This document shows, piece after piece, positions 1-46,198 of a stretch of 46,198 bases of DNA (position 1 is its first letter; every line of letters starts with the position of its first letter). The notes below the pieces were generated by a model, which was not told the origin of the DNA, made no database searches, and saw nothing but the letters and a program-made list of their open reading frames with translations. The position numbers and the translations under genes were made by a program. This DNA is from Chloroflexota bacterium (GTDB lineage Bacteria > Chloroflexota > Dehalococcoidia > SM23-28-2 > RBG-16-64-32): the NCBI GenBank assembly GCA_005882985.1, contig VBEJ01000037.1:1-46198 (forward strand), in the 5' to 3' direction.

Positions 1-159
1 CCTCCTGGATGGCCGGGTTGAAGTTTACAAAAGCCCTGCTGATTTGCCGATAGCGCCTCGGCCTGCTGCAGATAGTTGCATTAACCGAAACGCAACAATA
101 GCTGCCTCTCTGCGTCTTTATAGCTGCATCGATACCGAGACACCAGAGGGGAGGGAGAG

Positions 160-1017
160 ATGCGAATAATGTGGCGGCTTGCTGCCGCGCTGGGAGCAGC
201 TCTGGCGCTCTGGCTTGTCGCAAACGGGCTTGCTGTGGCGGATGAATCCCCGCGGCATCACCCGGTGGCGAGCGGCGATACGCTCTGGAGTATCGCCGAT
301 AAGTATGACACGAGCGTCGACGAGCTGGTGAAGCTGAACGACATTAAGTATCCTGATCTGCTGTTGCCCGGACAGATCATTAAGCTTCCGGAGCGAGACA
401 AGCCGTCGCAGCCCGGCACAATCGAGTATGAGGTGCAGCCGGGTGACTATTTGAGCAAGATCGCCACCAAGTTCGACATTACGACGCGGGCACTTGCTGA
501 GGCGAACCAGATCTCGGACATGCAGCTGATTGTTCCACGACAGAAGCTGAAAGTGCCGGGGGCAGCATTGCCACCTATCGAGCCGACAGTCCAGGCAGCC
601 ACGCATCCTCCGGATGATCCAGACACGGAGAAAATGATCGATCAGCTGGCGGGCGAGCAAGGCCTAGACCCGGGAATGGTAAAGGCTTTGGCGTGGCTGG
701 AGAGCGGCTGGCGACAGCATGCGGTGAGCCCGGCCGGCGCAATCGGGTTCATGCAACTGATGCCTACGACCGCGCAGTGGCTAGAACAGTCTGTGATCGG
801 CACCGATCTCCATGAGGACGCGAGCTCATACGACAACATCAAGATGGGAACGCGCTACCTGCGACTCCTGTTCGACGCAACCGGCGGAGACAAGGACAAG
901 GCTTTGGCTTCGTACTATCAAGGATACGCGGCGACGATGAGTGGCGTGATGTACGAAGAGACCAAGCGGTACGTCGAGCTAATAAAGGAGACGGAAGGGC
1001 GGTACTGGCCGCAGTAG
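160..1017 (+). CDS. Secreted LysM-repeat lytic transglycosylase (SLT family)
   Basis: A 285-residue exported cell-wall enzyme. Residues 1-27 form a signal peptide (positive MRIMWR, hydrophobic core, AVA-D cleavage-like site). Two LysM peptidoglycan-binding repeats follow, at about 33-77 (SGDTLWSIADKY) and 89-133 (VQPGDYLSKIATKF). The rest, about 157-270, is a soluble-lytic-transglycosylase/GEWL fold. It shows the catalytic glutamate E181 in ALAWLESGW, then the family motifs AIGFMQLMPTTA and, near the end, ALASYYQG. By family knowledge such enzymes cleave the MurNAc-GlcNAc bond with 1,6-anhydro formation. The ATG at 160 follows a purine-rich GGGAGGGAG ribosome site ending about 3 bases upstream. 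It stands alone, with the HD gene convergent downstream. The family call is firm; the exact substrate preference is unknown. Confidence 0.92.
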   Translation: MRIMWRLAAALGAALALWLVANGLAVADESPRHHPVASGDTLWSIADKYDTSVDELVKLNDIKYPDLLLPGQIIKLPERDKPSQPGTIEYEVQPGDYLSKIATKFDITTRALAEANQISDMQLIVPRQKLKVPGAALPPIEPTVQAATHPPDDPDTEKMIDQLAGEQGLDPGMVKALAWLESGWRQHAVSPAGAIGFMQLMPTTAQWLEQSVIGTDLHEDASSYDNIKMGTRYLRLLFDATGGDKDKALASYYQGYAATMSGVMYEETKRYVELIKETEGRYWPQ

Positions 1018-1095
1018 CGGCCAGACAAGCGGTGCGCACCCGCAAGCCGACAAGCCTGCATGCCTGCAAATTCTACTGACCAGACAACCGACGGT

Positions 1096-1659
1096 TCAGG
1101 CGGTCCCGGCGATGCCCAGCTGCGAGGCGACGGGCTTGAGCGAATCGATGACGAAAGCGATGTGTTCATCCAGGTCAACGCCTAGCTGGTCGGCGCCCTT
1201 CGTGATGTCATCGCGGTTGACGTTGCGGGCGAATCCTTTGTCCTTCATCTTCTTGCGGACCGCCGCAACGTCTACTTCGTCGATGCTCTTTCCGGGGCGG
1301 ACCAGAGCCACAGCGGTTATGAACCCGGTGAGCTCGTCGACGGCGTAGATAGCACGGTCCATTGGTGCCTTCCGATCAAGGCCAAGATAATCGGCATGAC
1401 ACAGGACTGCATAGACAATGTCCTCGGGGACGCCACGCTCGCGGAGGATCTCGGCTCCTTTGACAGGATGCTCGTCGGCATTGGGGTGCATCTCGAAGTC
1501 GAAGTCATGGAGGAGGCCTACAGTCGCCCAGCGCTCCTCATCGCCGCCGTACTTTCGGGCGTAGGCGCGCATGGCGGCCTCGACGGCGAGGGCATGCTTA
1601 CGAAGCGCTTCAGTCTTCGTGTGTTCGCAGAGGATGTTCCAAGCGTCTTCGCGGTTCAT
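1096..1659 (-). CDS. HD-domain phosphohydrolase-like protein
   Basis: A 187-residue HD-superfamily protein. The metal-binding signature is visible in order: a histidine in LRKHALAVEAAM, the HD pair in GLLHDFDFE, and further histidines in DEHPVKGAEIL and AVLCHADY. This matches small stand-alone HD/HDIG proteins of unknown substrate. The chosen start is the ATG at 1659 (MNREDAW), because GGAGGAGCG lies just upstream of it; an in-frame start 11 codons earlier has no ribosome site. It is convergent with the transglycosylase gene and divergent from ku. Probably a nucleotide or phosphate-ester hydrolase, but no substrate can be read from the sequence. Confidence 0.85.
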   Translation of the reverse strand: MNREDAWNILCEHTKTEALRKHALAVEAAMRAYARKYGGDEERWATVGLLHDFDFEMHPNADEHPVKGAEILRERGVPEDIVYAVLCHADYLGLDRKAPMDRAIYAVDELTGFITAVALVRPGKSIDEVDVAAVRKKMKDKGFARNVNRDDITKGADQLGVDLDEHIAFVIDSLKPVASQLGIAGTA

Positions 1660-1816
1660 GGGCGCTCCTCCGGGTTGACCTTCGATAGGCATCTGAAATT
1701 GTACGCGATAGGTGGTCGCATTTCGCCCCTGTTCGAGTGTGGGGTATCATTTAGGTTCAGCCTTAGGCATTTCTGAGAGCGGGGTAGCGTGGAGATGCCG
1801 AGAAAGGGTATTAAAA

Positions 1817-2644
1817 ATGCCTAGGTCCATCTGGAACGGGGTGATCAGCTTCGGGATGGTGAGTATCCCGGTGAAGCTGTACACGGCCACGCAAAGCAAG
1901 GACATCTCCTTTCACCTCCTGCACAAGGATTGCGGGACGCGGCTCCAGCAGTTGCGCTGGTGCCCGACACATGAACGGCCGGTGGAATGGGGTGAGGTTG
2001 TCCGCGGATACGAGTATGCGCGAGACGAGCATGTAATCCTGACCGAAGAAGACTTCGAGAAGCTGCCTCTTCCGAGCAAGCAGACGGTCGAACTATCCGC
2101 GTTTGTGAAGGCCGAAGAGATCGACCCGGTTTACTACGAGAAGAGCTATTATCTGGAGCCGGACGCCAAAGGCATGAAGCCCTTCGCCTTGTTGATGACT
2201 GCGCTGAGAGAGAAGAACCTCACGGGCATAGCCAAGATCGCGGTGCGAAATAAGGAGCAGCTGTGCGCGCTGCGGCCGATGGACGGAACACTGATCCTTG
2301 AGACACTCTATTACCCGGACGAGATCAGGGTCGAGAAGACTGAGCTGCCGGACGTAAAAATCTCCGAGAAAGAACTGCAGATGGCGTACACACTAATCGA
2401 CCTGCTTAGCGAGGAATTCGAGCCGGAGAAGTACAAGGACGAATACCGCGAAGCTTTGATGAAGGTTATCGAGGCCAAGCTCGAGGGCGAAGAGCTTCCG
2501 GAGGTTGCGGCCGCGGGACCGGCGAAAGTTACCGACATCATGTCGGCGCTCCGAGCAAGCGTCGAGGCTGCGAAGAAGCGCAAGAAGGGCGAAGACGAGG
2601 AGGAGGAAGAGGAAGCGCCGGCGCGGAGGCGCAAGGCCGGTTAG
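1817..2644 (+). CDS. ku: Ku, non-homologous end-joining DNA-end-binding protein
   Basis: A 275-residue bacterial Ku that would homodimerise, ring DNA ends and recruit LigD. The beginning MPRSIWNGVISFGMVSIPVK is the typical bacterial Ku N-terminus, followed by the beta-barrel core with CGTRLQQLRWCP and the middle motif YYLEPDAKGMKPFALLM. The tail is highly charged: a lysine-rich stretch, six or more glutamates, then RRRK, as in many bacterial Ku C-terminal extensions that bind DNA or the ligase. The ATG at 1817 has AGAAAGGG about 8 bases upstream; the frame is open further 5' but without Ku homology. Its partner ligD starts 1.3 kb downstream on the same strand, with two opposite-strand genes in between. 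The stop lies 3 bases from the convergent DUF421 stop. Confidence 0.96.
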   Translation: MPRSIWNGVISFGMVSIPVKLYTATQSKDISFHLLHKDCGTRLQQLRWCPTHERPVEWGEVVRGYEYARDEHVILTEEDFEKLPLPSKQTVELSAFVKAEEIDPVYYEKSYYLEPDAKGMKPFALLMTALREKNLTGIAKIAVRNKEQLCALRPMDGTLILETLYYPDEIRVEKTELPDVKISEKELQMAYTLIDLLSEEFEPEKYKDEYREALMKVIEAKLEGEELPEVAAAGPAKVTDIMSALRASVEAAKKRKKGEDEEEEEEAPARRRKAG

Positions 2645-2647
2645 GCG

Positions 2648-3172
2648 CTAGCCGCCTCGTCTCCACGGTAGTCGGGTTCGCTTGCGGGGTCGTCCAGTGA
2701 TTGAGGCATTCCCCGCCTGAACCACGCTGATAGAACCGTCAGTCTCCAGCACCGCGAGCTGGACCTCGTCTATGTTATTGAGTCCGTGCTCTCGTATCGC
2801 CATCAGAACTTCCTCTTCTGCAAGACCCTCACGGCGGATGTTCTGTCTCAGGAGCCTGCCGTTGCTGACGACGACGGTGGGCGAGCCCTCGACGGCCTCG
2901 CGCAGCCATGTCATGCGTTCGCGCGCTGTGGCGACGCCGTAGTTGGCGGCGATGAGCGCACCGGCAGCGATCAGGCCGCCGGTGACAGAGACGTCGCTGC
3001 CCACCATCGCGTTTTGAACGGCGTTCGAGATGAGCAGGATCACTACGAGGTCAAAAGTCGCCATCTGGCCGATCTCGCGTTTGCCGGCGACGCGCAGGAC
3101 GAGAAGCAAACTGCCATAAATGATCAGCGTTCGGGCAATAATCTCGAATCCATTGACGGTAAGACTGAACAC
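2648..3172 (-). CDS. DUF421 (YetF/YcaP-type) membrane protein
   Basis: A 174-residue membrane protein of the DUF421 family. Three hydrophobic helices lie in the N-terminal half: IIARTLIIYGSLLLVLRVAG, FDLVVILLISNAVQNAMV and GGLIAAGALIAANYGVA. The diagnostic family strings GKREIGQMATFDL and NAVQNAMVGSD are present. The soluble C-terminal half carries LLRQNIRREGLAEEEVLMAIREHG and DEVQLAVLETDG, as in YetF. I take GTG at 3172 as the start because GGAGGT sits 5 bases upstream; ATG at 3205 and TTG at 3208 are alternatives without such a site. Function in this family is poorly defined. It overlaps neither ku nor ligD and lies tail to tail with ku. Confidence 0.9.
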   Translation of the reverse strand: MFSLTVNGFEIIARTLIIYGSLLLVLRVAGKREIGQMATFDLVVILLISNAVQNAMVGSDVSVTGGLIAAGALIAANYGVATARERMTWLREAVEGSPTVVVSNGRLLRQNIRREGLAEEEVLMAIREHGLNNIDEVQLAVLETDGSISVVQAGNASITGRPRKRTRLPWRRGG

Positions 3173-3406
3173 GGCTACCTCCAGCTGCTTACTGTGAGCG
3201 CGCATCAATGCTGCGCCGGAAGTGAGGACGCGGGCTACAGTCTACCAGCGATCTCGGGGCTCAAGGACGCGAGCATCCTGATCGCTGACTCGCACGCCAG
3301 ACGGTCCGGAAGGGCCCGTTCCTAATTTTTTAACTCGCCCGGCATAAACGGCTTTTGCCTCTACATACTGCCCGCGGCCTTCTTGAGAGACACTTGCTTC
3401 GCGCGA

Positions 3407-3826
3407 TCACCTCGCGCGTTTATTCTGGTTGATGCGCCGGCGTGCGCCTAAAGCTGCGCCACGAGTGGACCTTCTGTTGTTCGCTACCTTTTCGAAGTGA
3501 GACTTCAGGCGTCTGAATTCATCATCGGTCAGTTCTTCGGCGAGGACGAGCTTGTTGTCGGCGCCTCCCGTGGCGACGATCAACTCATCGAGTTTCGCCT
3601 GAAGGGCGAGGTTATCGCGATTCTGTGTGTTCTGAATCAGGAAGACCATGAGGAATGTCACGATCGTGGTCGCGGTGTTGATTACGAGTTGCCAAGTGTC
3701 GGAGAAGCCGAATATTGGGCCCGTCACGACCCAGGCTAGAACGACAGTTACCGCAACAATGAATGCCCCCACCGAGCCGACCTTCTCAGAGACAGTGTGA
3801 GCAAACTTCCTGAATACTTCGCCCAT
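3407..3826 (-). CDS. Low-affinity iron permease family small membrane protein
   Basis: About 139 residues. It begins MGEVFRKFAHTVSEKVGS, then two transmembrane helices (AFIVAVTVVLAWVVTGPIFG and TATTIVTFLMVFLIQ) separated by FSDTWQLVIN. The strongly conserved IQNTQNRDNLALQAKLDELI follows. This is the bacterial form of the low-affinity iron permease family; iron transport by bacterial members is not well established. The basic tail (GARRRINQNKRAR) is lysine/arginine rich. Start 3826 is chosen by family length; an upstream in-frame ATG at 3952 would add 42 residues of no visible homology and would lie only 10 bases from the divergent ligD start. Confidence 0.82.
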   Translation of the reverse strand: MGEVFRKFAHTVSEKVGSVGAFIVAVTVVLAWVVTGPIFGFSDTWQLVINTATTIVTFLMVFLIQNTQNRDNLALQAKLDELIVATGGADNKLVLAEELTDDEFRRLKSHFEKVANNRRSTRGAALGARRRINQNKRAR

Positions 3827-3949
3827 CGCCTCTAATCGTGGCGCGCGCGTAATGCGGGCACCGTAAATTGAGGTAGTCTCCGTCTTGCATTCCCCTATCA
3901 GACCGGGGGACCACAGTTTCATGGCAGCAGAGAGATCGACGTCTGGTGC

Positions 3950-3955
3950 CATAAT
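3950..3955 (+). promoter_or_regulatory. -10-like element of ligD (leaderless arrangement)
   Basis: CATAAT lies exactly at -12 to -7 relative to the GTG at 3962, so transcription would start at or next to that codon. There is no Shine-Dalgarno sequence in front of the GTG. No clear -35 is seen. The same geometry occurs at gltA and at the GNAT gene at 17075-17905. Confidence 0.45.
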
Positions 3956-3961
3956 AAGCTC

Positions 3962-6742
3962 GTGCTTGAGAAATACAAGGAAAAGCGGGACTTCGATCGC
4001 ACACCGGAGCCCGCGCCAGGCGCCGAGACAGAGGGCCGCGGGCCACTCATCTTCGTGATCCAGAAGCACGCCGCGACTCGCCTGCACTATGACCACCGCT
4101 TCGAAGTCGACGGTGTTTTGAAATCGTGGCCGGTACCGAAGGGGCCGTCGCTGAACCCGCGTGACAAGCGGCTGGCTGTGATGGTGGAGGACCACCCCTT
4201 TGACTATGGATCGTTTGAGGGCGTGATTCCGAAGGGCGAATATGGGGCGGGCCAGGTGATCGTCTGGGACGCGGGCACTTACTCGCCGGATGAGGGAGGC
4301 AAGCTCTCGTTCGACGACCGCGAAGAAGCGGAAGCCCGCATGCGCGAGGGCATCGAGGAAGGGAAGATTTCAGTGTTCCTGCGCGGACACAAGCTGAAGG
4401 GCTCCTGGACGCTGGTACGGACCAAGCGGGCCGCCAACGAATGGCTACTTATAAAGCACAAGGACCGGTTTGCACACACGGAGCGCGATGTCACCGAGGA
4501 GGACAGGTCGGTGCTTTCGGGCCTTAGCCTCGAGGACATCAAAGCAGGCCGCTTGCCGGAGCGCCGGACGGTTGCCGAAATGTGTCTGCGGCCCGGCGAC
4601 CTGGCGGGTGCGCGGCCCGCGTCGTTTCCGCGCTGGATCGAGCCGATGAACGCCTCGCTCTCCGAAGGGCTTTTCTCGTCTGCGGACTGGCTCTTCGAGC
4701 CCAAGCTAGACGGTGTGCGAGCGCTCACCTTCATCCAGCACGGCAGTGTCAGCATGTTCTCTCGGCGGGGCCTGGACGCCACGAAGCAGTACCCGAGCAT
4801 CGCGGCCGAGCTGCGGGAGCAGGTGGAACCGCGGCTGGTGCTCGACGGAGAAATTGTTGCTTTCGATCAAAACGGCGTGCCGTCGTTCCAAGAGATTCAG
4901 CAGCGGCTAAACCTGATGCGCGAGAGCGATATCAAGCGGGCTGAATCGCAGGTGCCGGTCTTCTATTACGTGTTCGACATCCTGTACGCGGGTGGCTATG
5001 ACCTGCGGGGCGCGCCACTCCATCAACGCAAACGGCTATTGCGCCAGCTGCTTCTGCCGACGGAGCGCGTCCGGTTGGTTGAGCACTTCGAGCAGGACGG
5101 CGAGGTGGCTTATCGCGTTGCCGTTGAACATGGCCTCGAGGGGTTGCTGGCGAAGAGGCGGGACAGCGTTTACGAGTCGGGGCGGCGTTCGAAGAGCTGG
5201 ATGAAGATCAAGAGCACCAAGGAGGGCGAATTCGTCATCAGCGGCTACACGGAGGGGGGCGGCTGGCGGGCGGGCACGTTCGGTTCACTTCTGCTCGGCT
5301 ACTACGATGATGAGGGCAAGCTTGTGCATGCCGGTCACGTGGGGACTGGGTTCAACGACAAGACGCTCAAGCTGCTCAAGGAGAAGCTGGAGGCGTTGAG
5401 GACGGATGAGCGGCCGTTTGCCGAGGAGCCTTCGCGAGCGGGGATGCCGTTCGGCAGGCCGAAGAATACGCCTGTCACCTGGGTTAAGCCAGAACTTGTG
5501 GCGCAAGTACGGTATGCGCAATGGACAAAAGACGGAGTGCTGCGCGCGCCGAGCTTCCTCGGCCTGCGGGATGACAAGCCGCCCGCTGACGTAAAGCGGG
5601 AGGAGGCGGTGCCTCCGCCCTCGGGCAGCGGACCGTCCGATTCCGGACTGGGCGACAGCGGGACCGTTGCCGAACTACTCGAGCAGCTCGAACGGCCGGA
5701 TGAGAAGTTCATCCTGCGGGTCGAGGGGCACAAGATCCCGCTGAACAACCTAGACAAGGAGTTCTGGCTGGCCACTGAAAAGCACAGAGCGCTTACGAAA
5801 CGCGACCTCCTTGTCTATTTCGCGAAGGTCTCGCCATACCTGCTTCCACACATGCGGGACCGTCCGATCACCCTGACGCGCTACCCGAATGGGATCCACG
5901 GCGGGCACTTTTACCAAAAGCGATTCGAGAGCAAACTGCCCGAATTTGTTCAGACTGTCAAGCTCTACTCCCGCGACAACGCCGGCGACGTGGACTACCT
6001 GGTGTGCAACAACCTGTCAACATTGCTCTGGCTGGGACAACTGGCCGACATCGAATTGCACACGTGGTACTCACGGATCAGCCCCGAGCCGGATGCTCAC
6101 CACTTGCCAGCAACGTTCGCTGGATCGGCGAAGAACATCGACGCCTCGTGGTTGAACTACCCCGATTTCATTGTGTTCGACCTCGATCCGTACATTTACT
6201 CCGGCAAGGAGAAAAAGGGGGCCGAGCCGGAGCTCAACCGAAGAGCTTTTCTCAAGACATGCGATGTCGCGCTTTGGCTGAAGGACCTGCTGGACTCGCT
6301 TTCTCTATCGTCCTTCGTTAAGACCACGGGAAGGACGGGGCTGCATGTATACGTGCCGATCCTCCGGCAGTTCGACTACGATACGGTCCGCGCCGCCTGC
6401 GAAACGATCGGGAAGTACCTCCTGCAGGCGCACCGCCGCGACATAACGATGGAATGGTCAGTGGACAAGCGGACCGGTAAGGTATTCTTCGATCACAATC
6501 AAAACGTGCGGGGAAAGACGCTCGCCTCGGTATATTCGCCGCGGCCGAGCGAGGAGGCCGGGGTGTCGATGCCCGTTCGCTGGGAGGAAGTCAAGGAAAT
6601 CTATCCCAGCGACTTTACGATCCTCACCGCCTGTGATCGGATCGCGAAGATTGGGGATCTTTGGGCGGGCATCCTCGACGCAAAGCACGACCTCGCCAAG
6701 CTCCTCGATACAATTACAGACGAGGCGATCGCTGCCGAGTGA
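3962..6742 (+). CDS. ligD: LigD, multifunctional NHEJ ATP-dependent DNA ligase/polymerase/phosphoesterase
   Basis: A 926-residue three-domain end-joining enzyme. Residues about 1-155 are the 3'-phosphoesterase (PE) domain, with H36, H42 and D44 in KHAATRLHYDHR. Residues about 220-420 are the adenylation domain with lysine nucleophile K248 in FEPKLDGVRA and RLVLDGEIVAF; about 420-530 is the OB fold. A polar linker rich in Ser, Pro and Gly at about 540-575 leads to the primase-polymerase (POL) domain at about 590-890, with the metal pair D740/D742 in VFDLDP and KTTGRTGLHVYVP. The PE-LIG-POL order is that of Pseudomonas LigD, not the POL-PE-LIG order of mycobacteria. It would act with the Ku encoded upstream to process and seal double-strand breaks. 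GTG at 3962 is the start: homology begins there and a -10-like element sits at -12. Confidence 0.96.
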   Translation: MLEKYKEKRDFDRTPEPAPGAETEGRGPLIFVIQKHAATRLHYDHRFEVDGVLKSWPVPKGPSLNPRDKRLAVMVEDHPFDYGSFEGVIPKGEYGAGQVIVWDAGTYSPDEGGKLSFDDREEAEARMREGIEEGKISVFLRGHKLKGSWTLVRTKRAANEWLLIKHKDRFAHTERDVTEEDRSVLSGLSLEDIKAGRLPERRTVAEMCLRPGDLAGARPASFPRWIEPMNASLSEGLFSSADWLFEPKLDGVRALTFIQHGSVSMFSRRGLDATKQYPSIAAELREQVEPRLVLDGEIVAFDQNGVPSFQEIQQRLNLMRESDIKRAESQVPVFYYVFDILYAGGYDLRGAPLHQRKRLLRQLLLPTERVRLVEHFEQDGEVAYRVAVEHGLEGLLAKRRDSVYESGRRSKSWMKIKSTKEGEFVISGYTEGGGWRAGTFGSLLLGYYDDEGKLVHAGHVGTGFNDKTLKLLKEKLEALRTDERPFAEEPSRAGMPFGRPKNTPVTWVKPELVAQVRYAQWTKDGVLRAPSFLGLRDDKPPADVKREEAVPPPSGSGPSDSGLGDSGTVAELLEQLERPDEKFILRVEGHKIPLNNLDKEFWLATEKHRALTKRDLLVYFAKVSPYLLPHMRDRPITLTRYPNGIHGGHFYQKRFESKLPEFVQTVKLYSRDNAGDVDYLVCNNLSTLLWLGQLADIELHTWYSRISPEPDAHHLPATFAGSAKNIDASWLNYPDFIVFDLDPYIYSGKEKKGAEPELNRRAFLKTCDVALWLKDLLDSLSLSSFVKTTGRTGLHVYVPILRQFDYDTVRAACETIGKYLLQAHRRDITMEWSVDKRTGKVFFDHNQNVRGKTLASVYSPRPSEEAGVSMPVRWEEVKEIYPSDFTILTACDRIAKIGDLWAGILDAKHDLAKLLDTITDEAIAAE

Positions 6743-6775
6743 GGAAAGCGGGCGCTTGGCTCAGCCGCAGGCGCG

Positions 6776-6904
6776 TCAGGCGGAGCGGGCGAGCACGCGG
6801 TAGGCGGCGACGATGTGCATGGCAACCAGCCCGTGGTTAGATAGGCGCTCAGGCCTGATGACGCTATCCTTAGAGTTCCTTGCTTCGTGGTATTGGACTA
6901 ACAT
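6776..6904 (-). CDS. Possible 42-residue small ORF between ligD and gltA
   Basis: ATG at 6904 opens a 42-codon frame beginning MLVQYHEARNSK and ending AMHIVAAYRVLARSA. GGGTGGA is immediately upstream, too close to be an ideal ribosome site. The C-terminal half is amphipathic or hydrophobic, so it could be a real micro-protein or the tail of a lost gene. It is divergent from gltA. I do not recognise it, and it may be chance. Confidence 0.2.
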   Translation of the reverse strand: MLVQYHEARNSKDSVIRPERLSNHGLVAMHIVAAYRVLARSA

Positions 6905-6934
6905 TCCACCCGGGCGAGGCGTCGTTTATTGACG

Positions 6935-6940
6935 TAGAAT
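6935..6940 (+). promoter_or_regulatory. -10 element of gltA (leaderless arrangement)
   Basis: TAGAAT lies exactly at -12 to -7 of the GTG at 6947, so the transcript could begin on the start codon. No convincing -35 is present. An alternative is a short leader with ATG 6953 as start, using AGGTGG as a close ribosome site. Confidence 0.4.
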
Positions 6941-6946
6941 GGGCAG

Positions 6947-8278
6947 GTGGAGATGCAGACTCACAGAGAAGCGCGGCCGACGAGGACTGATGGCAGAGGC
7001 GAGACACTAACCGTCGTCGATAACCGCACAGGAAAAACATACGAACTGCCAATAGAAGACGGTACGGTGCGCGCGAAGCACTTTCGCCAGATAAGGGCGT
7101 ACGAGGGTGATTTCGGCCTGATGGTCTACGACCCGGGATTCGCCAACACGGCTTCATGCCGGAGCGCGATAACGCACGTGGACGGCGAGAGGGGGATCTT
7201 GGAGTATCGGGGCTACCCGATCGAGGAACTGGCGGAAAAGAGTTCCTTTCTCGAGACGGCGTACCTCCTGATCCATGGCGACCTTCCCACGAAGAGCCAG
7301 CTCGGCCAATGGGTGCACGACATAACGTTCCACACGTATGTGCACGAGAACGTGAAAAAGTTCATGGAAGGCTTCCAGTACGATGCGCACCCGATGGGGA
7401 TGCTGCTGGGTACCGTTGCTGCCCTGTCCACGTTCTATCCGGACGCCAAGCAAGTTTCCGATCCTCGATCGCGAGACATTCAGACACAGCGGCTAATCGC
7501 GAAGATGCCGACGATCGCGGCGTTCACCTACCGGCACAACCGCGGACTGCCGTACGTGTACCCCGACAACGACCTCTGGTATACGGGAAATTTCCTCTCG
7601 ATGCTGTGGAAGATGTCGGAGCCGAAGTACGCGCCAGACCCTGTCCTCGAGCGCGCGATCGACGTGCTGTTCATCCTCCATGCCGATCATGAGCAGAACT
7701 GCAGTACGAACGCGATGCGGTCGGTAGGAAGTTCCGACGCCGACCCGTATTCGGCTACGGCGGCGGCGGCGGCGGCGCTTTACGGCCCGCTGCACGGAGG
7801 CGCGAACGAAGCCGTGATCAAGATGCTGATGGAAATCGGCGATAAGAACCGCGTGCCGCAGTTCGTGAAGCACGTCAAGAGCGGTGAGGGCCTACTGTGG
7901 GGTTTTGGGCACCGGATCTACAAGAGCTACGACCCGCGGGCGAAGATCATCAAGAAGACAGCGGACGCAGTTTTCGAGCTGATGGGCGCGAATCCTTTGC
8001 TGGAGATCGCGCTGGAGTTAGAGCGGATAGCTCTCGAAGATGAATACTTTATCGAACGAAAGCTCTATCCGAACGTGGACTTTTATTCGGGGATCATCTA
8101 CCAGGCGCTTGGCTTTCCGGTCGATATGTTCCCTGTGCTCTTCGCGATTCCCCGCACAGCCGGATGGCTCGCGCAATGGCGGGAGATGATCGAGGACCCA
8201 GAGCAGAAGATCGCCCGCCCCCGTCAGGTATTCGTCGGGCCGGAGCGCCGCCACTACACGGCCCTAGTCGACCGATAG
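6947..8278 (+). CDS. gltA: Citrate synthase
   Basis: A 443-residue citrate synthase, condensing acetyl-CoA and oxaloacetate at the entry of the TCA cycle. The three catalytic residues are in place: H245 in LHADHEQN, H283 in YGPLHGGANE and D378 in NVDFYSG. The arginine loop FGHRIYKSYDPRA and the C-terminal PRQVFVGPERRHY are also conserved. The N-terminal 45 residues (TVVDNRTGKTYELPIEDGTV) form the extension of the long, hexameric-type bacterial enzymes. Start is GTG 6947 or ATG 6953, both in frame. It appears monocistronic: ligD ends about 200 bases upstream, and an inverted repeat (ATAGCCGG/CCGGCTA) begins at the stop codon without a T-run. Confidence 0.97.
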   Translation: MEMQTHREARPTRTDGRGETLTVVDNRTGKTYELPIEDGTVRAKHFRQIRAYEGDFGLMVYDPGFANTASCRSAITHVDGERGILEYRGYPIEELAEKSSFLETAYLLIHGDLPTKSQLGQWVHDITFHTYVHENVKKFMEGFQYDAHPMGMLLGTVAALSTFYPDAKQVSDPRSRDIQTQRLIAKMPTIAAFTYRHNRGLPYVYPDNDLWYTGNFLSMLWKMSEPKYAPDPVLERAIDVLFILHADHEQNCSTNAMRSVGSSDADPYSATAAAAAALYGPLHGGANEAVIKMLMEIGDKNRVPQFVKHVKSGEGLLWGFGHRIYKSYDPRAKIIKKTADAVFELMGANPLLEIALELERIALEDEYFIERKLYPNVDFYSGIIYQALGFPVDMFPVLFAIPRTAGWLAQWREMIEDPEQKIARPRQVFVGPERRHYTALVDR

Positions 8279-8325
8279 CCGGACTTTGCCGCCGGCTACC
8301 TATTGGTCTTGTCCTGGCGCCTGCT

Positions 8326-8399
8326 TTAGAAGAGTAGGATCAGCAGCAGGAGGATAACCAGGATAAGTACTACTGTGCCAACGCCGATGTATATCTCAT
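8326..8399 (-). pseudogene. Tiny single-helix membrane ORF, apparently shifted by one base after its ATG
   Basis: On the minus strand GGGAGGAA is followed by ATG (8397-8399). Read literally, this ATG gives a nine-residue peptide. One frame over, the same DNA encodes NEIYIGVGTVV followed by an unbroken run of Leu, Ile and Val ending in Phe and TAA (8326-8328). One extra base after the ATG would give a 24-residue protein starting Met-Glu-Ile-Tyr, with one transmembrane helix and a good ribosome site. So this may be a frameshifted micro-gene, a base-call error or coincidence. No family is recognised. Confidence 0.3.
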
Positions 8400-8547
8400 T
8401 TCCTCCCTTTCCTTCAACAGTCGCCTCAATTGTGCGATTTGTGAAAAGTAATTGGCGTCAACCGCTAGCCCCGAAATAATGACAGCGAAATAACAATTGC
8501 ATGGGGGCAAGCCTTCGCGCGTACCGTTCATTTCCTAAAATGGCGCC

Positions 8548-10398
8548 ATGAAGCCGCTAAACCGCTGGCGTGCTGGTGCAGCCCGGGTCGGGAACTGCGC
8601 GTGCGCACGATGACGGCTGGGTAATTCGCTCGTTCGATGTGCGCTATGGTCTTCAGACGGATGGCTCGTTCAACGTTCGGGAGGACCTCGCCGTGGATTT
8701 CGACGCGCTGGAGCGGCATGGCATCTTCCGCGACATGCCCGTCGAGTACAAGTACGACGATAACAGCAACCGGCTGATCGACGTCTCTGACGTATCGGTA
8801 ACGGACGGGAGCGCGGCGATCCCCCTTCGAGACGAGCGACACGCGCCCGAACATGCGGATCAAGGTAGGCGATCCGGACAAGCTAGTCAGCAGCCGGCAG
8901 CGTTACGCGATCAGCTATACCGTCCACGACGGACTCAATCCTTTCCCGGACCACGACGAGCTTTTCTGGAACGTGACAGGCAACGACTGGCCGGTAGCGG
9001 TCGAGGCGCTTCGGCAACAGTGGTGGCGCCCAAGCCTGGAATCGAGCGTATCACCTGCTTTCAGGGCCTGCGGGTTCGACAACGCCTTGCGCATCGTCGC
9101 TTGATGCGACATCGCCATCGTTTCTGGCGGCAGCGCCAATGGAGCCGGGCGGGGGACTCACGATCGTCGTCGGGCTGCGTAAGGGGCTCATCGCGGTTGG
9201 CCCTCCGAGGCTCGTGCCTGGGGGACAGAATACCGGAGCTCCGTCGACTGACGATACCAATAGGCAGATTAGGGGGCCATTCCAGCAAATGAAATAACAA
9301 TTTCGATCGCCGGCATTCTTGGCGGGCTGATTATTATCGCCTTGGTCAGACTGTGGTGGACCGCCGGCCGGGACCGCTGGTTTGGCAACATGTACTACAT
9401 CCGGGACAACCCGCCCGAGGAAAGGAAACCTCTCTTCGCTCGAGAAACGATCGTCGTCGAATACCAGCCGCCGGATGTCGGGAGGGGCAGGCGGCTGCGG
9501 CCGGCGGAAATCGGGGTACTAATGGACGAGCAGGCAGACACCTTGGACGTGAGCGCGACCATCGTGGATCTGGCAGTGCGCGGGTACCTGCAGATCAAGG
9601 AAGAGCAAAAGGCGGAATCTTCGGCATGTTCAAGAGTCAGGACTACGAACTGGTACGCGAAGACCGCGAATCGCCGAGCGGCCGCTCGCTGGATGGACTG
9701 CTGCTCTACGAAACCAGGTTGAAGGACGCGCTGTTCGAAGATGGCACGTCGGTGAAGTTGAGCGATCTCAAGAACAAGTTCCATGAGGACCTTGCCAAGG
9801 TGAAGAGCGACCTGTACGAGGAGACCGCTCACGTGCTAAGACTCTTTCCAAGCAGCCTGGATACCGTTCGGCACATCTATCAAGCCGTCGGCATTGGAAC
9901 GGCTGTAGCCGGAGGGCTATTAGCGGCGTTCCTTGGGTCGGCTTTCGGAGGAGCGCTCATTGGTATTCCCTTCGTGGCGGGCGGCTTCTCGTTGGCTTTG
10001 CTGTCGCCGACGATGCCCCGACGGACGGCGCCGGGGAGCGCGCTCTACCGTCGCTGCCTCGGGTTTCGCCTGTACATGACGACGGCGGAAAGGAGCGTCA
10101 GGCGTTCGCGGAGAGGGCCAATCTCTTCGAGGAGTACCTGCCGTATGCAATCGTCTATGGGTGCGTCAAGAACTGGGCGAAGGCTTTCGAAGGGCTGGGA
10201 CTGGAGAGGCGCGCGTCTGGTTGGTACATCGGGAGCAACATTTTTGCGGCCACGCAGTTCGCGGAGAGCGTGCGCGATTTCTCTTCGAGTGTCTCGGGCG
10301 TGATGGCCGCGACGCCGGGTGGGTCCGGCGGCAGCGGATGCGGTGGAGGCGGCGGCTCGGGCGGAGGCGGCGGAGGTGGGGGCGGCGGCAGCTGGTGA
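8548..10398 (+). pseudogene. DUF2207 membrane protein gene, broken by about seven frameshifts
   Basis: All parts of a DUF2207 protein are present in order but in changing frames. They are: start MKPLNRW at 8548; the N-terminal domain (VIRSFDVRYGL, then MRIKVGDPDKL, YTVHDGLNPFPDHDELFWNV); the stretch GPGE-like MEPGGGLTIVVGLRKG; a transmembrane helix near 9300-9345 (ISIAGILGGLIIIALV); the cytoplasmic part (PAEIGVLMDEQADTLDV, DYELVRED); a helix pair at 9890-10000; and the hallmark C-terminus with EYLPYAIVYG and a glycine-rich tail ending GGSW. Frame changes fall near 8562, 8820 (a C5 run), 9008, 9065, 9287, 9615 and 10090. Intact genes flank it, so real decay is more likely than general sequencing error. 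The intact family consists of exported/membrane proteins of unknown function. Confidence 0.85.
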
Positions 10399-10405
10399 TG
10401 CAGGC

Positions 10406-11296
10406 CTAAGGCGAATCTTCGAGCCTGGTCTGGACGTCCTTCAAGAAGCCCTCCAGCTCCGGGGATAGTTCGGGCTTCTCCTCCGGCGGTTCCTCTTTCT
10501 CGGAATCGTAAACCCGCTCAAGCTCGGCGACCATCGCCTGCAACTGCGGATTTTGGGCAACGGACTCGTTCATGGCCTCGCGTTGGCGCTGACTCTCCTC
10601 ATGCAGGGGCGAGGTGTCGAGATCGAGAGAATAAACACGAGAGAGAATCTCCAGAAGAGCCTCGGTCCCGCAGTAATCGCGCTCGAGCTGCACGTAGGCC
10701 GGGAGCTGGAGGATTATGCTCGCCGTTTCGATGCCTTCGCCCGAGGCCATTTGAGGCATGATGGCGAGAATCGTGGTGGGGCCTTCATAGGCGCTTTCCC
10801 GGACGCCAGCGCGCTGCACTTGCTCGCGAAGTCCTTCGCTGGCCGCGCCGCCGCTGGCAACAGGCGGGCGGGTATGGGGCACCGGTGAATACATCGAGCC
10901 GATGAGCGTGTACTGGCGAGCGCCGAACTGTCGAATCAGGCCGAGAACTGCCTCGACGTAATCCTCGCCGTGCGAGTGCGGCTCGAGCGCATGGAGGAAG
11001 AGCCACTCCTGACCGGAGGGCGACTTCGCATAGCGGAGGAAGGTGTTAGGGACGGCCACGTGCCGCTCTCCTTCTCGACGGAAGAGCATGGGACGGTAGC
11101 GGCTGAAGTCGTAAAAGACGCCGGGGCGCCTGAGCCGGCCGATCTCCTGGCCGTCCCACTGCTTCTCAAGAAAGCTGAGTGCCATGGTGCCGACCGAACC
11201 GACATCTATCCACGGTTGCAGGGCGATGAGAAGGCGCGGGCGGTCGAGGTCAGGCAGCGGGTATACGAGTTCGAAGGCAGACTCGGCAGCGGTCAT
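10406..11296 (-). CDS. PAC2-family (proteasome assembly chaperone 2-like) protein
   Basis: A 296-residue member of the PAC2/DUF75 family. The opening strand-helix unit PRLLIALQPWIDVGSVGTMA is the PAC2 signature. Further family regions are EEWLFLHALEPHSHG-like text (QEWLFLHALEPH), RQYTLIGSMYSPVPHTRP and AYVQLERDYCGTEALLEIL. The last 60 residues are acidic and helical (ELERVYDSEKEEPPEEK), probably a coiled tail. Family members are known mainly from archaea and actinobacteria as proteasome-assembly-like or ATP-grasp-associated proteins; a precise role here is unknown. Its ATG overlaps the stop of the MBL gene by 4 bases (ATGA), so the two are translationally coupled. Confidence 0.85.
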   Translation of the reverse strand: MTAAESAFELVYPLPDLDRPRLLIALQPWIDVGSVGTMALSFLEKQWDGQEIGRLRRPGVFYDFSRYRPMLFRREGERHVAVPNTFLRYAKSPSGQEWLFLHALEPHSHGEDYVEAVLGLIRQFGARQYTLIGSMYSPVPHTRPPVASGGAASEGLREQVQRAGVRESAYEGPTTILAIMPQMASGEGIETASIILQLPAYVQLERDYCGTEALLEILSRVYSLDLDTSPLHEESQRQREAMNESVAQNPQLQAMVAELERVYDSEKEEPPEEKPELSPELEGFLKDVQTRLEDSP

Positions 11297-12564
11297 CCAA
11301 GGGCCTTCAGGTTAGCCTCCGCCTCACGAATAGCGGAGAGAAAAGCGCCGCGCGCCATGAGCGATGGCTCAGCGGCGGCGCGCGCGGCGAACAGGTCCCG
11401 CCACAGTTCCCACGCCTCGCGGTTCTCCGGCTCTCCCTTGCGGACGAAATCGGCGAGGTGGCAGGCCATCCTTACATCACCTTCGTCCCCAAGTCTGCGA
11501 GCGCGGTCGAGGATCGGCGAGGATCCCGTCGCAGCGACGAGCGCTGCGGCGATATCGTAGGAGTGCGCAGGCAGTATATCGGCGGGGTCGCCGTCGTACC
11601 AGCCGCCGTAGAGGCGGTAGACGTTTCGAGCGATGAACTCCGGGTGATCGTAGATGGGCTGTAGCCACGGCTTGTCGGTGGCAGGCCAGTCAATGTCGCG
11701 GATGATGTCTTCCAGCCACTTGCCTTCGTTCATGCCCGCAATGACCTGATCGTGAATGGAGCGCAGGAAGTACGCGGTGGTGAGAAGAGCCTCCTGGATG
11801 CGTTCCTCCCCGGAGAGGACGGGGCCGTGCCCGGGAAATAGGTGCTGCGGTCGGAGGCCGGCCATGCGCTCGAGGCCCCGCGCCCAGTCCAACGCGTAGC
11901 GCTGGACCTTATACGGATTGCCGGCGTTCGGGGAGCACCAGACGAACGTGTCGCCGGTGCAGACAACCCGCTTTGACGGGCACCAGACCCAGGTCTCGTC
12001 GTCTGTCTCACCCCTGCAATGATGGAGCTCGAAGACCACCCCGCCGACAGTGGTGACGATATCTGTGTCGTAGGTGGTGTCGGGGTAGGTGAGTGCGGCT
12101 TCGGAGAACGGCTTGGCATCGGGCGGCAGGTTGAATTGGACGCGGTTGATGTGGTCATTCTGGCGGGCGAGCAGGCGGTAGCGATCGAAGCGGGCGGGCA
12201 GATCGCGGTGGGCGATGATGTTCGGACGGTGGTCGCCGCGATTCCGGGCCTCGGCGATGATCGCGTCGGCGCCAGTCACGTGATCGATGTGACCGTGGGT
12301 GTACACGATCGCCTCGACGGGCGCCTGGGTGTAATTCGCACGCAAGCCGGAGAGTATGGCCGGCGTGAAGCGCTGCTGGGCGGTATCGACGATGAGCACG
12401 CCTTGCTCGCCGATAAAGGCGGTGGAGTTGCCGAGGGCCGGGAAGAAGGCCACTCCCTCAGTTACAAGCTTGGGGTCGCCGAGATGAAAGAAGGCGGCCT
12501 GTTCAGGCGGGAGGGTGCGGGCAGAACTGAAATCGAGGCGCTCGGTCGGTACTGACTGGGTCAT
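11293..12564 (-). CDS. Metallo-beta-lactamase-fold hydrolase with alkylsulfatase-like C-terminal region
   Basis: A 423-residue MBL-fold hydrolase. The dinuclear zinc motif is THGHIDHV at about residues 89-96, with further ligands expected in FELHHCRGETDDE, VVCTGDTF and LFPGHGPVL. The segment ARNVYRLYGGWYDGDPADILP matches the dimerisation domain of SdsA-type alkyl/aryl sulfatases, so hydrolysis of alkyl sulfate esters is a reasonable but unproven guess. The N-terminus has no signal peptide, which suggests a cytoplasmic enzyme. AGGAG lies 7 bases before ATG 12564. It is the first gene of a two-gene operon with the PAC2 gene. A near-match to the LexA box (GAACGGGCGTTA) at 12613-12624 was not counted. 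Confidence 0.88.
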   Translation of the reverse strand: MTQSVPTERLDFSSARTLPPEQAAFFHLGDPKLVTEGVAFFPALGNSTAFIGEQGVLIVDTAQQRFTPAILSGLRANYTQAPVEAIVYTHGHIDHVTGADAIIAEARNRGDHRPNIIAHRDLPARFDRYRLLARQNDHINRVQFNLPPDAKPFSEAALTYPDTTYDTDIVTTVGGVVFELHHCRGETDDETWVWCPSKRVVCTGDTFVWCSPNAGNPYKVQRYALDWARGLERMAGLRPQHLFPGHGPVLSGEERIQEALLTTAYFLRSIHDQVIAGMNEGKWLEDIIRDIDWPATDKPWLQPIYDHPEFIARNVYRLYGGWYDGDPADILPAHSYDIAAALVAATGSSPILDRARRLGDEGDVRMACHLADFVRKGEPENREAWELWRDLFAARAAAEPSLMARGAFLSAIREAEANLKALG

Positions 12565-12716
12565 CGAGCTGCTCCTGTCGAAGAATGTGGACAGTATAGC
12601 GCACGGTAAACAGAACGGGCGTTACATGTCTGAAAGCTCATTACGGTCAACGGCAATGTGACTGCAATACCATGGCGACTAGAGTGGGTGAGCGAGGAGG
12701 ATACGCCATCCTCTTT

Positions 12717-12797
12717 GCGGACGGAGCCAGGATGGCTCGGGCCACGGAGGTTGCTACCGGGGCCGGGGAGGCGAGCCGGGCATCCTGCTCCGTCTGC
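12717..12797. other. Long imperfect hairpin in an intergenic region (possible structured RNA)
   Basis: The 304-base gap between the kinase-like gene and the MBL gene holds an 81-base inverted repeat. The arms 12717-12734 and 12781-12797 pair over 17 positions with one G-T pair and one bulged C (GCGGACGGAGC then AGGATG). The stem continues as GCTCG (12735-12739) with CGAGC (12772-12776), and the apex contains GGCC twice. A second small hairpin, GAGGAT/ATCCTC, lies at 12696-12713. No T-run follows on either strand, so it is not a plain terminator. It could be a structured leader of the minus-strand MBL gene, a small RNA or a decayed palindromic repeat. I do not recognise a known riboswitch class. 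Confidence 0.55.
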
Positions 12798-12868
12798 TTC
12801 TATCTAGGGTTCGGTTTTCCTGCCACGCTACTCACGTCGCGATAGCACTGCACCAGGATCTCGCGCGT

Positions 12869-13483
12869 TCACTCTTTGACAGCGGCCACTATGGCATCCG
12901 CAGCCACGGAGAGCGGCAGGACGTCGGTGTTGAGCACCATGTCATAGTGAGTAGAGAGCTCTGTTCCAATACCGTAGAACCGCTCGAGATATTTCTTGCG
13001 CTCGCGGTCTGAGTCTTCAACCGCCTTCCCGGCTTGGCGCGCGTCAACGCTGCCCTGAGCAGACAGCCTGGCGGCACGCGATTCCGATGATCCTGTGATG
13101 AGCACGCGAACAACGCCGCCCGCTTCCGCGAGTGGGATGCTGGCCCCGTGCGCGAGGATGACCACATTGCCCTGCGCGGCCGTCTCCAAGATCACTTGCT
13201 CGATGAGAGCCTCGTATCCCGGCGAGGTGTGAGCAGACGGCGGAACGTAGCCGGCGGGCTCGACGGCAGTCGAGCCCATTTGCTGGAGGATGCGCTGGAT
13301 AAGCGGCGGCGTGCGCTCGATCCGGGCCATTTTTTCAGGTGAGACGCCGGCCTTCTCTGCGGCAGTGGCGACTATCTCCTCATCGACGAAGCGAAAGCCG
13401 AGTCTGGCGGCTACATCGCGGCCGATCTCTTCCCCGCCCGCGCCAAGCGCGCGCGAAATGCTGATGACCTTGCATTGCCACAT
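12869..13483 (-). CDS. Cytidylate-kinase-like family protein
   Basis: A 204-residue P-loop-kinase-like protein of the Cytidylate_kin2 family. The N-terminal SISRALGAGGEEIGRDVA resembles the CMK P-loop but lacks the classical GxxxxGK[ST], as is usual in this family. Then come GFRFVDEEIV, VILAHGASIP, RVLITGSSESRAARL and the YGIGTELSTHYDMVLNTD region. Substrate is unknown; members are often annotated only by similarity. It lies 50 bases downstream of the CerR-like gene on the same strand, and so could be the last gene of the ceramide-like operon. However, it also has its own TATAAT at 13507-13512 and GAGAGG before ATG 13483. Confidence 0.85.
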   Translation of the reverse strand: MWQCKVISISRALGAGGEEIGRDVAARLGFRFVDEEIVATAAEKAGVSPEKMARIERTPPLIQRILQQMGSTAVEPAGYVPPSAHTSPGYEALIEQVILETAAQGNVVILAHGASIPLAEAGGVVRVLITGSSESRAARLSAQGSVDARQAGKAVEDSDRERKKYLERFYGIGTELSTHYDMVLNTDVLPLSVAADAIVAAVKE

Positions 13484-13506
13484 GTGAACCTCTCTTGCCG
13501 GCGCGG

Positions 13507-13512
13507 ATTATA
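13507..13512 (-). promoter_or_regulatory. TATAAT -10-like box upstream of the cytidylate-kinase-like gene
   Basis: A perfect minus-strand TATAAT in the 50-base gap before ATG 13483. It would give a leader of about 17 bases containing the GAGAGG ribosome site. No good -35 is visible at 16-18 bases, so this is tentative. Confidence 0.3.
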
Positions 13513-13533
13513 CAACGGCCGCGAGGAAACGTT

Positions 13534-14514
13534 TCAGATCCAGCGTTCCCGACGGTACCAGTCGGCGGTGAGCTTTGCTCCTGATCGAATGTCAATCGAA
13601 GGAACCCAACCAGTATCCCGCCGGAGGTCGTCGCTGGAACACATCCAGTGGCGCTGAGCCATTTCCCGCACCTTGTCGCGGGTGAGTGGGACGGCGCGGC
13701 GGGCAGCGAACCCAAACGTCTCGCTGACGATCGCGGCGGCGGAGAAGGCCCAGCGCGGGGCGCTAAGGCGGAGGGCTCGCCTGCCTACGGCCTCTTCGAT
13801 CGCGGCGAGGAGATCGCGCCAGGTGTGGACGTGTCCGTCTTCGGGACAGTAGACCTTGCCTTCGACATCGGCCTCGGCTGTGGTCGCCAGGCAGATGGCG
13901 CGGGCGGCATCTTCCGCGAAGACGATCGAGATGCGGTTATGCCCGCCCATCAGGAGCGGGGCTACTCTAAACCGGGCGAGACGGAAGAAGGGCACGAGGG
14001 CCGGGTCGCGCGGGCCGTAGATCACCGGGGGCCGGAAAATGACGGCTCGCGGGGCGAGGGCGGACGCCCGGACGTTATCCTCTCCGGCGAGCTTGCTGCG
14101 GCCGTACGCGCTCACCGGCATCGCAGGCGCGTTCCGTGGCCGGGGAGCGCCGTCCGGGCTTGGGCCATGCGCGGCGAGACTGGAGACATACACGAACCGC
14201 TTGACCGACGCTGATTGCTCTGCGGCACGAACGAGGTTCGCAGTGCCTTCAGCATTGACCGCGTCGAATTCGGCTTCCTTACGGGCTTTAATGAGGCCGG
14301 CGGCGTGGATGACCGCATCGATGCCTTGGACGGCAACCGGCAGTGTCGCCGCATCGGTAATGTCGCCGGCCGTTTCTTCGTAGGCGAGGGCTGAGAGAAA
14401 GCGCCGGGGGCTGGTCCTGCGGAGGAGCAAGCGGACGCTGTGGCCCTGGCCGGCGAGCTGCTCAGCGATATGAGAGCCAAGGAAGCCGCTGGCGCCGGTG
14501 ATGAGCACCTTCAT
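13534..14514 (-). CDS. NAD(P)-dependent epimerase/dehydratase (extended SDR); CerR-like 3-oxo-sphingoid reductase candidate
   Basis: A 326-residue extended short-chain dehydrogenase. The Rossmann motif GASGFLGSH is at residues 7-15, the catalytic pair is in YGRSK, and conserved elements VIHAAGL, VYVSSLAAHG and FRPPVIYGPRD are clear. Family similarity alone gives only a sugar- or steroid-type NAD-dependent oxidoreductase. The context is more telling: it begins 2 bases after the stop of a bCerS/YghO-like acyltransferase and follows a serine-palmitoyltransferase-like gene, the same trio as spt, bcerS and cerR of Caulobacter. I therefore infer reduction of the 3-keto group of an N-acylated or free sphingoid base. 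That role is inference; the SDR call is secure. Confidence 0.85.
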   Translation of the reverse strand: MKVLITGASGFLGSHIAEQLAGQGHSVRLLLRRTSPRRFLSALAYEETAGDITDAATLPVAVQGIDAVIHAAGLIKARKEAEFDAVNAEGTANLVRAAEQSASVKRFVYVSSLAAHGPSPDGAPRPRNAPAMPVSAYGRSKLAGEDNVRASALAPRAVIFRPPVIYGPRDPALVPFFRLARFRVAPLLMGGHNRISIVFAEDAARAICLATTAEADVEGKVYCPEDGHVHTWRDLLAAIEEAVGRRALRLSAPRWAFSAAAIVSETFGFAARRAVPLTRDKVREMAQRHWMCSSDDLRRDTGWVPSIDIRSGAKLTADWYRRERWI

Positions 14515-14516
14515 GA

Positions 14517-15587
14517 CTAGAGAGGCTTCTCATAAATGCGATAGGTCTTGTAATGGCGGCAACCAACCTTCGTGATGAGCGAGTTGATCAGATGGTTGTC
14601 CTCGAGGGTCCAGGAGAACTCAGCCCATTCGTAGCCGCGCTGGCCGGCCCGACGGTAGATTTCGTCGCAGAGAAGATAGGCGAGGCCTGCATAGCGGCGG
14701 GTCCGGAACTCCTTGCGCACCCCCAGCAGCAGGAGACGGCCGTTGCGTGGGCGGCGGACCTTGAGCCGCCAGAGCAGCTTGACGAACCCAAGAGGGAACA
14801 GCCGCCCATCGAGGTCGCGGATAGCGTCGTTCAGGTTGGGAACGGCGAGAGCGAAGGCGGCCGCCTTTCCATCGATCTCTACGAACGAAACAAGGTGCGG
14901 GTCGGCGATGAACTTGAGGTCACGCGACATTTGCCGCGCCTCGGCCTCGGTCGCCGGAACGAAGCCCCAGTTCTCGCTCCACGCATCGTTGTAGAGCTGC
15001 AGAATCGTGCGGACCTCGTCGTCGAAATGCTTCATGTCGGCGATGCGGACGCGGACTTCCGGGCGCGAGCGCAGTTGGCGGACCATGCGAGCGGGGCCTT
15101 CGGGCACCGGCTGGCTCTCCCAGCGCCAGGCGTAGAGGTCCTGGACCTTCGCGTAACTGGCTGCTTCGACGAGATCCAGGTAGTAGGCGTTGGTGTAAGG
15201 CATCAGGATTTGGGGCGGGGAATCGAATCCTTCAACGAGAAAGCCGACTTCGCCGTTGACGGAGAAGTTGAGCGGGCCGCGAATGCGCTCCATCCCTCTG
15301 TCACGTTGCCAGATCTCCGCCGAATTGAGGAGAGCCGAGGCGACAGCAGTGTCATTCTCACACTCGAAGAAGCCGAAGAAGCCGGTGCGTTCGTTATGGT
15401 AGCGATTCTGCTCGTGGTCGATCTGAGCCGAGATGCGGCCAGCAACGTGGCCATCGCGGCGGGCCACAAAGAGTTGAACATCTGCGTGCTCAAAGAACGG
15501 GTTGTGCTTCGGCGAGAACAGCTCGTGTTGCAGGCGCAGGAGGGGCGGCACCCAGTTGGGGTTCCTTCGGTAGAGGCGCCAGGGCAA
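14517..15587 (-). CDS. GNAT-fold N-acyltransferase of the YghO/bacterial ceramide synthase (bCerS) type
   Basis: At least 356 residues. The pattern is that of the large GNAT-related proteins called YghO in E. coli and bCerS in Caulobacter: PWRLYRRNPNWVPPLL, FFEHADVQLFVARRDG, GPLNFSVNGEVGFLVEGFD, PYTNAYYLDLVEAASYAK, and a C-terminal acetyltransferase-like fold with LLLLGVRKEFRTRRYAGLA. Caulobacter bCerS N-acylates the sphingoid base. The start is unsettled. TTG 15587 is the only usual start codon, but coding similarity (VASKRDLEDFIRL) continues upstream into the 3' end of the SPT-like gene, where this frame has no ATG, GTG or TTG. Translational coupling, or +1 slippage at the SPT stop, would explain it. 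It ends 2 bases before the CerR-like gene. Confidence 0.82.
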   Translation of the reverse strand: MPWRLYRRNPNWVPPLLRLQHELFSPKHNPFFEHADVQLFVARRDGHVAGRISAQIDHEQNRYHNERTGFFGFFECENDTAVASALLNSAEIWQRDRGMERIRGPLNFSVNGEVGFLVEGFDSPPQILMPYTNAYYLDLVEAASYAKVQDLYAWRWESQPVPEGPARMVRQLRSRPEVRVRIADMKHFDDEVRTILQLYNDAWSENWGFVPATEAEARQMSRDLKFIADPHLVSFVEIDGKAAAFALAVPNLNDAIRDLDGRLFPLGFVKLLWRLKVRRPRNGRLLLLGVRKEFRTRRYAGLAYLLCDEIYRRAGQRGYEWAEFSWTLEDNHLINSLITKVGCRHYKTYRIYEKPL

Positions 15588-15657
15588 GCGGATAAAGTCC
15601 TCGAGGTCGCGTTTGGATGCAACCGCTGTTACGGAAACGGCGGTGGCGGGCGGAGAG

Positions 15658-16962
15658 CTAGGAGAGGATACCTTGTCTGCGGCCGACAGTTCGGAAGCGC
15701 TCCAAGGCTTGCTCGATCTGCTCTGGGGTATGAGTGGCCATGCAGCTAGTGCGCAACATCGCCTTGCCCATCGGGACTGCCGGGTAGACCACGGGGTTGG
15801 TGTAGACGCCGTCTTCGATCAGCGATTTCCAGAACATCACGGTGCTGTACTCGTCGCCCACGTTCACCGGCACGATCGGTGTCTCCGAGCGGCCGACATC
15901 GAAGCCCATGTCGCTCAAACCTTGCCTCCACTGCGCCGCGAGCTTGTGGAGGCGGTCGACCATCTCGGGTTCGCGCTCGAGTACATCGAGGGCGGCTAGC
16001 GCGGCGGCGGTAGAAGCTGGTGGAAGGCTGGCGCTGAAGATGAGGGTGCGGCCGAAGTGCTTTACCCAGTCGAGCACCTTTCGCGGGCCAGCAATGAACC
16101 CACCTATAGACGCGAGAGACTTGGAAAATGTGCCCATGACGAGATCTACACCGTCTTCCAGGCCGAAATGGCTGCCTGTGCCCCGGCCGCCTTCGCCGAT
16201 CACGCCGATGGCATGGGCGTCGTCTACCAGAAGCCGGGCTCCGTGCTTGCGGCAGACATCGACGATGCCTGGGAGGTCAGCGATATCACCGCCCATGCTG
16301 AACACGCCGTCGATTACCACAAGACAGGCCTTATTCTCGCCTATCCTGATGAGAACGGAATCGAGGTGAGCGGCGCTATTGTGGTTGAAGCGGACCATCT
16401 CGCCGTCGGCCAAACGGCAGCCGTCATAAATGCTGGCGTGGTCGGACTTATCGACAACAGCGACCGATCGGCGGCCGACAAGAGAGGAGATGACACCGAG
16501 ATTCGTTTGATAACCCGTTGTGAAGACCAGCGCCGCTTCTTTGTTAACAAAGCGGGCGATACGACGCTCCAGTTCTTCATGCATATGGGTGCTGCCGTTG
16601 AGCAGGCGCGAGCCGGTCATCGAAGTGCCATATTTGAGAAGAGCGCGCGCCGCCGAATCGACGACGTAAGGGTGGCGGGTGAGACCGAGGTAGTTGTTGG
16701 AGCCGAACATGAGGACGCGCTTGCCGTAGATTTGCGCCTGCGGGCCATCATTGTTGTCGAGCGGCTGAAAGAAGGGATATATTTGGCGCTCACGCGCCTG
16801 GTCCGCGAGCGCAAACTCGTTGGCCTTGGAGAAGATATCGCGGCCGTCCTGGCCATCGTAGCGGTGCGCCAGCATGGCCTCGATGGTCATGTCTGGTGGC
16901 AGTTCGGGGAAGGAGACCGCGGCCGGCTCGCCGTCCTGTTTGCGTCGAGTTCGCTGGGCCAT
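15658..16962 (-). CDS. Serine palmitoyltransferase-like PLP enzyme (alpha-oxoamine synthase family)
   Basis: A 434-residue PLP enzyme that would join an acyl thioester to an amino acid with decarboxylation. It shows GSNNYLGLTRHP, the cofactor-stacking histidine in DKSDHASIYDG, the aspartate/histidine pair in LVDDAHAIGVIG, and Schiff-base lysine K281 in GTFSKSLASIGGF. The string GTFSKS followed by GGFIAG is typical of serine palmitoyltransferases; BioF and glycine C-acetyltransferase usually carry GTLGKA. A 70-residue N-terminal part (RYDGQDGRDIFSKANEF) precedes the catalytic fold. The neighbouring bCerS-like and CerR-like genes support sphingoid-base synthesis. ATG 16962 is preferred; GTG 16974 and TTG 17025 are in frame upstream. 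TATAGT lies 11-16 bases before the ATG. BioF- or Kbl-type activity cannot be excluded by eye. Confidence 0.85.
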   Translation of the reverse strand: MAQRTRRKQDGEPAAVSFPELPPDMTIEAMLAHRYDGQDGRDIFSKANEFALADQARERQIYPFFQPLDNNDGPQAQIYGKRVLMFGSNNYLGLTRHPYVVDSAARALLKYGTSMTGSRLLNGSTHMHEELERRIARFVNKEAALVFTTGYQTNLGVISSLVGRRSVAVVDKSDHASIYDGCRLADGEMVRFNHNSAAHLDSVLIRIGENKACLVVIDGVFSMGGDIADLPGIVDVCRKHGARLLVDDAHAIGVIGEGGRGTGSHFGLEDGVDLVMGTFSKSLASIGGFIAGPRKVLDWVKHFGRTLIFSASLPPASTAAALAALDVLEREPEMVDRLHKLAAQWRQGLSDMGFDVGRSETPIVPVNVGDEYSTVMFWKSLIEDGVYTNPVVYPAVPMGKAMLRTSCMATHTPEQIEQALERFRTVGRRQGILS

Positions 16963-17074
16963 ATTTGCGTTCACTATAGCATCGAAAAGCGCGGAGCGAA
17001 ATGCGCCGCTCGCGGTGTCAAGCAAGGGAATCGATTATCAGGCCGGGGAGTCCGGCCGGAGCGGGGCAGCGCAG

Positions 17075-17905
17075 CTACCGGGAGTCGCCGGTCTTTGGAA
17101 GCCGCTTCAGGTAGTGCGAGTAGGCAGCGACAGGCCGGAAGCCCATCGCGGCGTACATCCGCTTTGGTGTATCCGCTGGGTCGGCCACGATGACCACGGG
17201 GCCTACGCCATTGCGCCGGCACTCGGATACACAATGGTGGATGAGAGCTGTCGCCAGGCCACGATGGCGAAACCTAGGATGCGTGAACAGATCCTCGACT
17301 TGGCCAACGTCGTCGATGCCGCGCCATGAGTTGAAATAGGCGAGCGGACGGCCCTTCAGGCAAGCAAACCAGTATTGCACCGGCGGCTGCTTGAGACGCG
17401 CGACCGCGTAAAGCGCTTCGCCCACCGCCGGCTCGGGTGCTTTCTTGATCCGGCCCTCATGTTCGAGCCAGTCCAGCTTTTTGAGCGCCGCGTATTCCCG
17501 CCAGTCGTCCTCGGTCTGCACCGGCCTGATCTCGATGTCGGAAGGGCGCGCATGCAGGTCTCCCTCGAGGACCATCACCAGCGAATCGCGGCGCTCGTAG
17601 CCGTCGAGCAGGAGGCGGGCGACGAAGGCAGGCGGAGTCCGGAAGTCGACGCCGAACTCGCGATGGGCCGCGTGATCGTACTCTTGGTCGATCCGCGCGA
17701 GGAGGCTGTCAATCTCCTCGGGCGTCGACGCGCTTATTTGAGCGACGTGGTTTGCGTCGTAGATGAGCGGATAGGCGCGGTTGCGCACAAATGTGGCGCC
17801 GCAAGCCTCGAAAGTCTCGTGGCCGAGGGCAAGATTTGCGGCATCGACATCGAGCGCCCTGGAAGCGAGCGTGGTTTTCGCTTGGGCCGCTGTCGCATAG
17901 GTCAC
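17075..17905 (-). CDS. GNAT-family N-acetyltransferase
   Basis: A 276-residue protein. The C-terminal half is a GNAT acetyltransferase domain with the acetyl-CoA loop in VEDLFTHPRFRHRGLATALIHH, then GPVVIVADPADTPKRMYAAMGF, a typical beta5-alpha5 ending. The N-terminal 130 residues (LGHETFEACGATFVRN, YDANHVAQIS) resemble the N-terminal half of two-part GNAT proteins. Substrate is unknown. GTG 17905 is the start; TATTAT lies exactly at -12 to -7 of it, suggesting a leaderless transcript. It is followed by 112 bases and then the ceramide-like operon on the same strand. Confidence 0.88.
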   Translation of the reverse strand: MTYATAAQAKTTLASRALDVDAANLALGHETFEACGATFVRNRAYPLIYDANHVAQISASTPEEIDSLLARIDQEYDHAAHREFGVDFRTPPAFVARLLLDGYERRDSLVMVLEGDLHARPSDIEIRPVQTEDDWREYAALKKLDWLEHEGRIKKAPEPAVGEALYAVARLKQPPVQYWFACLKGRPLAYFNSWRGIDDVGQVEDLFTHPRFRHRGLATALIHHCVSECRRNGVGPVVIVADPADTPKRMYAAMGFRPVAAYSHYLKRLPKTGDSR

Positions 17906-17911
17906 CGGCCC

Positions 17912-17917
17912 ATAATA
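17912..17917 (-). promoter_or_regulatory. -10 element of the GNAT gene (leaderless arrangement)
   Basis: Minus-strand TATTAT with exactly six bases between it and GTG 17905, matching the spacing seen at ligD and gltA. No Shine-Dalgarno sequence is present and no clear -35 was found. Confidence 0.45.
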
Positions 17918-17973
17918 CCCGTTGAGCGCCGGCCTTCGCCACGCACTGGATCGAGCCCGGCGAGCGCTGCCGC

Positions 17974-18366
17974 TCAGGCCGGCCGGAAGGCAGTTGAGAA
18001 GCGGACGCCGTTGCGCTCATAGTGCTCGGCGGCCACTTCTTCTTTGCGAGACTCGGCTTGGGTGGCTGAAGCGACTGTCTTCTTACTTGAGTCCACGTTG
18101 TTGCCGTTGTCCCTGTTTGCCGCCTCGTCGCCGCTGGGTGCGGCCCCTTCATTCGCGTCGCCGCTGACGAGGGCGACGACGGGTCGGTGCCTCACTTGCA
18201 TATCCATCTCGGCGCCAGAGAAAACGCGGATGCGCGCCTGGTCGAAGCCGGCTTCGAGCAACGTTTCGACGAGCCGCGCGCCTTTCTGGGCGTTCTCGAC
18301 GACGTTGATCTCGCCGTGTTTCGGGTCGTCCGGATCGGCCACGATCACCATTACTTGTTCGGGCAT
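17974..18366 (-). CDS. Hypothetical protein, 130 residues
   Basis: Not recognised. An N-terminal folded part of about 70 residues (VMVIVADPDDPKHG, ARLVETLLEAGFDQARIRVFSGAEMD) looks like alternating strands and a helix. A polar, disordered segment rich in Asn, Asp, Ser and Glu follows, then a short basic end (YERNGVRFSTAFRPA). AGGAGG lies 9 bases before ATG 18366, a strong ribosome site; another ATG 7 bases upstream is in a different frame. Divergent from addB. The first 70 residues could be a small regulatory or stress-type domain, but no function is assigned. Confidence 0.7.
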   Translation of the reverse strand: MPEQVMVIVADPDDPKHGEINVVENAQKGARLVETLLEAGFDQARIRVFSGAEMDMQVRHRPVVALVSGDANEGAAPSGDEAANRDNGNNVDSSKKTVASATQAESRKEEVAAEHYERNGVRFSTAFRPA

Positions 18367-18525
18367 TAGCCATTACCTCCTGAATACACGCGCAGTTTCT
18401 CCTCCCTGCATGCCAGTATCGCGGTACTGTCTCGCCAAGTTCTGACCGGAAACCGTAAAGCAGACCATTTATGAGTAGCCGGGTTACACGCTCAGAGGCG
18501 GATTGTTGATAGTGCCATATCTCGC

Positions 18526-18554
18526 TTGACAGGGCTGCTCGCCTGAAGGATTGT
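18526..18554 (+). promoter_or_regulatory. Candidate promoter of the addB-addA operon
   Basis: A perfect TTGACA (18526-18531) is followed after 17 bases by the weak -10 candidate GATTGT (18549-18554). Transcription would begin within a few bases of ATG 18564. No LexA box is present here. Confidence 0.35.
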
Positions 18555-18563
18555 GGGCATCGG

Positions 18564-21524
18564 ATGCCCGACGTTTACTCAGCCCTAGAATCGCTCGCGG
18601 CCGGACGCGCGATGGACCCGCTGGCGCCGGTAACGGCAATCGTACCCTCACATGCCGCTGGCCTTCAGCTTCGACGGCGGTTGGCGGCTTTGGCGCCTTT
18701 CGCGGGCGTCCGCTTCGAGACTCTGCCACGCATCGCTGAGCTGCTGGCCGCGGGCCACCTGGCAGGGGCTGGACGCGCCCCGCTGGCCCGGCCGATCGGC
18801 GATTATCTCGCCGAGTTGGTGGCACGCGAGTCGCGCGGGGCGCTGGCGCGAGTCGGAGACCTGCCAGGCTACGCCCGGGCACTGCGTCGGATATTCCGGC
18901 GCCTACGTCGCGGCGGGATAAGCGCTTCGTCACAGGTGCACCGAGGCGGGCACGGCGACCAATTCACCGAGCTCCTCCGCCTGTACGACCGGTTTCGGCA
19001 AGAGTCGGCCAGCTTCTACGACGAGGAGGACCTTCTGGATGAGGCGGCCGAGGTAGTCCGCGAAGGCAGGTGGCGGCCAGACGAGTTTGGGCATGTGATT
19101 GTTGTGCCTCCGAGCGCAGAATCGGCCGGAGCCGCTGAGCTTCTCAGGGCATTTCAGGAGCGAGCGCAGGAATACACGGATCTCGAAGAGCCCACGTGCG
19201 AGCCCGAGCGAAGGTTCGTCCTCGCGCCCGACCCTGCAAGTGAAGCACGCGAAGCCGTGCGTGAGGTGGTGTCCGCCCTGGAAGCGGGTGTTCGCATAGA
19301 TGAAATCGCGGTGTTCCATGGAGCGGACCGAGCTTACCGGCGTCTGCTGCGCGAGGCGTTCGCTGCCGCCCAGGTGCCGGCGGTACCGTTGCCTGGAATC
19401 CCGCTCATTGAAACGCGAGCCGGGGGCGCCGTGCTGGACTTGGCCCTGTTGCCTCAGAACAACTTTTCGCGGACTTCCGTCATGGAGTTCTTCAGCATAT
19501 CGCCGCTCCGCGGGTGGCTGCCGGCCGGGGATGGCAAGGTAGCGGCGCTGCCGGCTGCGTGGGACCGAGTGTCCCGGCAGGCGGGGATCACGAAGGGTGC
19601 AGACCGCTGGAGGCGAGGGCTCGAAGCATTCATGCGGGACATGGAGGCGTCCTCAGCCCATCAGGCAGCGGAAGGAAACGAATCCCGGGCGAGGGCCGAA
19701 GCCGGCGCAAGAGAGCAAGCGCGCGATCTTCGTGAGCTGATGGACCGGATGGTTACCCGGCTCGAGCAGCTAATCGAGCCATTCCCGGCCGCTGAATTCA
19801 TTCGCATATTCAGCGCGATGGTCGAAGAATATCTCGACGCCTCAAGCGAAGCGCTGGACGATGTTCTGTCGGAAATCGCGCAGTTGGGGACGGTGGGCGC
19901 GGTGGGCGGCAGCTTCAGCCTGAGCGCCTTCACCGAGGCGCTGCGAGCGAATCTGGAAGCGGCCTACTTGCGGCCGCGTAGTCTTGGGAGCGGGGTCGCA
20001 GTCTCCGACTATCGAACGGCAGCCGGACTTCGTTTCGAGCGGGTGATTCTCTGCGGCGCATACGAAGGATCACTGCCAGCCGGACCGGGCAGCGATCCTC
20101 TCGTGGACGATAACACCTGGGCGGAACTCCGAAGGCATCACCCGCACGTGGAAGACATGGAGCTGCGAGTCAAGCGCAGCCGCGAAGCGGCCGCACGGGC
20201 GGTGCAAGCCGCCGGCCGCGGAGCCGTCATCTGGACAGTTCCGAGGCATGAGCCAGGCGGCACGCGCGAGTACTACCCATCTCCGCTGATGCGAGCAGAG
20301 GCTGCCACGCGGGACCCGAGCATCAACACATCATCACAGTTGCGCGCTCATCCCTCGGCGGATGGCTGGCTGCGGAGGGGACGTTCGCCGATAGCGGTTG
20401 CCCTAAGCGGGCCGGTTGTGACCCCAGAAGAAGCCGGCTATCGCTGGGCAATCGGGAGGCGGCGCGGAGGCGACTGGCTGGAGCCCGGACATGGGCTCTG
20501 GCCAGCGGTCTCGATGCTCCGCGCGCGGAGGAGTACCAAGTTCACGCCGTGGGACGGCAATCTCGAGGACCTGAACGAACCTTCCTGGCTCGAGCTTCAG
20601 CGCACTGTCTCGCCGACATCCCTAGAGAACTACGGTGTCTGCGGGTATCGCTACTTTGCGAAATCGGTGCTTGGACTATACCCAGTCGACGAGCCCGAAG
20701 AGCGGGACATGATGGACGCCGCCGCCCGGGGTAATCTCATCCACAGGATTCTCGAGCGGTTCTTTGAGGATCGGCAGCTTGAGGGCCGGCCCCAATCGTA
20801 CGAGGCGTGGAATGCCGACGACAGAAAAGCACTCATGCTCCTCGCCGACCAGGCGCTCGAGAAGGCAGAAGAGCGGGGGCTAACCGGCCTTAGCGTTTAC
20901 AGCATGCACGAGGCACGGACGATCAAGGCGGACCTGAGCCGTTTCCTGGACGAGGATACGCTCTTCCGGCAACGGACCGGCGCAATCCCGCGAAGATTCG
21001 AGACGAAAATTCCCGAAGTGGAGGTCGCGGGCGTCACGCTCAAGGGAGTGGTGGACCGGGTTGACGAGAGCCCGGACCGAAAGCAGGCCTGGATCATCGA
21101 TTACAAGTCGGGAAGCATGGAAGACTACAAGGGGATCAAGCCGGAGAACCCGCTGGCGGGAGGGACGAAGCTTCAGCTACCCGTCTACGTCGCGGCTGCG
21201 CCCGAAGCCGAGGAAGTGCATGCCGCGTACTGGTTCATCACGAAGCGCGGCGGCTTCGAGTTTGTGGAGTACGAGCCGGCGCCGGAACAACGCCATGCGT
21301 TCCAACGGACGTTGGAAGCGATCATGGCCGGAATCAGGGCCGGCTCGTTTCCGGCTGTCTCCGGCGACGACGATGACTTCTATGGCAAGTTTAAGAACTG
21401 CCGCTATTGCGACTACGACCGCATCTGCTCGCGCCGCCGCGACCTGGAGATGGCAGCAAAAGAGGACGATCCGGCCGTCAATCCGTGGCGCAACGTCGAG
21501 CGAACGGCTTTGGGGGAATCATAG
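18564..21524 (+). CDS. addB: AddB-like subunit of the ATP-dependent helicase-nuclease, with RecB-type nuclease domain
   Basis: A 986-residue protein, somewhat shorter than the usual roughly 1,150-residue AddB. The N-terminal region (VTAIVPSHAAGLQLRRRL) is the inactivated helicase-like part of AddB/RexB proteins, without a Walker A motif. The C-terminal PD-(D/E)XK nuclease begins near residue 690 with SPTSLENYGVCGYRYF. It has RGNLIHRILERF, then the active-site aspartates and lysine in GVVDRVD and AWIIDYKSG, and LQLPVYVAAA. A cysteine in YGVCGYRYF together with three in KNCRYCDYDRIC forms the four-cysteine iron-sulfur staple known from AddB. It works with AddA to unwind and trim double-strand ends for RecA loading. 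Its TAG is followed one base later by the addA start. Confidence 0.88.
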   Translation: MPDVYSALESLAAGRAMDPLAPVTAIVPSHAAGLQLRRRLAALAPFAGVRFETLPRIAELLAAGHLAGAGRAPLARPIGDYLAELVARESRGALARVGDLPGYARALRRIFRRLRRGGISASSQVHRGGHGDQFTELLRLYDRFRQESASFYDEEDLLDEAAEVVREGRWRPDEFGHVIVVPPSAESAGAAELLRAFQERAQEYTDLEEPTCEPERRFVLAPDPASEAREAVREVVSALEAGVRIDEIAVFHGADRAYRRLLREAFAAAQVPAVPLPGIPLIETRAGGAVLDLALLPQNNFSRTSVMEFFSISPLRGWLPAGDGKVAALPAAWDRVSRQAGITKGADRWRRGLEAFMRDMEASSAHQAAEGNESRARAEAGAREQARDLRELMDRMVTRLEQLIEPFPAAEFIRIFSAMVEEYLDASSEALDDVLSEIAQLGTVGAVGGSFSLSAFTEALRANLEAAYLRPRSLGSGVAVSDYRTAAGLRFERVILCGAYEGSLPAGPGSDPLVDDNTWAELRRHHPHVEDMELRVKRSREAAARAVQAAGRGAVIWTVPRHEPGGTREYYPSPLMRAEAATRDPSINTSSQLRAHPSADGWLRRGRSPIAVALSGPVVTPEEAGYRWAIGRRRGGDWLEPGHGLWPAVSMLRARRSTKFTPWDGNLEDLNEPSWLELQRTVSPTSLENYGVCGYRYFAKSVLGLYPVDEPEERDMMDAAARGNLIHRILERFFEDRQLEGRPQSYEAWNADDRKALMLLADQALEKAEERGLTGLSVYSMHEARTIKADLSRFLDEDTLFRQRTGAIPRRFETKIPEVEVAGVTLKGVVDRVDESPDRKQAWIIDYKSGSMEDYKGIKPENPLAGGTKLQLPVYVAAAPEAEEVHAAYWFITKRGGFEFVEYEPAPEQRHAFQRTLEAIMAGIRAGSFPAVSGDDDDFYGKFKNCRYCDYDRICSRRRDLEMAAKEDDPAVNPWRNVERTALGES

Positions 21525-21525
21525 C

Positions 21526-24500
21526 TTGGCTCAGCAGGCGATCGACCAAGAGACAGAAGACGCCGCGACACGAGAACTAATACGTACGTCGCTCCGGGAC
21601 ACGCTTTTCGTCGAGGCGGGCGCCGGAACGGGTAAAACGAGCGCTCTCGTCGAGCGCGTTGTCGCGCTGGTGCTGGGCGGACACGAGATCGACCGTATCG
21701 TCGCGATTACATTTACCGAGAAGGCCGCCGCTGAGCTGCGCGATCGCATTCGCGCGGGGCTGGAGGCGGCGAAGAAGGACCGCGCGGAAAGCGAGGCGAC
21801 GATCGAGGAAGCACTCAAGTCCTTGGACCGAGCGCAAATATCGACGATACATGCGTTCTGCCAGAGCGTGCTCTACTCGTATGCCGCGGAGGCAGGCATT
21901 GACCCTTCATTCCGGGTGCAAGACGAGGTAATGGCGGATCGCCGCTTCCGGGAGCGCTGGCGCATTTACCTCGAGGACCTTGCCGAGGATCGGGAGGCGG
22001 GCCGCGCGATCGACCGGGCGCTTGGGCTCGGCCTCTCAACATGGCATATCGAAACGCTCGCGGTGGAACTGAGCAGACGACCCGATTTGGCCACGCTTCT
22101 CCCGGCAGATCCCCCTCAGGCGGACGCGCCTGTGTGGCCTGACCTTGAAGAGATGAGCGCATCGTTGGAAAACCTGCCGCTACACGTGCCTCCAGCCGAT
22201 GACCAGTTACTCGTAAGGGTCCTGAGGCTTGCTTCAGTTGTCACCGAACTGCTGCGGAGCGAGGTGGATCGCGAGTCGACGCTGGCGGCCGCGGCGGAAA
22301 TCATAGACATGAGGTGGGGTGTCAGCAGTCAACCGGCGTGGGGCGGCAAAGAGAACATTGAGCGTGTGCGCCGTGTGGCCTCGGATATCGCATGCCGGCT
22401 GAACGAGACGCTTCATGCGTGCCGTTCGGAAGCTCTAGCTGCGGTTGTGCCAGTTGTCGTGCGGTTTGTGGTTGAGGATGCGTATCGGCGGGCTCGCGAG
22501 GGTGCCCTTACGTTCGATGACCTCATCGTGCTCGTCCGCGACTTACTGAAGGGCAATCGTGAAGCCGCGCGAAGCCTGCGTGCCCGGTACGAGGTAATGC
22601 TCATCGACGAGTTCCAGGACACCGACCCGCTCCAGGTTGAGATCGCGCTGGCCTTCGCGACCGACCGGGACAGCGGAGCCCCTGAACCGGGGCGCCTGTT
22701 TCTTGTCGGCGACCCCAAGCAATCGATCTACCGCTTCAGGCGAGCCGACATGGCGATCTACTCGCAGACGCGAAAGGCGATCGAGAGAAGTGGTGGATTG
22801 TTCCCCGTTCTCGCGCTCAACCGCCGTTCCCGCGGCATCCTGCTCGACTGGGTGAACAAAGTATTCGCCCCGCTCATCGGCCCGGGGTGGGAGCAAGATA
22901 TTCAGCCCGAATACCGGCCCATTCATGAGGCCCGGCGCGTGGGCAATCTCACAGGGCCCGGCGTCGCATGGATCGGCGGAGACGCTGGCGATGCGAACGC
23001 GCGGCAGGTGCGCGAGATTGAGGCGGGGCAGGTGGTCGCCAACTGCCTCGCCGCGGTCGAAGAGGGATGGCAAGTGGCGAAACGCGACGGCATGGCACGG
23101 CCAGCCACGTTCAGCGATATTGCTGTGCTGATTCCGACGCGCACGGTCCTCCCGGCGCTGGAGCGGGCGCTCTCCGAGGCAGCGCTGCCATATAGGGTCG
23201 AGAGCGGAAGCCTGATCTACAGGACGCAGGAGGTACGCGACCTGCTCAACTGCTTGACAGCGATCGACGATCCAGCCGATGAAGTGGCGATCGTTGCCTC
23301 GCTTCGCAGCGTAGCGTTCGCCTGCTCCGATATCCAGCTGGCGGAGTACAAGGCTGCCGCCGGGCGTTGGAACTATCTCTCGCCGCGCCTGGAGATGCTG
23401 CCAGGGCGAGTCGCCGACGCGCTGCGGACGCTGGCCGCTTATCATCAAACAAGACACGATTGCTCTGTCGCAGCGCTGGTGGACCGGTTTGTGGCAGAGA
23501 CGAAGCAGGTCGAGATTGGCATCCTCGACGCCGGCAACCGTAATAGCTTCCGGCGCGCGCGGTTCGTCGTCGAGCAAGCGCGTGCATTCGAGGCCGGCGA
23601 GCCTGCGAGCCTGAGAGCATTCGTCAACTGGATGGAGAGCCGCGCCGGCGAAGCGATCCTCGACAATGAAGGGGCCGGGCTGGATGACGATGAAGACGCC
23701 GTTCGGGTGCTGACTATTCATGGCGCCAAAGGACTGGAGTTCCCGATCGTGTTCGTCGCCGGGCTGGGGACGGCGCCCACCAACCGCCCGGGCGCATATC
23801 TGATCGACCGTTCTTCAGGTGAGATCGGCGTTTGCATCGGGAGCAGGCAGGGGAACCGGAGTTTCAAGCTCGGCCCGATCGATCTGCTGATGGAGCAAGA
23901 GAAGAGGCATGGGGACGCGGAATACGACCGCCTGCTCTATGTTGCGACGACGAGAGCGCGCGATCATCTGATCGTTTCGCTATACCACTCCCAACGCGCC
24001 TTGAACAGTTGTGGGGCTCGAAAGCTGATCGATCACGGCGCCGCGGACAACGCCCAGAAACGACTGGATCTGGAGAGGGAGGTCAAGACAGCCAAGCGTG
24101 CTTTCGAGGACCTCGAACCGGAAGCCACCGAAGAGCCAGCTGAGCATGAGTTCGAAGAGAGCAGGCAAGCACTCGTCGCGGGCGCTACAGTACGCCGGTA
24201 CACGAGCGCGACGGCGCTGGGCGCGCAAAACAAGGATGAGAAGACCGATGAGAGCGAGCCCTGGGCCCGGGGCCGGGGTGGGACACGGCTGGGAAGGGCC
24301 GTCCACGCGGCGATTCAGAGCCTACCGTTTGATGCGGAAGATCCCGTGATTTCGGCGTTCGCCCGGGCACAGGCGGTCGCGGAGGCAATCCCGCACCGCG
24401 CAGCCGAAGTCGAAAGGCTGGTCCGCTGGGTGTTGCGCTCCTCGCAAGTCGCTGAGAGGGCACGCTCGGCCAAGCGGGCGTTGCGGGAAGTGCCTTTCGC

Positions 24501-24807
24501 AGTGCAGATGGAGGGCACGGTGCTTGAGGGGTTCATAGACCTCGTTATCGAGGGCGATGACGGAATGGAGATCGTCGACTGGAAGACGGACCAGATCGCG
24601 GCCGAAGCGGTGCCTGAGCGACTACGTGAGTACAAGACGCAGGCCGGCCTTTATGTCTATGGTCTTCAGGCGGCGACCGGACGCCGAGCAAGTGCTGTGA
24701 CGTACGTATTTGCGAGCGCTCAAGTCGAGGCATCGCCCGGAGAACCGGCGCACCTATCGCGCACTGCGCAGGAGCAGCTTACGAGCTATGAAGGATCCAC
24801 CGCCTGA
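21526..24807 (+). CDS. addA: AddA/RecB-like UvrD-family helicase-nuclease
   Basis: A 1,093-residue helicase-nuclease. Walker A GAGTGKT is at residues 32-38 (K37), followed by motif Ia (AITFTEKAAAELRDR), QISTIHAFCQS, Walker B in LIDEFQDTDPLQ near residue 360, LVGDPKQSIYRFRRAD, VLTIHGAKGLEFPIVF and the motif VI arginine in YVATTRARDHL. The C-terminal PD-(D/E)XK nuclease has GFIDLVIEG and VDWKTDQ near residues 1002-1022, so both nuclease centres of the AddAB pair look intact. TTG 21526 is the start: GGGGGA sits 8 bases upstream and the codon comes one base after the addB stop. The frame is open further into addB, but that stretch has no homology. Confidence 0.92.
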   Translation: MAQQAIDQETEDAATRELIRTSLRDTLFVEAGAGTGKTSALVERVVALVLGGHEIDRIVAITFTEKAAAELRDRIRAGLEAAKKDRAESEATIEEALKSLDRAQISTIHAFCQSVLYSYAAEAGIDPSFRVQDEVMADRRFRERWRIYLEDLAEDREAGRAIDRALGLGLSTWHIETLAVELSRRPDLATLLPADPPQADAPVWPDLEEMSASLENLPLHVPPADDQLLVRVLRLASVVTELLRSEVDRESTLAAAAEIIDMRWGVSSQPAWGGKENIERVRRVASDIACRLNETLHACRSEALAAVVPVVVRFVVEDAYRRAREGALTFDDLIVLVRDLLKGNREAARSLRARYEVMLIDEFQDTDPLQVEIALAFATDRDSGAPEPGRLFLVGDPKQSIYRFRRADMAIYSQTRKAIERSGGLFPVLALNRRSRGILLDWVNKVFAPLIGPGWEQDIQPEYRPIHEARRVGNLTGPGVAWIGGDAGDANARQVREIEAGQVVANCLAAVEEGWQVAKRDGMARPATFSDIAVLIPTRTVLPALERALSEAALPYRVESGSLIYRTQEVRDLLNCLTAIDDPADEVAIVASLRSVAFACSDIQLAEYKAAAGRWNYLSPRLEMLPGRVADALRTLAAYHQTRHDCSVAALVDRFVAETKQVEIGILDAGNRNSFRRARFVVEQARAFEAGEPASLRAFVNWMESRAGEAILDNEGAGLDDDEDAVRVLTIHGAKGLEFPIVFVAGLGTAPTNRPGAYLIDRSSGEIGVCIGSRQGNRSFKLGPIDLLMEQEKRHGDAEYDRLLYVATTRARDHLIVSLYHSQRALNSCGARKLIDHGAADNAQKRLDLEREVKTAKRAFEDLEPEATEEPAEHEFEESRQALVAGATVRRYTSATALGAQNKDEKTDESEPWARGRGGTRLGRAVHAAIQSLPFDAEDPVISAFARAQAVAEAIPHRAAEVERLVRWVLRSSQVAERARSAKRALREVPFAVQMEGTVLEGFIDLVIEGDDGMEIVDWKTDQIAAEAVPERLREYKTQAGLYVYGLQAATGRRASAVTYVFASAQVEASPGEPAHLSRTAQEQLTSYEGSTA

Positions 24808-24836
24808 ATTCGAGCCAGGCAAATGAGCGAGCCAGC

Positions 24837-25838
24837 CTGCGGGCTGACGGCGTATTCGAGGGCGGCGGCGTCAAGGGCATAGCTTTCGTCGGGGCTCTCC
24901 AGGCGTTCGAGGAGGCGGGCTTCCGCTGGCAGAACGTGGCCGGGACATCGGCGGGCGCTGTCGCCAGTTCGCTGATCGCGGCAGGTTACACTGCGGCCGA
25001 AATGCGCGAAATTATGGGGACGCGCGTTGACTTTCACAAGATGATGGACGCAGGGGCGCTGGGCGGAGTGCCATTAATTGGTCAGTGGCTCAACCTTCTG
25101 TTTCACGAAGGATTTTATCACGGCGACTACTTTCTCGGTGTCATGCGACAGCTGCTTCGAGAGAAATTCGGGAAGGAGCGTGTGACCTTCTCGGACTTGA
25201 TCATGCCGAAGGAGCCGACTGACTCGGAAGAGGCGTACCTTAGCCGGTTCAAGTACAAGCTCCATGTTGTCGCGTCGAATATCACCCGGAACGAGCTAAT
25301 GATCTTGCCGCAGGATGTGGCTAGGCTCGGGGTAGAACCCGATGACTTCGAGGTGGCACTCGCCGTCCGAATAAGCATCAGCATTCCGTATTTCTTCATG
25401 CCTCTAAAGATCGCGGAAAGAACGAACAACCGAGGCTCGCATTGGGTTGTCGACGGTGGGCTGCTGAGCAACTTTCCGATACGCTATTTCGACTCTCCCC
25501 CGGGCGCAACTCCTCCCTGGCCGACATTCGGACTTTTGCTGCGGGAACCGAACGCCGGGCAGCCGCATTTTGAGCGCATCCGAAGCCTCATCTCGATGAC
25601 GAGGGCGATGGTGCGGACAATGAATACCGCCCACGACCGCAAGGCGCTGGAGGAGGCGGACCTCAAGCGCATCATCAAGATACCTACGGGAAAGTATTCA
25701 GCGACCGACTTCGATTTGACGCCGGCGGACCGCGACTGGCCTTACGAAAGCGGTTACCGGGCAGCTCGTGAATTCCTCGATAGCTGGAGCTGGCGGGAGT
25801 ACGTAGCAGAACGCCAGGCGGTTACAACTGAACGGTGA
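24837..25838 (+). CDS. Patatin-like phospholipase, start codon unclear
   Basis: A cytosolic serine acyl-hydrolase of the patatin family, about 320-330 residues. Catalytic features in order: oxyanion-hole glycines FEGGGVKGIAF, nucleophile elbow GTSAGA (GxSxG serine), and the dyad aspartate in VVDGGLLSNFP. The first conventional start codon in frame, GTG 24936, would delete the oxyanion loop and sits just before GTSAGA, so it cannot be the full start. The frame is open back to 24792 without ATG, GTG or TTG. CTG 24804 and CTG 24837 are available, and an ATG at 24823 is one base out of phase with the domain. Either a CTG start, coupling to addA (stop 24807) or a one-base deletion is implied. The lipid substrate is unknown. 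Confidence 0.85.
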   Translation: MRADGVFEGGGVKGIAFVGALQAFEEAGFRWQNVAGTSAGAVASSLIAAGYTAAEMREIMGTRVDFHKMMDAGALGGVPLIGQWLNLLFHEGFYHGDYFLGVMRQLLREKFGKERVTFSDLIMPKEPTDSEEAYLSRFKYKLHVVASNITRNELMILPQDVARLGVEPDDFEVALAVRISISIPYFFMPLKIAERTNNRGSHWVVDGGLLSNFPIRYFDSPPGATPPWPTFGLLLREPNAGQPHFERIRSLISMTRAMVRTMNTAHDRKALEEADLKRIIKIPTGKYSATDFDLTPADRDWPYESGYRAAREFLDSWSWREYVAERQAVTTER

Positions 25839-25876
25839 AGGTAATTACTTCGGACAACTGCAGGGGACGTGCGCGG

Positions 25877-27298
25877 TCAACACGGAACTCGCCCGAACCA
25901 CCCGGCGACATACGTGACGTCGAGCACGTCGACGTAGCCGTCGTGGTTTACGTCGTAAGTGGCCGGAGCCGGAGGGGCGGTTCGCCCATACCAGCTCGTT
26001 AGCTTGACCAAGTCAGAAATATCGGCCACGTGGTTCCCGTCGAAGTCCGGACAGTACGTGGGTGGAGCCAGCCCCTCATTGCTGCCACGATTGACCGTCT
26101 TCACGCCGTCGTTGTTGTTATCCATTGGTACGACTTGCGCATCTACGTCGGCGGTGTAGCCAAGGGACGCACCACTGTCTACCGCCGGCGAGGCAGGCTC
26201 AACGCGCAGGTCGGTCGTGCTGCGAAACTTCGGATCGGCCGCGACACTGTTAGCGCCCAGGGCGAACTGAATGAAGCCGCTGTATATTCCAAAGGCATCA
26301 TCAAATGGTGCGTCTGCGTATCCGGCTTTGAGGACAGCCTTGATCAGGTTGTTGCGGCTATGGAGAACGCCCGTATTGCAACCGCTGGAGCAGACGATTC
26401 CCTGGCTGCTGGAGCCGGTTAGATAGACGCTGTTGTTAGTGAGCGTGGTATTCTTGGCCACTCCGGTTAGGACGACGAACTTCCCCTGTCCTACAGCCGA
26501 GCGCACGGAGTTGTAGATAAAGCTATTGTCCCTCGTCGCTGATCCGCCGAGTTCGCTGAAGGTCTCGTTATCGGTGGCTTTGTTGCGGTGGATGATGTTG
26601 GCGGCGCCGTTGAATATCTCCACGGCAGCACCGTCGCGGCCATAGTCATAGGAGTAGGCGTCGCTGCCGGAGATCGTGTTGTAGGCGACCACGTTTCGGT
26701 CGCCGTTGAGGAGGACGCCCCACGCGCCATTGTCATCATTACAGTTCGTCGGACAGGGTGTAAGGACCTTCATCTTGTTGTTATCAACGATCGTGTTTTT
26801 CTGGATCGTATTGTCGCTGGCGCCGGACGCGACGTTAGCGCCAGCGATGTTGTGGCTGAGGGTATTGAACTCCGCCAAGCCAAAAGTCGCGCCTTCACCG
26901 AACTCAATGCCGGCCCAGGAGCAGCTGTCCAGCTTCAGGTTGCGGACCGTCACGTAGTCGCCCGTAACCATTACGCAGCTGGAAGCACCGATGACAACGG
27001 GCGCAGCACCAGTACCATAAGCATCGACGTTGATGCGCGCCCCGGATGTCCCGTTTTCCGAGACCTGAAGGTCCTGTCCCGACCAGAAACCGCCTCGCTT
27101 CAGGAGCAAGCTGTCGCCCGGCGCGAGCACCTGCCGGTTTGCCCTCGTCAGACTCTGCCAGGGAGCGGCCTGCGTGCCGGGATTGCCGTCGTTGCCATAG
27201 ACGTTATCCACGTAGAATGAGCCGGCCGCACTGGCTGCGCCATGCGCCGCTAGCGCGACAAGAACGCAAGCAAAAATAGCAAGGGTCGTATACTTCAC
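25877..27298 (-). CDS. Secreted right-handed beta-helix protein with C-terminal dockerin-type repeats
   Basis: A 473-residue exported protein. Residues 1-25 form a signal peptide ending near ASAAG. YVDNVYGNDGNPGTQAAPWQSL is the usual beginning of parallel beta-helix (pectate-lyase-like) proteins (quoted in part: YVDNVYGNDGNPG, APWQSL). Many repeated rungs follow with NTLSHN, NTIQKNTIVDNN, NTISGS and NSFIYNSV. The last 60 residues carry two calcium-binding dockerin type I repeats, DFDGNHVADISDL and DVNHDGYVDVLDV, joined by a Pro/Ala spacer. Dockerins normally bind cohesins; no cohesin is in this window. Polysaccharide binding or lysis is plausible, but no catalytic residues can be named. Start is GTG 27298. 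Confidence 0.85.
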   Translation of the reverse strand: MKYTTLAIFACVLVALAAHGAASAAGSFYVDNVYGNDGNPGTQAAPWQSLTRANRQVLAPGDSLLLKRGGFWSGQDLQVSENGTSGARINVDAYGTGAAPVVIGASSCVMVTGDYVTVRNLKLDSCSWAGIEFGEGATFGLAEFNTLSHNIAGANVASGASDNTIQKNTIVDNNKMKVLTPCPTNCNDDNGAWGVLLNGDRNVVAYNTISGSDAYSYDYGRDGAAVEIFNGAANIIHRNKATDNETFSELGGSATRDNSFIYNSVRSAVGQGKFVVLTGVAKNTTLTNNSVYLTGSSSQGIVCSSGCNTGVLHSRNNLIKAVLKAGYADAPFDDAFGIYSGFIQFALGANSVAADPKFRSTTDLRVEPASPAVDSGASLGYTADVDAQVVPMDNNNDGVKTVNRGSNEGLAPPTYCPDFDGNHVADISDLVKLTSWYGRTAPPAPATYDVNHDGYVDVLDVTYVAGWFGRVPC

Positions 27299-27617
27299 GG
27301 CATAGTTGAGGACCCAAGGCGGGGGTCAGGGAGCGTTCAAGCGACCTTCCGGGCGGTGCGCTTCATCCCCAGGTGGGCGGGCGTGCTAGATGCACATAAT
27401 AGCGGCTCAGCAGCTTCTGTCAAGTCGTGCTTTCGTTACACGAAAAAAATGCCTCGTATCCGAACGGGAACGGTATCTGACTCGATTCCGGGCGGGCGGC
27501 ATGCGCCCAAAAAAGAGCTCAGCTGGCTCTCGGTACTGTCTTTGCCGGAAGGAGACCTGTGGCCTGTGGTTAGCCCTTCTCCGGAAGGACCCGGTCTACT
27601 GTTGACCTAAGAAATAT
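27299..27617. other. Non-coding stretch of about 320 bases
   Basis: No convincing gene is visible. It holds the upstream region of the dockerin gene, a GGGCG/CGCCC palindrome around 27492-27508 followed by A6, and a short duplicated motif (CCGGAAGGA at about 27545 and 27581). It lies just downstream of the tRNA trio in their direction of transcription. Confidence 0.4.
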
Positions 27618-27692
27618 TGGCTCCCGGGACAGGATTCGAACCTGTAACCTAGCGGTTAACAGCCGCCCGCTCTACCGTTGAGCTACCCGGGA
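27618..27692 (-). tRNA. tRNA-Asn (GTT)
   Basis: The minus strand folds as a complete cloverleaf. The acceptor stem is TCCCGGG/CCCGGGA, the D arm is GCTC-AACGGTA-GAGC, the anticodon loop CTGTTAA reads GTT, and the T loop is TTCGAAT. Discriminator G and an encoded CCA (27618-27620) are present. It is the last of three minus-strand tRNA genes. Confidence 0.96.
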
Positions 27693-27705
27693 GCGCGTAC
27701 GCTTC

Positions 27706-27779
27706 TGGCTGCCGAGCCAGGATTCGAACCTGGACCAAGGGATTCAAAGTCCCGTGTGCTACCGTTACACCACTCGGCA
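27706..27779 (-). tRNA. tRNA-Gln (TTG)
   Basis: The acceptor stem is TGCCGAG/CTCGGCA, the anticodon loop CTTTGAA gives TTG, and the T loop is TTCGAAT. Discriminator G and an encoded CCA are present. It lies 13 bases from tRNA-Asn and 22 bases from tRNA-Leu, consistent with one transcript. Confidence 0.95.
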
Positions 27780-27801
27780 CTAAGGCCGTATGCATTTGTG
27801 C

Positions 27802-27890
27802 TGGTGCCGAAGGCCGGACTCGAACCGGCACGAGGGTTACCCCCCAACAGATTTTGAGTCTGCCGCGTCTACCAATTCCGCCACTTCGGC
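27802..27890 (-). tRNA. tRNA-Leu (CAA)
   Basis: A class II tRNA. The acceptor stem is GCCGAAG/CTTCGGC, the D arm is TGGCGGAATTGGTAGACGC, the anticodon loop CTCAAAA gives CAA, and there is a long variable arm (TTGGGGGGTAACCCTC). The T loop is TTCGAGT, with discriminator A and an encoded CCA. It is the first of the trio, and TATGAT lies upstream on the same strand near 27946-27951. Confidence 0.95.
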
Positions 27891-27915
27891 ACATGGCAGG
27901 CGCCGAACGTCAGAT

Positions 27916-27935
27916 GGAGCGGGTGTCCCCGCTCC
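27916..27935. other. Perfect 8-bp hairpin between the MBL gene and the tRNA genes
   Basis: GGAGCGGG-TGTC-CCCGCTCC is a perfect GC-rich stem with a four-base loop. It could help end the MBL transcript or lie in the tRNA leader. There is no T-run on the minus strand, so intrinsic termination is doubtful. Confidence 0.4.
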
Positions 27936-27981
27936 TTTGCCATCATAGCAGAGTAGTACGATCGCGAGAACCGGCAGTCGC

Positions 27982-28821
27982 TTAGACCGGCTGCCAGTAG
28001 CGCCGCCCTTCGCCCATCAAGACGCGTCCAAAAGTAAGCCCCGGGAAGTGTGCCGCCGTCAGCAGCGCTCCTGTCGCCTCGGCCTCTCGCGCGACTACTT
28101 CCTGTGACTGGCGAGCTAGCTTCGGATCCATGTCGCCGAGGCCGGACCACTCGGTCTCCGTAAGCTGCACGGGACAACTGATCGCATCACCGAGGACAAA
28201 CGCGCGCTCATTGCCGGAGGATAGTACTACGCCTGCGTGACCGGGCGTGTGGCCGGGCGTGGAAATGACGTTAATTCCGGGAGCGATGGCGTGGCCGTCC
28301 TTGACCGGCTCGAAACGGCCTTCGACGGAAGAGAACATGCCTTTCAAGTACGCCTTTTGTTCGGCCGTCATGAAGGCTGACTCCATCACCGAGCCTGTCC
28401 AATGCGCTTGCTCCTCCGCGGTCCAGGAATAGGTCGCGTTGGGAAAAGCCGGTCGGGCGCTATCGCCATCAACATGCGCGACGGTGCCGCAATGGTCGAT
28501 ATGAAGGTGGGTGACGAACACGGTGTCGATCTCCTCGGGCTTCACTCCGGCTGAGGCGAGCTCTCTAATTAGAGAGCCGCCCGTGAACCCCATCATGTTT
28601 ATCTGGCCGAGCCCGGTATCGATCAGGACGGTCTTACCGCCGCTGCGCGCCAGAAAGCAGCTGAAAGGGAACTCTACATTGCCCTCATGATCTAGCCAGC
28701 GCTTGTGCGGCTCCCACTGCTCGGGAGTAGTGCCCTGGAAGTACATTGTGCCGGGCGCGCGGGCAGTGCCGTCGGAGACGACGAGGACATCAAGGTCGCC
28801 GATCTTGAAGCTGTTTGCCAT
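27982..28821 (-). CDS. MBL-fold metallo-hydrolase, lactonase-like
   Basis: A 279-residue metallo-beta-lactamase-fold enzyme resembling N-acyl-homoserine-lactonase-type and methyl-parathion-hydrolase-type proteins. Zinc motif THLHIDHCG is near residues 103-111, and ISTPGHTPGHAGV and FVLGDAISCP provide the further ligands. The first 60 residues (IGDLDVLVVSDGTARAP, FQGTTPEQW) are typical of that subgroup. There is no signal peptide. The true substrate is unknown. It is divergent from imuB, with the SOS-type promoter of imuB in the 107-base gap. Confidence 0.88.
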   Translation of the reverse strand: MANSFKIGDLDVLVVSDGTARAPGTMYFQGTTPEQWEPHKRWLDHEGNVEFPFSCFLARSGGKTVLIDTGLGQINMMGFTGGSLIRELASAGVKPEEIDTVFVTHLHIDHCGTVAHVDGDSARPAFPNATYSWTAEEQAHWTGSVMESAFMTAEQKAYLKGMFSSVEGRFEPVKDGHAIAPGINVISTPGHTPGHAGVVLSSGNERAFVLGDAISCPVQLTETEWSGLGDMDPKLARQSQEVVAREAEATGALLTAAHFPGLTFGRVLMGEGRRYWQPV

Positions 28822-28881
28822 GTGAGTCTCGCTTTCTGCTGAGGGCGTGTGTGCCGCATTTTACATGGTGACTCCTTCCTC

Positions 28882-28910
28882 TTGACACCTCGAACGCATG
28901 TTCTTATATT
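28882..28910 (+). promoter_or_regulatory. imuB promoter with LexA (SOS) box in the spacer
   Basis: TTGACA (28882-28887), a 17-base spacer and TATATT (28905-28910) form a near-consensus housekeeping promoter. The spacer contains the perfect palindrome GAACGCATGTTC (28892-28903), matching the GAAC-N4-GTTC LexA operator of Gram-positive-type bacteria. Repressor bound here would block RNA polymerase directly. Confidence 0.85.
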
Positions 28911-28928
28911 GCAGGAAAGGTCGCCCCT

Positions 28929-30128
28929 ATGCCCGCCCCAATGATCGCCTGTGTGCACATCCCTCGCTTTGCCGTAGAAGTCGAACGGCAGCGCCAAGAG
29001 GATGCCGGAACACGCCTCATTCTGATCGGCGAAGGAACGGTGTTCGACTGCTCGCTCGGGGCGGATGCCTCCGGTGTTCGACGTGGTATGCGCATGTCAG
29101 AAGCGATCGGCCTCTGTCAGCGAGCGGTCGTATTGCCGCCAGAAGGCCCATATTACGAACGACGGTTCGATGAAGTCTTGGACTTACTGGGGGAGTTAAG
29201 TCCGGTGGTGGAACAGGCTGGTCTAGGGCTGGCTTTCCTTTCGCTTGACGGCCTGCCGGTTGGCGCTGCCGCGCTCGCCGAAGAGCTGATCAGCGTGCTT
29301 CACCGGCGGATCGGCTTGATGGCATCGGCCGGTATTGGGAACAGCAAATTCACCGCGCGCGTCGCCGCTTGCATAACCAGAACTGGAGTAGCGAAGACGA
29401 TTTCGCCGGATGGCGAGGCCGATTTCCTAGCGCCGCTTTCGATCGATCACCTGCCGGCCGATGATGCGATGCGCTGGCGGTTGCGGCTGCTCGGGCTGGA
29501 GACGATGGGTGATATTGCGGAATTGCCGCTGGGCGCCTTCCAGGCTCAATTCGGGCCGGAGGGAAAGCGGTGCTGGGCGCTGTCGCAGGGCATCGACAGC
29601 GAACCGCTGGTACCTCGAATCAACGAGGAGATAGTGGTGCGGCGTCTCCAGATGCCGGCGCCGGCTGTCTCGCTGGAGGCGATTCTGATCTGCGTCGAGC
29701 GGCTGGTGCATGCCGCCTATAGCCATCCCGAGCGGGGCAACCACTGGGTGCGAAAGGCGGTAGTGCGGGCGGCACTCGATGGCGGCGGAAGCTGGGAGCT
29801 GCCGGTGGCCTTCCGCGAAGCTCTGGCGGGCCCGCAGGATGCCTGGTCCTCGATCAAAGGAGCGATTCTGCGCCGGCCGCCGGAGCGCCCGGTCGAAGAG
29901 CTGGAGGTGGAGCTGGTTGGGCTGAGCGCAGAGTCGGGCAAGCAGGCGGCGCTGTTCGAAGGAAAGGGGAAGCTGTGGCGACAGGTGCACGAAGCAGTGC
30001 GCCAACTGGGAACGCAGCGCGACCGGCCCGGCGTGGGCAAAGTAGTCGCGCTGGACCCGCTGTCTCGCATACCGGAACGGCGGTCGGCGCTGGCGGAACT
30101 TACTCCGCAGGCAGGCTTCGATCTCTAA
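28929..30128 (+). CDS. imuB: ImuB-like Y-family DNA polymerase homologue (mutasome scaffold)
   Basis: A 399-residue Y-family-related protein. The N-terminus ACVHIPRFAVEVERQRQ replaces the catalytic D-x-D-x-F-F-A of active Pol IV/V enzymes, and FLSLDGLPVGAA stands where ImuB proteins read LDLAGL. ASAGIGNSKFTARVAA and the helix-hairpin-helix-like region LLGLETMGDIAELPLGAFQAQFG follow. This fits ImuB, a catalytically dead scaffold that links DnaE2 to the sliding clamp during error-prone translesion synthesis. dnaE2 lies 1 kb downstream under a similar operator. No imuA is visible upstream. The promoter carries a LexA box, so induction by DNA damage is expected. ATG 28929 has AGGAAAGG upstream. 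Confidence 0.88.
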   Translation: MPAPMIACVHIPRFAVEVERQRQEDAGTRLILIGEGTVFDCSLGADASGVRRGMRMSEAIGLCQRAVVLPPEGPYYERRFDEVLDLLGELSPVVEQAGLGLAFLSLDGLPVGAAALAEELISVLHRRIGLMASAGIGNSKFTARVAACITRTGVAKTISPDGEADFLAPLSIDHLPADDAMRWRLRLLGLETMGDIAELPLGAFQAQFGPEGKRCWALSQGIDSEPLVPRINEEIVVRRLQMPAPAVSLEAILICVERLVHAAYSHPERGNHWVRKAVVRAALDGGGSWELPVAFREALAGPQDAWSSIKGAILRRPPERPVEELEVELVGLSAESGKQAALFEGKGKLWRQVHEAVRQLGTQRDRPGVGKVVALDPLSRIPERRSALAELTPQAGFDL

Positions 30129-30142
30129 ACCGGCCCAGGCCG

Positions 30143-30364
30143 ATTAAAGTCGAAGCCAACGAAGTTCTTCGGCCTCTGGCTGTGCACTTTTCGGGATGTC
30201 CGATTGCCGTCGAGTCTGTTGTCGAAACCTGGCGGATCGACGATGAGTGGTGGCGGGAGAAAGCGGTGTCGCGTCAGTACTGGCGTGTGGTACTGGAAGA
30301 CGGGCGTGTGGTAGACATCTACCGCGATCTGGTCACGGGAGAATGGTGGCGGCAGGCGTACTAG
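30143..30364 (+). CDS. DUF6504-like small protein following imuB
   Basis: About 73 residues with a compact, tryptophan-rich sequence: FSGCPIAVESVVETWR, DDEWWREKAVSRQYWRVVLEDG and DIYRDLVTGEWWRQAY. This resembles the DUF6504 family that often accompanies imuB in actinobacteria; the name is from memory and moderately sure. Homology begins at about KVEANEVLRP. The frame has no ATG, GTG or TTG between the imuB stop (30128) and there; an ATT at 30143 precedes KVEAN, and the frame is open upstream inside imuB, one base back relative to imuB. Translational coupling or a -1 shift out of imuB are options. It probably belongs to the mutasome unit. Confidence 0.65.
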   Translation: MKVEANEVLRPLAVHFSGCPIAVESVVETWRIDDEWWREKAVSRQYWRVVLEDGRVVDIYRDLVTGEWWRQAY

Positions 30365-30379
30365 GCAAATGAGGCGCCA

Positions 30380-31042
30380 TCACGGGTTCAAGCTGAACGG
30401 CGGATAGCGGTCGGTAATTAGCACGAAGGCGTAGCCTTGAACCCGGTTGCCCCAGCGCATCACGCCGACTACGAAGTCGAAGAGTCCCTCGGGATAGCGA
30501 CCGGTGAACAAGATAGCGAACCAGGCAATGATCACGACGACGAGCGCGGCGAGGGCAAGGAAAACCAGGATGATGAGATGAGGAATCGCCAACAGCCACT
30601 TGACGAGCGGCAGCCAGCGATTCAAGTCGTTCCTGGCATCGGGGTAAGGGAAGTCGAGGTGGACCTGCTGCTCTTCATCAGTGGAAGGATATTCATCCCG
30701 GAGAAGGAAGAGGTAGGCTGCTACCCGGTTTTCGAAGCGGACGACGTTCAGATTCCAGTCGAACCACCAGCGCGGGTACTTCTGGCGAAAGAGGATCATC
30801 ACCAGGGGTGCGAGGATGAGCACCCCACCGCCGGCGCCAGACGAGAGAAAGAACCCGCGGCCCTCCCCGTCCCAACCTCCCGGCGCGCCTACTCCGCCGG
30901 CACTGACTAGAGCGAGAACGATGGCGATTGGGATGACCGTGAAAATGCGAAATGCTGTGGTCAGCCGGTCGAGTTCGCGGTCTGGGTAGTCTACCGAGAA
31001 CTGCACAGGGTAAGCGGGGCCGGTCGTGGGCGCGTCGGTCAT
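30380..31042 (-). CDS. DUF4389 multi-pass membrane protein
   Basis: A 220-residue membrane protein of the DUF4389 family. Helices are at about 30-50 (FTVIPIAIVLALVSAGG), 70-90 (GGVLILAPLVMILF) and 145-180 (LLAIPHLIILVFLAL, VVVIIAWFAILFTG). Family motifs are YPRWWFDWNLNVVRFENRVAAY, quoted here as YPRWWFDWNL and RFENRVAAYLFLL, then RWGNRVQGYAFVLITD and the terminal YPPFSL. The paired WxxNVxRFxNRV-type repeats suggest an internal duplication. Function is unknown. GAGGAGGT lies just before ATG 31042. It sits between imuB/DUF6504 and dnaE2 but on the opposite strand, so it is probably not part of the SOS unit. Confidence 0.87.
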   Translation of the reverse strand: MTDAPTTGPAYPVQFSVDYPDRELDRLTTAFRIFTVIPIAIVLALVSAGGVGAPGGWDGEGRGFFLSSGAGGGVLILAPLVMILFRQKYPRWWFDWNLNVVRFENRVAAYLFLLRDEYPSTDEEQQVHLDFPYPDARNDLNRWLPLVKWLLAIPHLIILVFLALAALVVVIIAWFAILFTGRYPEGLFDFVVGVMRWGNRVQGYAFVLITDRYPPFSLNP

Positions 31043-31102
31043 ACTGCACCTCCTCTGAATCTTTGGCGCCTATTTTAGACGAACGGCGTACGATTTCCAG
31101 AA

Positions 31103-31132
31103 TTGACTATTAGAACAAGTGTTCGGTAACCT
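31103..31132 (+). promoter_or_regulatory. dnaE2 promoter with LexA (SOS) box
   Basis: TTGACT (31103-31108) and the -10-like TAACCT (31127-31132) flank the perfect operator GAACAAGTGTTC (31113-31124). Transcription would start at about 31139-31140, on or next to ATG 31140. The GTG at 31119 lies inside the operator and is therefore not a credible start codon. Confidence 0.8.
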
Positions 31133-31139
31133 GAAACAT

Positions 31140-34100
31140 ATGCCGCCCTACGCCGAACTCCACGTCCACTCCAATTTCTCGTTCCTTGAAGGCGCTTCGC
31201 ACGTCGACGAGCTGGTACTGCGAGCGCTGGAGCTGGGATACGAGACGCTCGCGCTGACCGACCACGACGGCCTGCACGGCGCTATGGAGTTTGCGCAGTG
31301 CGCGCGGGCCTGGGGGCTGCGGCCGATCACGGGCGCGGAGATTACGCTTGCTAGGAGCCAGGAGTCAAGAGCAAGGAGCAAGGAAGGCGAGCATCACCTC
31401 ACGCTTCTTTGTGAGACGGCGCGTGGCTACGCCAACCTTTGCCGGCTGCTGACGCACGCACATCTCGACCATGAGCGCGGGAAGCCGTGCGTTGAGACGG
31501 ACGTCCTCGCGCTGCATACGGAGGGGTTGATCGCCCTGTCAGGTTGCCGGTGCGGTGAGGTGCCATTGCTGATCGCCGAGGGGCGCCCGCGCGAGGCGGA
31601 GGAGGCGGCGCGGCGGTATGCGGAATGGTTCGGGCCGAAGAACTTCTTCATCGAATTGCAGAACAACCTCGTATACAGAGACGTCTGGCGGAACCGCATG
31701 CTCGGCGAGCTAGCGGAGCACCTGAAGGTCGGCGTTGTCGCGACTGGAAACGTCCATTACCACACGCGGGAGCGCCACCAGCTCCAGGATGCGCTCGTCG
31801 CGATCAAGAACCGGACGACGCTGGACGCCAGCCACCAGCTACGGCGCGAGAACTCGGAGTACTTCCTCAAGTCGCCGGCTGAAATGGCTGAGCTCTTCAG
31901 CGACCATCCACAGGCAGTCGCGAACACGCAACGGATCGCCGAGCGCTGCCGGTTCGACCTGACGCGCGACCTCGAATACCGCTTCCCGGAAACACCGGTC
32001 CCCGAAGGCGAAACCGCGGAGTCGTACCTGCGTGCGGTCTGCCGGCAGGAAGCGGCGCGGCGGTATCCGCGCTTCACGCCGCAGATCGAGGAACGGCTGG
32101 AACAAGAGCTGCGGCTGGTGGAGAAGCATGGGCTCTCCGGTTTCTTTCTGATCCACCGGGAGATTCTCCAGCTAGCGCATGCTGTCGCCGAGGAGGTGCG
32201 AGGGCGCCCAAGCCACGGGCCGCCGGGGCGAGGACGTGGATCCTCGGTCGGCTCTGCGATCTGCTACCTGATCGGCCTGTCGCACATCGACCCGATCGCG
32301 AACAATCTCTTCCTGGGCCGCTTCCTGAACGACGAGATGGCCTCCGTTCCGGACATCGACCTCGACTTCCCCCGCGATATCCGTGAGAAGCTGATCCTGC
32401 GGACTTACGAACACTTTGGCCACGATAACGTCGGCCTCGTGGCGACGTTCCCCACTTACCGGATTCGGGGTGCGATACGTGAGGTGGGTAAGGCGCTCGG
32501 CCTTTCGCCCGCAGAGCTGGACAGGCTGGCAAAGGTCAGCGAAGGCGGCTCGGCGAAGGATATCCGGACGGAGATGGGCCGCCTCGAGCACTATCGCGAG
32601 CGCTTAAACACGCCGCTTTGGCGGCACCTGGCGGAGCTTTTGGAGCAGATCGCCGGTTTTCCGCGCCACATCTCGCAGCATGTCGGCGGAATGGTTATCT
32701 CTTCGCGGCCGCTGATCGAACTCGTGCCGCTGGAGCAGTCGGCGATGGAGGGCCGGGTGCTCATGCAGTGGGACAAGGACTCGGTAGACGACGCGCGCAT
32801 GATTAAGATCGATTTCCTCGCGCTGGGCATGCTTTCGGCCGTGGACGAGACGCTGGAGTTGATCGAGGAGCACCGTGGCAAGCGCGTGGACCTCTCGCGC
32901 ATCGATTTCGAGGACGAGCGGGTGTACGACAGTATCTGCGAGGCCGATACGATGGGCGTTTTCCAGATCGAGTCGCGGGCGCAGATGCAAACGCTACCCC
33001 GGGTCCGGCCGCGAAACCTCGAAGACTTGACCGTGCAGGTAGCGATCATCCGGCCGGGGCCGATCGTGGGCGGGTCTGTGAACCCGTACATCAACCGGCG
33101 GATGAAGCGAGAACCGGTGACGTTCGACCATCCGTCGCTCGAGCCGGTGCTGGCGGAGACGCTGGGCGTGATCCTCTACCAGGAGCAGGTGCTCCAGGTG
33201 GCGATGGCGCTGGCGGGTTTCAGCGCCGGGCAGGCAGAGAGCCTGCGCCGTGCGATGAGCCGCAAGCGATCGCGGGAAGCGATTGGCAAGCTGAAGGATG
33301 AATTCATCACGGGAGCGCTGGCACAGAGCGTCTCGAAGCCGGTCGCAGAGCAGGTCTTTCGCCGTATCGACGGCTTCGCAGAGTTCGGCTTCCCCAAGGC
33401 ACACGCCGACGCCTTCGGGCTGCTCGCCTATCAGACCGCCTGGTTACGGACCTACTACCCGGCGGAATCGCTCTGCGCGCTGTTCAACGCCCAGCCGATG
33501 GGCTTCTACACGCCACATGTCCTCGTCAACGACGGCAAGCGCCACGGCGTTCAGGTACTCCCGCCAGACATCAATCTCAGCGGGGCGAACTGCAACGTTG
33601 AGGAAATGGGAAATAAGAAAGGGGAAAAGGGGCACTCAGTAAACGGCAGTCGGCAAAAGGACCAGCGCATTCCCGATTTCCGATTTCCGATTTCCGATTT
33701 GTCTGCCGGCCTCGCCGTCCGCATCGGCCTTCGCTATGTGCGTGGCCTCTCAGAGAAGAAGGGCGCGAAGGAGATCGAGGACGAACGCAAGCGTGGGGGC
33801 CCATTCCGCTCGCTGTTCGATTTCATCGAGCGGACGCGGGTCAAGCGTGAAGTGATCGAAAATCTGATCGCCTGCGGAGCTTTTGACTGCTTGGGACTCG
33901 AGCGGCGAGAACTGATCTGGCAGCTCGGGTTGGTCTATCGCTCGGAGGGGCGCAATAAGGAGCAGCGTCAGCTCGCGCTCGCGCTGCCCGTCGAGCAGGA
34001 CATGGTACAGCTGCGGCCGATGAGCGATTGGAACAAGATGCGGGCAGACTACATCATCCTGGGAATGTCCCCCAACGTCCACCCGCTGTCATTCCTGCGC

Positions 34101-34454
34101 CCGCGCCTGCACGAAGGCATCGCTTCTACAGCAATGGTGGAATCGTTCGAAGACGGAAAGCCAATCGAAGTGGCGGGGCTGGTGGTCTGCCGGCAGCGGC
34201 CCGAAACTGCCAGCGGGTTCATCTTCATGGTGATCGAGGACGAATTCGGCCTGGTAAACGTGGTCGTCAAGCCGGATGTTTACGAGGCACACCGCACGCT
34301 CGTGCGAGGAGAGCCGTTCGTGATTATTCGGGGCGAGCTTCAGCGGCGCGACGGCGTGGTCAACCTGATCGCGCACTCGTTTGTGCCGCTTACCGCCGGA
34401 GGGCTCTCGCCGGCTGCTCACAACTTCGGGACCGGGCACGGCGGCCGCCATTAG
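31140..34454 (+). CDS. dnaE2: DnaE2, error-prone DNA polymerase III alpha subunit
   Basis: A 1,104-residue family-C polymerase. The N-terminal PHP domain begins YAELHVHSNFSFLEG and has LALTDHDGLHG. The palm carries GRGSSVGSAICYL and the catalytic aspartates in PDIDLDFPRDIRE, with a third acidic site in KIDFLALGML. Also seen are HVGGMVISS, GVILYQEQV and the FPKAHADAFGLLAY helix-hairpin region; an OB fold lies near the end (EVAGLVVCRQRPETASGFIF). Length and lack of a tau-binding tail fit DnaE2, the translesion polymerase of the ImuB mutasome. Two low-complexity peptides interrupt it: one after GAEITL (SQESRARSK) and one after NCNVEE (ending RIPDFRFPISDL), encoded by simple DNA repeats. ATG 31140 is preferred over GTG 31119 because the latter overlaps the LexA box. 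Confidence 0.95.
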   Translation: MPPYAELHVHSNFSFLEGASHVDELVLRALELGYETLALTDHDGLHGAMEFAQCARAWGLRPITGAEITLARSQESRARSKEGEHHLTLLCETARGYANLCRLLTHAHLDHERGKPCVETDVLALHTEGLIALSGCRCGEVPLLIAEGRPREAEEAARRYAEWFGPKNFFIELQNNLVYRDVWRNRMLGELAEHLKVGVVATGNVHYHTRERHQLQDALVAIKNRTTLDASHQLRRENSEYFLKSPAEMAELFSDHPQAVANTQRIAERCRFDLTRDLEYRFPETPVPEGETAESYLRAVCRQEAARRYPRFTPQIEERLEQELRLVEKHGLSGFFLIHREILQLAHAVAEEVRGRPSHGPPGRGRGSSVGSAICYLIGLSHIDPIANNLFLGRFLNDEMASVPDIDLDFPRDIREKLILRTYEHFGHDNVGLVATFPTYRIRGAIREVGKALGLSPAELDRLAKVSEGGSAKDIRTEMGRLEHYRERLNTPLWRHLAELLEQIAGFPRHISQHVGGMVISSRPLIELVPLEQSAMEGRVLMQWDKDSVDDARMIKIDFLALGMLSAVDETLELIEEHRGKRVDLSRIDFEDERVYDSICEADTMGVFQIESRAQMQTLPRVRPRNLEDLTVQVAIIRPGPIVGGSVNPYINRRMKREPVTFDHPSLEPVLAETLGVILYQEQVLQVAMALAGFSAGQAESLRRAMSRKRSREAIGKLKDEFITGALAQSVSKPVAEQVFRRIDGFAEFGFPKAHADAFGLLAYQTAWLRTYYPAESLCALFNAQPMGFYTPHVLVNDGKRHGVQVLPPDINLSGANCNVEEMGNKKGEKGHSVNGSRQKDQRIPDFRFPISDLSAGLAVRIGLRYVRGLSEKKGAKEIEDERKRGGPFRSLFDFIERTRVKREVIENLIACGAFDCLGLERRELIWQLGLVYRSEGRNKEQRQLALALPVEQDMVQLRPMSDWNKMRADYIILGMSPNVHPLSFLRPRLHEGIASTAMVESFEDGKPIEVAGLVVCRQRPETASGFIFMVIEDEFGLVNVVVKPDVYEAHRTLVRGEPFVIIRGELQRRDGVVNLIAHSFVPLTAGGLSPAAHNFGTGHGGRH
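31351..31384 (+). repeat. Purine-rich low-complexity insert inside dnaE2
   Basis: A degenerate AGGAGYCA/AGCAAGGA-type repeat translated in frame as SQESRARSK between the PHP-domain motifs GAEITL and HHLTLL. These two motifs are normally separated by only a few residues. Composition is unlike the surrounding gene. Confidence 0.55.
33670..33700 (+). repeat. Tandem 7-base repeat inside dnaE2
   Basis: About four copies of TTTCCGA (first copy TCCCGA) translated as IPDFRFPISDL. It ends a roughly 35-codon lysine/glycine-rich insert (from about 33603) between the conserved segments PPDINLSGANC and AGLAVRIGLRYVRGL. It looks like an intergenic-type simple repeat captured in frame. Confidence 0.7.
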
Positions 34455-34522
34455 GAGCTCTGGCGCCGCTAGTCTTCCTGCGCTACGCTTGCTAGGCCGA
34501 GTTTCAGAGCACGGAGGTCGCT

Positions 34523-35230
34523 ATGCCATCGAGATGGGACACGCCAAGCGTCGACGGCGAAACGATGCGCTGCTACGTCAGCGTGCCGGACGGCGCGGGG
34601 CCGTTTCCGGCGGTCGTCGTAATCCAGCATGCCGGCGGCGTAGATGAGTTCGTGCGCGGCCGCTGCGACCGCCTGGCGGAGGCGCGCTTCGTCGCCGTAG
34701 CGCCTGATCTCTATCACCGCGATGACCCGAACTCCGGCGATGACCCACTGACGCGAATGGGCCGCCTGCGCGACCCGAGCATTGTCTCGGATGTGAATGC
34801 GGCCATCGAGCATACCAAGGCGCTTCCGGAAGCGCACGCGGACCGTATGGGCATTACCGGCTATTGCATGGGCGGTCGCGTCACCTATCTCATGGCCGCG
34901 AAGAACCCGGACCTGAAGGCGGCAGTAGTGTGTTGGGGCGGGAACATCATGGTGCCGTGGGGCGAAGGGCCGGCCCCGTTCGAGCTGTCGAAAGATATCG
35001 GTTGTCCTGTGCTCGGTCTCTTCGGCGAGGAAGACCCAAACCCCAGTCCGGCCGACGTGGCCAAGCTCGACGCTGAGCTAACCAAGCTCGGAAAGGCGCA
35101 CGAGTTTCACTCTTACGCGGGCGCCGGACACGCCTTTATGAACGAAGGCCGCCCGAGCTACCGCCAGGAAGCCACGGACGACGCCTGGAAGAAATGTGTC
35201 GCCTGGTTCGATGCGTACCTGAGGGTATGA
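34523..35230 (+). CDS. Dienelactone hydrolase family protein
   Basis: A 235-residue alpha/beta hydrolase of the dienelactone hydrolase family. The nucleophile is cysteine C115 in ITGYCMGGRV. The acid is the aspartate in FGEEDPNPS and the histidine is in GAGHAFMNEG, giving the Cys-Asp-His triad of the family. PAVVVIQHAGGVDEF contributes the oxyanion hole. Such enzymes open lactones or hydrolyse small esters; the substrate here is unknown. CGGAGGTCGCT before ATG 34523 is a good ribosome site. Its stop overlaps the start of the next small gene by 4 bases (ATGA). Confidence 0.93.
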   Translation: MPSRWDTPSVDGETMRCYVSVPDGAGPFPAVVVIQHAGGVDEFVRGRCDRLAEARFVAVAPDLYHRDDPNSGDDPLTRMGRLRDPSIVSDVNAAIEHTKALPEAHADRMGITGYCMGGRVTYLMAAKNPDLKAAVVCWGGNIMVPWGEGPAPFELSKDIGCPVLGLFGEEDPNPSPADVAKLDAELTKLGKAHEFHSYAGAGHAFMNEGRPSYRQEATDDAWKKCVAWFDAYLRV

Positions 35231-35514
35231 AGCAAAGCGAGCCCACGCTTAAGTACGTGATCGCCTGGTCGGAGCGACGTAACCTCTGCTCGCTGGTTGC
35301 GGACGCAATCGAGACAAAGGTGGGAGCAAATGATGTGCGAAGATTGGCGGACGAGGCGTTGGCCGTCTTCGGCGCGTTCGAGCCTTCCGAAATACGCGAC
35401 TGGCTCAGCGGGTTGCTCGCCGAAGACGAGTCAGCGCTGGTCCTCGAGTTTGAGCGCTGGTCGAGCTTGGGGCCGGGCGTCGATAGCGCTTGGCTGATGC
35501 GACGCGGACACTGA
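35227..35514 (+). CDS. Hypothetical 95-residue protein coupled to the dienelactone hydrolase gene
   Basis: Not recognised. The sequence starts MKQSEPTLKYVIAWSERRN and is mostly helical and acidic (RRLADEALAVFGAFEPSEIRDWLSGLL). ATG 35227 overlaps the upstream stop as ATGA, a typical coupled start, so it is very likely translated. It shows no cysteine or histidine pattern, signal peptide or membrane segment. It may be a small helper or regulatory protein. Confidence 0.68.
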   Translation: MKQSEPTLKYVIAWSERRNLCSLVADAIETKVGANDVRRLADEALAVFGAFEPSEIRDWLSGLLAEDESALVLEFERWSSLGPGVDSAWLMRRGH

Positions 35515-35535
35515 GGCGACGCGCTGCTTCGTAGG

Positions 35536-36168
35536 TCAGTCCGACGGAATGTCGGCCGGGTTCTCGTTGAAGGCGGTCATTTCCTCTTCCGCGGCTTTAT
35601 CACGCAGATCGCGCGCGCTCGGCTGGACATCCTGTTCGGCCATGGTGGTTGCCTCGGACCGCGAGCCACGAGATGTACCGCGCGCAGCCAGGGTGCGCCG
35701 GGAAGTTGATTCGGCCTGCTGGTTGGCGTCCTCAGACTTGAGGATTTCGTAGTTTGTGAACGCCCGAGCCATCAATCCGGCGCCAATCGATATCAAAGCG
35801 AGGCCTGCGAGGCTGGTCCGGCGTAGGCCGTAGAAGGCGAGGCCGCCTCCCAGCCCTGCGGCGACGATCCGCGTGCGCATCGACCAGCGACCCGGCGAGG
35901 CCATTTCCTGTGCCGTCTCTTTAGCCTCCGTAACGATGTCTTCACGGTAGCCGTTTGAGAGCCTATTTCGGACGTCCGATACCACTTCCTTTGTGCGGCT
36001 AATCAGGTCTTTCGGCGCCAGTCGGCCTTCATCGTTACTCACTTTGTCGCGAGCACGCTCGAACTGGTCCCGTAACCGCTGCCTACGCTCACTTCCGCCG
36101 CCGGGGTCGAGAAGATACATCACGGATGCTCCCGCAGCTACCCCGACTACTAGCGGCAATTTGCTCAT
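35536..36168 (-). CDS. Hypothetical membrane protein with YLLDPxxGxxRR motif
   Basis: A 210-residue protein. A short N-terminal helix (LPLVVGVAAGASVMYLL) is followed by DPGGGSERRQRLRDQF, a motif common to small membrane-anchored stress-type proteins, then a helical charged region (ARDKVSNDEGR, TKEVVSDVRNRLSNGY). A second hydrophobic part is at about 100-135 (RIVAAGLGGGLAFYGLRR, LAGLALISIGAGLMARAF), and the tail is polar and probably disordered. AAAGGAG lies 8 bases before ATG 36168. Function unknown; similar proteins are found near BON-domain and envelope-stress genes in other bacteria. Confidence 0.75.
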   Translation of the reverse strand: MSKLPLVVGVAAGASVMYLLDPGGGSERRQRLRDQFERARDKVSNDEGRLAPKDLISRTKEVVSDVRNRLSNGYREDIVTEAKETAQEMASPGRWSMRTRIVAAGLGGGLAFYGLRRTSLAGLALISIGAGLMARAFTNYEILKSEDANQQAESTSRRTLAARGTSRGSRSEATTMAEQDVQPSARDLRDKAAEEEMTAFNENPADIPSD

Positions 36169-36538
36169 CGGCTCACTCCTTTCCTATGGATCGATAAAAC
36201 CCAGCCAAGCTACCCCGCCACCCGCAAGGACTAGATGGACAGTCCGTCCTTTACAGGCTAGTTATCCCTTGTCTGCTCTTTTGAATCAAGCAATATCTCC
36301 GGTTACCAACATCCTTGGCGCGCCCTGCTGCTGTGGACGGCCGGCGTTAGAACTGCCTTTTCGCAGCGTCTCCATCACGACAATACAGTGCGATGTTATC
36401 GCTTCTGTCTAAAACACTCCCCTCCGCCCGTTTCAAAAACATCGCGACGTGCAACGTGTCTGCAACGGAGCAGCGAGCGGGTTTTATGTGGGCGCGACAA
36501 ATCGCGAGAGAAGATGCGAATCAGAAAGGAAGCGGGTC
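36169..36538. other. Non-coding stretch of about 370 bases
   Basis: Divergent intergenic region between the membrane protein gene (minus) and the unknown cluster (plus). It is less GC-rich than its surroundings. Reading frames here lack ribosome sites and gene-like composition. A short direct/inverted motif GGACAGTCCGTCC occurs near 36237. Promoters for both sides must lie here, but I could not place them with confidence. Confidence 0.4.
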
Positions 36539-36970
36539 ATGGACAGACGAAACAATGGGGCAAGCGCTGAAATAGAACGGAAACCAGTCACTTTCTCCCG
36601 CGACGAGCTCTGGCTTCTTCACGATTTCGTTCGACACGAGCTACCTGAGTCCCGTCAGTGGCGCTTTCCGCCCGCATCCGAAGAGTTGAACGAGGAGATC
36701 GTTCTGGCGCTGGATGCCTGCGAGACCCACGAGCTCCCCGAATACACTCTGCTGCTCTCGAAGGGCGACATGTTGGTCATCGACTTCTTCGGCCGCCGGG
36801 ATCATCGCACGCCCGAAGGCGCGAGCGGCAAGAGCTTGCTGCTGAAGATATTCCGAGCGCGGAGCGAACTGTCGTCGGGATTGGTGGAGCACGAGGGGAA
36901 TGATTTCGCCTACAGGGAGGTAAGAAAAGATGCCGCAGCCGACTACGACTCCGGTACGAACTCCGGTTGA
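36539..36970 (+). CDS. Hypothetical 143-residue protein, first of an unknown cluster
   Basis: Not recognised, but it looks like a real folded protein: PVTFSRDELWLLHDFVRHEL, FPPASEELNEEIVLALDACE, LPEYTLLLSKGDMLVIDFFG and TPEGASGKSLLLKIFRAR. AAAGGAAG precedes ATG 36539. The frame is open further 5' without a ribosome site. The acidic C-terminal tail overlaps the start of the next small gene. No transmembrane segment or known catalytic motif is present. Confidence 0.72.
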   Translation: MDRRNNGASAEIERKPVTFSRDELWLLHDFVRHELPESRQWRFPPASEELNEEIVLALDACETHELPEYTLLLSKGDMLVIDFFGRRDHRTPEGASGKSLLLKIFRARSELSSGLVEHEGNDFAYREVRKDAAADYDSGTNSG

Positions 36971-37064
36971 GACACCGGCCGTAGAGCCAAACCCGAAGCT
37001 GCTGCCGGCCCAGATTTGCCCACAGCAAAAGCGCGAGATGGCTTCCCCCGACGTTAGTCCCTGA
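36930..37064 (+). CDS. Small 44-residue proline/threonine-rich protein
   Basis: ATG 36930 has a strong GGGAGG ribosome site 8 bases upstream and opens a 44-codon frame overlapping the end of the preceding gene. The product begins MPQPTTTPVRTPVETPAVEP and ends MASPDVSP, with one cysteine in PAQICPQQK. It is probably unstructured. The ribosome site and gene-to-gene packing (its TGA abuts the next TTG) are the reasons to call it. No function is known. Confidence 0.55.
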   Translation: MPQPTTTPVRTPVETPAVEPNPKLLPAQICPQQKREMASPDVSP

Positions 37065-37682
37065 TTGCTTGTGAGCGACCCCGAACTCTCGATCGCGGGC
37101 TGGCTTCTCCTACGCAACGCCCACACGCTGCGGGAGCGGGCGTTCTCGCGTACTGTTGAGGCGCTGGACCACGACTCTATCAAGTTCGTGCACACATCCG
37201 ACCAGGTCTTCCAGATTCATCCAGTCGAGCCGTCGTTGACAGGACTGATGGCTGCTTGCAGCGCCAACACGTGGTCTAGGGACCGGCTAGGCAATATCCC
37301 AATTTCGCGGCCCGGCCGCTCGGCGTTGAGCGACCCGGAACTGGTGCCGATGCTGCAGGACTTGGCCGACATCCTTGCCTCCGAGGCGGGGCAGGCGTTC
37401 ACCTCCTCGTACTATCCATGCATCCCTGATGTGCAGATGCCCCACCAGCATGTGCAGATTGTAATGCAGGCGCTTCAACGTGAAATGGACCGTGAGGGAA
37501 AGAGCCGCCAACGGCACCCGGTGGAGTTCCTGGCTTTGCCGAAGGAGCGGCAACGCGCGTTGGCTGAGCGCCGGCGCTGGTGGTTTCAGAAGTTCTCGAT
37601 CACGCCGGAATGCTGGGTAACGGGCCACTGGTCGGTGTGGGACGTGTCCGAAGAAGCAATGCCCGAGATGGTAGTGGCTTAG
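37065..37682 (+). CDS. Hypothetical 205-residue protein
   Basis: Not recognised. Folded-looking sequence: LSIAGWLLLRNAHTLRERAF, FVHTSDQVFQIHPVEPSL, YYPCIPDVQMPHQHVQIV and RRWWFQKFSITPECWVTGHW. There are several tryptophans and histidines near the C-terminus but no clear metal motif. The start may be TTG 37065, which directly follows the TGA of the 44-residue gene, or GTG 37071. Located in a tight same-strand run, it is probably co-transcribed with its neighbours. Confidence 0.68.
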   Translation: MLVSDPELSIAGWLLLRNAHTLRERAFSRTVEALDHDSIKFVHTSDQVFQIHPVEPSLTGLMAACSANTWSRDRLGNIPISRPGRSALSDPELVPMLQDLADILASEAGQAFTSSYYPCIPDVQMPHQHVQIVMQALQREMDREGKSRQRHPVEFLALPKERQRALAERRRWWFQKFSITPECWVTGHWSVWDVSEEAMPEMVVA

Positions 37683-37684
37683 AA

Positions 37685-37843
37685 GTGGACCCTCGAGTAG
37701 TGTTCCTAATCGTACTTCTGGTCTTGTTGTTTCTGTTCTTCACGGGTCTTGCTGTCTTCATCACCAAGCTATTCCTGATCGTGTTGCTGGCGCTGCTGAT
37801 AACCGCGCTCATCGTCGGCTTGGGCCGGCGTCATCGCTTCTGA
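37685..37843 (+). CDS. Small two-helix membrane protein, 52 residues
   Basis: From GTG 37685 the product has a six-residue polar start (VDPRVV), two adjoining hydrophobic helices (FLIVLLVLLFLFF and LFLIVLLALLITALIVG) separated by TGLAVFITK, and a basic end RRHRF. It begins 2 bases after the stop of the preceding gene, suggesting coupling. Probably a small inner-membrane protein; no family is recognised. Confidence 0.6.
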   Translation: MDPRVVFLIVLLVLLFLFFTGLAVFITKLFLIVLLALLITALIVGLGRRHRF

Positions 37844-37871
37844 GGCTGCGGGCGAGAGTTCGCAGTCGCTT

Positions 37872-38921
37872 TCAGCTGGGTGGGGCGCCGTGGCAATCAC
37901 CGCTGCCTGAGTCCCGAAAATCGCTATACTCGTCCGGAATGAATTCCCAGTCGTAGGACGCTGCGTGCAGGGTCAGCTTTAGCACTCCAAACGAGTTCCC
38001 ATCACCGGTCTCGCTGTTCGGCAGAAAGGGCCCCGTCCGATAGTGGCTCTCGCCACCGGTGCCGGCGATAAACTCCCGAATGCCGTGCTCCTGGTCCAGG
38101 TCACCGGCCGGTGTCTGGGCAGCAAAGCGTTCGTAGTTATGCTCATGTGCGTTCACGACCACGTCGGCGCCGGATGCGTAGAGCGCATCCCAGAACGGCT
38201 GAACATATTCGGAATTTCCGTGCACGCGCCCCGAGCTAAAGAGCGGGTCATGCCAGATCGCCAGGGTGCACAGGTTGCGATGGGCGGACAGGTCGGCTCG
38301 TAGCCACGAAACTTGAGGCGATGCCTCGTCACAGAGGATGAGACGGCAGTGATTGCTGGTATTGAGCACGACAACGTGCCAGGCGCCAACGTCGTAGCTG
38401 TAATAGCCCTGTCCTGGGTCCCCGGCGGCTGCGCCGAAATACGAGAAATAGCCTTCGGCGTTGCCCGTGGCGTACTCGTGATTACCCGCCACCGGGTGCG
38501 TCCTTTCCTTGTGACGCCCCCACGTTGGGTCATAGCATTGTTGGTACTCTTCGAGGGTGCCGTACTCGTAAGCATTGTCCCCCACCGTGAACACTGCGAC
38601 CTCGCCGCCGGCGCCCGAAACGACAGCATCAAGCAGCATGGCCGTCCGGTCGTCGTTCTCTTGGGTGCAGGAACTGATGTCGCCGGCGCCGACGAGGACT
38701 GCGTCGCCTGGGGTTGGCGGGGGGCTGGGCGTAGCAGGCGGTGGGGTCGGGGCAGGTGTCGGCGACCGCGTCCTCAGGGCCGTGGCGCTAGGGGTCGCGG
38801 AAACCTTGACCGCAGCCTGTTCTTCAGAGCTGCTTGTCTCGAGAAACGTGTCATAGATAACGTACGAAAGCCCGGCCAAAACGAACGCACCGGGAATCGC
38901 GAGCAGCTTCCAGCCAAGCAT
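37872..38921 (-). CDS. Membrane-anchored metallophosphoesterase (calcineurin-like)
   Basis: A 349-residue protein. A single N-terminal transmembrane anchor (LLAIPGAFVLAGLSYVIY) is followed by a Pro/Thr/Ser-rich linker at about 45-72 that places the enzyme outside the membrane. The catalytic domain has the metallophosphoesterase series: GAGDISSC, FTVGDNAYEYG, PVAGNHEY, IWHDPLFSSG and VNAHEHNYERF. This resembles purple-acid-phosphatase-type secreted phosphoesterases. Substrate is unknown; phosphate scavenging or nucleotide hydrolysis are possible. It is convergent with the unknown cluster. Confidence 0.9.
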   Translation of the reverse strand: MLGWKLLAIPGAFVLAGLSYVIYDTFLETSSSEEQAAVKVSATPSATALRTRSPTPAPTPPPATPSPPPTPGDAVLVGAGDISSCTQENDDRTAMLLDAVVSGAGGEVAVFTVGDNAYEYGTLEEYQQCYDPTWGRHKERTHPVAGNHEYATGNAEGYFSYFGAAAGDPGQGYYSYDVGAWHVVVLNTSNHCRLILCDEASPQVSWLRADLSAHRNLCTLAIWHDPLFSSGRVHGNSEYVQPFWDALYASGADVVVNAHEHNYERFAAQTPAGDLDQEHGIREFIAGTGGESHYRTGPFLPNSETGDGNSFGVLKLTLHAASYDWEFIPDEYSDFRDSGSGDCHGAPPS

Positions 38922-38955
38922 CAGGGGGGACGCCCAGGTTGCCTAACAAAACAAA

Positions 38956-39030
<75 letters not shown>

Positions 39031-39043
39031 TCTTGTCCTAAAC

Positions 39044-39071
39044 ATTATACTTGCGCCCAAGCCCTCTGCAA
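39044..39071 (-). promoter_or_regulatory. tRNA-Gly promoter
   Basis: On the minus strand TTGCAG (39066-39071), 16 bases, then a perfect TATAAT (39044-39049). Transcription would start about 7 bases before the tRNA 5' end at 39030. Confidence 0.6.
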
Positions 39072-39138
39072 GGCCGATCTTGACCGACGCCTCGCATGGC
39101 GTTAGCGTCACCTCAGCATTCTGAAATCGGAGGTTGCC

Positions 39139-39576
39139 TTGGCCCGCGTAGCGAAGTCCATACAGATAGACGCACCGCGAGAGCATGTATTTGCGCTCGC
39201 CACTGATGTCAGCAGACAGCCCGACTGGACGACGTTTGTGAAGGAGGGGCTGATAACGTCGGGCGACGGAAAGAGCGCGGGGACTAGGGACCGGACGGTC
39301 TTCAAGGTCGGGCCAAGATCAACGAAGGCCGAGAACCTCTGGACTGCTTACAACCCCGGCGAGATATTCGCCCGGCGCAGCGTGAGCGGAATGTCGCAGG
39401 AAGAGACGATGCAATTCGCGCCCGCAGGCAACGGCACCCTCGTGGAGTGGAATGTGAACTACCGGCCGCCTCTGGGCCCGCTCGGGAGGTTCATGGATGT
39501 CTTCATGATGAACCGCGTCTATCAGAACGAGATCGAGGCGTCGCTCGAAAGGTTGAAAGCCGCTCTCGAGTCCTGA
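39139..39576 (+). CDS. SRPBCC-family lipid/ligand-binding protein
   Basis: A 145-residue START/Bet v1-like (SRPBCC) protein. It begins VAKSIQIDAPREHVFALATDVSRQPDW, a diagnostic first strand and helix (quoted: SIQIDAPREHVFALATD). RDRTVFKVG, MQFAPAGNGTLVEWNVNY and the long C-terminal helix EIEASLERLKAALES complete the fold. Such proteins bind hydrophobic ligands, or act as cyclases or polyketide-type helpers; no ligand can be predicted. TTG 39139 is the start, with GGAGGT 5 bases upstream. It is convergent with the truncated acyl-CoA dehydrogenase gene. Confidence 0.88.
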   Translation: MARVAKSIQIDAPREHVFALATDVSRQPDWTTFVKEGLITSGDGKSAGTRDRTVFKVGPRSTKAENLWTAYNPGEIFARRSVSGMSQEETMQFAPAGNGTLVEWNVNYRPPLGPLGRFMDVFMMNRVYQNEIEASLERLKAALES

Positions 39577-39578
39577 AC

Positions 39579-40454
39579 TCAGCCGCGCGGCAGTCCGAGC
39601 CCCCGCAGGGCGATGATCTCTCGCTGCACCTCTGATGTCCCGGCGCCGATCGTATCCTGGACAGCGGAGAGGAAGTTATGGGACATTGCTCCTGCAAACG
39701 GCGCGAGCGAAGAGTCCTCCCGCACGAGTCCGTAGGGGCCCATCAGGGCCACCGCCGCCTCGTAGAGATGCTGGGCGAACTCGGTATTGAAAAGCTTGAC
39801 CATTGCCGACTGCGCGCGGTAGTCCACGGCTTGCTCGTGCAGCTGTATCGCGCTCCAGAGGAGGAGTTCGGCCACCTCGTACTCCGTCCGCAGCTGGCCG
39901 ATCCGGTTTCGCCAGACCGCGTCGTCCCAAGCGCTTCCCCAATCTCCGTGAATCTTCGCCCAGCGGACCATCCCGACAATCGTGCGCCAGTGGACGTACG
40001 CACGGTAGACAGTGATGCGCTCCAGGCCAAGCGCGGAGGTCAGGACGCGCCAACCCTCGTTCTCGCCGCCGATCCGGTCTGCGGCCGAAACCCGCACGTC
40101 CTCGAAGACAACTTCATTGAACCAGGCCTTGTCGAGCAGGTTGACAATCGGGCGGACTTCGACACCGGGCGCGTCCATTGGCACCATGAAGACGCTGATT
40201 CCGGCGTGCTTCGTGCCTTCGCCATCTGTGCGCGCGGCCAGCCAGCAGTACTCGCTCGATTCGGCGCCGCTTGTCCAAATCTTGCTTCCGTTGATGATGT
40301 AATCGTCGCCGTCCCGAACCCCGCGGGTATGGAGCGAGGCGAAATCGGATCCGGCGCCGGGCTCTGAGTAGCCGAGGCACGCAGTGATAGAACCGCGGGC
40401 CATGCCCGGCAAGTAACGCCGTTTCTGGTCTTCATTCGCAGCCGCAATGATCAT
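39579..40454 (-). CDS. Acyl-CoA dehydrogenase, N-terminally truncated
   Basis: A 291-residue frame from ATG 40454 encodes the middle and C-terminal domains of an acyl-CoA dehydrogenase: CLGYSEPGAGSD (FAD and substrate region), INGSKIWTSGA, the helical C-domain and IGAGTSEVQREIIA. Homology continues upstream of this ATG (GWLGISWPPEYGGSGRPI, ALHGGNASDALTRC) to about 40619, then stops. The frame closes at 40652, and no start codon lies in that 66-codon extension. The N-terminal helices that open a normal 380-400-residue enzyme (50 or more residues) are missing. The break falls where the promoter of the following operon lies, so the gene seems cut by a deletion or rearrangement and is probably inactive. 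Confidence 0.85.
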   Translation of the reverse strand: MIIAAANEDQKRRYLPGMARGSITACLGYSEPGAGSDFASLHTRGVRDGDDYIINGSKIWTSGAESSEYCWLAARTDGEGTKHAGISVFMVPMDAPGVEVRPIVNLLDKAWFNEVVFEDVRVSAADRIGGENEGWRVLTSALGLERITVYRAYVHWRTIVGMVRWAKIHGDWGSAWDDAVWRNRIGQLRTEYEVAELLLWSAIQLHEQAVDYRAQSAMVKLFNTEFAQHLYEAAVALMGPYGLVREDSSLAPFAGAMSHNFLSAVQDTIGAGTSEVQREIIALRGLGLPRG

Positions 40455-40604
40455 CGGCGCGATGATGCAGCGGGTGAGCGCGTCGCTGGCGTTTCCGCCG
40501 TGGAGGGCGATCTCCTTGTCTACGATAAACTGCTCGCGGATCGGGCGCCCGCTCCCGCCGTACTCCGGCGGCCAGCTAATGCCGAGCCAGCCCTTCTCGC
40601 CGAC

Positions 40605-40633
40605 TTGACGCCTTCTCGAAGCGCGGGGATAAT
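40605..40633 (+). promoter_or_regulatory. Promoter of the 2-oxoacid dehydrogenase operon
   Basis: TTGACG (40605-40610), exactly 17 bases, then GATAAT (40628-40633): a near-consensus housekeeping promoter. It overlaps the remnant 5' end of the acyl-CoA dehydrogenase gene on the other strand. Transcription would begin near 40640, ahead of the lpdA start. Confidence 0.7.
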
Positions 40634-40661
40634 GTTTAATAGGCGATGCTTATTTCTGTAA

Positions 40662-42089
40662 TTGAAAGGACTAGTATCGCCCTTGGCGACTAGCGCAAGG
40701 CAGGTAGTGGACGAGTTCGATCTCGTAGTCGTAGGGGGTGGGAACGGCGGCTATACTGCCGCGATACGCGCGACGCAGCTAGGCCTAACGGCGGCACTCA
40801 TCGAGCGGGACAAAGTAGGCGGCACTTGCCTGCACCGCGGCTGCATTCCGACCAAAGCCTGGCTCGAAAGCTCCGGATTTCTTGAGCGCGTGCGTAGGGC
40901 GTCGGCGCTGGGCGTTCGCGTCGACAACATCTCTCTCGACTATCCAACCGTAATCGCCCGCCAGAAGCAGGTCGTCGAGACGCTGCACAAAGGCCTCCGC
41001 TCCACGATTTTGAAACACAAGATCGAGATCATCGAGGGCGAAGCAAAGCTCCTATCTCCCGCGCAGGTCGCGGTCAACGGCCGCACGCTCACCGCGAAGA
41101 ATGTGATCATCGCGACTGGCTCGCGTCCGAAAGACATCCCCGGGATGGAGGTGGACGGCGAGCGCATTCTCAACAGCGATCACCTCCTTCAGCTCGAAAG
41201 GATTCCGAAGTCGATCCTGGTCGTTGGGGCGGGTGCCGTGGGCGCAGAGTTCGCTTCGTTCTACACGGACGTTGGCAGCGAAGTAACACTTATCGAGATG
41301 ATGCCAACCATTGTTCCGCTCGAGGACGCGGCACTAGGGCAGACACTCGCTAAGTCTCTCGCCGCCCGCGGTGTCAACGTGCTGACCTCCGCACGCGTCT
41401 TACCTGATAAGACACGAAGCTATGACGGCATGGTGGAGCTAACCGTGGAGCACGAGAACAAGTCGAAGACTCTCAAGGCCGAGGTCGTCCTTTCGGCCGT
41501 CGGACGCGAAGCTGTCATCGACAACCTTGGCCTCGACAAGACCGCCGTCAAGGTGGAGCGCGGCTGGGTGCAAGTGGACGACCGTTATCGGACGGCGGGC
41601 GCGTCCGTCTATGCAGTCGGCGACGCCATCGGCGGTCTGCTTCTCGCGCACGTCGCATCCGCGGAAGGTTTTCTCGCCGCCGAAGCCATCGCCGGGAAGC
41701 AAGCCGAAAAGCTGGACTACAACCGGGTCCCGCGCGTCACGTACAGCCATCCGCAAGTGGCCTCGGTGGGCATGACTGAGCAGCGGGCGAAGGCAGCGGG
41801 ACTCAACGCGAAGTCACAGCGCTACTCGTTTCGGAACAACGCGATGGCGCTAATAGAAGACGAGCCAGACGGCTTCGCAAAAGTCGTGTACGACGCTGAC
41901 TCGGGAGACCTCCTGGGAGCGCACATCATCGGAAACCACGCTGGCGAGTTGATTTCGGAAGCCGCGCTCGCTCGCTTCATCGAAGCTTCGGCGTGGGAGA
42001 TAGGATCGAGCATCCACCCACATCCAAGTCTGAGCGAAGCGCTAGGAGAAGCGGCGCAGCTTTCGGCGGGAATCAGCATCTACTGGTAG
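40662..42089 (+). CDS. lpdA: Dihydrolipoamide dehydrogenase (E3)
   Basis: A 475-residue flavoprotein that reoxidises dihydrolipoyl groups of the E2 core with NAD+. The FAD-binding start is LVVVGGGNGGYTAAIRA. The redox disulfide is C56/C61 in GGTCLHRGCIPTK, the NAD site is VVGAGAVGAEFASF, YAVGDAIGG binds the flavin tail, and the catalytic dyad is H454/E459 in HPHPSLSEAL. TTG 40662 or TTG 40683 may be the start; AAAGGA lies 12 bases before the second, which would shorten the protein by 7 residues. It is the first gene of an operon with E1-alpha (two copies), E1-beta and E2, all on the same strand. Confidence 0.96.
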   Translation: MKGLVSPLATSARQVVDEFDLVVVGGGNGGYTAAIRATQLGLTAALIERDKVGGTCLHRGCIPTKAWLESSGFLERVRRASALGVRVDNISLDYPTVIARQKQVVETLHKGLRSTILKHKIEIIEGEAKLLSPAQVAVNGRTLTAKNVIIATGSRPKDIPGMEVDGERILNSDHLLQLERIPKSILVVGAGAVGAEFASFYTDVGSEVTLIEMMPTIVPLEDAALGQTLAKSLAARGVNVLTSARVLPDKTRSYDGMVELTVEHENKSKTLKAEVVLSAVGREAVIDNLGLDKTAVKVERGWVQVDDRYRTAGASVYAVGDAIGGLLLAHVASAEGFLAAEAIAGKQAEKLDYNRVPRVTYSHPQVASVGMTEQRAKAAGLNAKSQRYSFRNNAMALIEDEPDGFAKVVYDADSGDLLGAHIIGNHAGELISEAALARFIEASAWEIGSSIHPHPSLSEALGEAAQLSAGISIYW

Positions 42090-42104
42090 AGGGAGGCGAT
42101 TAAA

Positions 42105-43106
42105 GTGGTCTCCGTAAAGGAGATACAGGGGGCAGCGGGGTTAAGCGGCGATCAGTTGCTCGATATCTATTACAAGATGCTGCTGGCGCGTACAGTGGGC
42201 CAGCGCGAGCGAATGCTTAACCGCATGGGCAAAGGGCCGTTCGCTGTCACCGGCGAAGGTCACGAGGCAACTCAGGTCGGCACGGCGTTCCCTCTGAAGC
42301 CAGGATACGACTGGGTAGTCCCGTACTACAGAGATATTGGCGTCGCGTTGACGATCGGCCAATCACCGCGGGACCTCTTGCTCGCGCACCTCTCGCGCGC
42401 CGACGATATCAGCAGCGGTGGGCGGAACATGCCCTCGCACTTCAGCGACCCGCATCTACGGATTGTGTCCGGTTCCGCGCCCGTGGCGACCCATCTCCCG
42501 CATGGCGCCGGCATCGCGCTCGCTTCGAAGCTCCGCGGCCTCGACGAGGTCACCATCGTGTATACGGGCGACGGCGGGACGAGCACGGGAGACTGCCACG
42601 AGGCGATGAACTTCGCGGGCGTACACAAGCTCGCGGTAATCTTTGTGATCGAGAACAACCAGTACGCGATCTCCGTCCCAACTCGGAAACAGTTCGCGGT
42701 CGAGGACGTTTCCACTCGCGCCGAGGGCTATGGCTTTCCCGGAGTGACAGTGGACGGGAACGATGTGCTCGCTGTTTACGCCGCCGCCAAGGACGCCATC
42801 GAGCGCGCGCGACGAGGAGACGGCGCGACGCTGATCGAAGCGAAGACGTATCGCCTCGTGCCGCACACCAGCGATGACGACGACCGGCGCTACCGCTCGA
42901 GGGAAGAAGTCGAGCAGTGGACCGCCCGGGATCCGCTCGTCCGCTACCGCGGCTGGCTCAAGGAATACAACGTGGCGGATGAGCGTAAGCTCGACGGGCT
43001 CCACGAGCAGGCCGCGCGGGAGGTTGACGAGGCGACCGAAGAGGCTGAGAGCGCGCCGACGCCTAAGCCGGAATCGGCCCTAACACATGTATTCGTGGAA
43101 GACTAA
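42105..43106 (+). CDS. 2-oxoacid dehydrogenase E1 component, alpha subunit, copy 1
   Basis: A 333-residue thiamine-diphosphate-dependent E1-alpha of the heterotetrameric pyruvate/branched-chain type. The ThDP motif runs from GDGGTSTGDCHEAMNFAG to VIENNQYAIS (GDG...NN). Also present are the substrate-channel histidines in THLPHGAG, GFPGVTVDGNDVLAVY and the loop PHTSDDDDRRYR. With E1-beta it decarboxylates the 2-oxoacid and acylates the E2 lipoyl group. Length and sequence suit branched-chain 2-oxoacid or acetoin/pyruvate enzymes; substrate cannot be fixed by eye. GTG 42105 has GGGAGG 9 bases upstream. An acidic, alanine/proline-rich tail ends HVFVED, matched in copy 2. Confidence 0.93.
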   Translation: MVSVKEIQGAAGLSGDQLLDIYYKMLLARTVGQRERMLNRMGKGPFAVTGEGHEATQVGTAFPLKPGYDWVVPYYRDIGVALTIGQSPRDLLLAHLSRADDISSGGRNMPSHFSDPHLRIVSGSAPVATHLPHGAGIALASKLRGLDEVTIVYTGDGGTSTGDCHEAMNFAGVHKLAVIFVIENNQYAISVPTRKQFAVEDVSTRAEGYGFPGVTVDGNDVLAVYAAAKDAIERARRGDGATLIEAKTYRLVPHTSDDDDRRYRSREEVEQWTARDPLVRYRGWLKEYNVADERKLDGLHEQAAREVDEATEEAESAPTPKPESALTHVFVED

Positions 43107-43142
43107 TTCAACGAAGCGAACGGGAAGAGGCGCATCAACGAG

Positions 43143-44153
43143 ATGACCGCGATCAAAGAGGCCATTAAAACACACGGCCTGACGGAAAAGCAGCTTCTCC
43201 AGATGCTCGAGAAGATGCTGCTCGCTCGAGCGCTTAGCGTCCGCCAGCGCATCCTCCAGCGCATGGGCAAGGGGCCGATGACGTTCAGCGGCGAGGGCCA
43301 CGAGGCCGCCCAAGTCGGCTCCGCGTTCGCGCTGCGGCCCGGCGTCGACTGGGTGTTCCCGTACTACCGTGACGTGGCTGTCGCCGTAACGATCGGGATG
43401 ACGCCGGTCGACATCCTGCGGGGCTTCTTTGCGCGGCGCGATGATATCAACAGCGGGGGCAGGAACATGCCGTCCCACTTCAGCCACCTCGGCCTGCGCA
43501 TCGTCAGCGGGAGTGCTCCTATCGCCACTCAGCTTCCACATGCCGTGGGCGCAGCGCTCGCCGCTAAACTGCGGAAATTGGACGAGATAGCCGTCGGGTA
43601 CTCGGGCGACGGCTCCACCAGCACAGGCGACTGGCACGAGTCGATGAACTTCGCGGGCGTCCAGCGGTTGCCGGTGATCTTCGTTTGCGAGCACAACAAC
43701 TACGCGATCTCCGTCCCGTGGCGGAAACAGGCCGCTATCGAAAACGTCTCGATCAGGGCGCAGGGCTACGGCTTTCCGGGCGTTAGTGTGGACGGAAATG
43801 ATGTCCTTGCCGTCTACGGGGCGATGTCCGAGGCCGTCAAGCGGGTGCGCGCCGGCGAAGGTCCGACGCTAATAGAGGCGAAAACCTACCGCTTGATGCC
43901 GCACTCCAGCGATGACGATGACCGTCGCTATCGAACTCGCGAAGAGGTAGAGGCGTGGTCCGCCAAAGACTCGGTCGCGGCGTTCCCGCATCAACTCAAG
44001 GAGCTGGGCGTTCTCGACGATAACGCCGAGAAGGAGATCAACGATCGCGTGAACCACGAAGTGGACGCGGCTACCGATCAGGTCGAGCAGGAGCCACAGC
44101 CCGAAGCGCCGACGGCTCTGCGACATGTCTTCGTGGAAGAAGAGAGGTCCTAA
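43143..44153 (+). CDS. 2-oxoacid dehydrogenase E1 component, alpha subunit, copy 2
   Basis: A 336-residue paralogue of the preceding gene, collinear throughout: GKGPMTFSGEGHEAAQVG, NMPSHFS, GSAPIATQLPHAVGAAL, GDGSTSTGDWHESMNFAG, CEHNNYAIS, GFPGVSVDGNDVLAVYG, PHSSDDDDRRYR and a matching tail HVFVEE. ThDP-binding residues are kept, so it looks active. The differences (Q for H in TQLPHA, EHNN for IENN, IGMTP for IGQSP) suggest divergence of substrate choice or pairing. Only one E1-beta follows. ATG 43143 is 36 bases after the first copy. A tandem duplication is the simplest origin. Confidence 0.93.
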   Translation: MTAIKEAIKTHGLTEKQLLQMLEKMLLARALSVRQRILQRMGKGPMTFSGEGHEAAQVGSAFALRPGVDWVFPYYRDVAVAVTIGMTPVDILRGFFARRDDINSGGRNMPSHFSHLGLRIVSGSAPIATQLPHAVGAALAAKLRKLDEIAVGYSGDGSTSTGDWHESMNFAGVQRLPVIFVCEHNNYAISVPWRKQAAIENVSIRAQGYGFPGVSVDGNDVLAVYGAMSEAVKRVRAGEGPTLIEAKTYRLMPHSSDDDDRRYRTREEVEAWSAKDSVAAFPHQLKELGVLDDNAEKEINDRVNHEVDAATDQVEQEPQPEAPTALRHVFVEEERS

Positions 44154-44166
44154 GATGCATCTTTGC

Positions 44167-44193
44167 GTTCGTGCTGAGCTTGGTCGAAGCATG
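44167..44193 (+). repeat. REP-like palindromic element between E1-alpha copy 2 and E1-beta
   Basis: GTTCGTGCTGAGCTTGGTCG then AAGCATG: an imperfect palindrome (TGCTGAGC/GGTCGAAGCA) matching the widespread GTTCGTGCTGAGCTTGTCGAAGCAC-type repeat, here given in pieces. It lies in the 94-base gap of the operon and could modulate expression between E1-alpha and E1-beta. A further GGTCGAAAGC follows at once. Confidence 0.55.
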
Positions 44194-44247
44194 GTCGAAA
44201 GCGATCGCGCCTGCCCCTTCAGCAGCACCGATTTGGAGGATTGACTC

Positions 44248-45231
44248 ATGCCTGAGAAAACGATGGTGGAAGCCATCCGCGACGCGATGTTCGAAGAGAT
44301 GAAGCGCGACGACCGCGTAATCGTGATGGGCGAAGATGTCGGCGAAGGCGGCGTCTTCCGCGCGACTGAAGGCTTCGTTGCTGAATTCGGTGAGGACCGC
44401 TGCATGGACACGCCGCTGGCCGAGTCGTGCATTGTTGGCGCAGCGATCGGCGCGTCGCTGAATGGGATCATCCCGATCGCGGAGATACAGTTCGCCGATT
44501 TCAGCCATCCGGCCTTCGACCAGATCGTGAGCGAGGCCGCCCGCCTGCATTACCGTTCGAACGGCACCTGGAGCTGCCCTATTGTCGTCCGCACCCCGTA
44601 TGGCTCAGGCATCCACGGCGGGCCATACCATTCGCAGAGCATTGAGGCGTTCTACGCACACGTGCCGGGCTTGAAGGTTATCTGCGTGGCCTCGCCCTAT
44701 GACGCCAAAGGACTCCTCAAGTCGGCGATCCGCGACCCGAACCCAGTTATTTTTCTCGAGCACAAGAAGGCCTATCGAGCTTTTCGCCAGGATATACCGG
44801 ACGAAGACTACACGATCCCGATTGGCCAGGCAGAAACTAAACGCGAGGGCACCGACATTTCGCTAATCACCTATGGAATGATGACTCACCACTCGCTGAA
44901 AGCCGCCGAGACCGTCGAGCAAGAGAACGGCGCGAGCGTGGAAGTCATCGACCTGCGGACGGTGTCACCGTGGGACAAGGAGCGCGTTCTCGAGTCAGTC
45001 AAAAAGACCGGCAAGGCGCTCATCGTATACGAAGACAACATCACCGGCGGGTTCGGGGCCGAAGTTGCGGCCACGATCGCCCAGGACGCGTTCGAATACC
45101 TGGATGGGCCGGTGACGAGAGTTGCTTCGCCGGACGTGCCGATCTCGCCGTATTCAGGCATACTCGAGGAGTACATCCTACCGAACCCGGAGAAGATCGC
45201 GGAAGCCATTCGCAAGCTCGCCGCCTACTAA
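44248..45231 (+). CDS. 2-oxoacid dehydrogenase E1 component, beta subunit
   Basis: A 327-residue E1-beta. Family motifs: VIVMGEDVGEGGVFRATEGF, DTPLAESCIVGAAIGASLNG, EIQFADFSHPAFDQIV, TPYGSGIHGGPYHSQSIEAFYAH (quoted: PYGSGIHGGPYHSQS) and VEVIDLRTVSPWDKE. It pairs with an E1-alpha to form the ThDP site, supplying the glutamate in GEDVG-type context and the C-terminal transketolase fold. GGAGG lies 9 bases before ATG 44248. It follows two E1-alpha genes and precedes E2, the usual order of branched-chain/acetoin-type complexes. Confidence 0.95.
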   Translation: MPEKTMVEAIRDAMFEEMKRDDRVIVMGEDVGEGGVFRATEGFVAEFGEDRCMDTPLAESCIVGAAIGASLNGIIPIAEIQFADFSHPAFDQIVSEAARLHYRSNGTWSCPIVVRTPYGSGIHGGPYHSQSIEAFYAHVPGLKVICVASPYDAKGLLKSAIRDPNPVIFLEHKKAYRAFRQDIPDEDYTIPIGQAETKREGTDISLITYGMMTHHSLKAAETVEQENGASVEVIDLRTVSPWDKERVLESVKKTGKALIVYEDNITGGFGAEVAATIAQDAFEYLDGPVTRVASPDVPISPYSGILEEYILPNPEKIAEAIRKLAAY

Positions 45232-45246
45232 CAAGGGAGGCCCCGC

Positions 45247-46198
45247 ATGCCGTTCACCCTGACGATGCCGGAGGTCGGCGAAACGGTCACCGAGGGCACG
45301 ATCGAGCGCTGGCTCAAGAAGCCCGGCGACAAAGTCGAGAAGTACGAACCAATCGTCGAGATCAATACCGACAAAGTCAATGTCGAACTGCCCTGCCCTG
45401 TTTCCGGCACGCTGACGGAGATTCTCGCCCAGGAAGGCGCCACGATCCCTGTGGGTGCCGAGCTCGCGCGGCTGGAGACAGCAGCGGGTGAGGTGCCTGC
45501 TGACATTTCTCCCGTGCCAACGGACGAAGAAGCCTCCGCGGCTCCGGCAGCCCAGAAGGCTGCAGCGGCCGCGCCAGCGGCTGAGCGGCAGCAGGCGCCT
45601 GCGCGCGAGCCCTCGAGTGGAGACGGCCGCGACGGGCCTGGAGACCGACCTCGGGCGACGCCGCGAGTTAGGAAGTTGGCCGAAGAGCTGGGCGTGAACC
45701 TCGCACAACTGACCGGGACCGGCCCGAACGGGCGGATTGTCGAGGAGGACGTGCGCGCAGCCGCATCCGGTGCGCCCGCCGTGGCGACCGCGGAACGGCC
45801 CGCGCCTGCTACGCCCGCCAAACCGGGCGCCGACGAAGAGACCGTGCCGGTTACGGGCATCCGTCGCACGATCGCACAGCGCATGACGGCGGCCGCGTTC
45901 AGTGCCCCAGCTGCTTGGCTGGTGGTAGAAGCGGATGTGACCGGGCTCGTAGCGCTCCGCAACGCACAGAAAGAAGCGTTCCACCAGCGCCACGGCGTCG
46001 ATCTCACTTACCTGCCGTTTATGGCCCACGCTGTCGCCCAGTCGCTGCTCGAGCACCCGTACCTGAACGCCTCCTGGGCCGAGGACAAGATCATCCTTCG
46101 CAAGCGCGTCAACCTCGGCATCGCCGTTGCGACTGAGCGCGGACTGCTCGTCCCGGTCGTGCGAGACGCCGACCGGCTGAGCGTGACCGGCCTCGCGC
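45247..46198 (+). CDS. 2-oxoacid dehydrogenase E2 (dihydrolipoyl acyltransferase), partial
   Basis: The first 317 codons of an E2; the gene continues beyond the window. The lipoyl domain (1-78) has the lipoylation lysine K43 in EINTDKVNVELP. An Ala/Pro/Glu-rich linker follows, then the E3/E1-binding peripheral domain (about 138-175: PRVRKLAEELGVNLAQL and TGPNGRIVEEDV), another Ala/Pro linker, and the start of the catalytic CAT domain (PVTGIRRTIAQRMTAA to RGLLVPVVRDAD). The catalytic HxxxDG is not reached. AAGGGAGG lies before ATG 45247. There is one lipoyl domain, as in branched-chain and many pyruvate E2s. Confidence 0.95.
   Translation, partial: MPFTLTMPEVGETVTEGTIERWLKKPGDKVEKYEPIVEINTDKVNVELPCPVSGTLTEILAQEGATIPVGAELARLETAAGEVPADISPVPTDEEASAAPAAQKAAAAAPAAERQQAPAREPSSGDGRDGPGDRPRATPRVRKLAEELGVNLAQLTGTGPNGRIVEEDVRAAASGAPAVATAERPAPATPAKPGADEETVPVTGIRRTIAQRMTAAAFSAPAAWLVVEADVTGLVALRNAQKEAFHQRHGVDLTYLPFMAHAVAQSLLEHPYLNASWAEDKIILRKRVNLGIAVATERGLLVPVVRDADRLSVTGLA

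Follow-up and report, generated by a model that had tools for sequence, protein, structure and literature searches.

A conserved gene trio in a Dehalococcoidia family (Chloroflexota) predicted to encode a bacterial ceramide-backbone pathway

In Escherichia coli BL21(DE3), yghO, aasR (encoding a fatty acyl-AMP ligase), cerR/epi, acpR (encoding an ACP), and spt lie side by side (ECD_02850-02854); the SPT of this strain forms 3-oxo-sphinganine, and reductase and acyltransferase roles have been proposed for the products of its neighbours (PMC9386255). In Caulobacter crescentus, which has spt, bcerS, and cerR, the order of the acylation and reduction steps is debated, CerR resides in the periplasm, and ceramide is exported towards the outer membrane (PMC11087976). 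In E. coli K-12, an IS5 element lies beside yghO, where BL21 carries the rest of the sphingolipid cluster; the K-12 gene product, listed in annotations as a putative DNA-binding regulator, is a bCerS-type acyltransferase (L151:5044-6216, L227:9283-14886).

For Chloroflexota, Ding et al. 2024 (PMC11334938) report Spt-like genes in 218 Black Sea metagenome-assembled genomes of the phylum, tie Anaerolineae to ceramides by correlation, and describe, across phyla, clade-B Spt-like proteins encoded on scaffolds that also carry bCerS and CerR. A further study extends the sphingolipid potential of the phylum to sediments and names Caldilineae (PMC12619533). Thus, the locus described here, which belongs to the same phylum and follows the same idea, is not notable merely as a Chloroflexota sphingolipid gene set, as a preliminary description had held. 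Dehalococcoidia, however, are absent from the main text of both papers, the former naming Anaerolineae, and the titles and abstracts of the literature gave nothing relevant on sphingolipids in Dehalococcoidia or SAR202. What is new is the assignment to Dehalococcoidia, the spread within this class, and the near-total absence of Omp85.

The stretch of DNA analysed (46,198 nucleotides, hereafter the window) corresponds to contig C131 in a draft genome assembly of 2.62 Mb with 83% completeness. A RecA tree, a single marker read at the class level, placed this genome in a Chloroflexota/Dehalococcoidia clade with 99/97 support, in agreement with the probable Chloroflexota host proposed earlier. Four open reading frames were found at the positions and on the strand that the preliminary description had given, all on the minus strand: an SPT-type alpha-oxoamine synthase (15658-16962; 434 residues from ATG 16962, with TTG 17025 as another possible start), a bCerS/YghO-type N-acyltransferase of GNAT fold (14517-15689, counted from the candidate start CTG 15689), a CerR-type NAD(P)-dependent reductase of the extended SDR type (13534-14514), and a Cytidylate_kin2-family kinase (12869-13483). 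Their Pfam matches were Aminotran_1_2 (217 bits), GNAT (26 bits), Epimerase (118 bits), and Cytidylate_kin2 (127 bits), respectively. The junctions are as compact as had been claimed, since the acyltransferase frame overlaps the SPT gene, which ends at 15658, and gaps of 2 and 50 bases separate the acyltransferase from the reductase gene and the latter from the kinase gene.

The three upstream genes of this set encode the same three core enzymes as the BL21(DE3) cluster, with identities of 40% for SPT, 38% for YghO (over 374 residues, full length), and 28% for the reductase (ECD_02852 product), and relatives from Caulobacteraceae share the SPT, bCerS, and CerR groups of the window proteins. 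The gene order differs from that of BL21(DE3). Neither acpR, for the dedicated ACP, nor aasR, for the acyl-AMP ligase, both of which accompany spt in the rhodobacterial SPT system, was found in the operon of the window or its immediate flanks, a point that tells against the ceramide assignment.

In a careful maximum-likelihood tree of 56 sequences, the synthase fell inside a 41-sequence SPT clade, whose branch had 100/100 support and was recovered in 200 of 200 bootstrap trees; the clade also holds the Sphingobacterium and Sphingomonas enzymes, and the Kbl, BioF, and ALAS proteins, as identified by NCBIfam models, lie outside it, bearing out the SPT-like call made previously. Among solved structures, the best match was the SPT of Sphingobacterium multivorum (3A2B, 8GUH; 394 bits), followed by the Sphingomonas SPT (299 bits) and Kbl (258 bits); the synthase is 46% identical to the S. 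multivorum SPT and 42% to that of S. paucimobilis. Its lysine motif, VMGTFSKSLASIGG, contains K281 within GTFSK (codon at about 16120-16122, minus strand), and K281, H175, D247, H250, N89, and R404 align with K244 (the PLP lysine), H138 (the stacking His), D210 and H213 (PLP contacts), and N52 and R367 (substrate residues) of the S. multivorum enzyme. Of the PLP- and substrate-contact residues checked, only Met271 differs, being Ile in the window protein, which is also longer by about 40 residues at its N-terminus. None of the NCBIfam SPT equivalog cut-offs was reached (490 against 640 for CFB, 414 against 500 for BetaP, and 328 against 670 for AlphaP); these models are lineage-specific, and the synthase is assigned no more narrowly than to the broad SPT clade. 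Collectively, the tree and the catalytic residues support an SPT-clade enzyme, for which serine condensation is predicted.

The acyltransferase was grouped with L105 and E. coli YghO in a 59-sequence clade (SH-aLRT 100), which contains the bCerS of Caulobacteraceae, as anticipated from its earlier designation as a bCerS/YghO-type GNAT enzyme. Its named relatives are from Dehalococcoidia (58% identity) and from Myxococcota, Zixiibacteriota, KSB1, Gemmatimonadota, and Caulobacteraceae (about 40-49%), and many of them have SPT and CerR alongside. A direct sequence search of solved structures gave marginal matches (best E 0.001); the predicted structure (pLDDT 92.5) found tandem GNAT proteins as its best PDB matches, with an E value of 8.7e-16. 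These data support membership in the bCerS/YghO family, and N-acylation of a sphingoid base is the predicted activity.

The start of the acyltransferase gene needs comment. TTG 15587 was rejected as being too late, because it would cut off a conserved upstream segment, alignable with relatives and with E. coli YghO, for which a strand and a helix are predicted with high confidence. Conservation in this frame can be followed from about 15640, and no ATG, GTG, or TTG occurs upstream of TTG 15587, though conserved coding runs on into the tail of the SPT gene. Some relatives offer an ATG, or a GTG that overlaps, at this place, and the window has GTA at the position of this GTG and CTG at 15689; CTG 15689 or another non-standard codon is the implied candidate start.

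Genes of this family also occur in other arrangements. In one genome (G007), two distant bCerS-like GNAT paralogs of 31-33% identity lie outside the SPT cluster (L036:1618-2760, L037:5359-6426). Two bCerS-type genes are found in one locus in some Myxococcaceae and in a Clostridia-labelled bin (L089, L093, L112, L087), and in the Myxococcota-type loci L071, L085, L103, and L106, bCerS and CerR are adjacent or near each other, with no close relative of SPT in the flanks covered.

The reductase carries the SDR nucleotide-binding motif TGASGFLG and the YxxxK motif YGRSK. In its tree, a 49-sequence CerR group (100/96) comprised all 43 reductases linked to SPT or bCerS, those of the window and BL21 included, in accordance with the CerR-like SDR assignment; six unlinked SDRs also lie inside the group, so that the assignment rests partly on gene context. 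This context is itself recurrent, the best match to the window CerR adjoining the best SPT match in seven of eight named genomes.

Comparison of the neighbourhood across related genomes, one of the checks proposed at the outset, showed strong conservation of the trio. Of the 15 family genomes, 14 have SPT, and the one that lacks it is 76% complete; SPT, bCerS, and CerR are contiguous, in the same order and on the same strand, in 13 of the 14. The recurrence of the contiguous trio in 12 family genomes besides that of the window, at protein identities of 57-94%, excludes a chance arrangement. In one family genome (G004), SPT is on a separate contig and the bCerS gene begins at a contig edge. In a genome of the same class (G044), SPT and CerR are paired and bCerS lies on another contig, indicating that none of the three is lost even where they are no longer together. 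SPT was not found in the 10 genomes examined from sister families of the same order, and elsewhere in the class it occurs in several families, 40 of the 294 sampled genomes having a match at E <= 1e-110.

Thus, the family membership of all three proteins holds in trees, as the three-enzyme ceramide route proposed beforehand presupposes, and with the catalytic residues and the conserved linkage, it makes us highly confident that the trio is a bacterial ceramide-backbone operon, with its lipid output predicted from sequence. From these data we infer substrates, products, and the sequence of the steps as in the following scheme; any headgroup and the placement in the membrane would likewise be matters of inference. 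SPT would join an amino acid, most likely serine and possibly alanine, to a long-chain acyl thioester, giving a 3-keto sphingoid base; the bCerS-type GNAT enzyme would then place a second acyl chain onto the amine; and the CerR-type reductase would act on the 3-keto group, yielding dihydroceramide or 1-deoxy-dihydroceramide. The range of the best-supported bacterial ceramide pathway would thereby come to include a Dehalococcoidia family, almost all of whose genomes carry it, and further families of this class.

The identity of the amino acid leaves room for a variant, in which the operon would use chiefly alanine in place of serine and produce 1-deoxyceramides. These lipids are abundant in the anoxic water of the Black Sea, where Spt-like genes are common (PMC11334938), and the S. 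multivorum SPT accepts alanine, with low efficiency (PMC10196870). Against this, the residues of the latter enzyme reported to contact the serine hydroxyl (Asn52, Gly80, and Ser243) are conserved in the window synthase; Asn52 and Gly80 are common to other alpha-oxoamine synthases, so that their conservation is no proof of a serine preference. We consider alanine as the main substrate unlikely, though deserving of attention, and retain serine in the ceramide-backbone reading.

The preliminary description had further suggested that the kinase might act on a downstream headgroup or precursor. The gene is co-directional and lies 50 bases downstream of CerR in the genus of the window, and it is near CerR in one more genus (G005), beyond which it does not adjoin the trio. 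In other genera, different genes occupy its position (RpiB-like, radical SAM, LPG-synthase-TM, or others), and because the genes downstream of CerR vary between genera in this way, no shared headgroup gene was found there. Moreover, besides this gene, the genome of the window encodes a canonical Cmk (C288) and another Cytidylate_kin2 member (C51), and Cytidylate_kin2 genes are common in SPT-free relatives. Synteny and the further kinase copies thus argue against a pathway enzyme, and the suggestion does not hold up: the kinase is probably not part of the ceramide pathway, and the combination of a functioning ceramide route with a kinase that phosphorylates ceramide or a headgroup precursor seems to us distinctly improbable.

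A sulfonolipid (capnine) pathway, with the synthase acting as a cysteate acyltransferase like SulA, has in its favour that SulA and SPT share the fold and the family and that their active sites differ at one clear position. At this position, the SulA-diagnostic Lys281 (PMC9304779), the window synthase has Ala311, within an alignment to the S. multivorum SPT that is ungapped from K244 to A274, on which ground a SulA identity was rejected. The cysteate acyltransferases in the PDB score only 256 and 253 bits against the 394 bits of SPT, and the CerR and bCerS groups fit the ceramide cluster, leaving this alternative very improbable. That the synthase is a housekeeping Kbl or BioF whose position next to the acyltransferase and reductase genes is accidental is barely credible, for, despite the generic bioF and gly_Cac_T_rel scores of 390 and 386 bits and its being the sole alpha-oxoamine synthase detected in the genome at E <= 1e-20, its place in the SPT clade speaks against either identity, the trio is contiguous in 13 family genomes, and SPT is missing from the 10 genomes of sister families, unlike a housekeeping gene.

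The ceramide-backbone operon lies in a setting that differs from that of Caulobacter, where ceramide is exported towards the outer membrane, in that the group of the window is almost without Omp85. No Omp85 was found in 25 of 26 genomes, that of the window included; the only matches among the 26 are two partial ones (C187 and C159) in G013, a genome with 6% contamination, and are possibly on contaminant contigs. This gene absence in draft genomes points to a probably monoderm lineage and thus implies sphingolipids in a probable monoderm. Replacement of glycerophospholipids by sphingolipids was considered and set aside, as genes for PlsY and a CDP-alcohol phosphotransferase are present; together with the absence of Omp85, they suggest that the lipid probably adds to phospholipids in a single-membrane cell. 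Whether Omp85-less Dehalococcoidia make ceramide-based lipids for a single-membrane envelope, by a pathway not tied to outer-membrane biology and with a reductase that works without the usual periplasm, is in our estimate an evenly balanced proposition. If such lipids are found, the view of bacterial sphingolipids as chiefly outer-membrane or LPS-substituting lipids would no longer stand, and Dehalococcoidia would become candidate sources of environmental sphingolipids.

Some flanking genes recur as well. A GNAT-family gene (17075-17905, minus strand), syntenic in three genera, lies upstream of SPT and is a neighbour not counted as part of the pathway; in several genera of the family, this GNAT gene and a small gene without a Pfam match (17075-18366 in the window) precede SPT. 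On the other side, a metallo-beta-lactamase gene with an alkyl-sulfatase dimerisation domain (11293-12564) is found near the trio in the genus of the window and also in G004 and G008.
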